64,000 nucleotides of DNA from Gemmatimonadota bacterium. Lineage in GTDB: Bacteria > Gemmatimonadota > Gemmatimonadetes > Gemmatimonadales > GWC2-71-9. Position numbers and translations under genes: made by a program. Below the pieces are notes generated by a model. That model was given only the letters and a program-made list of their open reading frames with translations, had not been told where the DNA came from and made no database searches. Location of the stretch: positions 62,001 through 126,000 of the forward strand of contig SHZT01000003.1 in assembly GCA_009692185.1 (NCBI GenBank), in the 5' to 3' direction. Of the stretch, positions 1 through 64,000 are shown piece after piece. Position 1 is the stretch's first letter. Each line of letters opens with the position of its first letter.

Positions 1-1
1 A

Positions 2-103
2 GAAGTCCGGCGCGGCTGGCCGTTCCTCCGGGACCGCCGGGTGGATGCGTATCAGGGGATCAACGCCCGGTTCCTCGAAGAATCCGCTCTCGATCGCCCG
101 TGA
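2..103 (+). CDS. aguB: N-carbamoylputrescine amidase, C-terminal end only
   Basis: Only the last 33 codons lie in the window; the stop TGA is at 101-103. The residues include WPFLRDRR followed by DAY and RFLE, which matches the usual C-terminus of nitrilase-superfamily N-carbamoylputrescine amidases. That enzyme turns N-carbamoylputrescine into putrescine. The stop overlaps the GTG start of the agmatine deiminase gene, the enzyme of the preceding step, so the two are probably translationally coupled. Nothing of the catalytic core is visible, so the call rests on the tail motif and the neighbour. Confidence 0.72.
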   Translation, partial: EVRRGWPFLRDRRVDAYQGINARFLEESALDRP

Positions 104-1254
104 CTCCCTCCAAGACACCGGCGGCAGAGGGCTACCGGATGCCCGCCGAGTGGGATCATCACGCCGCCACGTGGCTGGGCTGGCCCCACAACGCGGCGGA
201 CTGGCCCGGCAAGATCGCGGCGATCCACTGGGTATACGGGGAAATCATCCGCAAGCTCGCGCCCGAGCCGGTGCGTATCCTGGTGAATTCGGCGGCCCAT
301 GAAAAACAGGCGCGGGGCGTCCTGGAGCGCGTCGGTACCGACCCGAAGCAGGCGGAGTTCTACCGCATTCCTACGGACCGCGGCTGGACGCGCGACTCCG
401 GGCCCATCTTCGTCCGGAGTGGCGGCGAGACACCGCAGGTCGCCATAGCCGGGTTCCGGTTCAACGCCTGGGCCAAGTATCGCAACTGGAAGAAGGACGC
501 CCAGGTACCGGCCCGCGCGGCCCGTTCGCTCGGCCTGAAGGTCCTGCCGGCCGCGTTCGACGGCCGGGACGTCGTCCTCGAGGGCGGGAGTATCGACGTG
601 AATGGGCGCGGCGCCCTGCTCACCACCGAGGAATGCCTGCTGGACCCCAAGGTCCAGGTCCGGAACCCCGGGTTCACCCGCGAGGACTACGAGCGGGTGT
701 TCGCGGACGTGCTGGGCGCAACGAAGACCACGTGGCTGGGTCGCGGGATCGCGGGCGACGACACCCACGGCCACGTGGACGACGTATGCCGGTTCGTGAC
801 GTCGAACACCGTGGTGCTTTGCCAGGAAGAGAACTCCCGGGACGAGAACTACGGGCCGCTCCAGGAGAACCGCGAGCGGCTCGAGGGTGCCCGGCTGGAA
901 GACGGCTCGCGGTTCGAGGTGCTGACCCTGCCGATGCCCGCGCCGCTCCACTTCGAGGGCCGCCGGCTCCCCGCGAGCTACGCCAACTTCTACATCGGGA
1001 ACGACGCGGTGCTGGTCCCCACGTTCAACGACCCGAACGACCGGGAAGTACTCGGCGTGCTGAAGGAGGTGTTCTCCGGCCGGATGGTCGTCGGCATCCA
1101 CGCGGTGGATCTCGTCTGGGGGCTCGGCACCCTTCACTGCCTCACCCAGCAGGAGCCCGCGCGGAAGCGGAACTCGGGCGATGAACGCCGGCGGTCATGG
1201 CCGCCGGCCGCACGGCCGAGCGGGGTCTTCCGCGGCCACTATGTCGACCGTTGA
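100..1254 (+). CDS. aguA: agmatine deiminase (peptidylarginine deiminase-like)
   Basis: A 384-residue cytoplasmic enzyme that hydrolyses agmatine to N-carbamoylputrescine. It has family hallmarks in order: YRMPAEW near the N-terminus, GWTRDSGP, EGGSIDVNG, the GDDTHGHVDD segment (about residues 219-228) with the catalytic His, and LHCLTQQEP near the C-terminus with the nucleophile Cys347. Length is normal. The GTG at 100 is chosen because it overlaps the upstream amidase stop (GTGA); an in-frame ATG at 139 is the alternative. A usual glycine before the catalytic Cys is Leu here (GLGTLHC), a mild variation. Confidence 0.93.
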   Translation: MTPSKTPAAEGYRMPAEWDHHAATWLGWPHNAADWPGKIAAIHWVYGEIIRKLAPEPVRILVNSAAHEKQARGVLERVGTDPKQAEFYRIPTDRGWTRDSGPIFVRSGGETPQVAIAGFRFNAWAKYRNWKKDAQVPARAARSLGLKVLPAAFDGRDVVLEGGSIDVNGRGALLTTEECLLDPKVQVRNPGFTREDYERVFADVLGATKTTWLGRGIAGDDTHGHVDDVCRFVTSNTVVLCQEENSRDENYGPLQENRERLEGARLEDGSRFEVLTLPMPAPLHFEGRRLPASYANFYIGNDAVLVPTFNDPNDREVLGVLKEVFSGRMVVGIHAVDLVWGLGTLHCLTQQEPARKRNSGDERRRSWPPAARPSGVFRGHYVDR

Positions 1255-1774
1255 GGAGCAGGTCGTCCTGGTGGATGAGGGCGACCGTGAGATCGGAACC
1301 AGCGGGAAGCTCGAGGCGCATCGGGCGGGCCGGCTCCATCGCGCATTTTCCGTGTTCGTGTTCGACATGCGCGGCAACCTGCTGCTCCAGCGGCGTGCGG
1401 ATGGCAAGTACCATTCGGCCGGCCTCTGGTCCAACACCTGTTGCGGGCATCCGCGGCCGGGCGAGGACACGCTGGCCGCGGCCCACCGGCGGCTGGCGGA
1501 AGAAATGGGATTCGACTGCCCCCTGACCCACCGGTTCGCGTTCACCTACCGGGCGGACCTGGACCAAGGCCTGGTGGAACATGAACTGGATCACGTATTC
1601 GACGGACGGTACGCCGACCCGCCCGAGCCGGACCCCGCCGAGGTCGACGAGTGGCGCCGGGCGCCGGTGCCTGCCCTGCTCAAGGACCTCGAACTCAATC
1701 CCCAGCGGTACTCCGCCTGGCTCAAGGGGGCCTTGCACGGCCTTCGCGAGCGGAACGCGCTCCCGGCTGCATGA
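1241..1774 (+). CDS. idi: isopentenyl-diphosphate delta-isomerase, type 1
   Basis: A 177-residue NUDIX-fold enzyme that interconverts IPP and DMAPP for isoprenoid synthesis. It shows NTCCGHP with the catalytic Cys67, the RRLAEEMGF metal-binding segment, and the YRADLDQGLVEHELDHVF block containing the catalytic Glu region. The ATG at 1241 gives the usual family N-terminus and overlaps the aguA stop by 14 bases; a longer in-frame reading from 1181 would add a non-conserved Arg-rich leader. Its end overlaps the next start (ATGA at 1771), so it sits inside the same operon although its pathway is unrelated to agmatine. Confidence 0.95.
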   Translation: MSTVEEQVVLVDEGDREIGTSGKLEAHRAGRLHRAFSVFVFDMRGNLLLQRRADGKYHSAGLWSNTCCGHPRPGEDTLAAAHRRLAEEMGFDCPLTHRFAFTYRADLDQGLVEHELDHVFDGRYADPPEPDPAEVDEWRRAPVPALLKDLELNPQRYSAWLKGALHGLRERNALPAA

Positions 1775-2679
1775 CCCGCCCCGCCTTGCCGGTCGTGTGG
1801 CACGAGGCGTACGAGGTGGACATCGGCGCGCACGTGTTCCCCACCCGCAAGTATCGGCTGGTACGCAACCGGCTCATCGGCGAGGGCACGATCACCGAAG
1901 CGGACATCGGCCGGCCCGAGCCGGCAACCTGGGACGCGGTCGCCCTGGTTCACACGCCGGAGTTCATCGAGAAGATCCGCTCGGGCAAGTTTTCCGAGTA
2001 TGACGTGGCCCGGCTCGAGGTGCCCTTCTCCGAAAAACTCCGCACCGCGGCCCTGCTCACCGTCGCCGGCTCGATCCTCACCGCCCGACGCGCGCTGGAT
2101 GCCGGAATCGCGGTGCACATTGGAGGCGGGTTTCACCACGCGTTCGCGGACCACGGCGAGGGATTCTGCCTGCTGAACGACGTCGCCATAGCCATCTGTG
2201 TCCTGCTCCAGGAGAAACGCATCGAGCGAGCCGCGGTGGTGGATTGCGACGTCCACCACGGGAATGGCACCGCGGAGGTGTTCGCGCACGATCCCCGGCT
2301 GTTCACCTTCTCGATTCACCAGGAACGCAATTACCCGTTCCTCAAGCCGCCGAGCACCGTGGACGTCGGGCTCGAGGACCGTTCCGGCGACAGCCCGTAC
2401 CTCTGGGCCATGGACGAGCACCTCCCGGCCATTGTCGCGCACCGGCCCCAGATCGTGTTTTATCTGGCGGGCGCGGATGCCTACGAGTGGGATCAACTGG
2501 GTGGGCTCAAAGTCACCATGGACGGCCTGCGCGAGCGGGACGAGATGGTGTTCAAGGCCTTTCGAAAGGCGAAGGTTCCGGTCGCGGTCGTGCTGGCGGG
2601 CGGGTACGCGCTGGACGGCGAGGACACGGTCGAGATCCACTGTAACACGGCGCGGGCCGCGCGGGCTGCTCTCGCCTGA
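1771..2679 (+). CDS. histone deacetylase-fold zinc amidohydrolase
   Basis: A 302-residue member of the arginase/deacetylase superfamily, most like the class IV/AcuC-type bacterial proteins. GGGFHHAF (118-125) carries the tandem active-site histidines, DCDVHHGNG (158-166) supplies zinc ligands Asp and His, and the YLAGADAYEWDQLGG segment follows. It hydrolyses an acetyl-amine bond; bacterial members act on acetylpolyamines, acetyl-CoA synthetase or unknown substrates. Its ATGA overlap with idi and position two genes after agmatine deiminase make an acetylpolyamine a reasonable substrate guess, but this is inference from context only. Confidence 0.85.
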   Translation: MTRPALPVVWHEAYEVDIGAHVFPTRKYRLVRNRLIGEGTITEADIGRPEPATWDAVALVHTPEFIEKIRSGKFSEYDVARLEVPFSEKLRTAALLTVAGSILTARRALDAGIAVHIGGGFHHAFADHGEGFCLLNDVAIAICVLLQEKRIERAAVVDCDVHHGNGTAEVFAHDPRLFTFSIHQERNYPFLKPPSTVDVGLEDRSGDSPYLWAMDEHLPAIVAHRPQIVFYLAGADAYEWDQLGGLKVTMDGLRERDEMVFKAFRKAKVPVAVVLAGGYALDGEDTVEIHCNTARAARAALA

Positions 2680-2739
2680 GGACGCTTGCGAACGGCGGGC
2701 CCGCCCGGCACCCTTGCCCCACGGCCCGCGAGAGGAACG

Positions 2740-3690
2740 ATGGCTGAAACAACGAAACGCCCACGCAAGAAAAAGGGACCCGCCGAACCGCGGGGACTCG
2801 ACGCCGCGAAACTGGCCGCGGGCTCGCCCCCGGCCGCGGTCGAGACCCTCTCGCGGCAGATCGGGGACGACGGCGGCGCGGTGCTCGGTGTATACCGGGA
2901 CCCGCTGGGCGGGCACTGGCAATTGTTCGCCGCCCTGCCGCTCGCGAAGGTGGAGCCGACGCCATACCAGCGCGACTTGTCGGAGAGCCACGTGAAGCGG
3001 CTCTCCAGCGCGATCGACCGGCTGGGCCGTTTCCTGGACCCGGTGATCACGGTTCGCACCGAGGATGGGAAATACTGGACGCCCAACGGTCATCACCGGG
3101 TCGCGGCCCTGCGGGAGTTGGGCGCGAAGGCGGTCGTTGCGCTGGTAGTGGCGGAGCCCGAGGTGGCGCACCGGATTCTCTTGTTGAATACCGAGAAGGC
3201 ACACAACCTCAGGGAGCGGTCATTGGAAGTGATCCGCCTGGCGCAGGGCCTGGCGGAACTGGACGACCGGCCGGAGAAGGCCTACGAGGCCGAGTTCGAG
3301 GAGCCGGCACTCCTCACGCTGGGATTGTGTTACCAGGAGAACGGCCGGTTCGCCGGCGCGTCGTTCCACTCGGTGCTCAAGAAGATTGACGGGTTCTCGA
3401 GCCACAAGCTCACGAAGGCCCTGGAGGCGCGCCGCGAGCGCGCGAAGAAGCTCATGGAACTGAGCGAGGCAGTGGACGGCGCAATCGCCCAGCTCAAGGA
3501 GCGGGGGTTCCAGAGCCCCTACCTCCGGGCATTCGTGGTGGCGCGCATCAACCCGCTCCGCTTCAAGCGGGGCGCGACGGCCGACTTCGACGAGACGATC
3601 GACAAGATGACCGAGTCGGCGCGGAAGTTTGATTCCGGCAAGGTCAAGGCGGACCAGCTGGCGCAGGCCGGCGGCCCGGTGGACGAGTAG
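2740..3690 (+). CDS. ParB N-terminal-domain protein, non-partition type
   Basis: A 316-residue soluble protein. A basic N-terminal stretch (TTKRPRKKKG) is followed by a ParB/sulfiredoxin-type domain: PYQRDLSESHVKRLSSAI, the loop NGHHRVAALRELG (116-128) in place of canonical GERRWRA, then a helical region like the ParB middle domain. No parA or parS-like site is adjacent. ATG at 2740 is preferred because a GAGAGGAAC Shine-Dalgarno lies just upstream; the frame extends to 2686 without support. The His-His loop suggests a modified nucleotide site. Its job is unknown; a DNA-binding or NTP-binding regulator is plausible. Confidence 0.7.
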   Translation: MAETTKRPRKKKGPAEPRGLDAAKLAAGSPPAAVETLSRQIGDDGGAVLGVYRDPLGGHWQLFAALPLAKVEPTPYQRDLSESHVKRLSSAIDRLGRFLDPVITVRTEDGKYWTPNGHHRVAALRELGAKAVVALVVAEPEVAHRILLLNTEKAHNLRERSLEVIRLAQGLAELDDRPEKAYEAEFEEPALLTLGLCYQENGRFAGASFHSVLKKIDGFSSHKLTKALEARRERAKKLMELSEAVDGAIAQLKERGFQSPYLRAFVVARINPLRFKRGATADFDETIDKMTESARKFDSGKVKADQLAQAGGPVDE

Positions 3691-3695
3691 GCGCG

Positions 3696-4304
3696 ATGGC
3701 CAAGTTCAAGGAACGCCGGTCCAGCCCGAAGGTCGGCCGAGTGTCCGGGGCGGTGGGGAAGCCGACGGTGGCCGGGAAGGCCGCGGCCAAAACCATGCTG
3801 CGGGACGCGGCCGGGTTTCACACCATGGAGGTGGTTCGCGAGTTCATCCAGTACGATCTGGACGGCGGGGCGCAGACGGAGTGGAACGAGCGGTTCGTGA
3901 TGCCGCTCTGCATGGCCGTGATGTCGGTGGACAATCTCAAGAAGTTGCCGAACGAGGGCGTGCGGAACCGCGCGCTGGCCATCATCGGGGAGACGCTGGG
4001 CAAGCTGACGCGCCGGGCGGACCGCATGGCGCGCTCAGGCAACGACTACGTCGTCCTCCTTCGCCGCACGCTGGCCAAGCGCGTCAGCGACTCCTACGGG
4101 CCACACATGCGGAAGGCCGTCGTCGACGCCTGCGCCGAGGCGGGCATGGAAGTGGTTCTCTCGATCGGCATCGCCAGCGTGACCGAACACATGATCAAGA
4201 ACGGGGACGACATGATCAAGAAGGCATTCGCCGCGCTCGACCACGCCAGAAAGCAGGGGCCGGGAAGCCTCGCGATCTACGACTTTCGCATCATGCCCTA
4301 CTAG
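3696..4304 (+). CDS. degenerate GGDEF-domain protein
   Basis: A 202-residue protein. The second half follows the diguanylate-cyclase fold: IIGETLGKLTRRADRMAR, then SGNDYVVLL where RxGGDEFxxLL would be (G115, N116, D117, Y118), then LSIGIA and a terminal AxxALDHARKQG segment like the last GGDEF helix. The signature is GNDYV, so the two-metal and GTP site is lost and cyclase activity is unlikely; a c-di-GMP/GTP sensing or structural role is inferred. It starts 5 bases after the ParB-like gene stops, so the two are probably co-expressed. Confidence 0.6.
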   Translation: MAKFKERRSSPKVGRVSGAVGKPTVAGKAAAKTMLRDAAGFHTMEVVREFIQYDLDGGAQTEWNERFVMPLCMAVMSVDNLKKLPNEGVRNRALAIIGETLGKLTRRADRMARSGNDYVVLLRRTLAKRVSDSYGPHMRKAVVDACAEAGMEVVLSIGIASVTEHMIKNGDDMIKKAFAALDHARKQGPGSLAIYDFRIMPY

Positions 4305-4314
4305 GAGATACCAC

Positions 4315-4932
4315 ATGCGCCTGCCGTACCTGATGGCTTTGACGGTCTTCATCCCCGTGCTCGCGTCGGCACAGGAAGCCTCGCACACGGCGCCCGCGGG
4401 CTGGCGGTGGCGCATGGACGACGGCCCGGAGTCGGCGGTCGAGGTCTGGCAGGCGGATTCGGTCTGGCATTCGAACACGCAGAACGCGGGGTTCTGGTGG
4501 GATCCGGCCTGGGTAGGGAAAGGCCGGTTCGCCGCTGAGGTCGAGTATCTCATTTACCCCGAGTCCGCCGGGTCGGAGTTCGGCTTGATCATCGGCGGCG
4601 TGAAAATGGACGAGCAGAACTCATCCTACATCAAGTTCGTCGTCCGGAGCGACGGGCACTACCTCGTGGCGCTCCGGGACGGCAAGCTGTTTCACGAAAT
4701 CGCGCCGTGGAAGCACACCTACCGCGTTGAAACGCCAAGCGGCTCGGGGCCGGCGAAGAACGTCGTCCGGATCCAGGCGCACCAGAGCGTGATCGCGTTC
4801 TATCTGAACGGGTACCGGGTGTTCTTCATTGACCGTTCCATGGTGAAGGCCCCGGGCCAAGTGGCGCTCCGCATGGGCGGCGGGATCGTGGCCGACATAT
4901 CCAAGTTCAAGATCGAGCCGCTGGACAACTGA
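4315..4932 (+). CDS. secreted concanavalin-like/DUF1080-type protein
   Basis: A 205-residue protein with a signal peptide (MRLPYLMALTVFIPVLASAQ, cleavage after ASA). The mature part is rich in beta-strand patterns (AEVEYLIYP, FGLIIGGV, YIKFVVRSDGHYLVAL, FYLNGYRVFFID, QVALRMGGGIVADISKFKIEP), typical of the jelly-roll domain in DUF1080/3-keto-disaccharide hydrolase-like proteins. It is therefore likely periplasmic or surface-bound and may bind a carbohydrate, but no catalytic residues can be assigned. It follows the GGDEF-like gene by 10 bases with a GGAG Shine-Dalgarno. Confidence 0.6.
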   Translation: MRLPYLMALTVFIPVLASAQEASHTAPAGWRWRMDDGPESAVEVWQADSVWHSNTQNAGFWWDPAWVGKGRFAAEVEYLIYPESAGSEFGLIIGGVKMDEQNSSYIKFVVRSDGHYLVALRDGKLFHEIAPWKHTYRVETPSGSGPAKNVVRIQAHQSVIAFYLNGYRVFFIDRSMVKAPGQVALRMGGGIVADISKFKIEPLDN

Positions 4933-4959
4933 GTCCTGGGGCCTTTTTTTGGGGGATCC

Positions 4960-5790
4960 ATGAGCGCACGCGGGCATTTTGTCTGGCACGAACTCCTGAC
5001 GACCGATATCAAGGCGGCCGCCGGTTTTTACGGAAAAGTGGGCGGCTGGACGACCCAGGAGTGGAAAGAGAACAAGGGCTACCTGTTGTTCATGACCGGG
5101 AAGGCGGTCATGGCTGGCCTCAAGCGCGAAGAGCCCCGGCGGTGGCTCCCCTATATCGTGACCGACGATGTGGAAGTCGCCCTGTGGGAGGCCCAACGCC
5201 TGGGCGGCAAAGTGATCAAGAACACGGACACCATGCCGACCGTTGGCAAGTTTGCCGTGCTGCAAGATCCGTTCGGTGCCGTATTTGCCGTCCTGCAACC
5301 GGCTTACGAGCCCAAGCCCACGTACCCGGTGTCGGTCGGCGACTTCTCGTGGCATGAACTGCTCACCGCCGACGTCGACGTAGCGCTCCGGTTCTACTCG
5401 GCCCTGTTTGGCTGGCAGAAGACCTCGGCGATGGACATGGGGGCCGGCGCGGGGCTCTACCAGATGTTCGGGTGGAAGGGCCGTGAGCTGGGCGGGGTCT
5501 ACAAGAAGGCAAAGCAGGACCCAGGGCCAAACCGCTGGGTCTGTTACATCAAGGTGCGCGACGCGGAGACCGCCGCGGAGGCGGCGACCAAGGCCGGCGG
5601 GAAGATCCAGATGGACCCCATGAAGGTCGCGGGCGGCACCTGGATAGCGACGGGGTTGGATCCGCAGGGTGCGGAGTTCTCGGTCCACTCCGACAAGAAA
5701 GCCAAGGCAAAACCGGCCGCGAAGAAGAAAGCCGCGAAGAAACCGGCGAAGAAGAAAACGAAGTCATCGAAAGGAAAGAAGCGAAAATGA
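4960..5790 (+). CDS. two-domain VOC (glyoxalase-fold) protein with lysine-rich tail
   Basis: A 276-residue protein with two tandem vicinal-oxygen-chelate domains (about 1-118 and 122-247). Both begin FxWHELLT with xD and FYxxxxGW motifs, as in the CFP30B-like VOC family. The exact reaction is unknown; relatives include glyoxalases and dioxygenases. Residues 248-276 form an Ala/Lys-rich tail (KAKPAAKKKAAKKPAKKK-type) resembling histone H1 C-termini, which suggests nucleic-acid or polyanion binding. The ATG at 4960 follows a GGGGGA Shine-Dalgarno. The stop overlaps the next ORF by ATGA. Confidence 0.87.
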   Translation: MSARGHFVWHELLTTDIKAAAGFYGKVGGWTTQEWKENKGYLLFMTGKAVMAGLKREEPRRWLPYIVTDDVEVALWEAQRLGGKVIKNTDTMPTVGKFAVLQDPFGAVFAVLQPAYEPKPTYPVSVGDFSWHELLTADVDVALRFYSALFGWQKTSAMDMGAGAGLYQMFGWKGRELGGVYKKAKQDPGPNRWVCYIKVRDAETAAEAATKAGGKIQMDPMKVAGGTWIATGLDPQGAEFSVHSDKKAKAKPAAKKKAAKKPAKKKTKSSKGKKRK

Positions 5791-6122
5791 GTCCCCAGGG
5801 GTTCGGGTTCGAATCGCGCAACGGCGATCGGCGCGAGCAACGAGAGCGGCGCGCGCGGGACCGGCGAGGCGTCCGGGAACGCCGCCTGGGCGACCGCCGC
5901 CGCCGGCCCAAGCTGGCCGCGGTCGAGCGGCGCCTGTCGGGGGACCGCCGCGCACTGGCACGCCGGGCGCGCAACCTGAGAAGAAACTTCCGCCGCCAAA
6001 AGAACGACCGCCGGAGCAACGAGTCCCGCCGCGCCTCCGGGCTTCGCATTACCCAGGACGGATTCCGCTCCCGGCCATCCACGTTCGGGGTACAGGGCCA
6101 CTCGCCCCCGTCACCCAACTGA
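5787..6122 (+). CDS. Arg-rich hypothetical protein coupled to the VOC gene
   Basis: A 111-residue reading frame starting in the ATGA overlap with the VOC gene and ending 10 bases before a strong terminator. Residues 10-80 are extraordinarily rich in Arg with repeated ERR and DRR units, many spaced by about seven residues (DRREQRERRARDRR, ERRLGDRRRR). No fold is recognised; it may bind nucleic acid. The overlap and terminator position support real expression, but Arg-rich composition is also what GC-rich non-coding frames produce, so conservation is needed to confirm it. Confidence 0.45.
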   Translation: MSPQGFGFESRNGDRREQRERRARDRRGVRERRLGDRRRRPKLAAVERRLSGDRRALARRARNLRRNFRRQKNDRRSNESRRASGLRITQDGFRSRPSTFGVQGHSPPSPN

Positions 6123-6132
6123 GCCCTGAACG

Positions 6133-6172
6133 ACGAACCGCCCGCCGAGACCCGGCGGGCGGTTCGTGTTTT
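6133..6172 (+). terminator. rho-independent terminator
   Basis: A perfect 15-bp stem (6133-6147 paired with 6153-6167) with a five-base AGACC loop, followed by GTTTT. It ends the + transcription unit that includes the VOC and Arg-rich genes and separates it from the convergent LTxxQ gene. Confidence 0.9.
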
Positions 6173-6188
6173 CATGCTCGTCGTTCGT

Positions 6189-6836
6189 TCAGATCCGGCG
6201 AGACCCCCGCCGCATCCGCAGTCCCTGCGGAGGATCACCGGGCTGGCCTCCCATTCCAGGACCACCCATACCGGGCCCGCCCATCCTGGGGCGCATCCCG
6301 CGACCAGGCCCCATGCCGCGTCCACCGCCATCGGCCCAACCCTGCACGCGGCCACGCTGCTCGGGCGTGAGCACCGCCTTGGCCTGGACCGAGGTAACCA
6401 GCGTGTTGAGCTGGGCACCCTGCTCAACCTGCATGAGCGCCTGCGCGTGGGTGCGCACCTGCGCGACGTCGGGCGCGGTCTGTTGCAGGAGCTTCTGAAG
6501 CTCTTCGCGATGCGGCTTGGCGTCGGTCTGCGCCTTCTCGCGCGCGGCCTTGAGATCGTTCTCGAGACCGGACAACCGGGTGACCTGGTCGGGCGTGAGG
6601 TTCAGGACATCGCGCCGCTCGAGAAGAAGTGACGGGTTGAACACGCCGACTGCGAAGCCGGCACCGCCGGGGCCACCCATTCCCGGAGGGCCCTGCATGC
6701 GGGGCTGGCCTTCAGCCGGGGGCTGAGGCGCGCCGGGCGGCGCCTGGCGCGGGGCGGGCTGTTGAGCATGGGCAGAGACGACGCCGGTCGCCACGAAGGC
6801 GAGGGCGAGCATCGTGCCCGTGGAAAGTTTCTTCAT
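6189..6836 (-). CDS. periplasmic Spy/CpxP-like LTxxQ-motif protein
   Basis: A 215-residue secreted protein. The signal peptide (MKKLSTGTMLALAFVATGVVSAHAQ) is followed by a Pro/Gly-rich linker, then two LTPxQ motifs (LNLTPDQVTRLSGLENDL and AVLTPEQRGRVQGW) flanking a helical region, the pattern of Spy/CpxP-type envelope-stress chaperones and metal-resistance proteins. The C-terminus is a Gly-Met-Pro-Arg-rich tail (GGPGMGGPGMGG). ATG at 6836 is chosen because GGAGA lies 8 bases upstream; a start nine bases further out is possible. It is monocistronic and convergent with the Arg-rich gene across a terminator. Confidence 0.8.
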   Translation of the reverse strand: MKKLSTGTMLALAFVATGVVSAHAQQPAPRQAPPGAPQPPAEGQPRMQGPPGMGGPGGAGFAVGVFNPSLLLERRDVLNLTPDQVTRLSGLENDLKAAREKAQTDAKPHREELQKLLQQTAPDVAQVRTHAQALMQVEQGAQLNTLVTSVQAKAVLTPEQRGRVQGWADGGGRGMGPGRGMRPRMGGPGMGGPGMGGQPGDPPQGLRMRRGSRRI

Positions 6837-7034
6837 AGTTGCATTCTCCATTGCAAGACTCGTTGTGGTCGGCGCGGCGTCGAGCCGTGCGTCCCTGCTC
6901 AGGAATACGAGGGGCGCCACCGGAATGTTAGCGCGGGCCCTGGACTTCGCGATTGCCGCGCGATGCGCGAGACTCCTCAAGGGTCGCAGTCCGCAAAGCA
7001 AAAGGGCGGTCCGAAGGCACGCCCGGTATTTTGC

Positions 7035-7063
7035 TTGACCCCATGGGGCCCGGCCCGCACTAT
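7035..7063 (+). promoter_or_regulatory. putative promoter of the fdhD-like gene
   Basis: TTGACC (7035-7040), a 17-bp spacer and CACTAT (7058-7063), ending 8 bases before the ATG at 7072, which would give a leaderless or nearly leaderless transcript. The same TTGACC hexamer occurs in front of chrB and the 19943 gene. The rest of the 235-base gap 6837-7071 holds no gene that I can support. Confidence 0.45.
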
Positions 7064-7071
7064 CCGCACCT

Positions 7072-8445
7072 ATGTCACGCCTCGAGCCCCGCTCTCCCGC
7101 CGCCGGAATCCGGGTCATCACCGGGGTGCGCCGCAACGGCGAGACCACGCCTCATCCCCAGCGTGTGGCGGTCGAGGAGCCGCTGGAAATCCGCGTGGGC
7201 GACGTGCCGATCGCGGTCACGATGCGCACACCGGGGGACGCCGCCGACCTGGTCCGCGGGTTCCTCCTCACCGAGGGAATGATCCTGTCCCCCGCGGAAC
7301 TCGCGGGATTCGAAACGTCGGATCGGCCCGGAGAATCGAGGATCACCGTGCGGCTCGCGGCCGGAATCGAGATTGACCCGCACCGGTTTCAGCGGAACCT
7401 CTTCGTGTCATCGTCCTGCGGCGTCTGCGGCAAGGCGACCATCGACAACGTCAAACTCTTCGCCCGCAGGCCCGCCCCCTTCTCCATGAGCCCGGCAACA
7501 CTCGGCGGCCTCACCGGCCTCCTCCGCCCGCACCAGCCTGCGTTCGACGAGACCGGCGGCCTGCACGCCGCCGGCATTTTTTCGCCGCAGGGCGATCTCA
7601 TTGCCGTCCACGAGGACGTGGGCCGGCACAACGCGGTGGACAAGGCGATCGGCGCGGCGGCGTTGAACGCCTGGCCCCTCCCGGCGGCGGTGCTGGTGGT
7701 GTCCGGGCGGCAAAGCTTCGAGATCGTCCAGAAGGCGGCGATGGCGAAGATGTCGCTCGCGAAGGTGAACCCAAAGGCGCTGGAGCGCGGCCTACCGCAC
7801 CTCGAACACCATGTGAAGAACGTTCAGCAGTTCGGTGTGCCGGTCGTCGTGGCGCTGAACCGCTTCCTGACGGACACGCCCGCCGAGCTCGAGTTAGTGC
7901 ACGACCATGCCGCCAAGCTCGGGGTTCAAGTGGTGTTGTCGGACATGTGGGCCCGCGGCGGCGCGGGTGGGGAGGAGCTGGCGCGCGAGGTGCTGGCGCT
8001 TCTCGCGGGAAAGACGGCGGCATACCGGCCGCTCTACCGGGTCGTAGGATCCGATCAAGCAGAAGATCGAGACGATCGTCAAGAAGGTGTACGGGGGCGA
8101 CGGCGTGGACTATTCGCCGGCCGCCGAACGGGCGATCGGCTACCTCGAGTCCATCGGGCTGGCGAACACGCCGGTGTGCATGGCCAAGACCCAATACTCG
8201 CTGACGGACGATCCCGCGCGGCTGGGGCGCCCGACCGGATTCCGCGTAACCATCAACGAGCTATACGGTTCGGCGGGCGCCGGCTTCGTGGTGGCCAAGA
8301 CGGGAGACATCATGACGATGCCCGGCCTGCCCAAGGAGCCGGCGGCCGAAAGGATGGGGATCCGGCCGAACGGGGAGATCGTGGGCCTGTCTTAGCGTCA
8401 GGCACCCCGTCCCCCTTGAAATTCGTCGCTGAATGGTGCATTTAG
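7072..8445 (+). pseudogene. fdhD: fdhD-fhs chimera: FdhD N-terminal three quarters fused in frame to part of formate-THF ligase
   Basis: Residues 1 to about 225 are formate dehydrogenase sulfurtransferase FdhD: EEPLEIRVGD, DLVRGFLLTEGMI, the SSCGVCG motif, GGLHAAGIF, HEDVGRHNAVDKAIG and VVSGRQSFEIVQKAAMA. Its last helices are missing. From about 7750 the frame continues as formate-tetrahydrofolate ligase (ALERGLPHLEHHVKN, FGVPVVVALNRFLTDT, WARGGAGGEELA). Around 8045 the ligase frame is lost; the rest of this frame (to 8445) is not ligase-like. The joint implies deletion of the fdhD 3' end and roughly the first two thirds of fhs, or a misassembly. FdhD would deliver sulfur to the molybdenum cofactor; the truncation probably abolishes that. 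Confidence 0.8.
8048..8395 (+). pseudogene. fhs: formate-tetrahydrofolate ligase, C-terminal fragment in shifted frame
   Basis: Beginning at GAT 8048 the +1 frame reads DPIKQKIETIVKKVYGGDGVD, then PVCMAKTQYSLTDDP, GRPTGFRVTI, SAGAGFVVAKTGDIMTMPGLPK and a final IVGLS, the conserved C-terminus of formate-THF ligase (10-formyl-THF synthesis). The upstream part of the same domain lies in the 7072 frame. The sequence GTCGTAGGAT around 8040-8048 would be in frame as GTCGAGGAT, so one extra base (T) explains the break. The nucleotide-binding N-terminal two thirds are absent. Confidence 0.85.
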
Positions 8446-8481
8446 AGGCGCCGAAACCTTGCCTCCTTGGAGGAGCCACCG

Positions 8482-8691
8482 ATGAAACGCACGTTTCAGA
8501 CGCTAGCCGCATTCTGGCCGCCGATCATGCTCGTTACGCTGCTCTTCAGCACCATGATTGACGGAACGCGGACCATGATCGAGCATCTCGAGATCATCCC
8601 CTACCTGATCCGGTGGTTCGTGATCATTTCGCCCGCGATTCTCTTCTACTTCCTTGCGGAGCGGTCGGCTCCCGCGGCGGGAAGCCACTAG
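8482..8691 (+). CDS. small two-helix membrane protein
   Basis: A 69-residue protein with two likely membrane segments (FWPPIMLVTLLFSTMI and YLIRWFVIISPAILFYFLA) and short polar ends. No family recognised. ATG at 8482 has a GGAGGAG Shine-Dalgarno about 8 bases upstream, and a strong terminator follows 22 bases after the stop, so this looks like a genuine single-gene unit. Confidence 0.65.
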   Translation: MKRTFQTLAAFWPPIMLVTLLFSTMIDGTRTMIEHLEIIPYLIRWFVIISPAILFYFLAERSAPAAGSH

Positions 8692-8713
8692 CTCCCAGGT
8701 TTTGGAACGCTGG

Positions 8714-8748
8714 AGACGGGAGGCGCACTCAGCCTCCCGTCTTTTTTT
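8714..8748 (+). terminator. rho-independent terminator
   Basis: AGACGGGAGGC (8714-8724) pairs perfectly with GCCTCCCGTCT (8732-8742) around a seven-base loop; the stem ends in a run of seven T (8742-8748). It terminates the small membrane protein gene. Confidence 0.92.
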
Positions 8749-8832
8749 CACTTGACCGCTTCGTAGCAACCACGTGACCGCCAATTGACCGCCCTCCGGT
8801 AGGGTCGTTCAAGCTTGTCGGAGAGGTGTTCC

Positions 8833-9082
8833 ATGAAGGTCACATTCAGCGGGCCAGGGAACCATCCGTGTCGCCCGGGCGCAGATGCCGGTACGCATCT
8901 CGGCCGCGACCCCCGCCTACCCGGACGAGCTCAAGCGGGCACGGCTGGAAGGAACCGTCATTGTCGAGGCACGAATCGATTCGACCGGGAAGGTGGAACC
9001 CAGCTCGGTCAACGTCGTCGAGTCGCCCGACCTGCGGTTCGACGAACCCGCAAGGGAGTTCGTGCTGCGGGGCTGGCGGTAG
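8833..9082 (+). pseudogene. degenerate TonB C-terminal-domain gene
   Basis: From 8885 the frame reads PAYPDELKRARLEGTVIVEARIDSTGKVEP and ends REFVLRGWR, clearly a TonB C-terminal domain, but it stops before the usual final F-x-P-A strand. The well-placed start (GGAGAGG, then ATG at 8833) is in a different frame (MKVTFSGPG), so a frameshift lies between 8833 and 8885. Taken alone the intact part is 65 residues from ATG 8885. Probably a remnant of an energy-transducer-like protein; no ExbB/ExbD genes are nearby. Confidence 0.6.
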
Positions 9083-9151
9083 TTGCACACCTCCGTTTTT
9101 CGCCCCACTTTCAGCGTTGAGCTGTCAGGGGTTTCGGGCGATCGCAACGGG

Positions 9152-9202
9152 GGAACGAGTGGACGGAACGAGGGAGCGAAGGAACGCGGGAACGAAGGTT
9201 GG
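9152..9202 (+). repeat. purine-rich GGAACGAGGG-type short repeat
   Basis: A run of imperfect GGAACGA/GGAACGCGGGAACGA units on the + strand. It overlaps the putative GTG start (9159) and encodes the Arg-rich n-region of the following signal peptide. Its low-complexity, strand-asymmetric character matches the other short repeats in this window, but it lacks a palindromic partner here. Confidence 0.5.
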
Positions 9203-10268
9203 GCGGATTGTTGGCTTGGCCGCTGTCGGGCTGCTGGCGGCATCGGGAGCCTATGCCCAAGGACCGGCGACGAAGCCGGTCAACGATCTGCCCAACCCGT
9301 ATCTCACGCGCGAGGGCTGGGCAAAGATGCCGGAGGGCCGCACGTGGGGCTCCACGAGCGCCGTTGATATAGACCGCGATGGAATCAGCATCTGGGTGGC
9401 GGAACGGTGCGGGGAGAACAACTGTGGCGCATCGAACCTGGACCCCATCCTCAAGTTCGACGAGAACGGCACCTTGGTGAAGAGTTTCGGCGCGGGCCTC
9501 ATCATCTCCCCGCATGGAATGCAGGTAGACAAGGACGGCAACATCTGGGTGACGGATTGCGCCTGCACGGGTGGCGGCGCCACTCCCGCCGCACCGGCGG
9601 CGCCCAGGGGGCATCAGGTCTACAAGTTCAGCCCCGATGGGAAGCTGCTGATGACGCTGGGCAAGGCCGGCGGCGGCAAGAATGCGGAAATTTTCTGGCA
9701 GCCGAACGACGTCCTGATGGCACCAAACGGCGACATCTACGTCGCTGAAGGGCACACTTCCACTGATACCGCCAACGCACGCATCCTCAAGTTCGACAAG
9801 ACGGGCAGGCTGATCGCGACCTGGGGCAAGAAGGGCACCGGCCCGCTCGAGTTCGACCAGCCGCACGCGCTGGCGATGGACTCGCAGGGACGCCTCTTCG
9901 TGGGGGACCGGGGCAACAACCGGATCCAGATCCTGGACCAGTCCGGCAAACTGCTGGACACCTGGTATCAGTTCAGCCGGCCGAGCGGGATTTTCATTGA
10001 TGCGCGGGACAACATATACGTGGCCGATTCGGAATCCGGGTCCGTGTCGCGGGACCCGGTGACGCGCGAGAAGAACCGTACCGAGTGGAAGCGGGGCCTC
10101 CGGATCGGCAGTGCGAAAGATGGATCGGTAAAGTGGTTCATTCCCGACCCCGCGGAAAACCCGCCGAGCACGAGCGCGGCCGAGGGTGTGGCGGTGGACT
10201 CGAAGGGGAACGTCTACGGCGCCGAGGTCGGCCCCAAGGCGTTGAAGCGCTACATCCTCAGGACGTAG
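9159..10268 (+). CDS. secreted NHL-repeat six-bladed beta-propeller (peptidyl-amidating-lyase-like)
   Basis: A 369-residue exported protein. After an Arg-rich n-region comes a hydrophobic stretch ending GAYAQ. The mature part has repeated NHL blades: ILKFDENGTLVKSFG, HGMQVDKDGNIWVTD, VYKFSPDGKLLMTLG, NDVLMAPNGDIYVAEG, ILKFDKTGRLIATWG, HALAMDSQGRLFVGDRGNNRIQIL, GVAVDSKGNVYGAE. This blade set resembles the peptidyl-hydroxyglycine lyase propeller, but activity is not established. The start is uncertain: GTG 9159 is the first candidate giving a signal peptide. It converges on the HupE-like gene with an 11-base overlap. Confidence 0.75.
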   Translation: MDGTRERRNAGTKVGRIVGLAAVGLLAASGAYAQGPATKPVNDLPNPYLTREGWAKMPEGRTWGSTSAVDIDRDGISIWVAERCGENNCGASNLDPILKFDENGTLVKSFGAGLIISPHGMQVDKDGNIWVTDCACTGGGATPAAPAAPRGHQVYKFSPDGKLLMTLGKAGGGKNAEIFWQPNDVLMAPNGDIYVAEGHTSTDTANARILKFDKTGRLIATWGKKGTGPLEFDQPHALAMDSQGRLFVGDRGNNRIQILDQSGKLLDTWYQFSRPSGIFIDARDNIYVADSESGSVSRDPVTREKNRTEWKRGLRIGSAKDGSVKWFIPDPAENPPSTSAAEGVAVDSKGNVYGAEVGPKALKRYILRT

Positions 10269-11616
10269 GATCAGTCCCGGGCTTGAGCCCGGGACTGATG
10301 CGGCGGTAGACGGCGTACAGCATCCAGGCAAACCCAACCACGATCAGCAGCAGCATCAGCCCTCGCATCACGCCCATCAGCAGGAGCCGGTCGAACGCCG
10401 GCCACTGGAACTGATACTGCCTCAGGGCCGACGACCGGTCCGTCATCCAGTGCCATGCCGTGTGGGCCACCAGTGCCGACAGGATGATCGTCCCCATCCG
10501 CTCCGCCACCGCGTACTTGAACAGGGCGTTGAGCGCGGGAATCGCGAGCAGGAGGACGAACACCTGGCCGAACTCCACGCCCAGGTTGAATGACAGCAGT
10601 GATGTGAGGAGATGCGAGCCGGCGAACTGGAGTGAATCCCGCAGCATGAACGAGAACCCGAACCCATGCACCAATCCGAACCCAAACGCGATGAGCCACC
10701 GGCGCTCGAGTTTGGGCCCGACGATGTTCTCCACCGCCATGTAGACAATGGACAGCGCGATCAGCATCTCGATCAGCGGCGGGAACCACAGGGCGGAGGG
10801 CGCGAGTCCGGATGCCGATGCGATGAGGGTGATCGAGTGCGCCACGGTGAACGACGTCACGATCACGACGAGCGGCTTGAGCTTCCGGAACGGGACGACC
10901 AGGCAGAAGACGAAGAGCAGGTGGTCCACGCCGTCCAGGATATGCCCGAACCCCAACTGCACGAATCGCCACGCGGCCTGGTGCCAGCGGGGATCGAGCC
11001 GCACCAGTCCCGGGTCCCCGATGTATTCGAACGCGCGTTCCGCGCCGCCGGGCGGCAGGAACCGGAGCACCGTGGTGGTCCGGATGCCGAGGTGGGCGAG
11101 GGCGGGACGAATCGAGAACATGGACTGATCCGAGGTGATCGCGTACTCGAACTCCACGTCGAGCATCGCCTGCTGCCACGCCAGGTCCACGGTCGGCGCG
11201 AGCCGGGCCTCGGTGAAGTGCGCCAGGGCGGTTTCGTAGGAGCCGAAGGACTGGTCGGACGGCAGGGACACGCGGGCAGCGACCAGCTCGGCGCCGCTCA
11301 AGCGAGTGTCACCCTCGTACAGCTCCACGTAGCTCGCGATCCACTGACGCGCGGCGTCGCGCATCAGGGAGTCGGCCTTGGCAATGTCGAGGAAACCCGG
11401 CCCGCGGAGCGGCCAGGTGACGTCACGCATGGATTCGAGGGGGACGCGGACGATCAGCCGCAGGCGCGACCCGTCCGGCCGCACGAATGCCCGGACCATT
11501 ACCGTCGCCGGGATATCGTGTGCCGCAATCGCCGACGGCAACGCCGGAATCAGCGCCGCCGCGAGGGCGATCAGTTGCAGTCGCCTGCGTGCTCTGGACG
11601 GATCCATTGCCTGCAC
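10258..11616 (-). CDS. HupE/UreJ-like membrane protein
   Basis: A 452-residue protein with a signal-like N-terminus (LIALAAALIPALPSAIAAHD), an extracytoplasmic domain to about residue 220, then about seven membrane helices. GFGHILDGVDHLLFVF carries the His-x3-Asp-x2-His motif of the HupE/UreJ family, followed by HSITLI, GLVHGFGFS and FNLGVEFGQ. Family members are linked to Ni/Co uptake, but many with large N-terminal domains have no assigned substrate. Starts at 11616 or 11607. It is divergent from the next propeller gene; the 26-base gap must hold both control regions. Confidence 0.8.
   Translation of the reverse strand: MQAMDPSRARRRLQLIALAAALIPALPSAIAAHDIPATVMVRAFVRPDGSRLRLIVRVPLESMRDVTWPLRGPGFLDIAKADSLMRDAARQWIASYVELYEGDTRLSGAELVAARVSLPSDQSFGSYETALAHFTEARLAPTVDLAWQQAMLDVEFEYAITSDQSMFSIRPALAHLGIRTTTVLRFLPPGGAERAFEYIGDPGLVRLDPRWHQAAWRFVQLGFGHILDGVDHLLFVFCLVVPFRKLKPLVVIVTSFTVAHSITLIASASGLAPSALWFPPLIEMLIALSIVYMAVENIVGPKLERRWLIAFGFGLVHGFGFSFMLRDSLQFAGSHLLTSLLSFNLGVEFGQVFVLLLAIPALNALFKYAVAERMGTIILSALVAHTAWHWMTDRSSALRQYQFQWPAFDRLLLMGVMRGLMLLLIVVGFAWMLYAVYRRISPGLKPGTDPTS
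10270..10299. terminator. bidirectional hairpin at convergent gene ends
   Basis: A perfect 13-bp stem (10270-10282 with 10287-10299) with a TTGA loop. It lies just after the propeller stop and inside the last codons of the HupE-like gene. There is no T-run, so intrinsic termination strength is uncertain. Confidence 0.6.
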
Positions 11617-11648
11617 GTTAGTTAGGGGCCGGAACTAAGGAGATGCCG

Positions 11649-12875
11649 ATGACAAGGAAGCGCAACCTCGTGTTCGGAGTCACACTCGCCGCCGCCTTCC
11701 TGGCGCTCGCGGCCGGCCAGGCGGCGCTTCGCGCTTCCTCCTGGAAGGCCGTGGACGCCCCGATGTTCGAAGTGGACCCGATGTGGCCCAAGCCCCTGCC
11801 GAACCACTGGATCCTGGGCTCGACCATTGGCGTCGGCGTGGACTCGAAGGACCACGTGTTCATCATTCATCGTGGCTTCCCCACGCTCACGGCGCGCACC
11901 GAGGCCGGCCTCGATACCAAGCCGCCGACCGGCGAGTGCTGCGCGGCCGCCCCGCCAATCCTCGAGTTCGACCCCGAAGGCAACCTGGTGAAGGCCTGGG
12001 GCGGTCCCGAAGCCGGGCACGACTGGCCGGTGTCCAATCACGGCATCTCGATCGACCACAAGGACAACGTGTGGATCGGCGGGAACGGGACGTGCAACGA
12101 TTCCCTCGTGAAGGCGGGTGTTTGCAAGACCGCCGGCTCCGGCGACTCGTACGTCCTCAAGTTCACGCACGACGGCAAGTTCCTGATGCAGATCGGGGAA
12201 GCGAACCAGCGGGCGAACAGCAACAGCATGACGAGTTTTGGGCGGGTCGCCAAGATTTCGTTCGACGTACCCGCGAACGAGGCGTATCTCGCGGACGGTT
12301 ACGGCAACAAGCGCGTGGCAGTCCTCGACATGGACAACGGCAAGATCAAGCGTTTCTGGGGCGCCTATGGTAACGTGCCGAAAGACACCAACATGGGGCC
12401 CTACAACCCGGATGCGCCCCTGATCCAGCAGTTCCGGAACCCGGTCCACTGCGCCGAGCCGACCAACGATGGCCTGGTCTATGTGTGCGATCGCCCGAAC
12501 GACCGGATCCAGGTGTTCCAGAAAGATGGCAAGTTCGTCAAGGAAGTCCGGATCGCCCCTGCGACGCGGGGCGACGGCTCGGTGTGGGACATCGCCTTCT
12601 CGCGGGACCCCCAGCAGAAGTACATGTACCTGGCGGACGGCAAGAACGAGCACATCTACGTCATGGACCGGCAGTCACTCGAGATCCTGACGCAGTTCGG
12701 CGACGGCGGCCGTCAGCCGGGCCAGTGGTTCGCGGTGCACAGCATCGCGACCGATTCCAAGGGCAACATCTACACGACGGAGACGTACGAGGGGAAACGC
12801 GTGCAGAAGTTTGTCTATAAGGGAATCGGGCCGGTGACCAAGAAAGAACAGGGAGTGGTGTGGCCTAAGAAGTAA
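11649..12875 (+). CDS. secreted NHL-repeat beta-propeller protein
   Basis: A 408-residue exported protein with signal peptide MTRKRNLVFGVTLAAAFLAL...AG. Blades are recognisable: GVGVDSKDHVFIIHRG, ILEFDPEGNLVKAWGG, HGISIDHKDNVWIGG, VLKFTHDGKFLMQIG, EAYLADGYGNKRVAVLD, LVYVCDRPNDRIQVFQKDGKFV, IATDSKGNIYTTETYEGKRVQKF. ATG 11649 is preferred over ATG 11643 because AAGGAG ends at 11642, leaving a proper 6-base spacing only for the second ATG. Function unknown; paralogous in style to the 9159 propeller. Its last codons and TAA lie at the edge of a palindromic repeat. Confidence 0.82.
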   Translation: MTRKRNLVFGVTLAAAFLALAAGQAALRASSWKAVDAPMFEVDPMWPKPLPNHWILGSTIGVGVDSKDHVFIIHRGFPTLTARTEAGLDTKPPTGECCAAAPPILEFDPEGNLVKAWGGPEAGHDWPVSNHGISIDHKDNVWIGGNGTCNDSLVKAGVCKTAGSGDSYVLKFTHDGKFLMQIGEANQRANSNSMTSFGRVAKISFDVPANEAYLADGYGNKRVAVLDMDNGKIKRFWGAYGNVPKDTNMGPYNPDAPLIQQFRNPVHCAEPTNDGLVYVCDRPNDRIQVFQKDGKFVKEVRIAPATRGDGSVWDIAFSRDPQQKYMYLADGKNEHIYVMDRQSLEILTQFGDGGRQPGQWFAVHSIATDSKGNIYTTETYEGKRVQKFVYKGIGPVTKKEQGVVWPKK

Positions 12876-12876
12876 G

Positions 12877-12930
12877 ATGTAAGAAGGGAGAAGTAAGAAG
12901 GAAACCCTTCTCACTTCTCCCTTCTTACTT
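12877..12930. repeat. palindromic GAAGTRA-type repeat between convergent genes
   Basis: Left arm 12877-12901 and right arm 12906-12930 are complementary over 25 bases with two mismatches, around an AAAC loop. The arms are built from repeated GAAGTAA/GAAGGGA/GAAGTGA units, purine-rich on one side and pyrimidine-rich on the other. A second copy of this class is at 61135-61200, also at convergent gene ends. It may act as a bidirectional terminator. Confidence 0.8.
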
Positions 12931-12942
12931 CTCACCCGCAAT

Positions 12943-15156
12943 TCAGTCCGTTGTTTTCTTCTGCGACTTCGGCAGCGCCATGCCCACCAGCGCCACATCG
13001 TCCCCGGCCCCAATCGCGAACACGATGTACTGCTTGCCCTGGTGCATGAACGTCATGGGCACCGCGGTGGTCCTCCGGGGAATAGAGACCGCTCCCACCT
13101 GTTTGCCGGTCGCCTTGTCCACCGCATAGAGCTTGGCGAGCGAGTCGGGCATGCTGCCGTTGCGGCCCGAGCCGTAGATCACCAGCGTCTTGGTGGTAAT
13201 GATCTGCGCCTGGCCCCGGCCGCCCAACGGCGGAATGGTCACACCGCTAAAGAGCTCACTCGGCTCCCGGCACTGGCTCCCCACCAGCCTGCGGCACGCT
13301 TCGGGTTGCGTGGACGTGCCGTTGGGGATCCACCAGGTTTTGTCGCCGGTATTCATGTTGTACGCGGTTACCCCACCGAATTCCTTCGGCTTGAGAATCG
13401 AGATCCCGTCGATGGCCGAGACTCCCAGGCGCCCGCCGCCGAAGCCCCCGGGCGCGCGGGCCGCCGGCGGTGTGTAGCCGGCGGGGGCCGGCGTGGCCCC
13501 GATGAGGCCGCAGCTGTCGTGCACCGAGCTGTAGCGGAACTCCGAGCAAGGATCCTTTCCGAGCGTGATGCTGCTGAGCCCGGTCTGTGAACCCACATAC
13601 ATCAGACCGGTTTCGGGATCGACCGCCGCGCCGCCGTCAATGTTCACGCCACCACTGGCGCCCGGCGTATACCACGAGCATTTGAAGCCGCTGGGCGCGC
13701 TGCCGTCGTTCGGCGTTCCGGGTATGTAGTACGGCCCCATGCGGCACTTCTGCGCCAGCTTGAGCGCCGAATCCTTGATGGCCGGCGTGTAGTCGATCAG
13801 GTCCGATGCCTGGAGGCCCTGCTGTGAATAAGGAGCCGGCTTGGTCGGGATCGGCTGGGTCGGCCAGGTCTTCTCGCCGGGCGCCTCGCTCTGGAGCACC
13901 GGAGTTTCGACGATCGGCCAGATGGGTTCGCCGGTAACGCGATCGAGGACGTAGACCCAGCCCTGCTTGGTGGTCTGCGCGATGATCTTGCGGGGCCGGC
14001 CGGCGACGGTGACGTCCATCAGGTTGGGCGACATCGGCGTGTCGTAATCCCATATGTCGTGATGCACAAACTGGTAGTGCCACTTCCGCTGACCCGTCTT
14101 CACGTCCAGGGCGACCACGCTGTTGCCGAAAAGATTCGCTCCAGGCCGGTGCCCGCCGTACTCATCCATGAGGGGCATGCCGACCGGGATGTACGCGAGG
14201 CCGAGTTCAGGGTCGGCCGCATATGTGGCCCAGGGGTCGTTCTTGCCGACTCCCTCCGTCCCGATCTTCGAGCCGTTCGTCCAGGTCTCCGCACCGAACT
14301 CACCGGGCTGGGGAATCAGGTTGAACATCCAGAGCTGTTTCCCCGTGTGAATGTCGAAACCCCGAACCGATCCCGGAATGTTGTGCAGGCGAATCGGGTA
14401 ATAGCCGTGGATGGCGGAGTTCCCGACGACGATCACATCGTTCACGATGACGGCGGGCGAGCTGTTGGCGATCTGGCCGTAGGAGGGATCGAGTCCGATC
14501 GTGCCGTCTGCTCCGGTCTTGGTGATCGGGTCCCACGTTTCGCCGGGCCGGGCCCGGCGCGCGGGGGCAGCGTCGCTGATGATGAGCGAACCGGAATCGT
14601 CCACTGCGAGCGGGACCATCGGGATGCCGAGCCCGTCCTGAAGGTCCACGACGCCATTGGTGCCGAACTTGGGGTCCGGGACACCCGTGCGGGCGTCGAC
14701 CGACGCCATGTGATAGCCCGGCGTCACGACGATGATCCGTTCTTCGCGTCCATCCGTCCAGTAGGACAACCCTCGGCCGGCGAACTGGCGCGGCGCCTTC
14801 CGCCAGCGGATACCCTCGTCCAGCCGCCACATCCACAGCGCTTCCCCCGTCGCCGGATCCAGCGCGACGGTGACGCGACGGGTCGAGGCGACGGTGAAGA
14901 GCCGGCCGTTGGCGTAGAGCGGCGTGGTCCGGTAGTACTCGTCCGGGCCGAACGCTCCGGCCGGAAACTTCCAGCTGATCTGGAGGGAATCGAAGTTGGA
15001 GGCGTTGATCTGGTCGAGCGGCGAATACCGCGTGCTCCACGCATCCGCGCCCCAGTAGCGCCACTCGCCCGGTGCGTTCGCTCGCGCCAGCGTCTGTGCC
15101 TGCAAAACCGACCCGCCGACGAACAGCGCCGCGAGCATGACTGCGTACCGCTTCAT
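12943..15156 (-). CDS. PQQ-dependent membrane/periplasmic dehydrogenase (quinoprotein)
   Basis: A 737-residue secreted eight-bladed quinoprotein of the glucose/quinate-dehydrogenase type. Signal peptide MKRYAVMLAALFVGGSVLQAQ; then GEWRYWGADAWSTRYSPLDQI, the usual N-terminal quinoprotein motif, and W-motif blades such as VTVALDPATGEALWMW, VRGFDIHTGKQLWMFN, VVALDVKTGQRKWHYQFVHHDIWDYD and GWVYVLDRVTGEPIWP. Several Cys residues in the second half (CRMGPYY, FKCSWY, DPCSEF, DSCG) could form disulfides. Substrate unknown. Its start overlaps the stop of the upstream cytochrome c gene (ATGA), the expected electron acceptor. Confidence 0.9.
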   Translation of the reverse strand: MKRYAVMLAALFVGGSVLQAQTLARANAPGEWRYWGADAWSTRYSPLDQINASNFDSLQISWKFPAGAFGPDEYYRTTPLYANGRLFTVASTRRVTVALDPATGEALWMWRLDEGIRWRKAPRQFAGRGLSYWTDGREERIIVVTPGYHMASVDARTGVPDPKFGTNGVVDLQDGLGIPMVPLAVDDSGSLIISDAAPARRARPGETWDPITKTGADGTIGLDPSYGQIANSSPAVIVNDVIVVGNSAIHGYYPIRLHNIPGSVRGFDIHTGKQLWMFNLIPQPGEFGAETWTNGSKIGTEGVGKNDPWATYAADPELGLAYIPVGMPLMDEYGGHRPGANLFGNSVVALDVKTGQRKWHYQFVHHDIWDYDTPMSPNLMDVTVAGRPRKIIAQTTKQGWVYVLDRVTGEPIWPIVETPVLQSEAPGEKTWPTQPIPTKPAPYSQQGLQASDLIDYTPAIKDSALKLAQKCRMGPYYIPGTPNDGSAPSGFKCSWYTPGASGGVNIDGGAAVDPETGLMYVGSQTGLSSITLGKDPCSEFRYSSVHDSCGLIGATPAPAGYTPPAARAPGGFGGGRLGVSAIDGISILKPKEFGGVTAYNMNTGDKTWWIPNGTSTQPEACRRLVGSQCREPSELFSGVTIPPLGGRGQAQIITTKTLVIYGSGRNGSMPDSLAKLYAVDKATGKQVGAVSIPRRTTAVPMTFMHQGKQYIVFAIGAGDDVALVGMALPKSQKKTTD

Positions 15157-15581
15157 GGTTTCGCCTCCCTCATTCCCAGTGTGTCGAACCTGATCGCGCT
15201 CAACTCGGCCTCATCGCCCGACAGCCCGCCTGTTCCCGATGGCATGCCGGTGGTCTGGAGCAGGTACGCGAGTGTCTGGACGTCTTCATCCGGCTCGAGG
15301 CCGCCGGGATTGTCCTTCGGCATGTTCTCGCTGATGTACTGGAACAACTCCGAAAGCGGGCGCCCGCTCCACTTGGCCTTGATCGTTGCGCTGTGCCCTT
15401 CCGGCGTGTGGCAGGAACGGCACCGCAGGCCATACAGCTTTCGACCGGCGGCCGCCTGGCCGGCGGTAAAGACGCCGTCGAGCGTCGAACGCGACGGAAC
15501 CGGCGCGGCTTGCTGCGCCGAGCCCTGCCGGACGCAGGCCAGCATGCACGCCGCAATGAGGGTTGTCCAGCCCCGTCGCAT
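15153..15581 (-). CDS. secreted class I cytochrome c
   Basis: A 142-residue exported cytochrome. A signal peptide (to about residue 23, GSAQ) is followed by one haem site CRSCH (54-58) and a likely axial Met in SENMPKDNPGGL. It is translationally coupled to the PQQ dehydrogenase, whose electrons it probably accepts. ATG 15581 is preferred over an ATG nine bases upstream because it gives the standard MRR signal start. Confidence 0.87.
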   Translation of the reverse strand: MRRGWTTLIAACMLACVRQGSAQQAAPVPSRSTLDGVFTAGQAAAGRKLYGLRCRSCHTPEGHSATIKAKWSGRPLSELFQYISENMPKDNPGGLEPDEDVQTLAYLLQTTGMPSGTGGLSGDEAELSAIRFDTLGMREAKP

Positions 15582-15627
15582 CGTCAGCAATCAACTGGGC
15601 GATTGACGAAGGGCAAGGCTGGCAGGA

Positions 15628-16515
15628 TTATGACGCCGGGCGCCTGGAATTGGTGAGGTCGAGGGCCGAACGCAACACGCCCGCCAGTTTTTCCACGTCG
15701 TCATTCCCCCAGAAGTGCATGAACAGGAGCCGGGGCTCCTCGCCGAGCAGGTGGCTGTGCAGGGAGGTTACTTCGACACCGCCTGCCCGGAGGGCCCGGA
15801 TGACGCTATTCACCTCGGTCGCGACGAGGACGAAATCGCCGGTGGCCACCGCGCGGCCGGTACCGGTCGGCTGGAAGTTGATGGCTGTGGCGAGCCCCAT
15901 GGTCGGCGGGATTTCGATACCGCCATCCCGCACGATCTCCATGCGCGGAACGCCGACCTGGTAGGCGCCGCCGTTTCCGCGTCCGGCGTATCCCAGCCGT
16001 TTCACAAGCAGCGCCGTGTCGAGCGAAAGTGGCACGGGAGTTCCCGGCGCAGCGGGCGGTGGGGTCTTGGTGAGTGACACGGCGGCGCGCACGGCCTCGG
16101 CGATCTTCACCGGGTCGCCGTGCGCGTGAACGTGGACGTAGTAGACCGTCGGCGTCTCGTGGAGCACATGGTGGTGAATCGCCGTCTGCTCCACGCCGCC
16201 GGCCTGGAGCGCCGTGATGACCGGCGTGACCTCGTCGTCCGTGAGAACGAGGTCGCCCATCGCCACGGCGCCACCTTCAGCCGGCATGAAAGCAACCCAC
16301 CCGCCCAAGGCCAGGGCTGGCTTGAGTTCGAGGTCGCCGATCGTCACGTGCAGGTCGCCTCTCGGGAAAGCGAACCGGTACACGGTCCCCGCCTGCTGAA
16401 CCCCCGGCCGACCGATGGCGGCTTCTACAGCCTTCCAGTCAACGGTCTGGGCGCGCACAACACTGGCGCTGCTAATGACCAGGACGCCGGCGAGCAGGCT
16501 CTTCCGTACAGTCAT
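15628..16515 (-). CDS. secreted DUF1259 (LppY/LpqO-like) protein
   Basis: A 295-residue exported protein with signal peptide MTVRKSLLAGVLVISSASVVRAQ and two related halves, each with the DUF1259 pattern: a GxxxxAFMP/ATAINFQP core, GDxVL, ALQAGGVEQTAIHHHVLHETP and ALRAGGVEVTSLHSHLLGEEP. The paired His motifs (HHHV and HSHL) suggest metal binding but no activity is known. A GAAGGAGG Shine-Dalgarno precedes the ATG. It lies downstream of the chromate-type genes on the minus strand and may share their transcript. Confidence 0.83.
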   Translation of the reverse strand: MTVRKSLLAGVLVISSASVVRAQTVDWKAVEAAIGRPGVQQAGTVYRFAFPRGDLHVTIGDLELKPALALGGWVAFMPAEGGAVAMGDLVLTDDEVTPVITALQAGGVEQTAIHHHVLHETPTVYYVHVHAHGDPVKIAEAVRAAVSLTKTPPPAAPGTPVPLSLDTALLVKRLGYAGRGNGGAYQVGVPRMEIVRDGGIEIPPTMGLATAINFQPTGTGRAVATGDFVLVATEVNSVIRALRAGGVEVTSLHSHLLGEEPRLLFMHFWGNDDVEKLAGVLRSALDLTNSRRPAS

Positions 16516-16556
16516 GTGCGGCCCTCCTTCAATGGGAAAGGCGCCCCCAGCCTTGC

Positions 16557-17015
16557 CTACGGCCCCCGCTGGGGATTCCAGGTGTGTCGTTCGTCGCGCA
16601 CGTGGGCAAGCCAGGCGTACAAGGCATCATACACCACAAACCCGTGCCGCAGTTGTTCGTGATCGTCCTGGAAGTTGTGCGACAAGCCTAACGATACGGC
16701 CAGTAAACCGGCGCATTGGGGCGCGAGGTCGAGCCGAGCCGTGTCGGCCCCCCGCACAATCACGGCAAGATCCGCGAGCGCCGGGTCAGCCTGGGGGTAC
16801 TTCGCCAGGAATGCGTCGAACGAGCAGAGTGGACCCACGTGGGACAGTTCCACGTTTTCGACGTCGAACGGCGTAGCACCCAGCTCCGCGGCCCGGCGTG
16901 TGATGTCGGCCGGCGGGACAAAGAAGAACTCGGGTGAACGATCAATGAACCGCGCGATCAGCCAGGGACAGGCGACGCGGTCGATCTTGGGACGTTCACG
17001 AGTGATCCAGCGCAT
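16557..17015 (-). CDS. ChrB C-terminal-domain (chromate resistance) protein
   Basis: A 152-residue protein equal to the C-terminal domain of ChrB: RPKIDRVACPWLIARFID, FVPPADI, GATPFDVENVELSHVGPLCSFDAFLAKY and a final IVRGADTAR helix. It lacks the N-terminal regulatory domain of the full ChrB at 18021. The start has a GGAGGAG Shine-Dalgarno. Stand-alone forms are annotated as chromate-resistance proteins; biochemical role unknown. It sits 16 bases downstream of the cyclodeaminase-like gene, so probably in one operon, divergent from chrB-chrA. Confidence 0.85.
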   Translation of the reverse strand: MRWITRERPKIDRVACPWLIARFIDRSPEFFFVPPADITRRAAELGATPFDVENVELSHVGPLCSFDAFLAKYPQADPALADLAVIVRGADTARLDLAPQCAGLLAVSLGLSHNFQDDHEQLRHGFVVYDALYAWLAHVRDERHTWNPQRGP

Positions 17016-17031
17016 GGGCTCCTCCGTCTAG

Positions 17032-17982
17032 TTACGGGGACCGGCGCGTCCGCTCGTAGACGGCAGCGGCCGCGGCCACGTCTTCGAACGCCACCCCGGT
17101 CGAGTCGAACACGAACGTCTCGTCATCGCTCGTCCGGCCGGGACGCTTCCCCGCGACTACGTCGGCCAGCTCCGCGTAGACATCCTCGCGCCGCATGGCG
17201 CCGGCCGCGATCGCGCCCCGCAGATCTCCCATCGCGATGCATTGCTCCATGAGATCCACCACGACCTTCGACCGGCCCATCAGTGCCGGGGCGATTTCCT
17301 GCTTGTACTCGTGGTCCGCGCCCACGGCGACGACGAATGCGCCGGGTGAGACGTCGTCGAGGCCGAGTATCGGTTCGCGCGCCGGCGTGCAGGTGACCAC
17401 TATGTCGCTCTCCCGCGCGGCGTCGGAGATGGACCCGGCCACCTCGGCGTCCAGTGCCTTGGCGAGCGCGCGGGCCCGGCCGACGTTCGTGTCGAACACG
17501 CGGACGTGACTGACTGGCCGGACCGCCCGCATGGCCTCGACGTGTGGGCCGGCCTGGACGCCACACCCGATGACGGCGAGGCGCGAGGCGCCAGCCCGCG
17601 AGAGGTACTTGGCCGCAACGGCCGACGCCGCGGCGGTGCGGAGCGCGGTGATACGAACGGAGTCCATGATGGCGAGCGGCGCTCCAGTGCGGCCGTCGAA
17701 CAGTGTTACGGTTCCCTGGATAGTGGGCAGTCCGTTGCGGTCCGGGTTGGCCGGGAAGTTCGCATTGATCTTGGCCACGAAGTACCGGAAGTCCGGACTC
17801 GCCGCCGCCTTCACGTGAAACCCACCGTCCCCGGCATGAACCGCGAGCACGCCCGTCGGCCCCGCGCGCCCTTCCCCGCGCGCACGGAACTCCGCCTCGA
17901 CCGCGGCAATGCACGTCGCCGGGTCGAGCAGGCGGTCCACCTCGGCTGCCCCGAGGATCAGGATGTCATGTCCCAATGTCAC
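17032..17982 (-). CDS. ornithine cyclodeaminase/mu-crystallin family protein
   Basis: A 316-residue NAD(P)-dependent enzyme of the OCD/mu-crystallin family. It has GGFHVKAA, FVAKINANFPANPDRNGLPTIQG, a substrate loop ending SVRITALRTAAASAVAAKYL, and the Rossmann motif LAVIGCGVQAGPHVEA, with VRVFDTNVGRA as the next strand. Members include ornithine cyclodeaminase, alanine dehydrogenase and ketimine reductase; the substrate cannot be read. GTG at 17982 is preferred; the frame stays open to 18042, which would overlap the chrB operator and coding sequence. It is odd to find it between two chromate genes. Confidence 0.85.
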   Translation of the reverse strand: MTLGHDILILGAAEVDRLLDPATCIAAVEAEFRARGEGRAGPTGVLAVHAGDGGFHVKAAASPDFRYFVAKINANFPANPDRNGLPTIQGTVTLFDGRTGAPLAIMDSVRITALRTAAASAVAAKYLSRAGASRLAVIGCGVQAGPHVEAMRAVRPVSHVRVFDTNVGRARALAKALDAEVAGSISDAARESDIVVTCTPAREPILGLDDVSPGAFVVAVGADHEYKQEIAPALMGRSKVVVDLMEQCIAMGDLRGAIAAGAMRREDVYAELADVVAGKRPGRTSDDETFVFDSTGVAFEDVAAAAAVYERTRRSP

Positions 17983-17984
17983 GC

Positions 17985-18013
17985 TTGACCGCCTCTCCGT
18001 GGAGTGATACTTT
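17985..18013 (+). promoter_or_regulatory. chrB promoter
   Basis: TTGACC (17985-17990), a 17-bp spacer, and TACTTT (18008-18013). The -10 ends 7 bases before the chrB ATG, so transcription should begin at or next to the start codon (leaderless mRNA). The palindrome at 18005-18020 covers this -10. Confidence 0.75.
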
Positions 18014-18041
18014 CGTATCAATGACTGATTCATCTGAATCA
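18005..18041. promoter_or_regulatory. tandem palindromic operators of chrB
   Basis: Two inverted repeats of the same design: TGATAC-TTTC-GTATCA (18005-18020) and TGATTC-ATCT-GAATCA (18026-18041), centre to centre 21 bp, about two helix turns. The consensus is TGATWC-N4-GWATCA. The first covers the -10 box, the second lies over the first chrB codons. ChrB proteins are known chromate-responsive regulators, so autorepression is the natural inference. Confidence 0.72.
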
Positions 18042-18791
18042 TCCGCGCAAGGGGTCAGTTGGCTGATGCTGGTACATCGCCTGCCGCCCAAGCCGGACTA
18101 CCTGCGGGTGAAGGTCCGGCGCCGCCTGGCCAAGCTGGGGGCGGTCCCGCTCAGGAACTCGGTCTACGTCCTGCCTGATACCGACGAGGCGCTGGAGGAT
18201 TTCCAATGGCTCGCCCGGGAGATCGAAGCCGACGGAGGTGAAGCGATGATTTCCGAAGCGCGGTTCATCAGCGGGGTCAATGACGACGAAATTCGGGGAC
18301 TCCTCCGCGAACACCAGCAGGAGTCAGTCGAGGCGCCGCCTCACGAAGTAGCCGACAGCGTCGAGCCCGGCAGAACGTGGGTCACGCGGCAGGGGGTCAA
18401 GGTGGACCGGATCGCGTCCGCCTGGCTCATCCGCACGTTCATCGACCCCGGGGCCCGGTTCCGTTTCGCCCCGGCCAAGGGCTACCGGCCGCGGTCCGGC
18501 GAGCTCCGCTTCGACATGTTCGAAGCCGAGTACACGCATGAGGGCGATCGCTGCACGTTCGAGACACTGCTCCGCCGGTTCGGGATCCGGGACAAGGCGC
18601 TCCGGGGCGTGGCCGAGGTGGTGCACGATATCGATCTCAGGGACGAGAAGTTCGGCCGCGACGAGACGCGTGGCGTCTCGAGCCTGATCGAGGGGCTGGT
18701 CATGTCCACGACCGACGACGAGGACCGCGTGGCGCGTGGCGCCGCGGTGTTCGCCGACCTCTACGCGTTCTACCAGAAACAGATCCGCTGA
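18021..18791 (+). CDS. chrB: chromate-responsive regulator ChrB
   Basis: A 256-residue two-domain protein. The N-terminal domain (about 12-100) reads WLMLVHRLPPKPDYLRVKVRRRLAKLGAVPL and NSVYVLP, a winged-helix-like ChrB N-domain. The C-terminal domain (about 112-255) has GVKVDRIASAWLIRTFIDP, FDMFEAEYTHEGDRCTFETLL and GVAEVVHDIDLRD. ChrB senses chromate and controls chrBA. ATG 18021 is chosen because the promoter ends 7 bases upstream and the protein then begins like other ChrBs; an earlier in-frame start at 17976 lies upstream of the promoter. It is followed directly by chrA. Confidence 0.9.
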   Translation: MTDSSESSAQGVSWLMLVHRLPPKPDYLRVKVRRRLAKLGAVPLRNSVYVLPDTDEALEDFQWLAREIEADGGEAMISEARFISGVNDDEIRGLLREHQQESVEAPPHEVADSVEPGRTWVTRQGVKVDRIASAWLIRTFIDPGARFRFAPAKGYRPRSGELRFDMFEAEYTHEGDRCTFETLLRRFGIRDKALRGVAEVVHDIDLRDEKFGRDETRGVSSLIEGLVMSTTDDEDRVARGAAVFADLYAFYQKQIR

Positions 18792-19879
18792 ATCTTCCCC
18801 GCTACTTCCTGAAACTCGGCACGTTGGGGTTCGGCGGGCCGGTCGCCCTCGTCGCCGCGATGCACCGCGATCTCGTCGAAACCGCGGGCGGGGTGACCGA
18901 GGACGAATACCGCCAGGGCATGACGCTGGCCCAGCTCTCGCCCGGCCCGCTGGCCGCTCAACTCTGCTTCTACCTGGGGTACGTGAAAGGCGGCGTGCGC
19001 GGTGCCGCACTCTGCGCGACCGCCTTCGTGGTACCGAGCTTTCTCATGGTGCTCGCGCTGGGCTGGGCCTACACCCGCTACGGCGGGAGCCCGGCTATCC
19101 GGGCCGTGTTCTACGGCGTCGGCGCGGCCGTCACCGGGCTCATCGCGCGCGGGGCGTTCCGGCTCCTTTGGCGTACGGTCGGAGCGGACCTCCTGCTGGG
19201 CATCGCGGCCGCCGCGCTCGCCGTGGTCACCGCCGTCACGGGTCGGGAGTCGGTCGTGCTGATCCTGCTGGCCGGGCTCGTCGTGTGGGTCGTGCGGGCG
19301 CCGCCTCGGTGGCTCCATCGCCCGGGTGCGCACGAAGGCGCCTCGTTGCTCCTCATCATCCAGATCGTTGCGTTTTTCACGTACGCCGGATCGTTCGTGT
19401 TCGGCAGCGGGCTCGCCATAGTGCCGTTCCTGCACGGCGGACTCGTAATCGAGCGGCAGTGGCTCACGGAGAGCCAGTTTATTGATGCGGTGGCCGTCGC
19501 GCTCATCACGCCGGGCCCCGTCGTCATCACGTCCGGTTTCATTGGATACCTGGTAGCCGGCGTCGGGGGCGCCTTTGCCGCGGCGGGCGCGACGTTCCTT
19601 CCCTGCTTTGTCATCACCGTGCTGCTGGCTCCGCATGTCGAACGCTGGGGCAGGTCCAAGTCGCTCGCGGCGGTCGCGGCGGGAGTGACCGCAGGGGCCG
19701 TCGGCGCGCTGGCGGGGGCCGTAGTCCTGATCGGATTCCAGACCGTTCGAGACATCCCCACGGCGGGCATCGCGATCACGGTGCTCTCTGCAACCATGCT
19801 TTGGCCGCGGCTGCCGGAGCCGCTGGTCATCGTGGCCGCCGCCATCCTTGGCCTGCTCCTGGCGCCTGTCGTGTCTTGA
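18788..19879 (+). CDS. chrA: chromate efflux transporter ChrA
   Basis: A roughly 363-residue inner-membrane protein with two homologous halves. The first begins YFLKLGTLGFGGPVALVAAM and continues QLSPGPLAAQLCFYLGYV; the second has FFTYAGSFVFGSGLAIVPFLHGGLV and ALITPGPVVITSGFIGYLVAG. It exports chromate by proton-coupled transport. The start is a problem: family homology extends upstream of TTG 18824 and the only codon at the natural boundary is CTG 18788, forming CTGA with the chrB stop. A single A-to-C change from an ATGA overlap would explain it, as would a true CTG start. Confidence 0.88.
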   Translation: MNLPRYFLKLGTLGFGGPVALVAAMHRDLVETAGGVTEDEYRQGMTLAQLSPGPLAAQLCFYLGYVKGGVRGAALCATAFVVPSFLMVLALGWAYTRYGGSPAIRAVFYGVGAAVTGLIARGAFRLLWRTVGADLLLGIAAAALAVVTAVTGRESVVLILLAGLVVWVVRAPPRWLHRPGAHEGASLLLIIQIVAFFTYAGSFVFGSGLAIVPFLHGGLVIERQWLTESQFIDAVAVALITPGPVVITSGFIGYLVAGVGGAFAAAGATFLPCFVITVLLAPHVERWGRSKSLAAVAAGVTAGAVGALAGAVVLIGFQTVRDIPTAGIAITVLSATMLWPRLPEPLVIVAAAILGLLLAPVVS

Positions 19880-19904
19880 CCGGATTCCAGGGAAGCCCTA
19901 CAGT
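19876..19904 (+). promoter_or_regulatory. promoter of the 19943 membrane protein
   Basis: TTGACC (19876-19881), a 17-bp spacer and TACAGT (19899-19904). The -35 overlaps the chrA stop codon. The predicted transcript has a leader of about 32 bases with an AGGGGAAG Shine-Dalgarno, unlike the leaderless chrB. Confidence 0.65.
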
Positions 19905-19942
19905 CGTGCGTTCACAAACGCCCTCCTTTTCAGGGGAAGACC

Positions 19943-20362
19943 ATGGGCAAGATCAACATCGGCAAGGTGATCGTCGGCGGCATCGTGGCCGGCATCGTGA
20001 TGAACGTGTTCGACTTCGTGCTGCAGGGTGTCATCCTCAAGCCTGACTGGGACGCGGCCATGGCGGCCATGAACAAGCCGCCCATGGCCTCAGACCAGAT
20101 CATGTGGTACGTGGGCTTCGACTTCATCGTGGGCATCATTCTGGTGTGGCTCTACGGCGCGATCCGGCCACGGTTCGGCGCGGGCGTGAAGACGGCGGTG
20201 ATCGCCGGCCTGACCGCGTGGTCCATGGGATACCTGATTCCCTCGCTCTTCGCGATTCCGGCGGACATGCTCCCCATGAAGCTCATCACGTGGCCGCTGT
20301 TCGGGTCGCTGGTCTATGTCCCGATTTCAACCGTGGCGGGCGCGGCGATCTACAAGGAGTAG
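19943..20362 (+). CDS. four-helix membrane protein, unknown function
   Basis: A 139-residue protein with four likely membrane helices (VIVGGIVAGIVMNVFDFVL, MWYVGFDFIVGIILVWLYG, AVIAGLTAWSMGYLIPSLF, LFGSLVYVPISTVAGAAIY). Met- and Pro-rich loop between helices one and two (AAMAAMNKPPMASDQ). No family assigned with confidence. Good Shine-Dalgarno (AGGGGAAG) and its own promoter downstream of chrA. Confidence 0.7.
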   Translation: MGKINIGKVIVGGIVAGIVMNVFDFVLQGVILKPDWDAAMAAMNKPPMASDQIMWYVGFDFIVGIILVWLYGAIRPRFGAGVKTAVIAGLTAWSMGYLIPSLFAIPADMLPMKLITWPLFGSLVYVPISTVAGAAIYKE

Positions 20363-20375
20363 AGTCCCCCCCCTG

Positions 20376-20416
20376 TTCCTCACCCCCTGTCCCCCTCTCC
20401 CATTCGGGAGAGGGGG
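20376..20416. repeat. CTCACCCCCTGTCCCC hairpin repeat, copy 1
   Basis: Nineteen bases (20376-20394) are identical to 48658-48676. The unit ends in an 11-bp perfect hairpin (20391-20401 with 20406-20416) with an ATTC loop. It lies between the membrane protein stop and the aminotransferase promoter and may terminate transcription. Confidence 0.75.
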
Positions 20417-20439
20417 AACCCGGGACCCAATTCGTCGGC

Positions 20440-20445
20440 TAACTT
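20440..20445 (+). promoter_or_regulatory. probable -10 box of the aminotransferase gene
   Basis: TAACTT lies exactly 7 bases before the ATG at 20453, the same spacing as chrB and mutY, suggesting a leaderless transcript. No convincing -35 is visible (the expected position falls just after the hairpin repeat). Confidence 0.35.
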
Positions 20446-20452
20446 GCATCTG

Positions 20453-21637
20453 ATGACCACCACGCCAGCGCACCTGCACGGTCTCCTCGCCCGCCCAGGG
20501 GCCGAGGCGCTCCGCCACTCGAGGATCCGCGAAGTAGCCAACGCGGGAGCCGGGCGGGACGACCTGCTCGCCTTCTGGTTCGGAGAGCCGGACGAAGTCA
20601 CGCCGGGGTTCATTCGCGACGCCGCGATTGCATCGCTCAACGCCGGCGAGACGTTCTACAGCCACAACTTCGGCATTGCGCCGTTGCGGCAGGCGATCGC
20701 GGAGTACTCCACGCGGCTCCACCGCCCCGAATCGGTGGAGCGGGTGGCGGTGACGACGTCTGGCATGGCGGCCGTCCAGCTCGCAGGCCAGGCCCTCCTC
20801 ACGCCGGGCGACCGCGCGGTCGTCGTGACGCCCGAATGGCCGAACGTGGTCGAGGTTCCGCGTATCATGAGCGCCGAGGTCGAAACGGTGGCCCTCACCT
20901 GCTCGGCTTCCGGTTGGACGCTCGACCTCGACCGGTTGCTCGAGGCCCTGACGCCCGAGACCACGGTCCTGTTCATCAACTCGCCCAACAACCCCACCGG
21001 CTGGACCATGACCGCCGAGGACCGCGACGCGATCCTCGAGCGCTGCCGAAAGACCGGCACGTGGATCGTGTCGGACGACGCCTACGAGCGGCTCTACTAC
21101 GAGGGGAACGGCGCGACGCCGCCGTCGTTCCTGGACGCGGCGGGCCCGGACGACCGCGTGATCAGCGCCAACACGTTTTCCAAGGCGTGGCTAATGACCG
21201 GCTGGCGCCTGGGCTGGCTGGTCGCGCCGGAACCGCTGATGCCGGCGCTCGGCAAGCTCATCGAGTACAGCACGTCGTGCGCACCGGTGTTCGTCCAGCG
21301 GGCCGGGATCGCCGCTATTACGCAGGGCGAGCCCGTGGTAACGCGGACGCGGGACCGGTTCCGAAGGGCTCGGGATTTTCTGATCAGGGAACTCAGCCGC
21401 ATTGACGGCATCGAGGCCCCGACGCCCCCCGGCGCCATGTACAGCTTTTTCAGAATCGCCGGCATGCGCGACAGTCTTCAGTTCTGCAAGCGTCTTGTCG
21501 CCGACTTTGGCCTCGGACTGGCCCCGGGCGTCGCGTTCGGGCCGGAAGGCGAAGGGTTCGTACGGTGGTGCTTCGCCTCGACCGAGGACCGCCTTGCCGA
21601 CGGCGTCGCGCGCCTTCGCCGCGGTCTCAGGGCATGA
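20453..21637 (+). CDS. class I/II PLP-dependent aminotransferase
   Basis: A 394-residue fold-type I aminotransferase. SGMAAVQLAGQALLTPGD, the INSPNNPTGWTM motif with the conserved Asn, SDDAYERLYYEG and SANTFSKAWLMTGWRLGWL with the PLP-binding Lys are all present, and FVRWCFASTEDRLADGVARL supplies the C-terminal substrate-carboxylate Arg. Aspartate-, tyrosine- or alanine-type specificity cannot be told from the motifs. ATG 20453 is chosen; an upstream TTG at 20444 is possible. Its stop overlaps the next gene (ATGA). Confidence 0.92.
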   Translation: MTTTPAHLHGLLARPGAEALRHSRIREVANAGAGRDDLLAFWFGEPDEVTPGFIRDAAIASLNAGETFYSHNFGIAPLRQAIAEYSTRLHRPESVERVAVTTSGMAAVQLAGQALLTPGDRAVVVTPEWPNVVEVPRIMSAEVETVALTCSASGWTLDLDRLLEALTPETTVLFINSPNNPTGWTMTAEDRDAILERCRKTGTWIVSDDAYERLYYEGNGATPPSFLDAAGPDDRVISANTFSKAWLMTGWRLGWLVAPEPLMPALGKLIEYSTSCAPVFVQRAGIAAITQGEPVVTRTRDRFRRARDFLIRELSRIDGIEAPTPPGAMYSFFRIAGMRDSLQFCKRLVADFGLGLAPGVAFGPEGEGFVRWCFASTEDRLADGVARLRRGLRA

Positions 21638-22527
21638 TTACGCGCCTACTCGGCCCCGGAGCCCCAGCGGTTTCGGCCATCGGGTTCGGCGGCATGCCGC
21701 TCTCGATTGCGGGGCGCCCTCCCGAAGACCGGGCGATCCGCGCGGTGCACGCGGCGCTGGAAGCCGGCATGACGCTTATCGATACCGCCGACGTCTATTG
21801 CCTCGACGACAATGACATCGGGCACAACGAGCGGTTGATCGCCAAGGCGTTGAAGCAGTGGACGGGCAACAAGGAAGGCATCGTCGTCGCCACAAAGGGC
21901 GGACTGACCCGTCCGGGCGGAAGCTGGGAGCGGGTGAACGACCCCGCACACCTGCGCAAGGCCTGTGACCGATCTCTCAAGGCACTCGGCGTAGAGCGCA
22001 TTGACCTATATCAACTGCATGCCCCGCTCCCCGGAAGCTCGATCGCCGAGACCGCGGAAGTCCTGGCCGAGTTGAAAACGGCGGGCAAGATCCGGTGGGT
22101 GGGCTTGTCGAACGTATCGGTCAGCGAGATCGAGCAGGCGCGGAAGGTCGTGGACGTCGCGACGGTGCAGAACCGGCTGAGTCCGTTTTTTCGGGAGTCA
22201 CTCGAGCCGGGTTTCTTGCGGGAACCGAGCGTGGTCGAGCACTGCCGGACGCAGGGCGTCGGCTTTCTCGCGTACAGCCCGGTGGGCGGTGGGCGGCTGA
22301 ACCTCAAGCTGCCCGGCCTGCCGGTCATCGCGACGATCGCGAAACGACACAACGCGACGCCTCATTCGGTCGTTTTGGCGTGGGTGCTGGCCCAGGGGCC
22401 AACGGTCATTCCAATCCCGGGTGGGCGGACCGTCGAGCACGTGAAGGACGCGGCGGGTGCCGCAGACCTCGACCTCACGCCGGCAGAGCTCGAGGAGATC
22501 GCCAAGACACAGTTTTCCAGGGCGTGA
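21634..22527 (+). CDS. aldo/keto reductase
   Basis: A 297-residue NADPH-dependent TIM-barrel oxidoreductase. The catalytic tetrad is visible: Asp in LIDTADVY with its Tyr, Lys in VATKGG, and His in YQLHAP. VGLSNVSVSEIEQA, FLAYSPVGGG and VIPIPGGRTVEHV are typical later motifs, the last near the cofactor phosphate site. It belongs to the general-stress/plant-type AKR group; substrate unknown. The ATG overlaps the aminotransferase stop, so the two are coupled. Confidence 0.92.
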   Translation: MITRLLGPGAPAVSAIGFGGMPLSIAGRPPEDRAIRAVHAALEAGMTLIDTADVYCLDDNDIGHNERLIAKALKQWTGNKEGIVVATKGGLTRPGGSWERVNDPAHLRKACDRSLKALGVERIDLYQLHAPLPGSSIAETAEVLAELKTAGKIRWVGLSNVSVSEIEQARKVVDVATVQNRLSPFFRESLEPGFLREPSVVEHCRTQGVGFLAYSPVGGGRLNLKLPGLPVIATIAKRHNATPHSVVLAWVLAQGPTVIPIPGGRTVEHVKDAAGAADLDLTPAELEEIAKTQFSRA

Positions 22528-22583
22528 CCCCCGCCCCTGCCCTCCAGGTGTTTTCCGTCGTACCGTAGCACATCCCTAAACAC

Positions 22584-23909
22584 GTGGTTCCCGTGTCCGA
22601 TCAGACTCAAGCCCCATCCGTTGCCTGGCCGCCGCCGGGCCTCGAGCCACTTCACGGCAAGCTGGAGCCCATTGTCACGCTCCTGGGGCTCGGCGACCTG
22701 CTCCTCGTGCTTCCGCTTCTCGCCGCCGTCGGCACACCCGGTCCGTTCTGGAGCACCGGTCCCTTCGGTGGCGCGTGGTGGATGCCGCTCTTCACGACGT
22801 TCGTCGGGGTCGTGATTCTCACGCTGGCCATGGTCAGCTTGACTCAGTTGCTCCGCTTCGCCGCGACCGGCGCGGCGCGAGGCCATGGCTGGCGCGGCAT
22901 CCTGCTCGTGGCAAGCGACGACTCGCGCGACACGGGGTTCGTGCTGCAGGGCGCACGCGCGTTTTCCGGCGTCGCCTCGACCCGGCGGGACCGGATCCTG
23001 GTCCTCCGTCTCGTGGCCGCGGGCGGGATACTCGCCGCCGGCATCCTGATGCCCGCCGGCTTCGCGGTGTCTGTCGTCCTTGGCCGCTGGGGAGTCGCTG
23101 GGCTTGGACTTTTCTGGACGCTGTCACTCGGCCTCCCGATCACCTGCCTCCTCGTGGGCCTCAGCGCCCGGCTGGGCGAGCGCTTGTTGTCCTCTATCGC
23201 CTACCGCGACCAGGCCCGCCGCCAGGCCGCCGAGGCCCAAATCAGCACCGAGGTCGGCGAGTGGAATCGCCAGCTGGGCAAAGCCCGTCCAAGCACCGGC
23301 ATGCGGCTGGGAAACGTGGGACGCACGGGCATGTTCAAGGCCGGCGCGTGGGGCGTGAGCATTATCGCGCTGGCGGTCATCGTACCAGTGACGTTCCTGA
23401 GCATAGCGGGGTTCGTTGGTTCCCTGCTCGCGCAGCTGGGAACGCCGGTACCGCCCGGCGACCGGGCCCGCATGGCCGCCGTCGAGGTACTCAGGCGCCA
23501 GCGGTTGCCGTTCGACCCCGCTGCCTCGCCCGATTCCGCCGGGGCCGCACTGCACGCCCTCTACACGGTGGGTATCCCGGTGGATTCACTGCAGTCCGGG
23601 TTTCGACGACCCATACGCGTCTATGCCAAGTGGTGGCACGCGGATTCGACGCAGGTTTTTGAAAACCCGCGGACCCAGGAGGCCGAGTCGCTGTTTGTCC
23701 TGGTGGAGCGGCTTTCGGGGCCCCAGCGCGCATACCTGGCGCGCGTTGCGGCGCACCCCGCGCACGCGGAGTTCGCAAGACTGTCCGGGGCCCGGTCGGT
23801 AGACATGATCAGTCAGCGCTGGACGCTCCCGTTTTCCGATTCGCTGACGCTCCTCGATCTCCCGCTGCCCCGCCTCTCGGAGCGGCGGAACGCGAGGTGC
23901 GGGAAGTGA
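22584..23909 (+). CDS. multi-helix membrane protein, N-terminal part of a frameshifted gene
   Basis: A 441-residue frame with about five membrane helices in two groups: LEPIVTLLGLGDLLLVLPLLAAVG and MPLFTTFVGVVILTLAMVSL, then LVAAGGILAAGILMPAGFAVSVVL and the next two helices, a cytoplasmic linker, and IIALAVIVPVTFLSIAGFVGSLLAQ. The remainder is a soluble alpha-rich domain. No family recognised. The last residues (SERRNARCGK) do not fit: around 23880 the +1 frame reads AAEREVREVISMGF and continues into the next ORF. One missing G (GAGGCG to GAGCG) would join the two into a protein of about 600 residues. GTG starts at 22584 or 22593. Confidence 0.65.
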   Translation: MVPVSDQTQAPSVAWPPPGLEPLHGKLEPIVTLLGLGDLLLVLPLLAAVGTPGPFWSTGPFGGAWWMPLFTTFVGVVILTLAMVSLTQLLRFAATGAARGHGWRGILLVASDDSRDTGFVLQGARAFSGVASTRRDRILVLRLVAAGGILAAGILMPAGFAVSVVLGRWGVAGLGLFWTLSLGLPITCLLVGLSARLGERLLSSIAYRDQARRQAAEAQISTEVGEWNRQLGKARPSTGMRLGNVGRTGMFKAGAWGVSIIALAVIVPVTFLSIAGFVGSLLAQLGTPVPPGDRARMAAVEVLRRQRLPFDPAASPDSAGAALHALYTVGIPVDSLQSGFRRPIRVYAKWWHADSTQVFENPRTQEAESLFVLVERLSGPQRAYLARVAAHPAHAEFARLSGARSVDMISQRWTLPFSDSLTLLDLPLPRLSERRNARCGK

Positions 23910-24406
23910 TCTCGATGGGCTTCGTGCTGATCGACAACGCGCCCACCATGATCGAGACGTTCATCGGCGGGGCCATCGTCCGCCTGGGTGGCGACGCGCT
24001 GGTCGAGGTGTACCGGCGCACGGGACGCACCCGCGACGCGGACCTGCTGGGTGGTGTGCTCACCGATCTCCGTGCGGTGACTGCGAGCCGCCAGGGATTC
24101 CGCACCCAGAGCCTGGATGAGTCCTACGGCCACATGGCCGAGGTCGTGTCGGACTCGGCCACTCCGGCCGGTGTCCGGTGGGAATCTTTCCTCATGGTGA
24201 GCACGTTTGCGCCCTGCATGAGTCTCAACCGCATCGTGTTCGGCGCAGGCGAGGAGTTCGACGCGTGGCGCGCCGAAGCCCGCCGGTCCCTCGTTCACAG
24301 CCCGGGCGAAGAAGCGCTCTTCACCCTCTCGAGCCGCGGCATTTTGGGAACGTCGGGGTGTCTCCCAGGTTGGAAGGTACTGGGCCTTATCCGGGAGAAT
24401 TACTGA
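23897..24406 (+). CDS. C-terminal part of the frameshifted membrane protein
   Basis: A 169-residue frame (GTG 23897) overlapping the previous ORF by 13 bases. It reads on smoothly from the upstream +1 frame (AAEREVREVISMGFVLIDNAPTMIETFIGGAIVRLGGDALVEVY), so it is most likely the C-terminal domain of the 22584 gene rather than an independent gene. The domain is helical with a Cys pair (FAPCMSLN and GTSGCLPGW). Function unknown. It ends directly against the next start (TGA then ATG at 24407), so translation is probably coupled to the lipoprotein. Confidence 0.6.
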   Translation: MREVISMGFVLIDNAPTMIETFIGGAIVRLGGDALVEVYRRTGRTRDADLLGGVLTDLRAVTASRQGFRTQSLDESYGHMAEVVSDSATPAGVRWESFLMVSTFAPCMSLNRIVFGAGEEFDAWRAEARRSLVHSPGEEALFTLSSRGILGTSGCLPGWKVLGLIRENY

Positions 24407-25156
24407 ATGAAGCGAATGATGAGCGTGTTAGTGGGCGTGCTGGTAACGGCGTGCGGTGGCGGAGGCGGAGAGAAACAGGCTCCGGCAGCAGCCGCCGCGG
24501 GGACGGTGGCGGCCCTGGGCGAGGGCGCAATTACGGGAACGGTGTCCTTCAAGGGCGCCCCGCCGACGAACCCGACGATCGACATGTCCGAGGAGCCGGC
24601 CTGCAAGGCGAAGTATCCCTCCGGTTCGCGCGACCCGGTCGTGGCGGTCGAAGGCGGCAAACTGGCCGACGTGTTCATCTATGTGAAAGCCGGCCTGCCG
24701 ACGGACAAGCCGTTCCCCGTCAGCCGGGCAGCGGCCCCGCTCGAACAAAATGGCTGCCTCTACCATCCGCGCGTCATCGGCGTCATGGTGAATGAACCCG
24801 TGAAGATCGTGAACGGTGACCCGGTCCTGCACAACATCAAGGCCCTGCCGTCCGCGAACCGCGGGTTCAACATCAGCCAGCCGACGACGGGCATGACCAC
24901 CGAGCGGAGTTTTGCGGCCGCCGAGATGGCCATTCCGCTCGAGTGCAACGTGCACGGCTGGATGCACGCCTGGGTCTTCGTGATGCCGCACCCCTACTTC
25001 GCGGTGTCGGCCAAGGACGGGGCCTTCTCGATCTCGGGGCTCCCCGCAGGCACGTACACCATCGAAGCCTGGCACCAGAAGCTCGGGACCCGGACGGCGA
25101 CGGTCACGGTGGCCGCCACGGGAACGGCTTCGGCGGCTTTCATATTCGGAGCCTGA
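24407..25156 (+). CDS. cupredoxin-like lipoprotein with carboxypeptidase regulatory-like domain
   Basis: A 249-residue lipoprotein: lipobox LVTAC with Cys16, then a GGGGG/Ala linker. The central part has a plastocyanin-like copper site: His in DPVLHNIKA, then Cys, His and Met/His in LECNVHGWMHAW. The C-terminal 60 residues (AFSISGLPAGTYTIEAWHQKLGTRTATV) are a carboxypeptidase-regulatory-like beta-sandwich. It is probably an envelope electron carrier or copper-binding protein. It starts immediately after the upstream stop codon. Confidence 0.8.
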   Translation: MKRMMSVLVGVLVTACGGGGGEKQAPAAAAAGTVAALGEGAITGTVSFKGAPPTNPTIDMSEEPACKAKYPSGSRDPVVAVEGGKLADVFIYVKAGLPTDKPFPVSRAAAPLEQNGCLYHPRVIGVMVNEPVKIVNGDPVLHNIKALPSANRGFNISQPTTGMTTERSFAAAEMAIPLECNVHGWMHAWVFVMPHPYFAVSAKDGAFSISGLPAGTYTIEAWHQKLGTRTATVTVAATGTASAAFIFGA

Positions 25157-25232
25157 CCAGCCAGGGCCAGTTCTTGCGGAACCCGTTGCGGGGATACAAC
25201 TTCGGGCCACTCATACTCGAGGTTTTTCCCCA

Positions 25233-25397
25233 ATGCGACTCCTTCTCGCAGCCGCCGCAGGCGTGATCGGCGTCACAAGCCTGAACGTCAGCAGGCCGGG
25301 TCCCACGACGCCAGCCGAAGCCGTGGTGACCGTCAGCGTGGACCTTCGCCGCACGCGCGACGCGGCAGCCATGGAAGCACGCATCGTCACCCGCTAG
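25233..25397 (+). CDS. possible small secreted peptide
   Basis: A 54-residue ORF starting ATG 25233 with a signal-like N-terminus MRLLLAAAAGVIGVTSLNVS and a short polar tail (TTPAEAVVTVSVDLRRTRDAAAMEAR). GAGG lies about 11 bases upstream. It fills most of the gap between the lipoprotein and the dehydrogenase pair. No homology recognised, and composition alone is weak proof. Confidence 0.35.
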   Translation: MRLLLAAAAGVIGVTSLNVSRPGPTTPAEAVVTVSVDLRRTRDAAAMEARIVTR

Positions 25398-25450
25398 CAT
25401 TCGGGCCCGCGAAGTGGCAAAATACCTGTCAATTCCTTCCCGGATTAACC

Positions 25451-26050
25451 GTGTCCGACAACAGCACATCCCGACGCGACTTCCTCGCCGCCTCGAGCGC
25501 GGCACTGGCATCGTTGTGGCTCACCGCGGACCCCGAGCAGCTGCGCGCATCACTGGCGCACGCCGCTCACGCCGCGACGTCCAGGACCCCGGTGGACTGG
25601 GAAACGTTCACGCTCCCGCAGGCGGCGGACGTGGACGCGATCGCGGCGCAGATCATCCCGACGGACGGCACGCCGGGGGCGCGCGAGGCCCACGCGGTGA
25701 ACTTCATTGACCACTCCCTCGCCAACTGGGCCAAGCCGCAGGCCGAGTCGTTTCTCAAGGGGCTCTCCGAGCTGAACGACGAGGTCGAGAAGCGCTGGCC
25801 GGGCACCGGCGGGTTCGCGAAGCTGTACCCGGCCCGCCAGATGGAACTGCTCATGGCGTGGGACAAGGCGAACAAGCCGTTCTTCAACCAGGTCCGCTCG
25901 GCGGTGATCACCGGGACATTCTCGAACGAGGAGTACGGCGGGAACTTCCAGAAAATCGGCTGGAAGATCATCGGGTTCGAGGACCGTTTCGCGTGGCAGC
26001 CGCCATTCGGCGCCTACGACGTCGAAGCCAACAAGGACTACGGGAAATGA
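25451..26050 (+). CDS. gluconate 2-dehydrogenase subunit 3-like protein
   Basis: A 199-residue Tat-exported protein: SRRDFLAASSAALASLWL is the twin-arginine signal. The mature part (TLPQAADVDAIAAQIIPTDGTPGAREAHAVNFID, and later LYPARQMELLMAW and FFNQVRSAVITGTFSNEEYGG) matches the small subunit 3 family that escorts GMC-type flavin subunits through Tat. It starts at GTG 25451 and overlaps the GMC gene by ATGA, forming the usual pair. Confidence 0.9.
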   Translation: MSDNSTSRRDFLAASSAALASLWLTADPEQLRASLAHAAHAATSRTPVDWETFTLPQAADVDAIAAQIIPTDGTPGAREAHAVNFIDHSLANWAKPQAESFLKGLSELNDEVEKRWPGTGGFAKLYPARQMELLMAWDKANKPFFNQVRSAVITGTFSNEEYGGNFQKIGWKIIGFEDRFAWQPPFGAYDVEANKDYGK

Positions 26051-27708
26051 CCCAATCCCGCACTGCACAGTTCAAGCCCTCGGACACCGTGGACTTCGTC
26101 ATCGTCGGCTCCGGCGCGGCCGGCGGCGTCATGGCCAAGCAGCTCGCCACGCGCGGCCACACGGTGGTCGTGATGGAGCAGGGCCCGCGCGCCGATCCTA
26201 CGGAATGGCACCACGACGAAATCCGCGGCCAGGCGGGCATTACCTACACCAACAACGCCACGCTCCAGCCGCAGACATTCCGGCGTACCGAGGCGGACGT
26301 CGCCCGCGTGGGCGGTGGGCGCCTGAGCTATCACCGCCTCGTCGGCGGCGGCAGCGTCATGTTCACCGCCAACTACTGGCGGTTCCACGAAATCGATTTC
26401 ATCGAGAAGAGCAAGCTCGGCGCGATTCCGGGCTCCTCGCTCGAAGACTGGCCGATCACCTACGCGGACCTCGAGCCGTACTACACGCAGGCCGAGTGGG
26501 AACTGGGTGTTTCCGGCGAGCCGGGCCCGTTCGACCCGCCACGCTCCAGGCCCTACCCGTTGCCACCGATGCCGGTCAAGTCATCCGGCGTGCTGTTCTC
26601 CCGCGGCGCGACGGCCATGGGCTGGCATCCCCAGCCGACGCCGATGGCCATCCTGTCCCGCCCGTACAACGGCCGCCCGGCATGCCAGCACTGCGGGTTC
26701 TGCTTCGGGAACCTGTGTGAATACCAGGCCAAGTCGGGCACGCTCTACACGGTGATCCCCATCGCCGAGGCGACCGGTAAGTGCGAGATCCGGCCCAACA
26801 GTTACGTGCGGAAGGTTGAGCATAACGCGAAGGGCCGGGTCACCGGGGTCACGTATTTCGACGAGAAGAAGGTGGAGCAGTTCCAGAAGGCCAAGGCGGT
26901 CGTGCTCTGCTGTAATGGCGCCGAAACACCGCGCCTTCTGCTCATGTCGAAGTCGAATCTCTTTCCCAACGGTCTCGCCAATTCCAGCGACAAGGTCGGC
27001 CGGTATCTCATGTTCAACGGCGGCGGCGGCGCCAATGCGATCTTCGAGGAACCGCTCAACGAGTACAAGAGCATCGTGGACACCCGGATGATCCACGACT
27101 TCTACGACAGCGACCCCCGGCGCGGGTTCTACGGCGGGGGCGGGCTCGATTCCCGTGGCCCCTACTCACCGATCAGCTTCGCGAACGGCGGCTTGCCGCC
27201 GGATTCCCCCCGCTGGGGCTCCGCGTACAAGAAGATGATCGGCGAACTGTTCGTGCGGACGATGAGTGCCAGCGGGCACACGACGACGCTTCCACTCGAG
27301 ACCAATCGTGTGGACCTGGACCCGGAACTCAAGGACGACTGGGGCCTGCCGTGCATACGGCAGACCTACAAGAACCACCCGGACGACTTGAAGACATTCG
27401 AGTTCTTCGGCGACCGCGCGAAGGAATTGCTCGAGGCCGCGGGCGCGAAACGGGTGTGGGACCGGAACGGCCCGGCCCGGGACCAGAGTGGTGGCGTGCA
27501 CCTTCTGGGCACGTGCCGGATGGGGAACGACCCGAAGACGTCGGTGGTCGACAAGTTCCACCGCGCGCACGACGTGCGGAACCTTTTTATCTGTGACGGA
27601 AGCAGCCTGGTTACGGGTGGAAGAGGGCAGCCGACCGCGACGATTCAGGCGCTGGCGTACCGGGCGGGAGAGGTGATCGCGGCGTTCGCGAAGAAGGGAG
27701 ACATCTAG
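26047..27708 (+). CDS. GMC-family FAD oxidoreductase, large subunit
   Basis: A 553-residue flavin enzyme. FVIVGSGAAGGVMAKQLA near residue 15 is the dinucleotide-binding motif; RVGGGRLSYHRLVGGGSVMF, a Cys cluster CQHCGFCFGNLCE, and GGVHLLGTCRMGNDP with the catalytic His region and the C-terminal FAD-binding segment follow. It lacks its own signal and is presumably exported with the adjoining Tat subunit 3 partner. It oxidises an alcohol or sugar, substrate unknown; the electron acceptor is probably a cytochrome c not encoded next to it. Confidence 0.92.
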   Translation: MTQSRTAQFKPSDTVDFVIVGSGAAGGVMAKQLATRGHTVVVMEQGPRADPTEWHHDEIRGQAGITYTNNATLQPQTFRRTEADVARVGGGRLSYHRLVGGGSVMFTANYWRFHEIDFIEKSKLGAIPGSSLEDWPITYADLEPYYTQAEWELGVSGEPGPFDPPRSRPYPLPPMPVKSSGVLFSRGATAMGWHPQPTPMAILSRPYNGRPACQHCGFCFGNLCEYQAKSGTLYTVIPIAEATGKCEIRPNSYVRKVEHNAKGRVTGVTYFDEKKVEQFQKAKAVVLCCNGAETPRLLLMSKSNLFPNGLANSSDKVGRYLMFNGGGGANAIFEEPLNEYKSIVDTRMIHDFYDSDPRRGFYGGGGLDSRGPYSPISFANGGLPPDSPRWGSAYKKMIGELFVRTMSASGHTTTLPLETNRVDLDPELKDDWGLPCIRQTYKNHPDDLKTFEFFGDRAKELLEAAGAKRVWDRNGPARDQSGGVHLLGTCRMGNDPKTSVVDKFHRAHDVRNLFICDGSSLVTGGRGQPTATIQALAYRAGEVIAAFAKKGDI

Positions 27709-27715
27709 CCAGGGC

Positions 27716-28891
27716 CTACGGCTGAAGGCGCTTGCTGGCTCTGATTGTCTCCGTTCTCCACCAGTCGTCCATGCTCTGGAAGATCTGCAGCATTTCGCGC
27801 AATTCCGGCTCCACCGCGCGGTTGGGCCGGCCGCGCACACCGAGCAGCTTCTTGATGCCCCACACGCCGAAATGGGTGTTCACTACGTCGAAGATCAGCG
27901 CTCCCGTGGCGTAGAGTGCGTCGGTGTCGTCGCTACCCCAGCCGGGCCCTGCCTCGCCGCCAATGAGGTGGAGGAAATCGACCTTGGGGTTCGCGTTCTG
28001 GTACGCCACCAACCCCTGGATCATCTGGGCGTAGGATCGATTCCTGGAGCCACCCATCCAAGTGGCAAACCCCTCATTGAGCAGCGTGTTGCGGGTGCCT
28101 TCCGGGAACTCGACACCGATCGCCACATGCGCCAGCTCGTGGAGGTACGCCTCGCCAAGCTCCGGATCGCCGGAAATGATGATGCCGTCGTTGGGGAAAC
28201 TCTTGCCGCCGCGTGCCCCCGCGGGACCCGATACCTGGATGAAGTAGTCCAGGCCGATGATGCGATACATGTCTTCGGTCGAAGCGGCCAGGTAATAGTC
28301 GATATGCGGCGGCCGGGGGACTTGCACCGAGTGGGCCGCCGAATCCAGGAACCGGGCGGCCCGCTGGGCCTTCTCTTCGTCGAAACGCCACCCCGCAGGC
28401 ATGTGGTAGGTAATGAACTTCACGTCCCGCGTGACCCAGCCGGCGGTGAGGTGTGGCAGCGCGCTGGAGAGCTCCCAGGCGCCGGTCGGATTGCGGCCGG
28501 CATAGAGGCGCTGGAGCGCGACGGGACGGATACTGGCGCCGTTTGAATCGGCATGGGCGAACAGTGTCCGTACTACGTACTCCCCGCCGGATCCCGTCGG
28601 GGTCACCGCCGCGATGGTCGCGCCAAACCCCTGAAACACGAAATCGGCGGTGAGGTCGTAGTCGTGGCGCTCCTCCTGCTCCCTGGCGCTCCAGTACGGG
28701 GTGTACGCGTGGCCGGCGCCCCGGATGCGGAAGTAGGCGCTCACCGTACGCACGATGGCGGCGACATCGGCCTGGGTGGTATCCACGCCAAACCCCAGGG
28801 TCACGGCCGGCGGTGACTGGCCCGGTGCACCACGGGTGACAAGCGCGGAAAGGAGAACCGCGAAGGCGGGAACGGCGCGTCCGAATTGCAT
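27716..28891 (-). CDS. secreted gluzincin-like zinc peptidase homologue
   Basis: A 391-residue exported protein. After a signal region (to about LVTRGAPGQ) comes a beta-rich domain, then HELAH (251-255) followed 17 residues later by the Glu of NEGFATW (E273), the HExxH plus Glu zinc site of M1/MA-clan peptidases. The sequence around it (GEAYLHELAHVAIG) is typical. It is probably periplasmic or secreted; substrate unknown. It converges on the GMC gene with 7 bases between stops and is divergent from the molybdenum hydroxylase genes. Confidence 0.75.
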   Translation of the reverse strand: MQFGRAVPAFAVLLSALVTRGAPGQSPPAVTLGFGVDTTQADVAAIVRTVSAYFRIRGAGHAYTPYWSAREQEERHDYDLTADFVFQGFGATIAAVTPTGSGGEYVVRTLFAHADSNGASIRPVALQRLYAGRNPTGAWELSSALPHLTAGWVTRDVKFITYHMPAGWRFDEEKAQRAARFLDSAAHSVQVPRPPHIDYYLAASTEDMYRIIGLDYFIQVSGPAGARGGKSFPNDGIIISGDPELGEAYLHELAHVAIGVEFPEGTRNTLLNEGFATWMGGSRNRSYAQMIQGLVAYQNANPKVDFLHLIGGEAGPGWGSDDTDALYATGALIFDVVNTHFGVWGIKKLLGVRGRPNRAVEPELREMLQIFQSMDDWWRTETIRASKRLQP

Positions 28892-28943
28892 GGCGGTGTT
28901 CCGAATGTATAGTTGAACCAGCCCTCACGGAGCCACCCACCCC

Positions 28944-29417
28944 ATGAATTACACGCTCAAGGTCAATGGGAAGCCCACGGTCGTGGACGTCCCGTCTGAC
29001 ATGCCACTCCTGTGGGTCCTGCGCGACGTGCTGAACCTGCCGGGCACCTAGTATGGTTGCGGCGTGGCCCAGTGCGGTGCCTGCACGGTGCAACTGAACG
29101 GCGTGGCGACTCGTGCCTGCCAGACACCCGTGTCTTCGGTGGGGAACGCCGCCATCACGACCATCGAAGGGCTCTCACCCGACGGCTCGCACCCGGTCCA
29201 GCGCGCGTGGATGGAACTGGACGTCCCGCAATGCGGATACTGCCAGGCCGGGCAGATCATGGCGGCGTCGGCCCTGCTCGCGAAGAAGCCAAGGCCGAGC
29301 GAAGCGGACATTGACGAGGCCATGAACGGCAATCTCTGCCGGTGTGCCACGTACCTGCGTATTCGCGAAGGGATCCACCGGGCGGTGCAGCTGGCCGCGA
29401 CCGGCGGTGCCCGATGA
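28944..29417 (+). pseudogene. molybdenum hydroxylase 2Fe-2S subunit interrupted by TAG
   Basis: Codons 1-35 ([30 protein letters not shown]) and codons 37 onward ([47 protein letters not shown]) are one xanthine-oxidase-family iron-sulfur subunit in a single frame, with all expected Cys ligands. Codon 36 is TAG (29049-29051) where the family has a Lys before YGCG; one A-to-T change from AAG gives this. Downstream GTG 29064 could restart translation but would lose the first beta-strands. The stop overlaps the large subunit start (ATGA). Confidence 0.85.
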
Positions 29418-31615
29418 CCTCCACCCTCCCGGTTTCCCGCCGCTCGTTCCTCCGCGTAACGGCCATTGCCGGCGGCGGCATGCTGATCGCGTCCTACGTG
29501 CAGCCCATTGCCGACCTGGCCGCGCTCACCGGCTCGCTGGAGGATTTCACGCCCAACGCGTTCATCAAGATCGGCGCTGATGGTTCGGTGACCATCACCG
29601 CCAAGAACCCGGAAATCGGGCAGGGCGTGAAAACCATGCTGCCCATGATCATCGCGGATGAGCTTGGCGTGGACTGGAAAGCGGTGAAAGTCGAGCAGGG
29701 GTTGTTCGACCCCGTCGCGTACGGCCGGCAGGCCGCCGGCGGCAGCACGGCGACACCCACCAACTGGGACAACCACCGCCGCGTGGGCGCGGCCGCACGG
29801 CAAATGCTCATCGCCGCCGCGGCGCTCACCTGGGGCACGCCCGCTGATGAATGCTCGGCGGCCTCCGGCATCGTGACACACCGGCCCAGCGGCCGGAAGC
29901 TCACCTACGGCGCGCTGGCGGCGAAGGCTGCGACGCTTGCCGTCCCCGACCTCGCCACCGTCACGCTCAAGGACCCCAAGGACTTCACCATCATCGGCAC
30001 GCCGCAGAAGGGCGTGGACACGCCGTCCATCGTGACCGGCAAGCCGATCTTCAGCATCGACGTCAAGGTGCCGGGCATGCTGTTCGCCGTATTCCAGAAA
30101 TGCCCGGTGTTCGGCGGCAAGGTGAAGAGCGCCAACCTCGACGTGGTAACTGCCCAGCCCGGCGTGAAGCACGCATTCGTGGTCGAGCAGGTGGGAACGT
30201 CGCTCGGTGGCCTCCTGGGCGGCGTCGCGGTGGTGGCGGATAGCTGGTGGCTGGCGAAGCAGGCCCGGGAAAAGCTCGAAGTCACGTGGGACGAGGGGCC
30301 CACGGCTTCACACAGCAGTGTCGAGTACGCGCGGAAAGCCGCTGAGCTGGCGCAAGGCCCTGCGGCGCGAAGCCTGCGCAAGGACGGAGACGTGGATGCC
30401 GCGCTCAAGGGCGCCGCGAAGACTGTCGAGGCGGCGTATTTCTATCCGTTTCTTTCCCACGCGACCCTCGAGCCGCAGAACTGCACGGCGAGCTTCAGCA
30501 ACGGCAAGCTGGAGCTATGGGCCCCGACCCAGACCCCGGCGAACGGCCGGCAACTTGTGGCCCAGGCGCTGGGGATCGCCGAGACCGACATCACGATCCA
30601 CCTGGTTCGCGGTGGCGGCGGGTTCGGCCGGCGGTTGAGCAATGACTACCTGGTCGAGGCGGCGTGGATCGCCAAGACCATCGGTGTGCCGGTGAAGCTG
30701 TTGTGGACGCGGGAAGATGACATGGCGCACGACTTCTACCGTCCCGCCGGGTTCCACTTCTTCAAGGGCGGCGTGGACGGGGAGGGCAAGATCATCGCCT
30801 GGCGGCACCATTTCGTCACGTTCGGTGAGGGAGACCGGCCCGGCAGCAGCGCAGGCATTCAGCCGACCGAGTTCCCCTCCCGGTTCATCCCCAACTTCGA
30901 GCTGGGCACGTCGTTCCTGCCGCTGGGGGTTCCAACGGGCGCGTTACGCGCGCCCGGCAGCAACGGCCTCGCGTTCGTCTTCCACTCATTCATAGACGAA
31001 CTGGCGCACGCCGCCGGGAAAGACCCGGTGCAGTTCCGCCTGGACCTCCTGGGCGACCCGCGCATGGTTGCCGAGCCGGACGGCCGCGCCGGCTACGACG
31101 CGGCGCGTGCGCGCGGCGTGCTCGAAGACGTAGCCGAGAAGTCAGGCTGGGGGCGGCGCAAGGTCCCCAAGGGATCCGGGCTGGGCGTCGCATTCCATTT
31201 CAGTCATCTCGGCTACTTCGCCGAAGTCGTCGAGGTAACCGTGGTGGATGCCGCGGTCAAGGTGAACAAGGTGTGGGTGGTGGGTGACATCGGGAGCCAG
31301 GTCATCAATCCGCTCAACGCCGAGCACCAGGCGCAGGGCGGGGCGCTCGACGGCTTGAGCGAGGCGATGGGCCAGGAGATCACCATCGAGAACGGGCGGG
31401 CGGTGCAGACCAACTTCCACGAGTACCCACTGCTCCGGCACACACAAGCACCGCCGGTTGAAGTACATTTCCGCGTGACCAACAACCCCCCGACAGGGCT
31501 CGGCGAACCCGCCCTGCCGCCGGTGATTCCGGCACTCTGCAACGCGATCTTCGCGGCCACCGGGAAACGCGTGCGGAGCCTACCGCTGTCGAAAGAAGGA
31601 TTCCGTTGGGCGTAA
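29414..31615 (+). CDS. molybdopterin-binding subunit of an isoquinoline 1-oxidoreductase-type enzyme
   Basis: A 733-residue protein with a Tat signal ([20 protein letters not shown]). It has [72 protein letters not shown] and the active-site [14 protein letters not shown] motif with the catalytic Glu. It binds the molybdenum cofactor; the partner is the 2Fe-2S subunit just upstream. Typical members hydroxylate N-heterocycles or oxidise aldehydes in the periplasm. The large subunit is intact although the small one carries a stop. Confidence 0.92.
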
Positions 31616-31616
31616 C

Positions 31617-34328
31617 GTGAGGCGCCGTCTCGTCCTGATCGCCGCGATCGCGGCGATCGGCCTGCTGGTCATCGGCTTCCCAACGCTGGTGCGCCTGCTG
31701 GCCGACTGGTACTGGTTCAAGGAGATCGGCTTCCAGAGAGTCTTCCTCAAGACCCTCGGCGTCAAGGTGATACTCGGCCTGGGCGCGGGCCTGTTCGCGT
31801 TCGGTTTCCTCTACGCCAACCTGCGCTACGCCCAACGCGGCGTGGTTCCGCACCCGGTGCTGTTCAAGCTCAACCCCGACGTGCCGGCAGTGGACATCAC
31901 CCGCCTGTTCCGCCGGCTGGCCATTCCCGTGGCAGCGGCCCTCTCGTTCCTGATCGGCCTCGCCTGCTCGGCCGAGTGGCTCACCGTCCTGAGCTTCCTC
32001 AACCGGTCGCCGTTCGACGTTGCCGACCCGGTGTTTCAGCGAAACGTGGGCTACTACTTCTTCACGCTGCCTGCCCTTACGGTCGCGCTGAACATCGCGT
32101 TCGGGCTCGGCATGCTCTCCCTGTTGATTGTCGTGCCCCTGTACATCGCCCGGGGCGACCTGCTGGTCCGGCAGCGCGTCACCGTCGAGCCGTCGGCGCA
32201 GACCCACATCGGGATGCTGATCGCGTTCCTGTTCGTGACGACCGCGCTCCGCCTGGTGCTGGTCAGGATACCGTCCCTGCTCTCCTCCCCGGCGGACAGC
32301 CGCTTTCTGGGCGCCAGCTACGCGGACCTGATGGCGCGCCTGCCGATGCTGCGCGTTTCCGCGGCCGTGGCCCTGGTGGCCGCCGTCGCGGTGATCTGGG
32401 CCGCCCGGCAACGGCGGCTGGTACGAACTCTCACCGTGTCCCTCGCGGCGTACTTCGGGGTGACGCTCGTGACCGGGGTCCTTGCCGCCGCGCTCCACCG
32501 GCTCGTGGTGCAGCCGAACGAGCTGGAGAAAGAGACCCCGCAACTCCGCCATCACATCGCCGCCACCAGGCGGGCCTGGGGCCTGGACCAGGTGGAGGTC
32601 CGGGATATCGGGGGCGAAGCCCAGCTCACCTTGGCGAACATCCGGGCGAACAGCGGCACGATCAAGAACGTGCGCCTGTGGGACCGCGACCCCCTGCTCC
32701 AGACTTTCGGCCAGCTGCAGGAAATCCGGACCTACTACGACTTCGTGTCGGTGGACGACGACCGCTACGTCATCGACGGCGAGTATCGCCAGGTCCTCCT
32801 GTCGCCACGGGAGCTGAACACCGCCTCCCTCCCGACCCGCAACTTCATCAATGAGCGCCTCACGTTCACCCACGGCATGGGACTCACACTGAGCCCGGTG
32901 AACCAGGTCACGCAGGAAGGCCTGCCCGTCCTGTTCATCCAGGACCTGCCCCCGGTGTCCCACGTCTCGCTCACCGTCAGGCGGCCGGCCATCTACTACG
33001 GAGAGCTGTCGAGCGACTACGTCTTCGTTAACACGGGCCAGCCCGAATTCGATTTCCCATCGGGCGACTCGTCGGCGGTGACGACCTACGCCGGCGCCGG
33101 CGGCGTCGCTGTAGGTTCATTGTTCAAGCGGCTGATCCTGACCCTGCGGTTCCGGTCCCTCGGCATCCTGCTGTCCACCGAGATCACCAACCAGAGCCGG
33201 GTGCTGTATCACCGGAGCATCCGCGAGCGCGCGGCCAAGGCCCTGCCGTTCCTGAGCTGGGACGGTGATCCCTACCTGGTGATCCGCGACGACGGCACGC
33301 TGCAGTGGATCCTCGACGCGTACACCGCGAGCACCCGGTATCCGTACTCGCAAGCGGTGGGCGGCGGCATCAACTACCTGCGGAACAGCGTCAAGGTGGT
33401 CATCGATGCCTACGACGGGACCGTCGAGGCATACCTCGCCGACCCCGGCGACCCCATCATCCAGACGTACGACCGCGCGTTCCCTGGAATCTTCCGCCCG
33501 ATGAGCACCATGGCGGCGGACCTGAAGGCCCATCTCCGCTACCCCGAGGACCTGTTCCGCGCGCAAACGGCGCTTTACACCACGTACCACATGAGCGAGC
33601 CGGAAATCTTCTTCCACCGGGAAGACCAGTGGCAGATGCCGGCCGTGGCCGGCAGCCCGAGCGGCGAGCGACGCAACGAATTCCTGCGCCACATCGTGAT
33701 GAAGCTGCCGGGTGAATCCCGTGAAGAGTTCATCCTGATGACGCCGTTTACGCCGAGGCAGAAAGACAACCTGGCGGCGTGGATGATCGCGGGGAACGAC
33801 GGCGACAACTACGGCAAGCTCATCGTCTACCGCTTTCCCAGGCAGAGCCTGGTGTTCGGGCCTACCCAGATCCTGAATCGCATCAACCAGAACCCCGAGA
33901 TCTCCCAGCAGATCTCGCTGTGGGACCAGCGCGGGTCGCAGGTGATCCGTGGCAACCTGCTGGTGATCCCCATCGAGGAATCCCTCATCTACGTGCAGGC
34001 ACTCTACCTTCGCGCGGAGGGCGGGCGCATTCCGGAGCTGCGGCGCGTGATCGTGGCGTACAAGAACCAGGTGGTCATGGAGGAAACGCTGGAGCAGGCC
34101 CTGGCGCGCCTGTTCGGCGGCGCGTCCGGCAGCGCCGCGCCATCCCGTCCGGTGTCCGCCCCAACGGCCGCGGCGGCAGCGGCCGGAGCCGATCAGACCA
34201 CGCTGGTGCGCCAGGCGGCAGACCACTACGACCGGGCCATCGCGGCCCAGCGGGTCGGTGACTGGGCGACCTACGGCGCGGAAATCGCGCGAGTCGGAGA
34301 ACTGTTGCGGAGATTACGCGGCCAATAG
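31617..34328 (+). CDS. UPF0182 family large membrane protein
   Basis: A 903-residue protein of the conserved but uncharacterised UPF0182 family. Seven or so membrane helices lie in the first 300 residues (AAIAAIGLLVIGFPTLVRLLADW, then VILGLGAGLFAFGFLYANL and others), followed by a long extracytoplasmic region with typical motifs: TIKNVRLWDRDPLLQTFGQLQEIRTYYDF, VDDDRYVIDGEYRQVLLSPREL, LPFLSWDGDPYLVIRDDGTLQWI, and NNLAAWMIAGNDGDNYGKL-like segments. An Ala-rich linker and short C-terminal helix end it. The GTG start lies 1 base after the oxidoreductase stop. Confidence 0.93.
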   Translation: MRRRLVLIAAIAAIGLLVIGFPTLVRLLADWYWFKEIGFQRVFLKTLGVKVILGLGAGLFAFGFLYANLRYAQRGVVPHPVLFKLNPDVPAVDITRLFRRLAIPVAAALSFLIGLACSAEWLTVLSFLNRSPFDVADPVFQRNVGYYFFTLPALTVALNIAFGLGMLSLLIVVPLYIARGDLLVRQRVTVEPSAQTHIGMLIAFLFVTTALRLVLVRIPSLLSSPADSRFLGASYADLMARLPMLRVSAAVALVAAVAVIWAARQRRLVRTLTVSLAAYFGVTLVTGVLAAALHRLVVQPNELEKETPQLRHHIAATRRAWGLDQVEVRDIGGEAQLTLANIRANSGTIKNVRLWDRDPLLQTFGQLQEIRTYYDFVSVDDDRYVIDGEYRQVLLSPRELNTASLPTRNFINERLTFTHGMGLTLSPVNQVTQEGLPVLFIQDLPPVSHVSLTVRRPAIYYGELSSDYVFVNTGQPEFDFPSGDSSAVTTYAGAGGVAVGSLFKRLILTLRFRSLGILLSTEITNQSRVLYHRSIRERAAKALPFLSWDGDPYLVIRDDGTLQWILDAYTASTRYPYSQAVGGGINYLRNSVKVVIDAYDGTVEAYLADPGDPIIQTYDRAFPGIFRPMSTMAADLKAHLRYPEDLFRAQTALYTTYHMSEPEIFFHREDQWQMPAVAGSPSGERRNEFLRHIVMKLPGESREEFILMTPFTPRQKDNLAAWMIAGNDGDNYGKLIVYRFPRQSLVFGPTQILNRINQNPEISQQISLWDQRGSQVIRGNLLVIPIEESLIYVQALYLRAEGGRIPELRRVIVAYKNQVVMEETLEQALARLFGGASGSAAPSRPVSAPTAAAAAAGADQTTLVRQAADHYDRAIAAQRVGDWATYGAEIARVGELLRRLRGQ

Positions 34329-34336
34329 GGGCGCCC

Positions 34337-35206
34337 ATGTCCGTCACCGTTCAATGCCCGTGCGGTAACACGTACGACCTGAAGGACGAGTTCGGCGGCA
34401 AGTCGGTCAAATGCCCGAACTGCGGGACCGTCAACGTGGCGCCAGCCCCACCGGCGGATCCCGCCTTCAACCGCGACAAGTTCCTCCTGCGGCAGAAGGC
34501 GATGTCGATCAAGGAGAAGTACTACGTCTGGGATGAGGGCGGGAAGGTCATCCTGTACGTGGAGCGGCCGGCTCATTTTTTCCGCGGGCTGGTGGCCGTG
34601 TTCGGCGGCCTCGTGGCCGGCATGGTGGTGCTCCTGGCGCTTCTCGCCGCGGCGGGCGCCGCGGGTACCGGAACGCTGGGCGGCATCCTGTCACTGGTGG
34701 CGTTCCTGGGCTGCGTGGTCACGTTCATCGCCGTCACGGCCACGCTTGCCCCCAAGCGCCACGTCACGTTCTACCGGGACGACACCAAGCGCGAACGCGT
34801 TCTCGAGGTGCTCCAGGACCAGAAGCTCCAGTTCGTCACGGCCACGTACACGCTTCGCGACCCCAAGGCCAGGGTCCTCGCCCGTTTCCACAAGAACTAC
34901 CTCTACAACTTCTTCCGGAAACAATGGCGCTGTTCGAGCCCCGGCGGCGCGCTGATCGCCGTCGCCAAGGAAGATTCCATAATTCTCTCCCTGCTCCGGC
35001 GCCTGCTTGGCCCGCTCTTCGGCCTCCTCCGCACGAACTTCATCATCTTGCGGGGCGAGAGCGACACGGTGGTCGGCGAGTTCAATCGCAAGATGACCCT
35101 GCTCGATCGCTATGTGCTCGACATGTCGCGAGACCAGCGCCGCCAGCTGGATCGCCGCATCATGCTGGCACTCGGCGTCATGCTCGACACCGGCGAGCGC
35201 CGCTAG
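34337..35206 (+). CDS. zinc-ribbon membrane protein with LURP-one/scramblase-like domain
   Basis: A 289-residue protein. Residues 7-29 form a zinc ribbon (CPCG then CPNCG). Next is a beta-rich segment (FLLRQKAMSIKEKYYVWDEGGKVILYVERP) like the first strands of LURP-one-related or scramblase-type domains, interrupted by two membrane helices (AVFGGLVAGMVVLLALLAAAG and LGGILSLVAFLGCVVTFIAVTATL), then more of the same fold (LQFVTATYTLRDPKARVLARFHKNYL) and GEFNRKMTLLDRYVLDMS near the end. Function unknown, perhaps lipid-facing. It follows UPF0182 closely. Confidence 0.65.
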   Translation: MSVTVQCPCGNTYDLKDEFGGKSVKCPNCGTVNVAPAPPADPAFNRDKFLLRQKAMSIKEKYYVWDEGGKVILYVERPAHFFRGLVAVFGGLVAGMVVLLALLAAAGAAGTGTLGGILSLVAFLGCVVTFIAVTATLAPKRHVTFYRDDTKRERVLEVLQDQKLQFVTATYTLRDPKARVLARFHKNYLYNFFRKQWRCSSPGGALIAVAKEDSIILSLLRRLLGPLFGLLRTNFIILRGESDTVVGEFNRKMTLLDRYVLDMSRDQRRQLDRRIMLALGVMLDTGERR

Positions 35207-35211
35207 CGAAC

Positions 35212-35961
35212 GTGACCTACCTGCCGCAGGCCAGCGGGGGCGGGACCGAGCCTGAACCGCTCCCAGCTTCGCCGCCCGCCGGGGAACCGATCCTCATCAC
35301 CAGCGACATGCTCGCACCCCCGCTGCGGCGGCCGAGCGGGCGCGTGGATTTCGAGCAGGGCATGTCCTACGCGCCGCGCCTCACCCTCGCGCTCATCGCC
35401 TTCAACATCGTCGTGTTCTCCTGGGAAGTCGCGACCGGCGCCCTCACCAACCGGGCTTCGATCATCGCGGCCGGAGCCCTGTCCAGGGATGAGGTCCTCC
35501 ACGGCCAGGTCTGGCGGCTGGTCACACCGATGTTCCTCCACGGCAGCGCCGAGCACCTCATCGGCAACCTGATCGCGCTGTATATCCTCGGCCCGGCGTG
35601 CGAACATGCGCTGGGTACGACGCGCATGGCCTTTCTCTACCTGGTCAGCGGCCTGACCGGGGCGTTTACCAGTATGGCCCTGAGTGAGGGTCCGTCGGTT
35701 GGCGCGTCAGGAGCGATCTTCGGAGTAATGGCCGCGGTGATCATGATCCTGTATCTGCATCAGGACCGGTTCTACCTGCGGGAGAAGCGCGTGCTCCTGG
35801 TGATCGTGCTATGGGCCCTCTTCATTATTGCGACGGGCCTCATATCGCCATACGTGGACAACGCGGCACATGCGGGCGGGTTCCTGGGTGGCTTCCTCGT
35901 GGCGCGCCAGATGAAGCCGATCATCAGGGCCCAGGACGGGCCAACGATCACGGAGTCGTAA
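35212..35961 (+). CDS. rhomboid family intramembrane serine protease
   Basis: A 249-residue protein with a cytoplasmic N-terminal tail of about 60 residues and six membrane helices. WRLVTPMFLHGSAEHLIGNL is the L1-loop motif, GASGAIFG carries the catalytic Ser166, and NAAHAGGFLGG carries His220. It cleaves within membrane-spanning helices of other proteins; substrates unknown. GTG 35212 starts 5 bases after the previous stop. The 3' end overlaps a convergent small gene by 14 bases. A second, shorter rhomboid is at 39161. Confidence 0.92.
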   Translation: MTYLPQASGGGTEPEPLPASPPAGEPILITSDMLAPPLRRPSGRVDFEQGMSYAPRLTLALIAFNIVVFSWEVATGALTNRASIIAAGALSRDEVLHGQVWRLVTPMFLHGSAEHLIGNLIALYILGPACEHALGTTRMAFLYLVSGLTGAFTSMALSEGPSVGASGAIFGVMAAVIMILYLHQDRFYLREKRVLLVIVLWALFIIATGLISPYVDNAAHAGGFLGGFLVARQMKPIIRAQDGPTITES

Positions 35962-36232
35962 TCCCACAACGCAGGAACCGCTCGGCGAGTTGCTGCAACC
36001 GTTCGTTGTTCTCCCGCTTCGCCTGCTCAAGAATGCGTTCAACGTAGGGCTTGAGCACCGGCTCGCCCCAGCGGTACCCGGTTGCGCGCTGGGCGGAAAA
36101 CGAATCGCCGACGTTCGCGCCTTCGATCAGCGCCCACGCGGCCGCCGAGTCATAAGCCGGGTTGTCACGCGGCGGGAGACTGTACCGGGGCTCGGGCCCG
36201 TCGGCGTCTTCCTTGGTGAAAGCGCGGGACAT
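35948..36232 (-). CDS. small conserved-looking hypothetical protein
   Basis: A 94-residue soluble acidic protein beginning MSRAFTKEDADGPEPRY, with ANVGDSFSAQRATGYRWGEP and a C-terminal helix ERILEQAKRENNERLQQLAERFL. The opening resembles short leaders seen in front of GreA-type proteins, but no Gre domain is present. It is coupled to the M24 peptidase gene through a TGATG overlap at 36230-36234. Confidence 0.6.
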   Translation of the reverse strand: MSRAFTKEDADGPEPRYSLPPRDNPAYDSAAAWALIEGANVGDSFSAQRATGYRWGEPVLKPYVERILEQAKRENNERLQQLAERFLRCGITTP

Positions 36233-37596
36233 CAGCGGCGCGGCGAGACCATCGCCTCGAGGTCATCCGGGCTTCTCGGCAGCCCACGGCTCAGCAGTTC
36301 GTACCCGGAAGCGGTTACGAGCACGTTGTCTTCGATGAACACCGAGAGGTCCCGGTCATGGTTGTAGTACCAGGGCTCGATGGTGAAGACCATGCCCGGC
36401 TCGAGCGGGCTCGACGGCAGTGACGGGTCACCGGCGTCGAGGCCAATGTGGTGCCCGAAGTAGAACCCCGTTTGCATGTACTTCCGTTCCCCTTCAGGAA
36501 TCCGGGCGACGGCAATCTTCTGGAGATCTGCCAGCGTCACGCCCGGGCGAATGGCCTGCATGACCGCGTCGGAAACAGCGGTGATCATCGTCAGCGCCTC
36601 GCGCTGCGGGGCCGTGAACCGTCCCGCCACCGGGAACGTGCGGCCGATATCGCTGGTGTAATAGTTCACCTCGCAGCCAACGTCCAGGATCACCAGGTCG
36701 CCGTTGCGCATCACCCGATTCCGGCGATCGTAGTGGGCGCCGAGTATCCGCCACGGCCACAGCGAGTTCGCGCCCGACTTGATAATGGGCGTGAATCCCT
36801 CCCGCTGACTCCCGGCGCTCCGGCACCCGGCCTGGAAAGCCCCGAGCACCGTGCGCTCGTCCACTCCGTCCCGCACCAGGCCAACAGCCCCTCGCATGGC
36901 CCTCTCGGCGGCAGCCACCGCCTGCCGGATTTCCGCGACTTCCGCCGCCGATTTGACCATGCGCAATCGCGCGACATCCCCGTACGCGTTTCGAACCCGT
37001 CCGCCGACAGCCTGCTGCACGTAGAACGCCAGTTGTCGCCCATCGGACCATGCGTGAAATGGCCCGGGCTTTAGCGTGGGAATGGTGTCCGGGCCCCCCG
37101 CATTCACGCGGAGCGGGCGCCCCTGGGCCGTCACGGCACGCAGAAATGACTCCAGGGCTCCCGGAGGGCGTACATGGAGAATCCCGGATTCCTCGGCCAG
37201 GCGTGGATCATCGGCCAACGGGCGGCCGGGAAAGTCATTGGGTCGGCTGGGGTTCTCGAACCGGGGGTCTCGTGCCGGCATGAACAGCACCACGCTGTCG
37301 CCGTCAGCGTCGATCGCCAGTACGGACTGGGGCACCTCCAGTCCGGTGGAGTAGAGGAAGTCGCCCAGCTGCCGAAATGTCTCGCCCCCGCTTACGCCGT
37401 AGGCCGATGGCGCCAGGAATACACCGCCTCCAGACTCCTTGAGCGAGCGGATCATCCCGTCCCGGCGGCGCTGGTATTCCTCCCGGGAAAATGGGAGCCG
37501 GGTCCAGTCGAAGAATCGCTGGGCCTGGGCCGCAGCATCAACGGCCGTGCCGATGCACAGCAGAGCAGCCACAAGTGTTGAGCGAGCGAACGACAC
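36232..37596 (-). CDS. secreted M24 aminopeptidase P-like metallopeptidase
   Basis: A 454-residue exported pita-bread-fold peptidase. A signal peptide (to about VDAAAQA) is followed by the aminopeptidase P N-domain, then the metal ligands: Asp in LDVGCEVNYYTSDIGRTFP (two), His in FGHHIGLDAGD, Glu in FTIEPWYY and Glu in FIEDNVLV. It removes N-terminal residues before proline or handles similar X-Pro bonds. GTG 37596 is chosen because AAGGAG lies 5 bases upstream; an ATG at 37629 has no such site. Confidence 0.88.
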   Translation of the reverse strand: MSFARSTLVAALLCIGTAVDAAAQAQRFFDWTRLPFSREEYQRRRDGMIRSLKESGGGVFLAPSAYGVSGGETFRQLGDFLYSTGLEVPQSVLAIDADGDSVVLFMPARDPRFENPSRPNDFPGRPLADDPRLAEESGILHVRPPGALESFLRAVTAQGRPLRVNAGGPDTIPTLKPGPFHAWSDGRQLAFYVQQAVGGRVRNAYGDVARLRMVKSAAEVAEIRQAVAAAERAMRGAVGLVRDGVDERTVLGAFQAGCRSAGSQREGFTPIIKSGANSLWPWRILGAHYDRRNRVMRNGDLVILDVGCEVNYYTSDIGRTFPVAGRFTAPQREALTMITAVSDAVMQAIRPGVTLADLQKIAVARIPEGERKYMQTGFYFGHHIGLDAGDPSLPSSPLEPGMVFTIEPWYYNHDRDLSVFIEDNVLVTASGYELLSRGLPRSPDDLEAMVSPRR

Positions 37597-37673
37597 GACG
37601 GCTCCTTCCCCGGTGACTCCGCCGGACACGAAACACCCATTCCGGTCCGCAATGTATCCCGCCGACGGCCCTG

Positions 37674-37701
37674 TTGCCTGCGTGTCGCCCCGGGTTAATT
37701 C
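37674..37701 (+). promoter_or_regulatory. promoter of the DUF2779 nuclease gene
   Basis: TTGCCT (37674-37679), a 16-bp spacer and TAATTC (37696-37701). The GTG start at 37707 lies 5 bases beyond the -10, so the transcript would be leaderless or start inside the codon region. Confidence 0.5.
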
Positions 37702-37706
37702 GACCC

Positions 37707-39164
37707 GTGGCCGACCCCCGCCTCACCAAGTCCCGGTTCGTCGCCGGCTGGCAATGCCAGAAGCTCCTCTGGTGGACAGAGCACGAGCCCGACGCCACGG
37801 AGCTCGTCCCGGACAAGGTCCTGCAGGACCGCTTCGACCAGGGCCGCCACGTCACCGAGTTGGCGCGATTGACGTTCCCAGGCGCGACGCTCATACCGCC
37901 CGGCACTGACTCGGCCAGGATCGAAGCCACGAAGCTGGCCCTCGATTTCGGCGCGCCGGCCATACTGGAAGCGGCCTTCGCCGCAGACGGCGTGTTCGTC
38001 GCGATAGATGCACTTGCCCGGGAAGGGGACGGCTTTGCCCTGGTGGAGGTGAAGTCCGCCACCAGCGCCAAGGACGAGCACGTTCCAGACGTGGCTGTGC
38101 AAGCCTGGGTCGCCCGGCAGAACGGCATCAACGTGCGCCGGACGGAGGTCATGCACCTCAATACCGACTTCCGGCACCCGGACACCGGCAATCTCTTCGC
38201 CCACACGGACGTCACCGCGCAGGTCGAGGAGTTCCTGCCCCGGGTTCCACCGCTGATCGCGGAGTTCAAGGCCTCGATGGCCGGCCCCATTCCCGAGATC
38301 GCCATCGGGCTCCACTGCCACGAGCCGCGGACCTGCCCGTTCTACGACCGGTGCTGGCCGGACGATCCCTGGCATATCTCGATGCTCTACCGGACCGGAC
38401 CCAAGGGAACCGACACGTACTTCCGGCAGGGTGTGCATTCCATTCGCGATTTGCCGCCTGGCCAGAAGCTCCCTGCAATCGCGCGCCGCCAGATCAAGGC
38501 GCTCGAGACCGGCAAGATGATTGTCGAGCCCACCCTCAAGGCCGCGCTCCGCGACGCCATGGGCGACGCCCGTGTCGGATTCCTCGACTTCGAAACGGTC
38601 AATCGGGCGGTGCCGGTGTGGAACGCCCTGGGGCCGTGGAGGGCGGCCGTCGTGCAATTCAGCTACCACGAAGAAGCGGGCGGCAACAAGCACACCCACC
38701 TGGCGTATCTGGCCGAGGGCCCGCACGACCCCCAGGCGGAGCTCTCAGAGCGGATGCTCGAGGCCACCAAGGGCGTCGAAAAGATCCTGATGTACACGCC
38801 GTATGAACACACCCAGATCAAGCAGCTCGCCGAACGCGTGCCGTCCATGGCGAGCGATCTCAAGGCGCTGGCGGCGAAACTCGTGGACATGGCGCCGTTG
38901 CTGCGGGAGCACGTGTATCACCCGGGCTTCAACGGGAGCTTCTCCATCAAGGACGTGCTGAATCCCTTGGTGCCGGACCTCTCGTACAATGACCTGGCGA
39001 TCGTGGACGGCATGGTGGCGAGCGTGGAGATCGCGCGGCTGCTGTTTGTGGCGCACAAAGTGAAGGATCGTGACCAGTTGCGGAACGACCTGCTGGACTA
39101 CTGCGAACGGGACACCTGGGCGATGGTACGGCTCCTGGGCCGCCTGAGGGAGATCGCGGCATGA
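37707..39164 (+). CDS. DUF2779 protein: Cas4/RecB-like nuclease fused to an RNase H-fold exonuclease-like domain
   Basis: A 485-residue protein. The first half is PD-(D/E)xK-like: LTKSRFVAGWQCQKLLWW with Cys17, an Asp in AIDALARE, EVKSAT as the E-x-K core, and CHEPRTCPFYDRCW with Cys204, Cys210 and Cys216, which with Cys17 could hold a Cas4/AddB-style 4Fe-4S cluster. The second half begins GFLDFETVN and ends DYCERDTWAMVRLL, the DEDD-like acidic motifs of DnaQ-type exonucleases. No cas genes or repeats are near. A role in DNA repair or defence is inferred. The stop overlaps the rhomboid start. Confidence 0.85.
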   Translation: MADPRLTKSRFVAGWQCQKLLWWTEHEPDATELVPDKVLQDRFDQGRHVTELARLTFPGATLIPPGTDSARIEATKLALDFGAPAILEAAFAADGVFVAIDALAREGDGFALVEVKSATSAKDEHVPDVAVQAWVARQNGINVRRTEVMHLNTDFRHPDTGNLFAHTDVTAQVEEFLPRVPPLIAEFKASMAGPIPEIAIGLHCHEPRTCPFYDRCWPDDPWHISMLYRTGPKGTDTYFRQGVHSIRDLPPGQKLPAIARRQIKALETGKMIVEPTLKAALRDAMGDARVGFLDFETVNRAVPVWNALGPWRAAVVQFSYHEEAGGNKHTHLAYLAEGPHDPQAELSERMLEATKGVEKILMYTPYEHTQIKQLAERVPSMASDLKALAAKLVDMAPLLREHVYHPGFNGSFSIKDVLNPLVPDLSYNDLAIVDGMVASVEIARLLFVAHKVKDRDQLRNDLLDYCERDTWAMVRLLGRLREIAA

Positions 39165-39934
39165 CACCGTGGGTCCGGACCCTTCTCACCGCGAACATCG
39201 TCATGTTTTTCGCCACCCAGGCATTTCCCGAAGCGGCCCGGCAACTGGTGCTCTTCCCGCCCCTGGCCCTGTTCCGGCCCTGGACCATGGTCACCTACAT
39301 GTTCCTTCACGCCGGCCTCGGTCACCTGTTCTTCAACATGCTTGGCCTTTTCTTCTTTGGCTCCCGGCTTGAAAACCGGCTGGGGGGACAGCGGTTTCTC
39401 TCACTGTACCTGGTGAGCGGGCTGGTCGGGGCGCTGGCCTCCCTCATTTTCACACCGGGTGCGGCCGTGCTGGGTGCCTCCGGAGCCATCTTCGGTGTCA
39501 TGCTCGGCTACGCCCGCTACTGGCCCCGCGACCTCGTGCTCATCTGGGGCATCTTCCCGGTGCAAGCCCGCTGGCTCGTCGTCGGTATGACGGTGCTTTC
39601 GCTGATGCAGGGATTCGGCGGCACCGGCGGCAACGTGGCGCATTTTGCCCATCTGGGCGGATTCCTCGGAGGCCTGGTATACCTGGTCTGGATGGAGCGC
39701 CGCTCACCGGCTCGGCAATTCCGGGTGATGGCCACAGTGCAAACGCGAGGCGGGAATGCCGAGGACATCGAACGGTGGATGAGAATCCGCCCTGAAGGAC
39801 TACACGAACTGAACCGGGGGGAACTGGAACGGCTGCAGCAGAAGATCGCGGCGGGGGAGGCCCGGGAACTGACCCCGGATGAACGGGCTTTCCTGAATCG
39901 GCTGGCCGCCGCACCCCCACCCCCCGTGAACTGA
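39161..39934 (+). CDS. rhomboid family intramembrane serine protease, second copy
   Basis: A 257-residue six-helix rhomboid. PWTMVTYMFLHAGLGHLFFNM is the L1 motif, GASGAIFG carries Ser107, and AHFAHLGGFLGG carries the candidate His161/His164. A soluble C-terminal tail of about 60 residues is helical (GLHELNRGELERLQQKIAAGEARELTPDERAFLNRL), a form common in rhomboids with cytosolic tails. It is coupled to the DUF2779 gene by an ATGA overlap. Confidence 0.92.
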   Translation: MTPWVRTLLTANIVMFFATQAFPEAARQLVLFPPLALFRPWTMVTYMFLHAGLGHLFFNMLGLFFFGSRLENRLGGQRFLSLYLVSGLVGALASLIFTPGAAVLGASGAIFGVMLGYARYWPRDLVLIWGIFPVQARWLVVGMTVLSLMQGFGGTGGNVAHFAHLGGFLGGLVYLVWMERRSPARQFRVMATVQTRGGNAEDIERWMRIRPEGLHELNRGELERLQQKIAAGEARELTPDERAFLNRLAAAPPPPVN

Positions 39935-39953
39935 CGGCGTTTGTCCTGACGCC

Positions 39954-40321
39954 CTAGCCGGCCGTTGACGGCCGCGGCCGCCGGCCCTTGGGGTCCTCAC
40001 CGGCCTCACGCAGGGTCTTGATGAGCGACTCGGCGTGCATGGTCTGCATGGAGAGGTTCCCCGCGGTCTCGACAACGCGCTCCAGGAATTCCCTTTGACT
40101 CAGCACGTTGTCGAAGGTCGACTGGAGATCGATCAGCATCGCATCGAGGCGTGACATGCGCTCCTCCGCTTCCGCGAGCCGCGCCCCCCATTCCTCCAGG
40201 GCCGCGCCCCGTGCATCCAGGTCGCGCATCTTGCCGAGCACTGCGCCACCAGAGGCTTCAGCTCTGCGGGAAGCTTCTCGAGATTCGGGCTCTTGCCGAA
40301 CAGGTTGCCGAGGATACTCAC
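39954..40321 (-). CDS. coiled-coil hypothetical protein with a frameshift
   Basis: From GTG 40321 the frame reads [26 protein letters not shown]; it then breaks near 40240 and a neighbouring frame continues [33 protein letters not shown] to the TAG at 39954. One missing G (CAGGTG to CAGTG) joins both into about 121 residues. The intact C-terminal piece (39954-40241, 95 residues) is strongly helical with heptad-like spacing and an Arg/Pro tail. Function unknown. Confidence 0.6.
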
Positions 40322-40419
40322 AGCCCTACTCCCTTGAAGGCGCGGCTTCAAATTGGGATTCAGGAAGGGCTGCGGCCAGTGGCCGGGGTGACCGGAGGAA
40401 CACGTCCAACTTGCTTCAA

Positions 40420-40492
40420 TGGAGCTGAGGGGGATCGAACCCCTGACCTCCTCATTGCGAACGAGGCGCTCTCCCAGCTGAGCTACAGCCCC
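40420..40492 (-). tRNA. tRNA-Ala (anticodon CGC)
   Basis: A complete 73-base cloverleaf on the minus strand: acceptor GGGGCTG paired with CAGCTCC including the G3:U70 wobble that marks alanine tRNAs, D-arm AGCTCAGCTGGGAGAGC, anticodon stem CCTCG/TGAGG with loop TTCGCAA (anticodon CGC), and T-arm with GGTTCGATCC. The discriminator base is A; CCA is not encoded. It lies just downstream of rnz, the gene for the enzyme that trims CCA-less tRNA 3' ends. Confidence 0.95.
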
Positions 40493-40514
40493 CAATTGCC
40501 GCGGGGTGGGGAAC

Positions 40515-41435
40515 TTAGGCGAAGGCCTGGCGGTACGCCACCTCGATGGTCATCCCGTCTTTTGCCACCACCGTCTCCGGAAACACCTCGCGCGCTTCTT
40601 TCAGCAGAATCTCCGACGCGGCCGAGTAGCGCGCCGAGAGATGCGTGAGGGCCAACTGCTTCACCCGCGCCGCCAACGCCACCTGCGCCGCCTCGACGGC
40701 GGTGGAGTGCAAGGTCTCCTTCGCCCGGTCCTTCTCCTCTTCCCCAAACGTCGCCTCGTGGACGAGCAGGTCCGCCCCCGTCGCCGCCTCGACAATCGCC
40801 TGGCAGGGCCGGGTATCGCCCGACAGCACAACGACCCGTCCCGGCCGGGTGGGACCCACCAGCTCTGCCGGGGTCACGACCCGACCATCGACCTCGACGG
40901 TCTGACCCTTGTGGATCCTGCCCCAGAGCGGGCCTTCCGGAACGCCCAGTTCCTTCGCCTTCTCGGGATCGAACCGCCCCAATCGCTCGTGCTCCCGCAA
41001 CACGTATCCGAACGCACCCCTGCCGTGATCAACCGGGATTGCCTGAATCTCGTAATCCTTCCGCTCCAGCTTCTCGTGAGGACTCAGCTCGTGAATCTCG
41101 ATCGGAAACGCCTGCCGCTCCACGCCGAGCTCAACCGCTTTCGGCAGCCACTTCTTCGCGCCGGCAGGCCCATACAGGTGCAACGGCTCCGTGCGGGCCT
41201 GGAGCCCGAGCGTCCGGATCAGCCCGATGATTCCCAGGAAATGGTCGGCATGAAAATGCGTGAAGAAGACGTCGTTCGCGGTGAACCCCACGCCGTAGCG
41301 CATCATCTGGCGTTGCGTGCCCTCCCCGCACTCGAACAGCATCGTCTCCCCATCGCGCGACAGCGCGATGGACGACACGTTGCGCTCGACGGTGGGCCGG
41401 GCGGCGGAGGTGCCGAGGAAGGTGAGAGACAGCAT
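40515..41435 (-). CDS. rnz: ribonuclease Z
   Basis: A 306-residue metallo-beta-lactamase-fold endonuclease that cuts tRNA precursors after the discriminator base. [19 protein letters not shown] is the N-terminal strand, [18 protein letters not shown] the zinc motif, SGDTRPC and [16 protein letters not shown] the later ligand regions, and [10 protein letters not shown] the final His. Length and order are standard. The downstream tRNA-Ala lacks an encoded CCA, so it is a natural substrate. Confidence 0.95.
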
Positions 41436-41453
41436 GGAACAAACAAAGACGGA

Positions 41454-41511
41454 AAAAGGGAAAAGGGAAAGGGGAAAAGTAAGGCAGTACTTTTCCCTTT
41501 TCCCTTTCCCA
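41454..41511. repeat. palindromic GGGAAAA-type repeat
   Basis: A purine-rich left arm (41458-41481) and its pyrimidine-rich near-complement (41488-41511) flank an AGGCAG loop; the inner 17 bp pair with one mismatch. Bases 41454-41476 are identical over 23 bases to the minus strand of 47741-47763 inside nadE. It lies between the mlaD stop and the rnz start and may end the mla transcript. Confidence 0.8.
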
Positions 41512-41517
41512 TTTCCC

Positions 41518-42408
41518 CTAGAAGACTTTCACCCTGATATACCTATCCGGATGCGCCCGGAGATCGTCCAGCGTGGCGTGCAGGGACTTGAGGGTCTCCA
41601 GCATCTCGGTATACAGGGCCGTGTCGTTCATGATTTTCCCGAACGACCCCTGCCCCGAGTCCATCTTGTGCATCATGGATGACAGCGTCCGCGTCGTCGA
41701 GGCAAGCGCCGACGTCATTTCGTTCAGGTTCGTGGTGAGTTCGTCCAGCTGATCAGCGGATTTCTTGATCGACGGGTTCGCGATGATCGAGTCAAGGTGC
41801 GCCGCGAGAGACTGCACCGCCTTGAGCGTAGCGGTGGCCTCGGTGACGCCGGGGCCACTGCCCACCTTGGTGATCACGTCGAGGGCCCGCGTCGCGGCGA
41901 TCATGGTGGCGTGGATCTCATCCGCGGTGCGGTCCGACAGGATGCCCTGGGCCGCCGTCAGCGCTTCGGTGGCGCGAGCGGTGAGCCCGGGCACGCCTTC
42001 GGTGAGCGCCGTTTCGCGGGCGCCGGTGATGATCGTGCCCTGTTTCAGCATGTCGGGTGAGCGGCCGGGCTCATAGTTGATGAACTTGGTGCCGAAGAGA
42101 TCGAGCGACGAGACGGCCGCGCGTGCATCGGCATGCGGACGCACGTCCGTGTTCACCGACAAGTAGACCATGACCTGCCCCACGTCCTGCAACACCACCC
42201 GTTCCACTTTGCCGACCTTCACACCTGAAATCTGGACCGGGTCGCCGGCCCGCAACCCGATGACATCCGAGAACTGCACCGGCACTTCGACCCCACTTGA
42301 CGGCCCGATGGTCCGCCCGGACAGCAAGGCAACGCCCACCGCGAATAACGCGATGGCCGCGATTACCAACAGGCCGACTGAAATCTCCTGCTTATAGTGT
42401 AGATCCAT
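41518..42408 (-). CDS. mlaD: MlaD-type MCE-domain protein
   Basis: A 296-residue protein with one N-terminal membrane helix (VGLLVIAAIALFAVGVALLSG) and an MCE domain: VPVQFSDVIGLRAGDPVQISGVKVGKVERVVL, then DLFGTKFINYEP. The C-terminal 150 residues are a long helical region (ADQLDELTTNLNEMTSALAST). It is the periplasmic lipid-binding ring of an Mla/Mce ABC transporter that moves phospholipids between the membranes. It overlaps mlaF by 17 bases; gene order mlaE-mlaF-mlaD is normal, but mlaC and mlaB are not adjacent. Confidence 0.9.
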   Translation of the reverse strand: MDLHYKQEISVGLLVIAAIALFAVGVALLSGRTIGPSSGVEVPVQFSDVIGLRAGDPVQISGVKVGKVERVVLQDVGQVMVYLSVNTDVRPHADARAAVSSLDLFGTKFINYEPGRSPDMLKQGTIITGARETALTEGVPGLTARATEALTAAQGILSDRTADEIHATMIAATRALDVITKVGSGPGVTEATATLKAVQSLAAHLDSIIANPSIKKSADQLDELTTNLNEMTSALASTTRTLSSMMHKMDSGQGSFGKIMNDTALYTEMLETLKSLHATLDDLRAHPDRYIRVKVF

Positions 42409-43171
42409 GCCTGTACCGCTGGAGCTGTGCCAGGGTTATGTCGAGGTCACGGCCGAGGAACTTCTGCACCTGTTCATCCTTGCTGGCGAGGAGCTGCTCC
42501 TGCGTGCCCTGCGCGCGGATCCGGCCATTGTGCAACAGCGCCACGCGATTCGCGATCTGGAATGCGCTCCGCACATCGTGCGTCACCACCACGCTGGTCA
42601 CGCCCAGTTCGTCCCGGAGCTTCTCGACCAGCGAATCAATGATGTCGGCGTTCACCGGGTCGAGACCCGACGTCGGTTCATCATACAGCAGGTATCTCGG
42701 CTGGCCCGCGATCGCCCGGGCGATGCCAACCCGCTTCTTCATCCCGCCCGACAACTCCGAAGGATACTTCTCGGCCGTGTCAGGTGAGAGGTTCACCAGG
42801 CCCAGGCACTCGAGCACCCGTTTCTCGCAGAACGATTCGTCCTCGGCGGTCACGGGGTCGGTAATGCCAAGCTGGATGTTGTCGAACACGGTCATCGAGT
42901 CGAACAGGGCTCCGTACTGGAACACATACCCTACCTTGCTCCGCAAACGCGCCAGCTCCTTCCGCTTGAGCAGGCCGACGTTCATGCCATCCACGAACAC
43001 TTCGCCGGAGTCCGGCCGGTTGAGCCCGTTGATGTGTTTGAGCATGACGCTCTTCCCCACGCCCGAAGGCCCCAGCAGGGCCACGGTCTCGCCGTCCGCA
43101 ACGGTGAAGTCCAGCTCGTCCAGGACGATGTGATCGCCGAAGCGCTTGGAAACGCCCTTGAGCTCGATCAC
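42392..43171 (-). CDS. mlaF: MlaF-type ABC transporter ATPase
   Basis: A 259-residue ATPase with Walker A LLGPSGVGKSV, Q-loop YVFQYGALFDSMTVFDN, signature LSGGMKKRVGIARA, Walker B YLLYDEPTSGLDP and the switch VVVTHD. The YGALFDSMTV segment is characteristic of MlaF rather than other ABC ATPases. It energises lipid transfer with MlaE and MlaD. Start is GTG 43171, overlapping the mlaE stop. Confidence 0.93.
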   Translation of the reverse strand: MIELKGVSKRFGDHIVLDELDFTVADGETVALLGPSGVGKSVMLKHINGLNRPDSGEVFVDGMNVGLLKRKELARLRSKVGYVFQYGALFDSMTVFDNIQLGITDPVTAEDESFCEKRVLECLGLVNLSPDTAEKYPSELSGGMKKRVGIARAIAGQPRYLLYDEPTSGLDPVNADIIDSLVEKLRDELGVTSVVVTHDVRSAFQIANRVALLHNGRIRAQGTQEQLLASKDEQVQKFLGRDLDITLAQLQRYRHGSTL

Positions 43172-44013
43172 TTGAGGAGGAGCTGTGTCAGGATGGCGTC
43201 GAGAAAAAGAATGATCACCGACGCGCTCACCACGGCCCCGGTCGTGGACCGCCCCACGCCTTCGGCCCCCTGCTGGGTGGACATGCCGAGGTAACAGGGC
43301 ACGATCGTCACCGCGAGACCGAAGAAGAACGACTTGATCATCGAGTAGTACGGGTCGAACGGCTGGTAGAAAAACGTGGCGCCCCTGATAAAATCGCCGT
43401 TCGTCATGCCCAGGGAACTCTTGGCGGCGACGAAGCCGGCGCCTATGCCCACGATGTCGGCGATGACGACCAGGACGGGCAGCATCAGGGTGCCGGCGAC
43501 GACTCGCGGAATGATGAGATACGAAATCACGTTCCGGCCCAGGCTCTCGAGCGCGTCAACCTGCTCCGTTACCCGCATGGTGCCCAGTTCGGCGGCGTAG
43601 CGCGCCCCGATCCGCCCGGCCAGCAACAAGGCCGTAAGCACCGGCCCCAGTTCCATGGTGACGGACTGCACGATGACACCCGCGGCGTAATAGATCGGGA
43701 TGCTTCCGGTGACCCACTGATAGCCGGCCTGGAGCGAAACCACCGCGCCCGCGAACATCGATGTCAGGATGACAATGAACAGCGACCCGTAACCAATGCT
43801 GCGGGCCTGCTCGAACGCCAGCGGCACCCATACCCGCCATTCACCCAGCCCACGAATGATTTCCAATACGAGCCGGGCAAGGCGACCCACGTGGGACACG
43901 GCCGTAAGACATAGCCGGCCAACGACTTGCCGGATATCTAGGGTCACCACGGGGCGATGGTACTGCCCTGATAGACGCCAGCTTTCCTGCGAGTCCTTCA
44001 GACGGTCTGCCAT
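43168..44013 (-). CDS. mlaE: MlaE-type ABC transporter permease
   Basis: A 281-residue permease with an amphipathic N-terminal region and five or six membrane helices. SLFIVILTSMFAGAVVSLQAGYQ, MELGPVLTALLLAGRIGARYAAELGTMRVTEQVDALESLG and FFFGLAVTIVPCYLG are the conserved MlaE segments. It forms the membrane core of the lipid transporter with MlaF and MlaD. It is the first gene of the operon, divergent from mutY, with 49 bases between the starts. Confidence 0.93.
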   Translation of the reverse strand: MADRLKDSQESWRLSGQYHRPVVTLDIRQVVGRLCLTAVSHVGRLARLVLEIIRGLGEWRVWVPLAFEQARSIGYGSLFIVILTSMFAGAVVSLQAGYQWVTGSIPIYYAAGVIVQSVTMELGPVLTALLLAGRIGARYAAELGTMRVTEQVDALESLGRNVISYLIIPRVVAGTLMLPVLVVIADIVGIGAGFVAAKSSLGMTNGDFIRGATFFYQPFDPYYSMIKSFFFGLAVTIVPCYLGMSTQQGAEGVGRSTTGAVVSASVIILFLDAILTQLLLK

Positions 44014-44049
44014 GACTCTCGTTTTCCAAGTAGTGCTGCCTCAACACTC

Positions 44050-44055
44050 TACAAT
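44050..44055 (+). promoter_or_regulatory. -10 box of mutY
   Basis: TACAAT lies exactly 7 bases before ATG 44063, the same arrangement as chrB and the aminotransferase, so a leaderless mutY mRNA is likely. No good -35 is present in the mlaE-mutY gap. Confidence 0.5.
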
Positions 44056-44062
44056 GAATTGT

Positions 44063-44710
44063 ATGTTAGGGGCAATGAAAGCCCTTTTCCGCCCCCTCCT
44101 CCTCAAGTGGTACCGGAAGAGCGCCCGCGATCTCCCGTGGCGCCGTACCAGGGACCCCTACAGGGTCATCGTCTCCGAGTTCATGCTCCAGCAAACCCAG
44201 GTATCGAGGGTGGAGGAGTACTACCCGAAGTTCCTCGCCCGATACCCCACCGTTCAGCACCTCGCCCGCGCGCGACCCAAGAAAGTGCGCGAGACGTGGG
44301 AAGGGCTGGGCTATTATGCCCGGGCCCGGAACCTCCATGCGCTGGCCAGGACCGTGGTAAAAGACCATGACTCGGCGATTCCGTCCGACACCGAAACCCT
44401 CCAGACCCTTCCCGGGGTCGGCCGGTACACGGCGGGAGCCGTAGCTTGCTTTGCATTCGAGAAGCGGGAGGCTGCGGTTGATACGAATGTAAAGCGCGTC
44501 GTTGAACGGGTTTTCAGAACCAAGAATGTCTGGGAGGCAACCGAGAGAATCCTGCCGAGGCGCGGTAAGACCGTTTGGGAGTTCAATCAGGCATTGATGG
44601 ACCTTGGAGCGACGATCTGCGTCGCACGAAAACCGAAGTGTCCGGTGTGTCCGGTCCGGTCCGCATGCAAGACGGGCCTAAAAGAGCGTCGCCCCCGCAA
44701 GCGCCAGTAA
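44063..44710 (+). CDS. mutY: A/G-specific adenine glycosylase (short form)
   Basis: A 215-residue base-excision enzyme that removes A opposite 8-oxoG. DLPWRRTRDPYRVIVSEFMLQQTQV is the N-terminal MutY motif, LPGVGRYTAGAV the helix-hairpin-helix, VDTNVKRV includes the catalytic Asp, and CVARKPKCPVCPVRSAC gives the C-x6-C-x2-C-x5-C iron-sulfur loop. It ends after the cluster and so lacks the C-terminal NUDIX-like 8-oxoG-recognition domain of typical MutY. Starts 44054, 44063 and 44075 are possible; 44063 fits the promoter. The 3' end overlaps the next convergent gene by 33 bases. Confidence 0.85.
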   Translation: MLGAMKALFRPLLLKWYRKSARDLPWRRTRDPYRVIVSEFMLQQTQVSRVEEYYPKFLARYPTVQHLARARPKKVRETWEGLGYYARARNLHALARTVVKDHDSAIPSDTETLQTLPGVGRYTAGAVACFAFEKREAAVDTNVKRVVERVFRTKNVWEATERILPRRGKTVWEFNQALMDLGATICVARKPKCPVCPVRSACKTGLKERRPRKRQ

Positions 44711-45124
44711 TCCAAGCACCCCGGTAATGCTCGCCACGATCGCCTGACGCTTCCGAATCTTTTCGAAATCGGGCGACAGCTCACCCGGCTCCGCCGCGAG
44801 GCGGGCCAGCGTGCGTGAGGCAGGCCACGTGACCAGCACCACCAGGATCGCCGCAACCATGCCGGCGCCCATCATGAGCGAGCGGCCCGGCGTGCCCAAC
44901 GTCTGACCAATGCCGAGCCTCGCGATCTTCACGATGAGCGCGATACCCCCGTACACGGTCAGCGCCGCGCCGAGCAGAATCACGTTGGATGCCGCGGGAA
45001 GTATCCGGGCCAGGGCCCGCCTGGTCTCCGGCGGCTCGCGCCGGGCGCGGAGCGCCAGGGCCATGGTGGCCCAGCCACCGCCGATCCAGAGTGCGAAGCC
45101 GAGAAAATGAATGAACCGCAACAT
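44678..45124 (-). CDS. four-helix membrane protein (DUF2269-like)
   Basis: A 148-residue protein with four membrane segments: FIHFLGFALWIGGGWATMALAL, VILLGAALTVYGGIALIV, MMGAGMVAAILVVLVTWPA and IVASITGVLGLLALAGATLF. The opening HFLGFALWIGG resembles the CopD/DUF2269 group. Role unknown. It starts one base overlapping the end of the DUF2203 gene upstream and converges on mutY. Confidence 0.65.
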   Translation of the reverse strand: MLRFIHFLGFALWIGGGWATMALALRARREPPETRRALARILPAASNVILLGAALTVYGGIALIVKIARLGIGQTLGTPGRSLMMGAGMVAAILVVLVTWPASRTLARLAAEPGELSPDFEKIRKRQAIVASITGVLGLLALAGATLF

Positions 45125-45522
45125 CAGGAACGCTCCTCGATCACCTGTCGCCCGGCGAACCCGTCTTCCACTTCATGCCAGTGCTCCACTTTGTCCTCGC
45201 CGAGTCTCCAGCAGAGGAGCACGTCACGGCCATCCATCTGGTGATGGAAATCCACCAGCCCGTCCTCGAACCCCTTGAACACACACCCGATCCCAGTTAA
45301 CTCGGCCTGGTACGCCGTGATCTTCCGGGCGGACTGATCCACCATTTCCCGCATCGTCACCTGGTCCGCAGACTCGCCCTCTTCGGCCTTGCTGCTTGCG
45401 GCCAGGAGCTCGTAGCGGAAAACGAAATCCTTCCAACGCCGGTGTTCGTCCACGATGTCGGACACGACGCGACGCACGAGCGGCAGTGTCTTGTTGGCCT
45501 GATCGACGGTGAAGTATTTCAT
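45124..45522 (-). CDS. DUF2203 family protein
   Basis: A 132-residue soluble protein: YFTVDQANKTLPLVRRVVSDIVDEHRRW at the N-terminus, a central helical part, then GLVDFHHQMDGRDVLLCWRLGEDKVEHWHEVEDGFAGR, the DUF2203 signature. Family function unknown. The ATG at 45522 overlaps the patatin gene stop, so it is co-translated with it. Confidence 0.87.
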   Translation of the reverse strand: MKYFTVDQANKTLPLVRRVVSDIVDEHRRWKDFVFRYELLAASSKAEEGESADQVTMREMVDQSARKITAYQAELTGIGCVFKGFEDGLVDFHHQMDGRDVLLCWRLGEDKVEHWHEVEDGFAGRQVIEERS

Positions 45523-46355
45523 GCGGGCGAAGGCGTGCCCTCTTTCCATCTCGCCAACTCCGACGCGGCGGCCCGGTACCCGGCTTCGACGTGGGAGAAT
45601 GCATTGCTCACGCCGAATGTCCCCTGGGTCACCTTCGGCTCCACGAGCACCAGCGGCGTGCTCGAGCCTCGCCACCGCTCGATCGTTGCGGCGATCTGCA
45701 CCGCCATCATGATGCGGGTGGCCAAGTCGTGGGTTCGGACCATGCCGGGAAGCATGGATTGGCCCTCGGGCTCCGGGCCCAAGGTCGGCCCGACGTTCAC
45801 GGCATAGATGAGGTCGGGGGAGAACTGGGCCGCGACGTCGAGCGGCAGGACGGCGTGGAGCCCCCCGTCGGCATAGCGGCGTCCGGCGATCCTGCCGGGC
45901 GGGTAGAGCACCGGAAGCGCGCAACTGGCGTAGAGGGCATCAACCAGCGGCGCGTCGGAACCGCCCGCGCCGAACAGCACGAGATTGCCGGATTCCATGT
46001 CGGTCGCGGTCACCGTGAGCGGAACGCCCAGCTCGCCGAATCGGCGTGCCGGCACGAGCCCGCTGATCGTTTCCCGTAGCGGTCCGCCCCGCAACAGGGC
46101 GGACGCGAACGGCCCGACGAGAGAGAACGGAGCCAGGCGCGCTACGTCGCCCTTCGATACCCGGCCGATGCGCACCAGCATTTCTTCGTAGGTAAGGCCC
46201 GACGCAAAACCCGCGGCGATCACCGCACCCATCGATGTGCCGACGTAGTGCCCCGCCGTGAGTCCCCATTCTTCCAGCGCCTTGATGGCGCCCACGTGCG
46301 CGGCGGCCTTGGCCCCGCCGCCGGAGAGCACCACCACCACGCGGGAATACCTCAC
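45519..46355 (-). CDS. patatin-like phospholipase
   Basis: A 278-residue serine hydrolase. VVLSGGGAKAAAHVGAIKAL is the oxyanion-hole glycine stretch, YVGTSMGAVIAAGFASG carries the GxSxG nucleophile, and YADGGLHAVLPLDVA supplies the catalytic Asp of DGG. It is likely a cytoplasmic or membrane-associated lipase of the RssA/NTE-type group. GTG 46355 overlaps the thioesterase stop; both belong to a minus-strand string that runs from nadE to the DUF2269-like gene. Confidence 0.9.
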   Translation of the reverse strand: MRYSRVVVVLSGGGAKAAAHVGAIKALEEWGLTAGHYVGTSMGAVIAAGFASGLTYEEMLVRIGRVSKGDVARLAPFSLVGPFASALLRGGPLRETISGLVPARRFGELGVPLTVTATDMESGNLVLFGAGGSDAPLVDALYASCALPVLYPPGRIAGRRYADGGLHAVLPLDVAAQFSPDLIYAVNVGPTLGPEPEGQSMLPGMVRTHDLATRIMMAVQIAATIERWRGSSTPLVLVEPKVTQGTFGVSNAFSHVEAGYRAAASELARWKEGTPSPA

Positions 46356-46834
46356 CCCTGGCCGCGCCGCTCCTTGAGCCGGTGCGTGCGACGCGCTTCG
46401 GCGGCCTTGTAGCGGCGCTTCTCCTCGTCCGTTTCGGGCACTGCGGGTGGCACGGCCGTCGGCTTGCCCCGCTCATCCACGGCCACATAGGTCACGTAGC
46501 AGGAGTTGGTCCACCGCCTCTTTCCGGTGAGCAGGTTCTCGGATTCAATCCGGACGCCGACCTCCATGGACGTGCGACCGGTGAAATTGACCGACGCCTG
46601 CGCCGTCACCAGTTCGCCTAGGTAGATCGGTTCCTTGAAATCCACCTGGTCTACCGACACCGTGACGCACGGCCGGCGGGCATGCCGGGTGGCGACGACC
46701 GCGGCCACCCGATCCACCAGGGAAAGAATCACGCCGCCGAACACGTTCCCCATGTTGTTCGCCATGTTCGGCATCATCAGCTCGGACATGGTGGTATGAG
46801 AGGCGGAAACGGGCCGAGGCGCGAGGTCGATCAA
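46352..46834 (-). CDS. acyl-CoA thioesterase (hotdog fold, YciA-like)
   Basis: A 160-residue hotdog thioesterase. MPNMANNMGNVFGGVILSLVDRVAAVVATRHARRPCVTVSVDQVDFKEPI and then NFTGRTSMEVGVRIESENL and YVAVDERGKPTAVPP are the family motifs, with the catalytic Asp/Asn positions of the first block. It hydrolyses acyl-CoA. TTG 46834 overlapping the nadE stop (TTGA) is preferred because RPVSASHT belongs to the family N-terminus; ATG 46789 is the alternative. Confidence 0.88.
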   Translation of the reverse strand: MIDLAPRPVSASHTTMSELMMPNMANNMGNVFGGVILSLVDRVAAVVATRHARRPCVTVSVDQVDFKEPIYLGELVTAQASVNFTGRTSMEVGVRIESENLLTGKRRWTNSCYVTYVAVDERGKPTAVPPAVPETDEEKRRYKAAEARRTHRLKERRGQG

Positions 46835-48639
46835 TAGTCCACCGGGCGCAGATAGGACTCGCCGATTGCGGTGTTCGACAGCATGGCCACGGTCGGAAGC
46901 CTGCGCTTCCAGTGCGTTGATTCCAATCGCTTCCGCACAAGCTCGACCTCCGCGGCCGTGAACCCCGTGGCGACGATTGCCTCGGCCCAATGCCCCGACA
47001 GCAACCCGTGCAGAATCAGGTCGGCCTTGGCGTACGTGATCCCCAGGTCGCCCTCGTCGGTCTGCCCACGCACAAGGTCGGCAGTGGGTGCCTTGCCGAC
47101 GATCACGTCGGGCACACCCAGGTGCCGCGCCAGCGCCCAGACCTGTGTCTTGTAGAGATCGCCCAGCGGGTTCACCGCCGGGGCGTCGTCGGCGTGCCAG
47201 GTGAAGTAGCCCAGCAGGCGCTCGGTCTTGTTGCTGGTACCCAGCGGCAGGGCGCGGAGCGCCGCCGAAAGGTCGAACAGCGCCACCATGCGAACGCGGG
47301 CCATGACGTTCCCGCGCCGCGTGGGATCCGCCGGGGCGCCGATCGCCTTGTAGTAGCCCTCGACCGCGTCGGTAATGTCCAGCTTCCTCAGCTCGATGCC
47401 CAGCTGGTTCGCCACCAACTCGGCATGCTCAAACGATTCCGGACTCGACGATTTGTGCGGCAGCGCGACGCCGATCACGTTCTCCTTGCCGAGCGCGCGT
47501 ACCGCGAGGTGGGCCGTGACCGACGAATCCACCCCGCCCGACATGGCGACGATGCCCTTCTGGAACCCGCGCCGGCGCAGGACTTCGTCCTTCAGGAACT
47601 CCGTCAGCCAGCGGGCGACCAACTCCCCATCGATGGAGAGCGGGTCGGCATCGAGGGGATGCGGTGCGGCACCCCCCGGAGCGATGGGCCCGGGAGGCGC
47701 GCCGTTCGTTGCCTCATCGAACTCCAGGGGCGCCCTGTTCTTCCCCTTTCCCTTTTCCCTTTTCCCCAACGTCGCAATGAGGTGCGGCAGGGCTACCTCG
47801 AGATCCGCCAGGAGCGGCGCGTCCGCGCGGGCGCGGGTGAGTTGGTCCAGGTCGAGGGTCGCGCTCACGATGCCTTCCTCAAACAGCGGACCGCGGGCGA
47901 TGATGTCTCCGGCCGGGCCCACCACGATGGACCCGCCTGGGAACCCCTTGCCGCCTTCGAATCCCACGAGACTCGCGAACACCACGAACACGCCATGCTC
48001 CTCGGCAATGCCGCGGGCGGTCCGCTCCCACCTGAGTACGCTGGCGGGCAGCCCGCCCGGGTCGGCGGCAGCTCCGGTTCCGCGGGCCGGCGACGCGCTG
48101 GGCACCAGGATCACCTGCGCTCCCTGCACCGCCGCGACCGTGGCCGCCAGCGAGTGCCAGGCGTCTTCGCAGATGAGGATTGCCGCGCGGCCGCCCCACC
48201 CGGTCTCGAACGCGCGAATGTCTTTTCCGCGCTCCACGAAGCGCTCTTCGTCGAACACTCCGTAGGTTGGCAGGAAGATCTTGCGGTGCACGTTCCGCAT
48301 CACCTGCTTCTTGCCACCGAGCGATGCGTAGAGGCAGGAGTTGTAGAAACGGTTCTGGAAGACTTCGTAGAAGCCGACCGAGACATCCACCGGCGGCGCC
48401 TTCGCTTCCTTGTGCGCGGCCGTGAGATCCCGGAGCAACGTTCCCGCCGTGACGGCCACGTCACGCACGCCGCCTTCGACGAAGTAGCCCGACGTAGCCG
48501 TCTCCGGAAAGACGACCAGCTGGGCAGGCTGCGGGTTCGCCTTCAAACCCCCAAACACCGCGGCGATATGCTGGAGATTCGCGGCGTAGTCGCCCTTCGC
48601 GGGCCGGATCTGGGCTACGGCGAGGCGGAGCAAGGACAT
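46831..48639 (-). CDS. nadE: glutamine-dependent NAD+ synthetase
   Basis: A 602-residue two-domain enzyme. Residues 1-285: carbon-nitrogen hydrolase glutaminase with VFPETATSGY (Glu46), RKIFLPTYGVFDE (Lys) and LICEDAWH (Cys). Residues about 330-600: NAD synthase with IVAMSGGVDSSVTAHLAV, LGTSNKTERLLGYFTWHAD and LYKTQVWALARHLGVPD. It converts NaAD, ATP and glutamine to NAD. The linker contains GKREKGKGKNRAPLEF encoded by a copy of the GGGAAAA repeat (47741-47763). ATG 48639 gives the standard N-terminus. Confidence 0.95.
   Translation of the reverse strand: MSLLRLAVAQIRPAKGDYAANLQHIAAVFGGLKANPQPAQLVVFPETATSGYFVEGGVRDVAVTAGTLLRDLTAAHKEAKAPPVDVSVGFYEVFQNRFYNSCLYASLGGKKQVMRNVHRKIFLPTYGVFDEERFVERGKDIRAFETGWGGRAAILICEDAWHSLAATVAAVQGAQVILVPSASPARGTGAAADPGGLPASVLRWERTARGIAEEHGVFVVFASLVGFEGGKGFPGGSIVVGPAGDIIARGPLFEEGIVSATLDLDQLTRARADAPLLADLEVALPHLIATLGKREKGKGKNRAPLEFDEATNGAPPGPIAPGGAAPHPLDADPLSIDGELVARWLTEFLKDEVLRRRGFQKGIVAMSGGVDSSVTAHLAVRALGKENVIGVALPHKSSSPESFEHAELVANQLGIELRKLDITDAVEGYYKAIGAPADPTRRGNVMARVRMVALFDLSAALRALPLGTSNKTERLLGYFTWHADDAPAVNPLGDLYKTQVWALARHLGVPDVIVGKAPTADLVRGQTDEGDLGITYAKADLILHGLLSGHWAEAIVATGFTAAEVELVRKRLESTHWKRRLPTVAMLSNTAIGESYLRPVDY
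47741..47763 (-). repeat. GGGAAAA-type repeat inside nadE
   Basis: On the minus strand these 23 bases are identical to 41454-41476. They encode the Lys/Gly-rich peptide GKREKGKGK in the linker between the glutaminase and synthase domains, so a normally intergenic repeat has been kept in frame within an essential gene. Confidence 0.8.
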
Positions 48640-48657
48640 GGCGGGAATATAGGGCGG

Positions 48658-48696
48658 TTCCTCACCCCCTGTCCCCTCTCGCATTCAGGAGAGGGG
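48658..48696. repeat. CTCACCCCCTGTCCCC hairpin repeat, copy 2
   Basis: 48658-48676 is identical over 19 bases to 20376-20394. The following hairpin (48673-48680 with 48689-48696) has eight pairs and an eight-base loop, so it is weaker than copy 1. It lies between the nadE start and the fluoride riboswitch. Confidence 0.72.
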
Positions 48697-48727
48697 GCAC
48701 GTAGGTTTGACCTGCGGATCGATTCGC

Positions 48728-48779
48728 CGGCCATGGAGTTCGCCGTTACCCGTCCACTTCCGGACTGATGACTCCTACC
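48728..48779 (+). promoter_or_regulatory. fluoride riboswitch (crcB motif)
   Basis: The aptamer reads CGGC-CATGGAGTTC-GCCG, then TTACCC, a GTCC/GGAC stem with loop ACTTCC, and the invariant CTGATGACTCCTAC. The pseudoknot pairs GGAGT (48735-48739) with ACTCC (48771-48775). One stem position (C48732/C48741) is mismatched where a G-C is usual. The 3' strand is shared with the terminator that follows, so fluoride binding should favour read-through into crcB. Confidence 0.88.
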
Positions 48780-48802
48780 GAACCTCTGGTGGGAGTCTTT
48801 TC
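48770..48802 (+). terminator. riboswitch-controlled terminator
   Basis: GACTCCTACC (48770-48779) pairs with GGTGGGAGTC (48788-48797) with one G-T wobble, followed by TTTT (48798-48801) one base before the crcB ATG. The left strand includes the pseudoknot bases of the fluoride aptamer, so the two structures are mutually exclusive. Confidence 0.88.
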
Positions 48803-49036
48803 ATGAAACTGGTCATCCTCCTCGCAATCGCCGGCGCGCTCGGCACACTGGCCCGGTATGGTCTCCAGGTCATCGGTTTCTGCGGCGCCTTCACGACGAT
48901 GAGCGCGTTTTCCTTCGAAACCGTTTCACTCTTCCAGCAGCAGCACTACGCCACGGCGGCGTGGTATGCCATCGCCTCGGTGGGCGGAAGCCTTGCCGCC
49001 ACGGTGGCAGGACTAGCGGCGGGCCGAGGCGCCTGA
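48803..49036 (+). CDS. crcB: fluoride channel CrcB/FluC with internal deletion
   Basis: A 77-residue frame. It begins MKLVILLAIAGALGTLARYGLQ, the CrcB N-terminal helix with GxLGxxxRY, and jumps directly to VIGFCGAFTTMSAFSFETVSL, the conserved GFCGxxTTFSTF helix, then the last helix. Roughly 45 residues that normally lie between (helix two with the Asn-containing GTLxxNxxG motif) are absent, so it is unlikely to form the usual dual-topology channel. The join is in frame. The riboswitch directly upstream confirms the identity. Confidence 0.85.
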   Translation: MKLVILLAIAGALGTLARYGLQVIGFCGAFTTMSAFSFETVSLFQQQHYATAAWYAIASVGGSLAATVAGLAAGRGA

Positions 49037-49049
49037 CCCGTTCCCTCTT

Positions 49050-49241
49050 CTACCGGCCCGTCACCACCTGTGAGTACCCGATCCCGTCCGGCGCCTGTCC
49101 CACGCTCATGTAACCGCGAATCGTCCGGGTCGCGATGTCTATGATGCTGGCGGTGTTGTCGCGCATGTTGGCGACGATGAGCGTACCCGACTCGGCCAGC
49201 GAGAAGCCAACGGCAAGCCAGGTGAGGAATGCAGATAGCAC
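49050..49241 (-). pseudogene. YVTN beta-propeller protein, N-terminal fragment
   Basis: A 63-residue frame from GTG 49241: a hydrophobic signal-like start (LSAFLTWLAVGFSLAESG) and one blade, TLIVANMRDNTASIIDIATRTIRGYMSVGQAPDGIGYS, in the YVTN-repeat style, then a stop. Full proteins have at least seven such blades. It is a truncated remnant or a misassembled end; the start is a guess because the frame is open upstream to 49385. Confidence 0.55.
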
Positions 49242-49261
49242 GTGTGAGACCCTGGGGGACC

Positions 49262-49813
49262 TTAGCGGGCGGCCGTCGAGTCGAAAGGGACGGGAATGGG
49301 CCGGGCCGGGCGCGGTTGGTCTGCCTTGCCGATCATCTGGCCAATCACGGCCGAGGCCGCGAGCAGGCCGACCACGACCGCCCACCGCATAACCATGCGT
49401 TTGATGTTCGGCGCCAGCCGCCGCCGGAGTTCGACATTCTCGACCCGGAGCGCGCTCTTTTCCGCCGCCTTCTCCACTGCGGCGGCCAAGTGTTTCAGGT
49501 CCACCGGCTTGCTGAGGAAGTTCTCGGCGCCGAGGCGCATGGCCTCGACCGCTGTCTCGACCTCGCCGTAACCGGTGAGCATCAAGACGGTGGCGTGCTT
49601 GCGACGGATGGCCTCGAGAACGTCGAGGCCGGACATGTCGGGGAGCTTGAGATCGAGGACAACGACGTCGGGACGTACCCGCTCGAACGTGGCAAGACCT
49701 TCCTTGCCGTTCGCGGCCCGGTGGACCTCGTGGCCAAGTTTCTGGAAATAATCGCCGAGCGACTTGAGAATCGCCGGCTCGTCGTCAATGAACAGTACGC
49801 GGTACTTCGCCAT
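49262..49813 (-). CDS. response-regulator receiver with a C-terminal membrane anchor
   Basis: A 183-residue protein. Residues 4-118 are a receiver: Asp10/Asp11 acidic pocket, phospho-acceptor Asp54 in VVLDLKLP, Thr80 in LMLTGYG, Lys102 in LSKPVD. After a helical linker (119-140), residues 144-161 form a hydrophobic helix (WAVVVGLLAASAVIGQMI) and a Pro-rich tail follows. There is no DNA-binding or enzymatic output domain. A membrane-tethered receiver is unusual; no histidine kinase is adjacent. Confidence 0.82.
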   Translation of the reverse strand: MAKYRVLFIDDEPAILKSLGDYFQKLGHEVHRAANGKEGLATFERVRPDVVVLDLKLPDMSGLDVLEAIRRKHATVLMLTGYGEVETAVEAMRLGAENFLSKPVDLKHLAAAVEKAAEKSALRVENVELRRRLAPNIKRMVMRWAVVVGLLAASAVIGQMIGKADQPRPARPIPVPFDSTAAR

Positions 49814-49824
49814 GGCTGCCTAAG

Positions 49825-50634
49825 CTAGAACAGTTCGGCCTGCTCTCGCAACATCGAGGGTTCTACGACGGGCAAACTCAGATATTTCTGGAGCTGGCGC
49901 ACGCTGGCCGGGGCGTGGCCCTGGAACTGGTTGCTCACGAACCCGAACACGGTGCCCACCCGGGCTTCCAGTACCCGCAGGGCCTCGACCCACGCGCCGA
50001 TTTCACGCGCCCGGTCCTGCTGGGGACGGTCCCCCAAGCAGCGCGCCGCTCCCATCCAGCGCACATAGGCGAAATCGGTCGTGGGCTCCAGCGCGAGATC
50101 CAGCATGACCCACCGCTTGATCCAGCGCCCGTCCACCAGCGTCAGGGCCACGCCGCGCTCCCGCAGGATCTCCATGGTCTGGGGCTCCACCCACTGCGGC
50201 TGGCGGAACTCCACGGCCCAGCGAAAGCCCCGGGGCAACCCGTCGAGGAACCGGCGCAACACCTGCCGGTTGGCGTCGCTGGCGCGGAAATCCGGGCTCA
50301 TCTGCAGGAGCAGCGGCCCGAGGCGGTCCTTCAACCCGGACACGCGGTGCAGGAACCGGGCGAGCTTCTGCTCCGCATCCACCAGCCGCTTCTCGTGGGT
50401 CACTTCCTGCGGAACCTTGAGCGCGAACAGGAACCCGGGGCTCACCTGGTCGTGCCAGGCGGCGACGATCGGTTCGGCGGGAATGGCGTAGAAGGTCGAG
50501 TCGATCTCGACCGTCGAAAAGGCGCGGGAGTAGATGGAAAGCAGGTCAGACGTCTTGGCACTGTGCGGGTAGAACGGCCCCACCCACGCCGGGTGGGCCC
50601 AGCCCTGCGTTCCCAGGCGGAACTCGGCCCCCAC
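49825..50634 (-). CDS. DUF72 (YecE-like) TIM-barrel protein
   Basis: A 269-residue protein with the DUF72 pattern: LGTQGWAHPAWVGPFYP, LLSIYSRAFSTVEIDSTFYAIP, FLFALKVPQEVTHEKRL, LLQMSPDF, WAVEFRQPQWV and AYVRWMG. Family function unknown; nuclease-like barrel proposed for the group. GTG 50634 overlaps the stop of the upstream SnoaL-like gene, so the two are coupled. Confidence 0.92.
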   Translation of the reverse strand: MGAEFRLGTQGWAHPAWVGPFYPHSAKTSDLLSIYSRAFSTVEIDSTFYAIPAEPIVAAWHDQVSPGFLFALKVPQEVTHEKRLVDAEQKLARFLHRVSGLKDRLGPLLLQMSPDFRASDANRQVLRRFLDGLPRGFRWAVEFRQPQWVEPQTMEILRERGVALTLVDGRWIKRWVMLDLALEPTTDFAYVRWMGAARCLGDRPQQDRAREIGAWVEALRVLEARVGTVFGFVSNQFQGHAPASVRQLQKYLSLPVVEPSMLREQAELF

Positions 50635-51050
50635 TAGCGACCCCCGGTCCGCGCTCGATGCCAGTACATCCGCATCTCACTTATCTTCCCGCCGGACGTC
50701 TCGCAGAACATGCCACCGGTAATCTCCATGTCGTCACCCGTCCGCAGCCGGCGGAACGCGCACTTGAACTCGGTCGAAAACCAGGGACCCGCCACGAATA
50801 TCTCGCCGAAGCGGAAGGACACATCGCCCTGCTCCAGCGGCACCTCGCGCCAGTACTGCGCGATCGCCGAACGGCCCATCACTGGCGCATCGAACGGCGA
50901 CGGCACCAGGACGCCTTCGACGGTGAACACTTCCGCCATCGCACCGGGCAGGCCCCGCTCCCACGCGCGGGCAAACTCGCCAACGAGACTGGCATAGTGC
51001 TCGCGCGCTTCGCCGCCGCTCACCGGGGTCCCCGGATTTGTCGAGGCCAC
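50634..51050 (-). CDS. SnoaL-like/NTF2-fold protein
   Basis: A 138-residue small alpha-beta cone protein: HYASLVGEFARAWERGLPGAMAEVFTVEGVLVPSPFDAPVMGRSAIAQYW, then strands ending GGMFCETSGGKISEMRMYWHR. This is the polyketide-cyclase/nuclear-transport-factor-2 fold; an active-site role or ligand cannot be predicted. Start GTG 51050. Confidence 0.75.
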   Translation of the reverse strand: MASTNPGTPVSGGEAREHYASLVGEFARAWERGLPGAMAEVFTVEGVLVPSPFDAPVMGRSAIAQYWREVPLEQGDVSFRFGEIFVAGPWFSTEFKCAFRRLRTGDDMEITGGMFCETSGGKISEMRMYWHRARTGGR

Positions 51051-51092
51051 ACCGGAAGAGTAGGCCTCCTACCTTCGAGACGCCACCGTGTG

Positions 51093-51178
51093 CAGGCGGA
51101 TGAGCGGATGAGCGAATGGGCGGTTGGATGTCTCGCATGAGCCCCATCCGCTCAACCGCTCAACCGCTCATCCGCCTG
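51093..51178. repeat. palindromic GCGGATGA-type repeat
   Basis: A left arm (51093-51130) of GCGGATGA/GCGGTTGG units and a right arm (51145-51178) that is its near-complement. The outer 14 bases match perfectly (CAGGCGGATGAGCG with CGCTCATCCGCCTG); inner units match imperfectly. The right arm lies inside the first codons of the nucleoside hydrolase. A third, half copy is at 51451. Confidence 0.75.
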
Positions 51179-52099
51179 ATCATCGACTCCGACCCCGGCA
51201 TCGACGACGTCGTGACGCTCGCACTCGCCGCGCGCTCGCCGGAACTCGACATCGTGGCGGTGACGACGACCTACGGCAACGCGAAACTCGACGCGACGAC
51301 CAGGAACGCCCGCGAAGTCCTCCGGCTCGCCGGCCGGAGCGAAATCCCCGTGCATCCCGGCGCTGAGCGGCCGCTCGTCCGGGAACTGGTCGCCGCACCC
51401 GAGACGCACGGGGAGTCAGGTGTTGGGTACGCGGCGGTCGGGCTCGAGCAACCGCTCATCCGCTCATCCGCTCGTCCGCCCGCTCTCGTCCACGTACTCT
51501 CCTCCCTCTCGGAGCCGATAACCCTCGTCACGCTGGGGCCCCTGACCAATCTCGCGTTGGCGCTTGAGCACGACGAACCACTCGTCCGCAAACGAGTCGC
51601 CCGGCACATCGGCATGTTCGGGAGTATCCACGCGGTGGGAAACACGAACCGGTTTGCCGACTTCAACGCGTGGTGCGACCCGGAGGCGACGGACCGCGTG
51701 CTCCGCGCCGGGCTCGGAACCGAGGTGGTCGGCCTCGACGTCACCCGCCGAATGGTGTTCGATCCGGCCGAGGTCGAACGGTTCGCCGCGGCCAAGGACC
51801 CGTTGATCAGCTGGCTCGGCCTGGCATTGCGGTTCTACGTCGAGTTTCACCGGGAAGCGGAACAGCTGGAAGGGTGCGTCGTGAACGACGTGCTCACGAT
51901 CGGCGAGTTGCTGGCGCCCGGCCTCCTGCATTTCCAGGAAATGCTGATTCGCGTGGACCTCGATGCGGGTGATCATCGCGGTCACACCCGCCAGTCCGGC
52001 GACGGGACTCCTGCGCGGGTCGCCATGGACGTGGACGTGAAGCGGATGCGGGCATTGCTCAAGCGGGTATTCGGCGAGATGCTGAGATCCGAGCCGTGA
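51137..52099 (+). CDS. inosine/uridine-preferring nucleoside hydrolase
   Basis: A 320-residue N-ribohydrolase. The Ca-binding IIDSDPGIDDVV motif is near the N-terminus, TTTYGNA follows, and ITLVTLGPLTNLALAL and NTNRFADFNAWCDPEA are the later conserved blocks; VNDVLTIGELL carries the C-terminal Asp. It splits nucleosides into base and ribose. Starts 51116, 51128 and 51137 are possible; residues before IIDSDPG and a loop near residue 105 (LEQPLIRSSARPPALV) are encoded by the GCGGATGA repeat. Its stop overlaps the next start. Confidence 0.88.
   Translation: MSPIRSTAQPLIRLIIDSDPGIDDVVTLALAARSPELDIVAVTTTYGNAKLDATTRNAREVLRLAGRSEIPVHPGAERPLVRELVAAPETHGESGVGYAAVGLEQPLIRSSARPPALVHVLSSLSEPITLVTLGPLTNLALALEHDEPLVRKRVARHIGMFGSIHAVGNTNRFADFNAWCDPEATDRVLRAGLGTEVVGLDVTRRMVFDPAEVERFAAAKDPLISWLGLALRFYVEFHREAEQLEGCVVNDVLTIGELLAPGLLHFQEMLIRVDLDAGDHRGHTRQSGDGTPARVAMDVDVKRMRALLKRVFGEMLRSEP
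51451..51485 (+). repeat. GCGGATGA-type half repeat inside the nucleoside hydrolase gene
   Basis: Tandem CCGCTCATCCGCTCAT units in the same orientation as the right arm of the 51145-51178 repeat. They encode QPLIRSSARPP, echoing the QPLIR encoded at the N-terminus, and fall in a loop between conserved blocks. Confidence 0.7.
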
Positions 52100-53424
52100 A
52101 GATCGTTTTCGCCCCGCGTCGCCAGCACTGGCTGCAGGCCTGCGCCCAGGGCAGCGTGATTCTCTACTGGGCGTGGCACACGCCATTCGTCTGGTCGTTC
52201 CTGCCCTTCATCCTGGCGCAACTAGTGTTTGCCTACCTGGTGGATGCGCTGATCGGCTGGGTCCGGCATGGGTCGTATACGCTCGGCTTCGGCCCATTCC
52301 CCATTGTCTTCAGCATCAACCTGTTCCTCTGGTTCCGGCCGGGCTGGTTCTACCTGCAGTTCGCCATGATCGCGTTTGCGTTTCTCGCAAAGGAGTTCAT
52401 CCGGTGGAACCGCGACGGAAGAACGGCGCACGTCTTCAATCCCTCGGCGTTTCCGCTGGCTGTGGCGTCCCTCCTGCTGCTCGTGACAGGAACATCCAAC
52501 CACACATTCGGCGCGGCGATCGCCGACAGCCAGTTCCAGGCACCCGGCATCTATCTGGTCATCTTCCTGGTGGCGTTGCCGGGCCAGGTCCTTTTTGGTG
52601 TGGCCCGAATGACATGGGCGGCGGTGGTGACGATGTATGCGTTCAGCCTGGTCTACTTCCAGGCCACCGGAACGTATTTCTTCTACGACACCCACATTCC
52701 GGTTCCGGTGTTTCTCGGCATGCACCTCCTGTTCACCGACCCCTCCACGTCTCCGCGCAGCGAGCTGGGACGGATCATGTTCGGTATCACCTACGCGCTC
52801 GGAACCATCGCGTGCTTCGGGTTGCTCGAGGCCCTCGGTACGTCCTCCTACTACGACAAGCTGCTTCCCGTACCGATCATGAACCTGCTCGTGAAAGTCA
52901 TCGACCGGCTCGCCGCTTCGGGGGCGCTGCCGCGCCTGGACCCGGCCCAATGGGGACGAGCTCTCACCCCGGGGCAGCGCAACGTCGCCTGGACGTCCGC
53001 ATGGGTAGCCACCTTCGTAACCATGAGCGCAGTGCAAGGCGTGGGGAACACGCACCCCGGCCAGTACCTGCCTTTCTGGCAAAATGCGTGCGGGGCCGGA
53101 AGCCACCGCGCCTGCGACTATGCCACCGAGCTGCTCGCGACCTACTGCGACAGCGGTTCCGGCTGGGCGTGCAATGAGCTGGGAATCGCGCGGAAAAACC
53201 GGGGCCAGCCGGATATCCGGCGTTCCTGTGACCTTGGTTTCGCGCCCGGATGCGAGAACTGGAAGCGGGTGTCGAGCGACCTCCCGCCAGCGGCCCGCGG
53301 GGATCCGTCCGTCGGCGAGTTGCCGATTCTGCTGCGAGGCACCAAGGGAACGCTGGCGGAGCGGGATTCCAGCCGGCTGTACGCGAAGGGCTGCGCACAG
53401 GGCTGGCGCCAGTTGTGTGGCTAG
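52096..53424 (+). CDS. RnfD/NqrB-like membrane protein with Cys-rich Sel1-like tail
   Basis: A 442-residue protein. Residues 1-310 hold about nine membrane helices; the segments DGRTAHVFNPSAFPLAVASLLLL and HLLFTDPSTSPRSELGRIMFG resemble the NPAAF and TDP-x-TSP motifs of RnfD/NqrB subunits, which bind flavin and quinone. Residues 320-442 are soluble and Cys-rich (WQNACGAGSHRACDYATELLATYC, GWACNELG, RRSCDLGFAPGCENW, AKGCAQGWRQLCG), in the style of Sel1-like repeats with disulfides. No other Rnf or Nqr genes are near, so it is a stand-alone relative. GTG 52096 overlaps the hydrolase stop. Confidence 0.65.
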   Translation: MKIVFAPRRQHWLQACAQGSVILYWAWHTPFVWSFLPFILAQLVFAYLVDALIGWVRHGSYTLGFGPFPIVFSINLFLWFRPGWFYLQFAMIAFAFLAKEFIRWNRDGRTAHVFNPSAFPLAVASLLLLVTGTSNHTFGAAIADSQFQAPGIYLVIFLVALPGQVLFGVARMTWAAVVTMYAFSLVYFQATGTYFFYDTHIPVPVFLGMHLLFTDPSTSPRSELGRIMFGITYALGTIACFGLLEALGTSSYYDKLLPVPIMNLLVKVIDRLAASGALPRLDPAQWGRALTPGQRNVAWTSAWVATFVTMSAVQGVGNTHPGQYLPFWQNACGAGSHRACDYATELLATYCDSGSGWACNELGIARKNRGQPDIRRSCDLGFAPGCENWKRVSSDLPPAARGDPSVGELPILLRGTKGTLAERDSSRLYAKGCAQGWRQLCG

Positions 53425-53460
53425 GCACCTATACTATCTGTCTTCACCGGGAGCGTCGTA

Positions 53461-54411
53461 ATGACTGACAGCAAGATTTCCGTTGCAATCATCGGCACCG
53501 GCGACATCGGACGCGGGTGGGCCGCCTTGTGCGTGGCTGCCGGCTGGCCCGTAGCCCTCTTCGATCGCGAATCAGCGTCCCTCGAGAGCGCGCCGGCCGA
53601 AATTGCGGAGCGCGCCGGGCACCTCGTGTCGCTCGACCGGGCCGTTCCCGACGATGTCGAACACGGCGTGCGCTCCCTCAAGATTGCGCGCAGCCTCCTC
53701 CAGGCCTGCGAAGACGCGCAGTGGATCATCGAGTCGGCGCACGAAGACCTCATGACCAAGCAGAAACTCTTCGAGGCCTTCGAGTCCGTCGCGCCCAACG
53801 CGAAGATCGTCACCAGTTCATCTACCGCGCTCCTCCCCAAGGACATCTCCGCCCGCTGTCGCCGTCCAGACCGCTGTCTCATCGCACACCCACTCAACCC
53901 GCCGGAACTGATTCCACTGGTCGAGGTGGTGCCGGGGCCGCAAACGGACGCGACTACCGTCGAGGTGCTCAAGGCCTGGCTCCGCCTGCTCAAACGGATC
54001 CCGGTCACTATCAAGAAGGCGGCCCCCGGCTTCATCGCGGGACGCATTGCCGCAGCCGTTTGGCGCGAAGCGATTGACATGGTGCTCACCGGCGTCATCG
54101 ACGTGGATGACCTCGACCGCGCGGTATCCGTTGGGCCGGCCCTGGGGTGGGCGGCCGCCGGCCCGCACCTCACCTATCACCTGGCGGCGGGGAAGAAGGG
54201 CGTCACCGGGTTCCTGCAGGGACTACTGGGGACGTTCGAAGGCCTGTGGGCCAGCGCCCCGACGTGGTCCAAGCTGGACCCGCAACAGCAACGCCAGCTC
54301 ACGCAGGCCATCGAAAAAGCCTACGAAGGGCAGATCGACCAGATCAGGAAGGCGAGGGACCGCCGGCTGGCCGGGATTTTGAAGGGATTGGAACAGTCGC
54401 GGCAGGGCTAG
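53461..54411 (+). CDS. 3-hydroxyacyl-CoA dehydrogenase family protein
   Basis: A 316-residue NAD-dependent dehydrogenase. VAIIGTGDIGRGWAALCVAAGW is the Rossmann motif (G12-x-G14-x-x-G17). WIIESAHEDLMTKQKLFEAFE, SSSTALLPKDIS and HPLNPPELIPLVEVVPG with the catalytic His follow, then the all-alpha dimer domain. The single-domain size and HPLNPP block resemble lambda-crystallin/L-gulonate 3-dehydrogenase as well as true 3-hydroxyacyl-CoA enzymes; specificity is open. TATACT (53430-53435) and a GGGAG Shine-Dalgarno precede it. Confidence 0.9.
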   Translation: MTDSKISVAIIGTGDIGRGWAALCVAAGWPVALFDRESASLESAPAEIAERAGHLVSLDRAVPDDVEHGVRSLKIARSLLQACEDAQWIIESAHEDLMTKQKLFEAFESVAPNAKIVTSSSTALLPKDISARCRRPDRCLIAHPLNPPELIPLVEVVPGPQTDATTVEVLKAWLRLLKRIPVTIKKAAPGFIAGRIAAAVWREAIDMVLTGVIDVDDLDRAVSVGPALGWAAAGPHLTYHLAAGKKGVTGFLQGLLGTFEGLWASAPTWSKLDPQQQRQLTQAIEKAYEGQIDQIRKARDRRLAGILKGLEQSRQG

Positions 54412-54412
54412 T

Positions 54413-54829
54413 CTACCGGGCCATCCTCACCGCGAGGCCGGCACCAAAAAACCACTCGTCCGCTGCGCCGTTGAGCCCGACGCCGCCCGACACGTCCAGC
54501 TGGGCGAACGGCGACAGGGAAAACGTGAGGCCGCCGTCCAACGAGGCGGCCTTGTTCGTCCCAAACACCTCCGCGAACGCTCCGACACGCTCCCCGACAT
54601 CGAACCCCACCGTCCACGTGTAGAGCAATTCCCAGGCCGTGGTTCCACCGGACCGCGTGGTGATGAAGCCCAGGTTGTAACCGGTTCCTACGGTCGGCGA
54701 GAGGTCGTGCGATACCGCGATGCGTGCGTTGGGCGCCGGGTCTCCTCCGCGCGGAACGACCATGTGTGCCAAGAGCGCCACGATGGGGCGCGAGGCGCCG
54801 CCGTCTCCCAGACCGTACTTGAAGCCCAA
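54413..54829 (-). CDS. outer-membrane transporter-like protein, C-terminal part of frameshifted gene
   Basis: A 138-residue beta-rich frame (GFKYGLGDGGASRPIVALLAHMVVPRGG, VSHDLSPTVGTGYNLGFITT, WELLYTWTVGFDVGERVGAFAEVFG, LDVSGGVGLNG) like the second half of the phenol-meta-pathway/MetA-type transporter family. It continues the gene that begins at 55131: in this frame GWQSGDWELGFKYG reads straight upstream of the ATG at 54829, so the apparent start is artificial. Confidence 0.65.
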   Translation of the reverse strand: MGFKYGLGDGGASRPIVALLAHMVVPRGGDPAPNARIAVSHDLSPTVGTGYNLGFITTRSGGTTAWELLYTWTVGFDVGERVGAFAEVFGTNKAASLDGGLTFSLSPFAQLDVSGGVGLNGAADEWFFGAGLAVRMAR

Positions 54830-55131
54830 CTCCCAGTCCCCCGACTGCCAACCGGCCGGCCGACGCGGCTCCAGCCGTCGAACCCCACCCGGCCTTCGAG
54901 TCTCGGGCCGAGGCCGATACGCACCAGGCTCTGGGGCACGGCGTGCATGCGCAAACCGCCCTCACTCGTCACGGACCATCCGGTCTCGACCTGCACGCTG
55001 CCCCTCGAGATCGTCAGGCTGGATTCGGTCTGATCTGGCCGATCCATCACGATCGGCCCGGGCGCGCCTTGGGCCAACCCGAACGTTGGTGCGACGATCG
55101 CGAGAAAACCCGCAAGCCGGCGCGCGCGCAC
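54688..55131 (-). CDS. outer-membrane transporter-like protein, N-terminal part of frameshifted gene
   Basis: From GTG 55131 the frame reads a signal peptide (RARRLAGFLAIVAPTFGLAQG) and PIVMDRPDQTESSLTISRGSVQVETGWSVTSEGG, RIGLGPRLEGRVGFDGW, the start of a MetA-like outer-membrane transporter. After about 54870 the sequence becomes Ser/Arg-rich and meaningless, and the good frame shifts by one. A missing G (TGGGAG to TGGAG on the minus strand) near 54870 would restore one protein of about 238 residues. It lies 2 bases after the methyltransferase stop. Confidence 0.6.
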   Translation of the reverse strand: MRARRLAGFLAIVAPTFGLAQGAPGPIVMDRPDQTESSLTISRGSVQVETGWSVTSEGGLRMHAVPQSLVRIGLGPRLEGRVGFDGWSRVGRPVGSRGTGSWASSTVWETAAPRAPSWRSWHTWSFRAEETRRPTHASRYRTTSRRP

Positions 55132-55133
55132 GG

Positions 55134-55778
55134 CTACCAAAGTCCCGGAACGAGCCGGTACCTGACCCGGCCGGAATAGTCCGCGTAGCCGGCCAGGTGC
55201 TGCCGCAAGAAGCCGTCTTCGAAGCCCGTGCGATACATGACCAGCGCCGCCAGGGCGAGCGCCGGTACCAGTGCAACCCACGAGCCGAGCATGAGCGCAC
55301 TGCCGGGCGCCGCGAGCTGTAGGCCCAGGTAGCCAGGATGGCGAACCAGGGCGTACGGCCCCGTGTCGATCGTCTGGTGGCCCCGCTCGGTCTGCAACCG
55401 CACGATGGTCGAGAAAAACCGGTTGGCGCTCATTGCCCAGATGAACATGCCAAAGCCCGCTACGCACAGCACCAGGCCCAGCACCTGGAGCGGCACCGGC
55501 ACCGAGTCGCTCCAGTGGGTGCGCCCGACGTCCAACAGGCCTAGCACGAGGTGGCCCAGGAACAACAACCGCATGGAGAGCAGGACCCCCGAGTCCACAC
55601 CACCGGGGCCGGGCCGGCGTCGTTCCCGCATGAGCCCGGGATCGATCACCAATGCGGCGATGAAACCAAAGAAGGCGAAAATCGCCACGTACGCCCACAA
55701 GTTCAAAAGGTCGGTCCGTCCGCTCACGCCGAATACCACCGCCGCGAGGCACGCGGTCACGACCGCCATCCGGAGCAT
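55134..55778 (-). CDS. isoprenylcysteine-carboxyl-methyltransferase-like membrane protein
   Basis: A 214-residue protein with about five membrane helices. The C-terminal TIDTGPYALVRHPGYLGLQL and YADYSGRVRYRLVPGLW match the ICMT/PEMT-type integral membrane methyltransferases, where the RHPxY region binds S-adenosylmethionine. Substrate unknown in bacteria. It lies 29 bases beyond the ZIP transporter gene in the same minus-strand unit. Confidence 0.85.
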   Translation of the reverse strand: MLRMAVVTACLAAVVFGVSGRTDLLNLWAYVAIFAFFGFIAALVIDPGLMRERRRPGPGGVDSGVLLSMRLLFLGHLVLGLLDVGRTHWSDSVPVPLQVLGLVLCVAGFGMFIWAMSANRFFSTIVRLQTERGHQTIDTGPYALVRHPGYLGLQLAAPGSALMLGSWVALVPALALAALVMYRTGFEDGFLRQHLAGYADYSGRVRYRLVPGLW

Positions 55779-55807
55779 TCTCTTTGAGAGTCGTCATATC
55801 CACGCCG

Positions 55808-56974
55808 CTACGCCGCCACGAGGAGTCCGGTCGTGTACATCACCAGCAAGCCCGCCAGGACACCGCCCGCAGTGAGCGGCGTCCATATGGTCCCTTCCGT
55901 CTCCCGCGCGACCACCCGGTAAAGCGCGAATACCACCTGCGCGATCGCGCCGGCGCCGATGGCGAGGAACAGCGTCGCGTAGAGAGGTGAATACGCGAGC
56001 CCGCCGATCCACGCGCCGAGAATCGTCGGCGCGCCAGCGAGTAGCCCCAGGCCCACCAGCGTCCTGATCGAGGGCTGGTCCTTCGCGATGGGCGCGACGA
56101 TGCCCAGGCCTTCGGTCGAGTTGTGGAGCATGAAGCCGATGACGAGAAATGCGCCCAGCGCGGCCTCGCCAAGCGAGTACGCCGCGCCGATCGCGAGGCC
56201 CTCCCCCAGGTTGTGGAGCCCGATGCCCAGCGCAATGAGGTAGGCGACGGCGCGACGGCCTTCGGCGCCTTCGCGGGAGAGCTTGTTCCGCGCGGCCATC
56301 TGGAGCAGCAGCACCGTGCCGATCGCGGCGACGGCCACGGCCATGGTTCCCTGGAACGCACCCGCCACCTGCTCGGCGGCTTCGAGGGCCTCGTGCACCG
56401 CGTCGAAGGCGAGAAACACGAGAAGGCCGGCGGTCAGCGCGAGCGCGAAGTGGATCCACTTCCGGTCGAGCCGTCGCAGGAACGGGAACCACAGCAGCCC
56501 GATGGCCACGGGCACCACGCCCACGTAGAGGCCGATGAGGGTAAACACGCCGAAGAAGCGGGCGTCGGCGGGCGGCGTCACGGCCGCGACGGCAATTTCG
56601 TGCGCAAACGTGACGCCGGTGGACGTCACGAGCTTCACCTCGTGGGGCTCGCCTTCAACCCAGGGGTACAGGATCTCAATGGATGCCCTGCCCAGGCGCG
56701 GTACGACCGGGCCCGGCTTGATCGTGAAGGCCCAGAAGGCCTCGTCAACCATCAGCTGGGCGACGCTCACGGGACTCGGGCCGCCGTTCACGATCGCGAC
56801 CGTGATGGCGCCCGGGGCCAGACTCACCCGTTCGAAGGTGAGCTCTTCCACCGGCGGAATGCCCCGGCGGAAGAATTCGAGCAGGCCACCACCGGCAATG
56901 GCCGCAGACAGCACGGCCAGCAGTCCCATCGGAAGGAGGGCCAACAGCCAAGTCCTCGAGCGGCCTCCGGTCAC
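55808..56974 (-). CDS. ZIP family metal transporter with extracytoplasmic beta-domain
   Basis: A 388-residue protein. One N-terminal helix (LLALLPMGLLAVLSAAIAGG) is followed by a beta-rich, probably periplasmic domain (about 30-145: FERVSLAPGAITVAIVNGGPSPVSVAQLMVDE), then eight ZIP helices. LGIGLHNLGEGLAIGAAY and IGFMLHNSTEGLGIVAP carry the HNxxE metal sites. It imports divalent metals such as Mn, Zn or Fe. GTG 56974 overlaps the multicopper oxidase stop. The extra cupredoxin-like N-domain is not part of ordinary ZIPs. Confidence 0.85.
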   Translation of the reverse strand: MTGGRSRTWLLALLPMGLLAVLSAAIAGGGLLEFFRRGIPPVEELTFERVSLAPGAITVAIVNGGPSPVSVAQLMVDEAFWAFTIKPGPVVPRLGRASIEILYPWVEGEPHEVKLVTSTGVTFAHEIAVAAVTPPADARFFGVFTLIGLYVGVVPVAIGLLWFPFLRRLDRKWIHFALALTAGLLVFLAFDAVHEALEAAEQVAGAFQGTMAVAVAAIGTVLLLQMAARNKLSREGAEGRRAVAYLIALGIGLHNLGEGLAIGAAYSLGEAALGAFLVIGFMLHNSTEGLGIVAPIAKDQPSIRTLVGLGLLAGAPTILGAWIGGLAYSPLYATLFLAIGAGAIAQVVFALYRVVARETEGTIWTPLTAGGVLAGLLVMYTTGLLVAA

Positions 56975-57957
56975 GCGACGGTCTCCGACACGCGGAACAG
57001 CCCGGCCCACCCCAGTTCGGTGAATTCCGCCTGGTGAGCATGGAACATGTAGTCGCCCGGTTCCTCGTAGCTGAATTCGAGAATGTGCCGCTCGCCCTGA
57101 CACATCATCACGGTGTCCGTAAACTCGGTCGGGGTGAGCGTGGTGCCGGTACGGTACACGTGGAAGAAGTTCCCGTGCAGGTGAAACGAGTTGATCGGAT
57201 CGAACTCCAGCGCGTTCACCAGGTAGAGCCGCTGGAGCTCACGTGGCCGCACGGTGATCGGCTTTTGGTGATACGCGAATGCCGCCGTGTTGGCCGCGTA
57301 GATCTCGTTCTCGCCGTCGAAGTTGGTATCGAAGCCGTTCATCACCATGACCATCTCGCGGGCCCTGGGTCGCGGCGTCTTCGGATCGATGATCATCGCG
57401 CCGTAGAGCCCCTTGGCCATGTGCTTCTTGAACGGCGGCACGTGGCAATGGTAGAGCTGGAGCCCGAACGGCCTGGCCTCGAACTCGTACTGGAACGACT
57501 CACCCGGGTGGACCAACTCGAACGAACCGTCCATGCGGGCCGCATGAACGCCGTGGAAATGGATCGTGTGCGCATGGCTTCCGGCATTCCGGAAGTTCAC
57601 CCGCACGAGATCGCCCTCGGTGCACCGCAGGGTAGGCCCGGGAACCTGGCCGTTATAGGCCCACGCGGGGAAAAACACGCCGGGAGCCACTTCGATTTCC
57701 CGGTCCACGGCCAGGAGGTCGTACTCCCGCAGTGTCTTGCCCGACGGCAACCGGCTGACCTTGCCGTAGTAGAAGGATTCGAGGAACACGGCCGGGTCTA
57801 TCGAGGCGTTCTTGACCTCGCCTACGACGCCGCCGTGATGGTGGCCCAAGGTCGGGGTATTCTGCCCCAGCACCTTACTCGTCTTGAGCAGCCCACTCGA
57901 CGCGGCGAGGCCGGCGACACCGAGGGCGCCCCGCTTGAGGAGGTCACGGCGTTTCAT
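56971..57957 (-). CDS. two-domain multicopper oxidase, Tat-exported
   Basis: A 328-residue protein with a Tat-type leader (MKRRDLLKRGALGVAGLAAS). Four copper-ligand blocks are visible: HTIHFHG, YHCHVPPF, HLHGNFFHV and MFHAHQAEF, covering type 1 and type 2/3 sites in two cupredoxin domains. The N-terminal HHHGG is a further His cluster. Relatives include small laccases and metal oxidases; in this operon an oxidase for Mn, Fe or Cu is likely. It overlaps the regulator's stop (TGATG) and the ZIP start. Confidence 0.88.
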   Translation of the reverse strand: MKRRDLLKRGALGVAGLAASSGLLKTSKVLGQNTPTLGHHHGGVVGEVKNASIDPAVFLESFYYGKVSRLPSGKTLREYDLLAVDREIEVAPGVFFPAWAYNGQVPGPTLRCTEGDLVRVNFRNAGSHAHTIHFHGVHAARMDGSFELVHPGESFQYEFEARPFGLQLYHCHVPPFKKHMAKGLYGAMIIDPKTPRPRAREMVMVMNGFDTNFDGENEIYAANTAAFAYHQKPITVRPRELQRLYLVNALEFDPINSFHLHGNFFHVYRTGTTLTPTEFTDTVMMCQGERHILEFSYEEPGDYMFHAHQAEFTELGWAGLFRVSETVA

Positions 57958-58664
57958 CAGCCAGCCTCCTTCTCGCCCAACGAGCACCAGAGTGTCTCCG
58001 CCAGTTCGTGACCCACCACCTGGTCCCGCGGAATCACCCCGATCAAGCGAATGGTCAGGGGCCCGCGGAACGGCTGACGGGACAGGACTTCGAACCGCGC
58101 CCCGGGCTTGAGACCGAGCGATGCCAGGAACCGCAGCCGCTCCGGCTCCGTGTCGGACACCATGCGGAGCTCCGCGATTTCCCCCAGGGGGACGTTGTCG
58201 AGCGAGACCAGGTCCGGGCTTTCGACTTCCCCCCCTGGGCTGGGAATCGGGGCGCCGTGCGGGTCATAGCGCGGGTTCCCGAGTGCCATGGCCATCCGCT
58301 CCACCAGTTGGTCACTGGCGGTGTGTTCCATGCGTTCGGCTTCGTCATGCACGGTGTCCCAGTCATAGCCGAGCTTGGACATGAGGTACGACTCGAGGAT
58401 CCGGTGGCGCCGTACGACCTTCAACGCGGCGCGACGGCCCCGCGGGGTCAGTGTCACTCCCCGGTAGGGCTCGTGCTCGATCAATCCGTTTTCGGCGAGC
58501 CGCTTGAGCATGCCGGACACTGAGGGCGGCGCCAGGTTCAGCGCGTCAGCGATCGTGCTGGTCTGGGCCGGCGTGCCGGCGGACTCGATCTGGTAGATCG
58601 TCTTGAGATAGTCTTCAATGGACCGGGATAGCGAAGTCGACAGGGCGGCAGCTGCGGCGGACAT
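57957..58664 (-). CDS. DtxR/MntR-family metal-dependent repressor
   Basis: A 235-residue regulator. N-terminal winged helix: SIEDYLKTIYQIESAGTPAQTSTIADALNLAPPSVSGMLKRLAENGLIEHEPYRGVTLTPRG; dimerisation and metal domain: RRHRILESYLMSKLGYDWDTVHDEAERMEHTASDQLVERM with the usual His and Glu ligands; and a C-terminal SH3-like FeoA-type domain (PLTIRLIGVIPRDQVVGHELAETLW). It likely represses this operon when Mn or Fe is plentiful. It is the first gene of the unit and overlaps the oxidase gene. Confidence 0.92.
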   Translation of the reverse strand: MSAAAAALSTSLSRSIEDYLKTIYQIESAGTPAQTSTIADALNLAPPSVSGMLKRLAENGLIEHEPYRGVTLTPRGRRAALKVVRRHRILESYLMSKLGYDWDTVHDEAERMEHTASDQLVERMAMALGNPRYDPHGAPIPSPGGEVESPDLVSLDNVPLGEIAELRMVSDTEPERLRFLASLGLKPGARFEVLSRQPFRGPLTIRLIGVIPRDQVVGHELAETLWCSLGEKEAG

Positions 58665-58693
58665 GGAGTTCGCTCACGTAGTTAAGGTTCAGC

Positions 58694-58746
58694 ACATTAT
58701 AATGTTTTGCTGGCCTAATTATATCAGAAGGCACTACAAAAAGCAA
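58694..58746 (-). promoter_or_regulatory. promoter and palindromic operator of the metal operon
   Basis: On the minus strand TTGCTT (58741-58746), a 17-bp spacer and TATAAT (58718-58723) form a promoter; the predicted start is near 58711. Just downstream lies a perfect 12-bp palindrome ACATTATAATGT (58694-58705) within a longer imperfect one (TTAGG-CAGCA ... TGCTG-CCTTAA). A DtxR/MntR-type operator at this place would block early transcription. It is the most AT-rich spot of the region. Confidence 0.65.
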
Positions 58747-59313
58747 CTAATGCAGTAAGTCAATGAATGGCTTGATGATACGCTCAGTGAGCCCCCAGAC
58801 GACATCCTGCCCAAGCACAAACGCTGGGACCTTGGCCGGCTTTCCTGCAATTTCAAGCTCGACGGTGGTCGCCGCGGCTCGCAGCGTTGTCAGGGAAACC
58901 CAGCGGTGGTAGGCGACCTCCCCTGACGGCTTGAGGACCGGAACGGCCGCAAGCCCGAACACGAACGGCCGAATGACAATCTGAGGAAGAACCGGCGTTC
59001 TCGGCGTGTAGTCGTCCAGTTGGCCGAGGAGGCTCTCCGAGACCAGGCTAATACCGGTCTCCTCTTCCGCCTCGCGGATGGACGTCTGGAGCCGGCTCCG
59101 GTCACCCGGGTCGCGCCGCCCTCCCGGAAGTGCCATCTGTCCGGACCACGGATCCCCGGGGTGATGGGACCGCCTAATGAACAGGACCTCCATGTCGTCA
59201 ACCGTGGGCATCAGGATCAGGGCAACCGCCGCCTGGCGCGCACCCGGATCCGTGACGGCCTCCGGCCGATGGGCGTGAAGCCGCTCACGAATGACCTCGA
59301 GAGTGAGCCCCAT
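58747..59313 (-). CDS. CoA pyrophosphatase-type NUDIX hydrolase
   Basis: A 188-residue enzyme. LFIRRSHHPGDPWSGQMALPGGRRDPGD precedes the NUDIX box IREAEEETGI, and the UPF0035-type HPGxxSGQxALPGG motif points to the CoA-pyrophosphatase subgroup, which hydrolyses CoA or acyl-CoA to 4'-phosphopantetheine. DDYTPRTPVLPQIVIRPFVFGL is the usual downstream part. ATG 59313 matches the family start; upstream frame is open but unrelated. It ends 82 bases from the DtxR start, convergent in placement with nothing else between but the operator. Confidence 0.88.
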   Translation of the reverse strand: MGLTLEVIRERLHAHRPEAVTDPGARQAAVALILMPTVDDMEVLFIRRSHHPGDPWSGQMALPGGRRDPGDRSRLQTSIREAEEETGISLVSESLLGQLDDYTPRTPVLPQIVIRPFVFGLAAVPVLKPSGEVAYHRWVSLTTLRAAATTVELEIAGKPAKVPAFVLGQDVVWGLTERIIKPFIDLLH

Positions 59314-59442
59314 CACCGGGCCCGCGATGACTGCGTGACGGAATCGAGACTCATCGGTCTGTATACTGGAGAACGGCCTTGCGCGCGCTGATATATTCCG
59401 TCCGCGCCAAGACGTGATGCCCACTTAACCACGGAGGCTCCT

Positions 59443-59601
59443 ATTCGCCGCTTCGCTGTCGGACTTCTGGCAATCGCTGCACTGGCGGCCGCTGGCTATT
59501 TCCTGGCCCGGCGCCGGCCAACCCTCGCTGCGATTCCTGGTGGCAAACCCAAGGTCGGAACCCGTCAACCGGTCGAAGACCTCTACGCCGCTGGGCTGTA
59601 G
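59443..59601 (+). CDS. small single-helix membrane protein with an ATT start
   Basis: A 52-residue frame: RRFAVGLLAIAALAAAGYFLARRRP gives one membrane helix with positive flanks, followed by a short tail ending PVEDLYAAGL. A strong GGAGG (59433-59437) sits 5 bases before the frame, but the codon there is ATT, not ATG. ATT is a rare natural start codon; a G-to-T change is the other reading. A terminator follows the stop by 9 bases, so the unit looks real. Confidence 0.45.
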   Translation: MRRFAVGLLAIAALAAAGYFLARRRPTLAAIPGGKPKVGTRQPVEDLYAAGL

Positions 59602-59610
59602 GCCCCTCGG

Positions 59611-59636
59611 GGAGCGGTCCCACGGACCGCTCCTTT
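59611..59636 (+). terminator. hairpin terminator
   Basis: A perfect 10-bp stem GGAGCGGTCC (59611-59620) with GGACCGCTCC (59624-59633), loop CAC, followed by only three T. It closes the small membrane protein unit and may also serve the convergent hydrolase gene. Confidence 0.75.
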
Positions 59637-59645
59637 GAGGCTTCC

Positions 59646-60494
59646 TCACAACAAGTACCTCCCGAACCACTCCACTGTCGCATCCATAGCCTGATCCAGT
59701 TCGGGCGTGCTTCCCTGCCAGGGATGCCGCGCGCCAAAGGTGTGTCCACCCTTCTCTATCACCAGTAGCGTCGCCTTGGCCCCGGACGCCCTGTAAAGGT
59801 CGCGCGCATTGTCCACGGCCACCGCCTCGTCCTGGTCCCCGTGCAAAATGAGCCACGGGGCTGAGACGCGGGAAGCCGCCTTGGGGATACTAAGCCGGTC
59901 CTCGGCGTGGCGTTCAACCTCGTCCAGAATATCGGTCGAAATCTTGAGGACCTGCCCGGTCCGGCTGTTCACCACGTCCAGCGTCCCGTCGGCCCTCCAC
60001 TGCTGGACCGCCTCGGCCGACCAGCGGTGGACATGCGCGATCGAGGACCACGTCACCAGCGCTGCCACGCCCGGCTCCAGGGCGGCCCGGAAGAGGCAGG
60101 CGACACCGCCCCGGCTGTGCCCAAACAGGCCGACCTTCCGGGGCGGCGCAAACCCCGGGGCGAGGCCACCAGCCCCAGCCGCCTTGGACACGATTTCGAG
60201 GTCCGCCAGCTGGCGCAGGTAGGTGTCGTGGGCAAACCGGTCGGGCTCCGAGAACGACTGGCCGTCCGGCCCAACGCCACTGCCCGAAAAATTGAACGAG
60301 ATGGCGCCGAGCCCCGCCTTGGTCAGCCGGGCAGCCAGGTGCGGGAACATGCCCCAGTCCATGAACCCCTTGAACCCGTGGCAAATGACGACGGTAGGAC
60401 GCCCTTCGTCAGGGCGGGCCGACCGGATACGACCCCGCAACGGGCCGCCGTCAGCACCCCGCAGTTCGAACGACGCTTCTTTCACCGTTGCCAC
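59646..60494 (-). CDS. alpha/beta-hydrolase (dienelactone hydrolase-like)
   Basis: A 282-residue serine hydrolase. VVICHGFKGFMDWGMFPHLA is the oxyanion strand-loop, FGHSRGGVACLF carries the nucleophile Ser, LILHGDQDEAV the Asp and EKGGHTFG the His. The small group of lid residues (WSSIAHVHRWSAEAVQQW) is helical. Substrate unknown; cytoplasmic because no signal is seen. GTG 60494 is favoured by GAGGG 7 bases upstream; ATG 60524 is possible. Confidence 0.87.
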   Translation of the reverse strand: MATVKEASFELRGADGGPLRGRIRSARPDEGRPTVVICHGFKGFMDWGMFPHLAARLTKAGLGAISFNFSGSGVGPDGQSFSEPDRFAHDTYLRQLADLEIVSKAAGAGGLAPGFAPPRKVGLFGHSRGGVACLFRAALEPGVAALVTWSSIAHVHRWSAEAVQQWRADGTLDVVNSRTGQVLKISTDILDEVERHAEDRLSIPKAASRVSAPWLILHGDQDEAVAVDNARDLYRASGAKATLLVIEKGGHTFGARHPWQGSTPELDQAMDATVEWFGRYLL

Positions 60495-60541
60495 GTTGGA
60501 CCCTCGTTCTCCCCCCTGCCGCACCCGGGGACTAGATTCCC

Positions 60542-60561
60542 CCAGTGAGCGCCCTCACTGG
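60542..60561 (+). promoter_or_regulatory. hairpin in front of the RsbRD-like gene
   Basis: CCAGTGAG-CGCC-CTCACTGG is a perfect 8-bp inverted repeat. Its last two bases are the first two of the GGAG Shine-Dalgarno at 60560-60563, so a folded mRNA would hide part of the ribosome site. A protein operator is equally possible. TAGATT (60533-60538) just upstream could be a -10 box. Confidence 0.4.
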
Positions 60562-60570
60562 AGTCGAACT

Positions 60571-61152
60571 TTGGGCCTGACCATACGGCCCTCCAACCCA
60601 TCCCTCGGCGCCGTCGGCAGAGCGATGGTCGCCGGGCGGGACGACCTGGTCCGCGAGTGGGCCGCGTGGATCATGCGCCGCACCGCCCAGGTTCACCCCC
60701 AGCTCCACCGCCCCATCCTCGAACGCCAGCTCCGATTATTGGTCGAAATCGTGATCCTGCTGACGGGGCGGGTGCGACGCCAGGCCGCCCAGCTCTGGTT
60801 CGATTCCTGCGAACATTATGGCCGCTCGGCGGCTGGTCGAGGGCTCGCCGCAGGCGAAGTGGTCGAAGAGATCCAGCACCTGCGCGAACTGCTGATTCGA
60901 AGCCTCTCGGACATTATCGCCGCCCTGCCCGCCCGCTACTCCCTCGCCACGGTCTTCCGCCTGAACCGCCAGATCGACCACGGCATTGCCCGGGCCGTCG
61001 TAGGATATACGGAGGCGTTGGTGGAGACGCTGTTCAGCCAGAGCGGGGTACCCGTCGTTGTGCCGGAACAGCTGGATGCGGAGTCGGGAAAGAAACTGCT
61101 GGAGCTGGAATCCGAGCTGGAAAAGGTTCAGAAAGTAAGAAGTGAGATGTAA
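60571..61152 (+). CDS. RsbRD N-terminal-like regulatory protein
   Basis: A 193-residue all-helical protein: REWAAWIMRRTAQVHPQLHRPILERQLRLLVEIVILLTGRVRRQAAQLWFDSC, HYGRSAAGRGLAAGEVVEEIQHLRELLIRSLSD and HGIARAVVGYTEALVETLFSQ. This is the RsbR/RsbRD-type N-terminal (non-haem globin-like) sensor arrangement often found in stressosome proteins and in front of histidine kinases, here without any output domain. TTG 60571 has GGAG 7 bases upstream; ATG 60625 is the alternative. Its final codons (QKVRSEM) and TAA belong to the palindromic repeat. Confidence 0.6.
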   Translation: MGLTIRPSNPSLGAVGRAMVAGRDDLVREWAAWIMRRTAQVHPQLHRPILERQLRLLVEIVILLTGRVRRQAAQLWFDSCEHYGRSAAGRGLAAGEVVEEIQHLRELLIRSLSDIIAALPARYSLATVFRLNRQIDHGIARAVVGYTEALVETLFSQSGVPVVVPEQLDAESGKKLLELESELEKVQKVRSEM

Positions 61153-61200
61153 GAAGTGAGAAGCAATCGCACTTCTCACCTCTTACTTCTCACTTCTCAC
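61135..61200. repeat. palindromic GAAGTRA-type repeat between convergent genes
   Basis: A left arm (61135-61163) and right arm (61172-61200) complement each other over 29 bases with three mismatches around an eight-base loop. The arms are made of GAAGTGA/GAAGTAA units like those at 12877-12930. The left arm contains the TAA stop of the RsbRD-like gene; the right arm contains the TGA stop of the convergent reductase gene. Confidence 0.82.
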
Positions 61201-61994
61201 GCAGTGATTTCTTCCCCACCATCCACGTTGATCACGTTCCCCGTCACCCAATCAGTCCCGGGTGAGCAGAGCGCCACGACCGCCTGGGCAACATCCTCGG
61301 GCGTGGTCAGCCGCTGGTGCGGATTCTTGCGGGCGGCCTCGGTGAACAGCTTGTCGCTTCCCGGAATACGCTCGGAGGCCGGCGTCCGGGTGACACCGCC
61401 ACGGAGCGCGTTGGCGGTTATTCCCATCGGCGCAAGCTCCATGGCCAGCTGGCGCGTATGTGATTCGAGCGCGCTCTTGGCGGCCGACACGGCGCCGTAG
61501 GACGGAATGACCCGGGTCGACCCGGACGACGTCATCGAGAATATCCGCCCGCCCTTCCCCATGAGCCCCCGCTTCACGACGTCCTGGGCCCAGTAGACCA
61601 GCGAATGCCCCATGACGTCCAGCGTCATGTCGATATTCGCCTTGGTGAGGGCCTCTGTCCCGATGTACGGCTTGAGCGTTCCAAACGCGAGCGAATGCAT
61701 CAGGACCGCGATGGTCCCGCCCTTCTCCTGAATGTCCGCGGCGAGCGCGTCGAGGACCTCCTTGCGTTTCTCCTCATCTGCCGCGTTCACGTTGAAGAAC
61801 AGGGCACGGCGCCCGGACTTCTCCAGGTCGCCCTTCACCTGCTCTACGTGAGCCATCCCGCCTTTGCGGTCCAGGTGCACGCCCGCAATGTCGTAACCCG
61901 CCTTGACCAGGGCGCGGGCGCAGGCTTCGCCGAAACCGCTCGAGGCACCGAGTATCAGGGCCCAGCGGGGGTTGGTCGTCTGTGCGTGTGACAA
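61197..61994 (-). CDS. enoyl-ACP reductase, FabL-like SDR
   Basis: A 265-residue short-chain dehydrogenase. ALILGASSGFGEACARALV is the cofactor motif; the active site has Tyr166 and Lys173 in SYGAVSAAKSALE, a Tyr-x6-Lys spacing typical of enoyl-ACP reductases (FabI/FabL) and not the Tyr-x3-Lys of ordinary SDRs. RVIPSYGAVSAAKSALESHTRQLA and GITANALRGGVTRTPA fit FabL best. It would reduce trans-2-enoyl-ACP in fatty acid synthesis. TTG 61994 has GGAGA six bases upstream. Its stop lies inside the palindromic repeat. Confidence 0.85.
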   Translation of the reverse strand: MSHAQTTNPRWALILGASSGFGEACARALVKAGYDIAGVHLDRKGGMAHVEQVKGDLEKSGRRALFFNVNAADEEKRKEVLDALAADIQEKGGTIAVLMHSLAFGTLKPYIGTEALTKANIDMTLDVMGHSLVYWAQDVVKRGLMGKGGRIFSMTSSGSTRVIPSYGAVSAAKSALESHTRQLAMELAPMGITANALRGGVTRTPASERIPGSDKLFTEAARKNPHQRLTTPEDVAQAVVALCSPGTDWVTGNVINVDGGEEITA

Positions 61995-62041
61995 GACCGT
62001 CTCCAGGGATCAGTGGCCGGAAAGTAGTGAGGGGCCGCGCC

Positions 62042-63457
62042 TCAGCGCAGGCCTACCTGCCCCTTGATCGCATCCGTGAGCTTCACGGGATCGTAGCCCA
62101 GGCCCTTCCGGAAAACGAGCATCACCTTCCGGATATCTCCCGGTGACGCCACCGGGTTCCCGTCGAGGACCACCAGGTCTGCCTGCTGTCCCCCGGCGAT
62201 GGTCCCGACGCGGGCCGCTATACCTAAGATCTTCGCGCCGTTCGATGTCATGATCTGCATGGCCTGCTCGGGAGTGAAGCCGGCCTCGACCAGCAACTCG
62301 TAGTTCCGCTGATCGCCATACCCCGCGATCTGGCTCAGGCAGCACGGGTCCGAGCCGGCGCCCATGAGGCCGCCCGCTTTGACGAACGCGCGCTCGAACT
62401 CCATGGCCTTCTTGAGTGACGCGCGGTGGAACGAATCGGCGCGGGTTGGCGTCGCGCCGTCGTAGAACTTCCGCACCTGGTCCGCGCCTCCCGGATACAG
62501 GGCATCCAGCACCCGCTGATCTCGCGGAACCCGTGTCGCGGACCCCAGCTCCCCGACGGCGAGCGTGGACGTCAGCGCCGTACGGTGCGACACCATCTCG
62601 CGAATCGTCTGCTGCACTTCGGCGCCGTTGATATCCAGCGCGGCATACACCGAGTCGGCGTTTCCCGGCGGACACACGTCCGGCTGCTTCCCGGGCAGGA
62701 ACTCCGTCGCGGTCGTGAGACCGTGCTCCAGGTTGTCGATACCGAGCGACACGGCTTCGCGGAACGTGACCGAGCAGAGGTGCCCGGTGACCTTCACGCC
62801 GCGCTTGTGCGCCTCGTCGATCGCGGCGCCCAGTTCATCGCGCGTCACCAGGTTGTAGGCCTTGAACCACTGCACGCCCTCTTCGGACCAGTACCGCACG
62901 AGGCGCCGGGCTTCGTCCGCGTTGTTGAGCGGATGCATCCACCCCACGGCCTGCCCCGCCCCCTGGACATACGGTCCGGTCACGAACACTTCCGGTCCCA
63001 CGACTTCGCCGGTGCTGACCCGGCGCCGCAGGTTGAGTTCCTGGTAGGAGTCCAAGCTTCCCGTGGACCGAATCGTCGTGACGCCCGCCGCGAGAAACAG
63101 CTTGGGGTAGCTGGTCATCATTACGGTCCCACCCCAATACAGGTGATCGTGGAGACCGATGATCCCCAGGATGACCGTGTGGCCGGTGTGGTCCAGCACT
63201 TGAGCGCCCTGGGAAATTGCGACCTGCCCGGTCTTGCCGACCGCCAGGATCGTCTCGCCCCGAATGACGATCGTCTGGTCCTCCCGTGCGGGCGCGCCGG
63301 TCCCATCCACCACGCGCGCGTGGGTGAGCGCGACCACCGGCGCGTTGACGGCGACGAAGCGTTCGACCTGGGGGTTGAGCACCCGGGGCTCCTGCCCGGA
63401 TGCGCTCGAGGCGAGAACGAAGACCAGGAGGACGGCTAGGCGACGAGACGCGTGCAT
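62042..63457 (-). CDS. secreted amidohydrolase (metal-dependent)
   Basis: A 471-residue exported TIM-barrel hydrolase. Signal peptide MHASRRLAVLLVFVLASSASGQ; metal ligands in GLHDHLYW (HxH), a Lys in WFKAYN that is often carboxylated, His in VTGHLC, His in NLEHGL and Asp in MGAGSDP. ADLVVLDGNP in the C-terminal beta-sandwich is the usual end motif. It resembles imidazolonepropionase/prolidase-like periplasmic amidohydrolases; substrate unknown. Divergent from the S9 peptidase start. Confidence 0.9.
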   Translation of the reverse strand: MHASRRLAVLLVFVLASSASGQEPRVLNPQVERFVAVNAPVVALTHARVVDGTGAPAREDQTIVIRGETILAVGKTGQVAISQGAQVLDHTGHTVILGIIGLHDHLYWGGTVMMTSYPKLFLAAGVTTIRSTGSLDSYQELNLRRRVSTGEVVGPEVFVTGPYVQGAGQAVGWMHPLNNADEARRLVRYWSEEGVQWFKAYNLVTRDELGAAIDEAHKRGVKVTGHLCSVTFREAVSLGIDNLEHGLTTATEFLPGKQPDVCPPGNADSVYAALDINGAEVQQTIREMVSHRTALTSTLAVGELGSATRVPRDQRVLDALYPGGADQVRKFYDGATPTRADSFHRASLKKAMEFERAFVKAGGLMGAGSDPCCLSQIAGYGDQRNYELLVEAGFTPEQAMQIMTSNGAKILGIAARVGTIAGGQQADLVVLDGNPVASPGDIRKVMLVFRKGLGYDPVKLTDAIKGQVGLR

Positions 63458-63529
63458 GGGACAATCGCTCCGGATGTCGGGGATTCGAAACTACCGGCGG
63501 CGGACGCACCCGGCTAGCGTCCGGCCACG

Positions 63530-64000
63530 ATGTCCGCTTTTCTTCCACCCGTGCCGCTTCCAGCCCTCATCCCCCGCGAAGTCCTCTTCGGCAACCCCGA
63601 GCGCGCCAGCCCGCAAATCTCGCCCGACGGAAAACGTATGGCCTACCTCGCGCCCGTGGACGGGGTGCTCAACGTCTGGGTCGGGTCCGTGGCCGGGGGC
63701 GACTACCAGCCGGTCACCAACGACCGGGACCGCGGTGTACGCGTGTACTCGTGGAGCCACGACGGCGAGAACCTGCTCTACCTGCAGGACGTCGGAGGCG
63801 ACGAGAACTGGCGGTTGTTCACGGTAAACCTCGCAACGCGCGCGGTCCGGGAAATGACCCCGTTCGAAAACGTGCAGGTCCAGGTCATCGATCACAACAA
63901 GCGCTTCCCGAACGAAGCCCTGATCGGCATGAACCGGGACGACCCCCGTTACCACGACGTGTATCACCTGGATCTCCGCTCCGGCACACTCCGCATGGTG
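63530..64000 (+). CDS. S9 family peptidase, N-terminal part (cut by window edge)
   Basis: An open frame of 157 codons from ATG 63530 to the edge: LIPREVLFGNPERASPQISPDGKRMAYLAPVDGVLNVWV, YSWSHDGENLLYLQDVGGDENWRLFTVNL and HNKRFPNEALIGMNRDDPRYHDVYHLDL. These are the WD40/TolB-like propeller blades that precede the prolyl-oligopeptidase catalytic domain of S9 peptidases; the catalytic part lies outside the window. No signal peptide is seen. Confidence 0.85.
   Translation, partial: MSAFLPPVPLPALIPREVLFGNPERASPQISPDGKRMAYLAPVDGVLNVWVGSVAGGDYQPVTNDRDRGVRVYSWSHDGENLLYLQDVGGDENWRLFTVNLATRAVREMTPFENVQVQVIDHNKRFPNEALIGMNRDDPRYHDVYHLDLRSGTLRMV

Follow-up and report, generated by a model that had tools for sequence, protein, structure and literature searches.

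The window, a 64,000-nucleotide stretch of a Gemmatimonadota draft genome, carries on its forward strand a fluoride riboswitch followed directly by an internally shortened crcB gene (Table 1). The genome (2.63 Mb, 30 contigs, rated 99.94% complete) has no second crcB, and the riboswitch is the only one above the cut-off; a CLC gene and a DUF190 gene were searched for in the same genome and neither was found. The next gene-like open reading frames (ORFs) downstream of crcB lie on the opposite strand. An ORF at 49053-49250 on the minus strand joins a signal-peptide-like start to one propeller-like stretch (GTLIVANMRDNTASIIDIATRTIRG); it has weak matches in relatives and no Pfam match, and may be another shortened gene. 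Upstream of the riboswitch, a GC-rich palindromic repeat (CCCCTCTCGCATTCAGGAGAGGGG) occupies 48657-48701; about a dozen copies of it occur across the genome, and it is also present in relatives.

Table 1. Features of the riboswitch-crcB locus (window coordinates)
Feature	Position	Strand	Source
Fluoride (crcB) riboswitch aptamer	48720..48784	+	Rfam RF01734
P1 stem-loop GGCC-AUGGAGUU-CGCC, fourth pair mismatched (C·C)	48729..48744	+	
Expression-platform hairpin, with pseudoknot strand GACTCCTACC as its 5' arm and a Shine-Dalgarno-like GGGAG within its 3' arm	48770..48797	+	
TTTT tract following the hairpin, separated from the ATG by one base	48798..48801	+	
Remnant of crcB/FluC with 77 codons; 46 codons lost, frame kept	48803..49036	+	
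Deletion junction, ...RYGLQ to (V)IGFCGAF...	48868..48871	+	Alignment to the crcB genes of G001, L062 and L063

The shortened gene runs from an ATG at 48803 to a stop codon at 49034-49036. Its product matched the Pfam CRCB profile (PF02537) with 52.4 bits against a cut-off of 32.9, although this match covered profile positions 56-103 of 103 alone, with a weak additional piece (positions 2-19) ahead of it. Scores with the full-length NCBIfam CrcB equivalog models fell below their cut-offs (52.9 bits at best against 129; 42 against 80.45 for TIGR00494). Alignment with the intact crcB of a genome of the same genus (G001) revealed that 22 N-terminal codons of the G001 form are retained, that 46 codons are then absent without loss of frame, and that the sequence resumes at (V)IGFCGAF and continues to the end. 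The first-pass annotation, which had described a crcB gene lacking roughly 45 codons and the Asn motif of helix two but still in frame, was thus accurate on each of these points.

The absent stretch takes in TM2 completely, its conserved Asn included, together with the end of TM1 and the beginning of TM3. Compared with other CrcB/FluC channels, the window protein keeps most of TM1, the TM3 signature and TM4. The TM3 signature of FluC, GxxGGxTTFSTFxxE (PMC3755343), is present as GFCGAFTTMSAFSFE; it has A in place of G and M in place of F, two changes also seen in intact relatives, as well as A in place of T. FluC channels have four TM helices in 120-130 residues (PMC3755343), whereas the window protein has 77 residues and two predicted helices. 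In Fluc-Ec2 the TM2 Asn is N41, a residue that transport requires and one of the most strictly conserved (PMC5636608); according to the alignment, the equivalent position falls within the deleted stretch. A single-sequence AlphaFold model of the 77-residue protein, generated without an alignment, contained helices at residues 2-35 and 43-73 (mean pLDDT 73.7), suggesting a protein in which TM1 is fused to the TM3 remnant. Identity to the G001 gene was 0.76 at both the first and the second codon position and 0.50 at the third. This stronger conservation of the first two positions suggests that the remnant behaved as coding sequence through most of its separate evolution, being under selection until recently, and that the deletion is either recent or artificial.

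The aptamer ahead of this gene was recognized by the Rfam covariance model (RF01734, plus strand; 40.6 bits against a gathering threshold of 34, E = 8e-8). Both pseudoknot strands (GGAGT and ACTCC) and the UGAUGACUCC core are present, and the window riboswitch shares with other members of RF01734 the aptamer fold and a downstream hairpin that competes for the ACTCC strand. It differs from them in having lost the fourth pair of P1. When 26 riboswitches of the family, including that of the window, were compared, a four-pair P1 was formed in 25, with GGTG/CACC and GGGG/CCCC among the variant paired stems; the fourth pair was G-C in all 25 of these and C·C in the window alone, a mismatch that the Rfam match also flagged. 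In ViennaRNA calculations, the P1 stem of the window had an energy of -1.3 kcal/mol, compared with -5.1 kcal/mol for GGCG/CGCC, and the window riboswitch had the second-lowest score of the 27 above-cut-off family riboswitches listed. From the published structure, the fourth pair would adjoin the AUGG stretch near the pocket for fluoride and magnesium. The riboswitch, which had initially been called intact, has its pseudoknot preserved but is slightly damaged rather than fully intact.

We also examined the expression platform, which had been interpreted as a terminator overlapping the pseudoknot and ending one base before the start codon. The arrangement itself was confirmed: the 3' arm of the hairpin ends in GGGAGTC and is followed by TTTT, a single C and the ATG. 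Its assignment as a terminator was less secure, since a pattern scan found one terminator-like site where shuffled sequences gave a mean of 0.5 (sd 0.8), a count not clearly in excess of chance, and since the hairpin also holds the likely Shine-Dalgarno sequence. A GGAG copy in the 3' arm, often near a start codon, was found in 25 of the 26 compared riboswitches, whereas a run of at least four T after this arm was found in 16 and was lacking in that of G001 (AGGAGTCGTCTCATG). What nearly all of these leaders have in common is therefore the competitor strand and its Shine-Dalgarno-like core. Because the hairpin buries the GGGAG, the switch may act on translation in addition to transcription; judged from these sequence features, the support for a translational mode, alone or joined with termination, is no weaker than that for termination by itself.

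The state of crcB in relatives was assessed over about 100 genomes of the family. According to approximate counts read by hand from tables, with copies at contig ends left out, about 10 of 65 crcB copies were internally broken (in G000, G011, G025, G036, G063, G067, G075, G091, G092 and G094) and about 55 were intact. In contrast, none of 91 copies of the gene for ribosomal protein L20, which is of similar length, was internally broken; all 91 were full-length, and partial copies lay at contig ends (Fisher p = 1e-4 for crcB versus L20). The copies of G092, G075, G091, G036, G094, G011 and G067 resemble that of the window in being internal deletions or truncations, and at least two of them (G092 and G011) likewise stand behind a surviving fluoride riboswitch. 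Most broken copies of the family, however, have lost the frame or are fused to DUF190, whereas the deletion in the window is in frame. In a further genome (G020, locus L157), crcB is absent and the fluoride riboswitch leads straight into what is left of a DUF190 gene, its C-terminal tail.

Other arrangements were seen in relatives as well. A small ORF with no convincing Pfam match lies between the riboswitch and crcB at L064 (G001) and L148 (G087), for example MSANLLNPNQQRHLGVMLRLL...; at L162 (G005) and L159 (G035) the riboswitch precedes a membrane protein that looks by eye like a cation/proton antiporter; and at L168 (G096) a riboswitch-crcB unit is preceded, at a distance of about 1.5 kb, by another fluoride riboswitch, for which the stretch read contains no separate crcB.

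Taken together, we consider it probable that this is a dispensable fluoride-export unit, consisting of the riboswitch and crcB/FluC, in recent decay. The only FluC gene in the genome would have lost its core not long ago, when about 138 bases were deleted in frame, while the aptamer, as a second lesion independent of the deletion, would have lost one conserved base pair. The leader has the customary layout: in the absence of fluoride, the ACTCC strand would pair with the downstream GGGAGT, forming a terminator-like hairpin in which the ribosome-binding site is also buried; in its presence, the aptamer pseudoknot would hold ACTCC and the gene would be read. With P1 weakened and the competing hairpin strong (10-11 bp), the leader should be biased toward the "off" state. 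Any protein made would be a two-helix remnant, which presumably cannot conduct fluoride. Among the options raised by the first-pass annotation, a dead FluC has the strongest support, given the loss of the TM2 Asn and the many ways in which crcB is broken across a family whose L20 genes are unbroken; that annotation also called the dead FluC regulated, which the lesion in the aptamer itself makes doubtful. Several observations weigh against decay: the remnant has acquired no stop codon or frameshift, as decay would eventually bring; the deletion kept the frame, which has a one-in-three chance; the C·C mismatch concerns a single base; and the broken copies elsewhere are mostly in fragmented assemblies.

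An assembly deletion, the second option raised initially, is a possible but rather unlikely explanation. The living cells would then have a full crcB, from which the assembler dropped about 138 bases or in whose place it followed a minority strain. That the assembly is a draft of 30 contigs would fit this, and an in-frame loss with clean flanks would suit an artificial event as well as a recent one. Against this, when 72 genes of this genome were compared with their orthologues from a part of G001, none had an internal loss of 45 or more codons, one gap of 28 residues being present; apparent larger losses in two genes proved to be intergenic or to fall in shadow ORFs, and a genome-wide tendency to internal deletions was accordingly rejected. 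Random assembly errors should, moreover, strike L20 as often as crcB, but across the family crcB is often broken and L20 never internally, which favours biological decay. The additional lesion in the aptamer also argues against an artefact.

A shortened FluC-derived protein that has taken on a new role and is still switched by fluoride seems very improbable. The open frame, a plausible ribosome-binding site and the coding-like substitution pattern would fit such a protein, but TM2 and the required Asn are gone and the pattern agrees with decay elsewhere in the family. When the 77-residue protein was searched against genome contigs, only two matches were obtained, both to intact forms in Gemmatimonadetes relatives, and among the matches listed for 288 genomes of the order no other was contiguous over the short form. 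The suggested new role thus found no counterpart in the order among these matches, and a conserved short-FluC subfamily was rejected on the same grounds; the other short crcB copies of the family reflect out-of-frame deletions, frameshifts or contig ends instead. That a miniature two-helix protein under fluoride-riboswitch control could be useful without the channel core is a notion to which we give hardly any credence. It is least credible that the riboswitch is kept for its own sake and controls something besides crcB, as the small ORFs (G001 and G087) and antiporter-like proteins (G005 and G035) behind the riboswitches of relatives might suggest, since in the window the hairpin stops immediately ahead of the crcB start codon and the next gene-like ORFs beyond crcB are on the opposite strand.

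These findings caution that a riboswitch match together with a partial Pfam match does not amount to working fluoride resistance. More useful is the repeated breakage of crcB next to riboswitches that persist: loss or disruption of the fluoride exporter gene is frequent in this family even as its riboswitch lingers, which provides a small natural series for a riboswitch outliving its gene.
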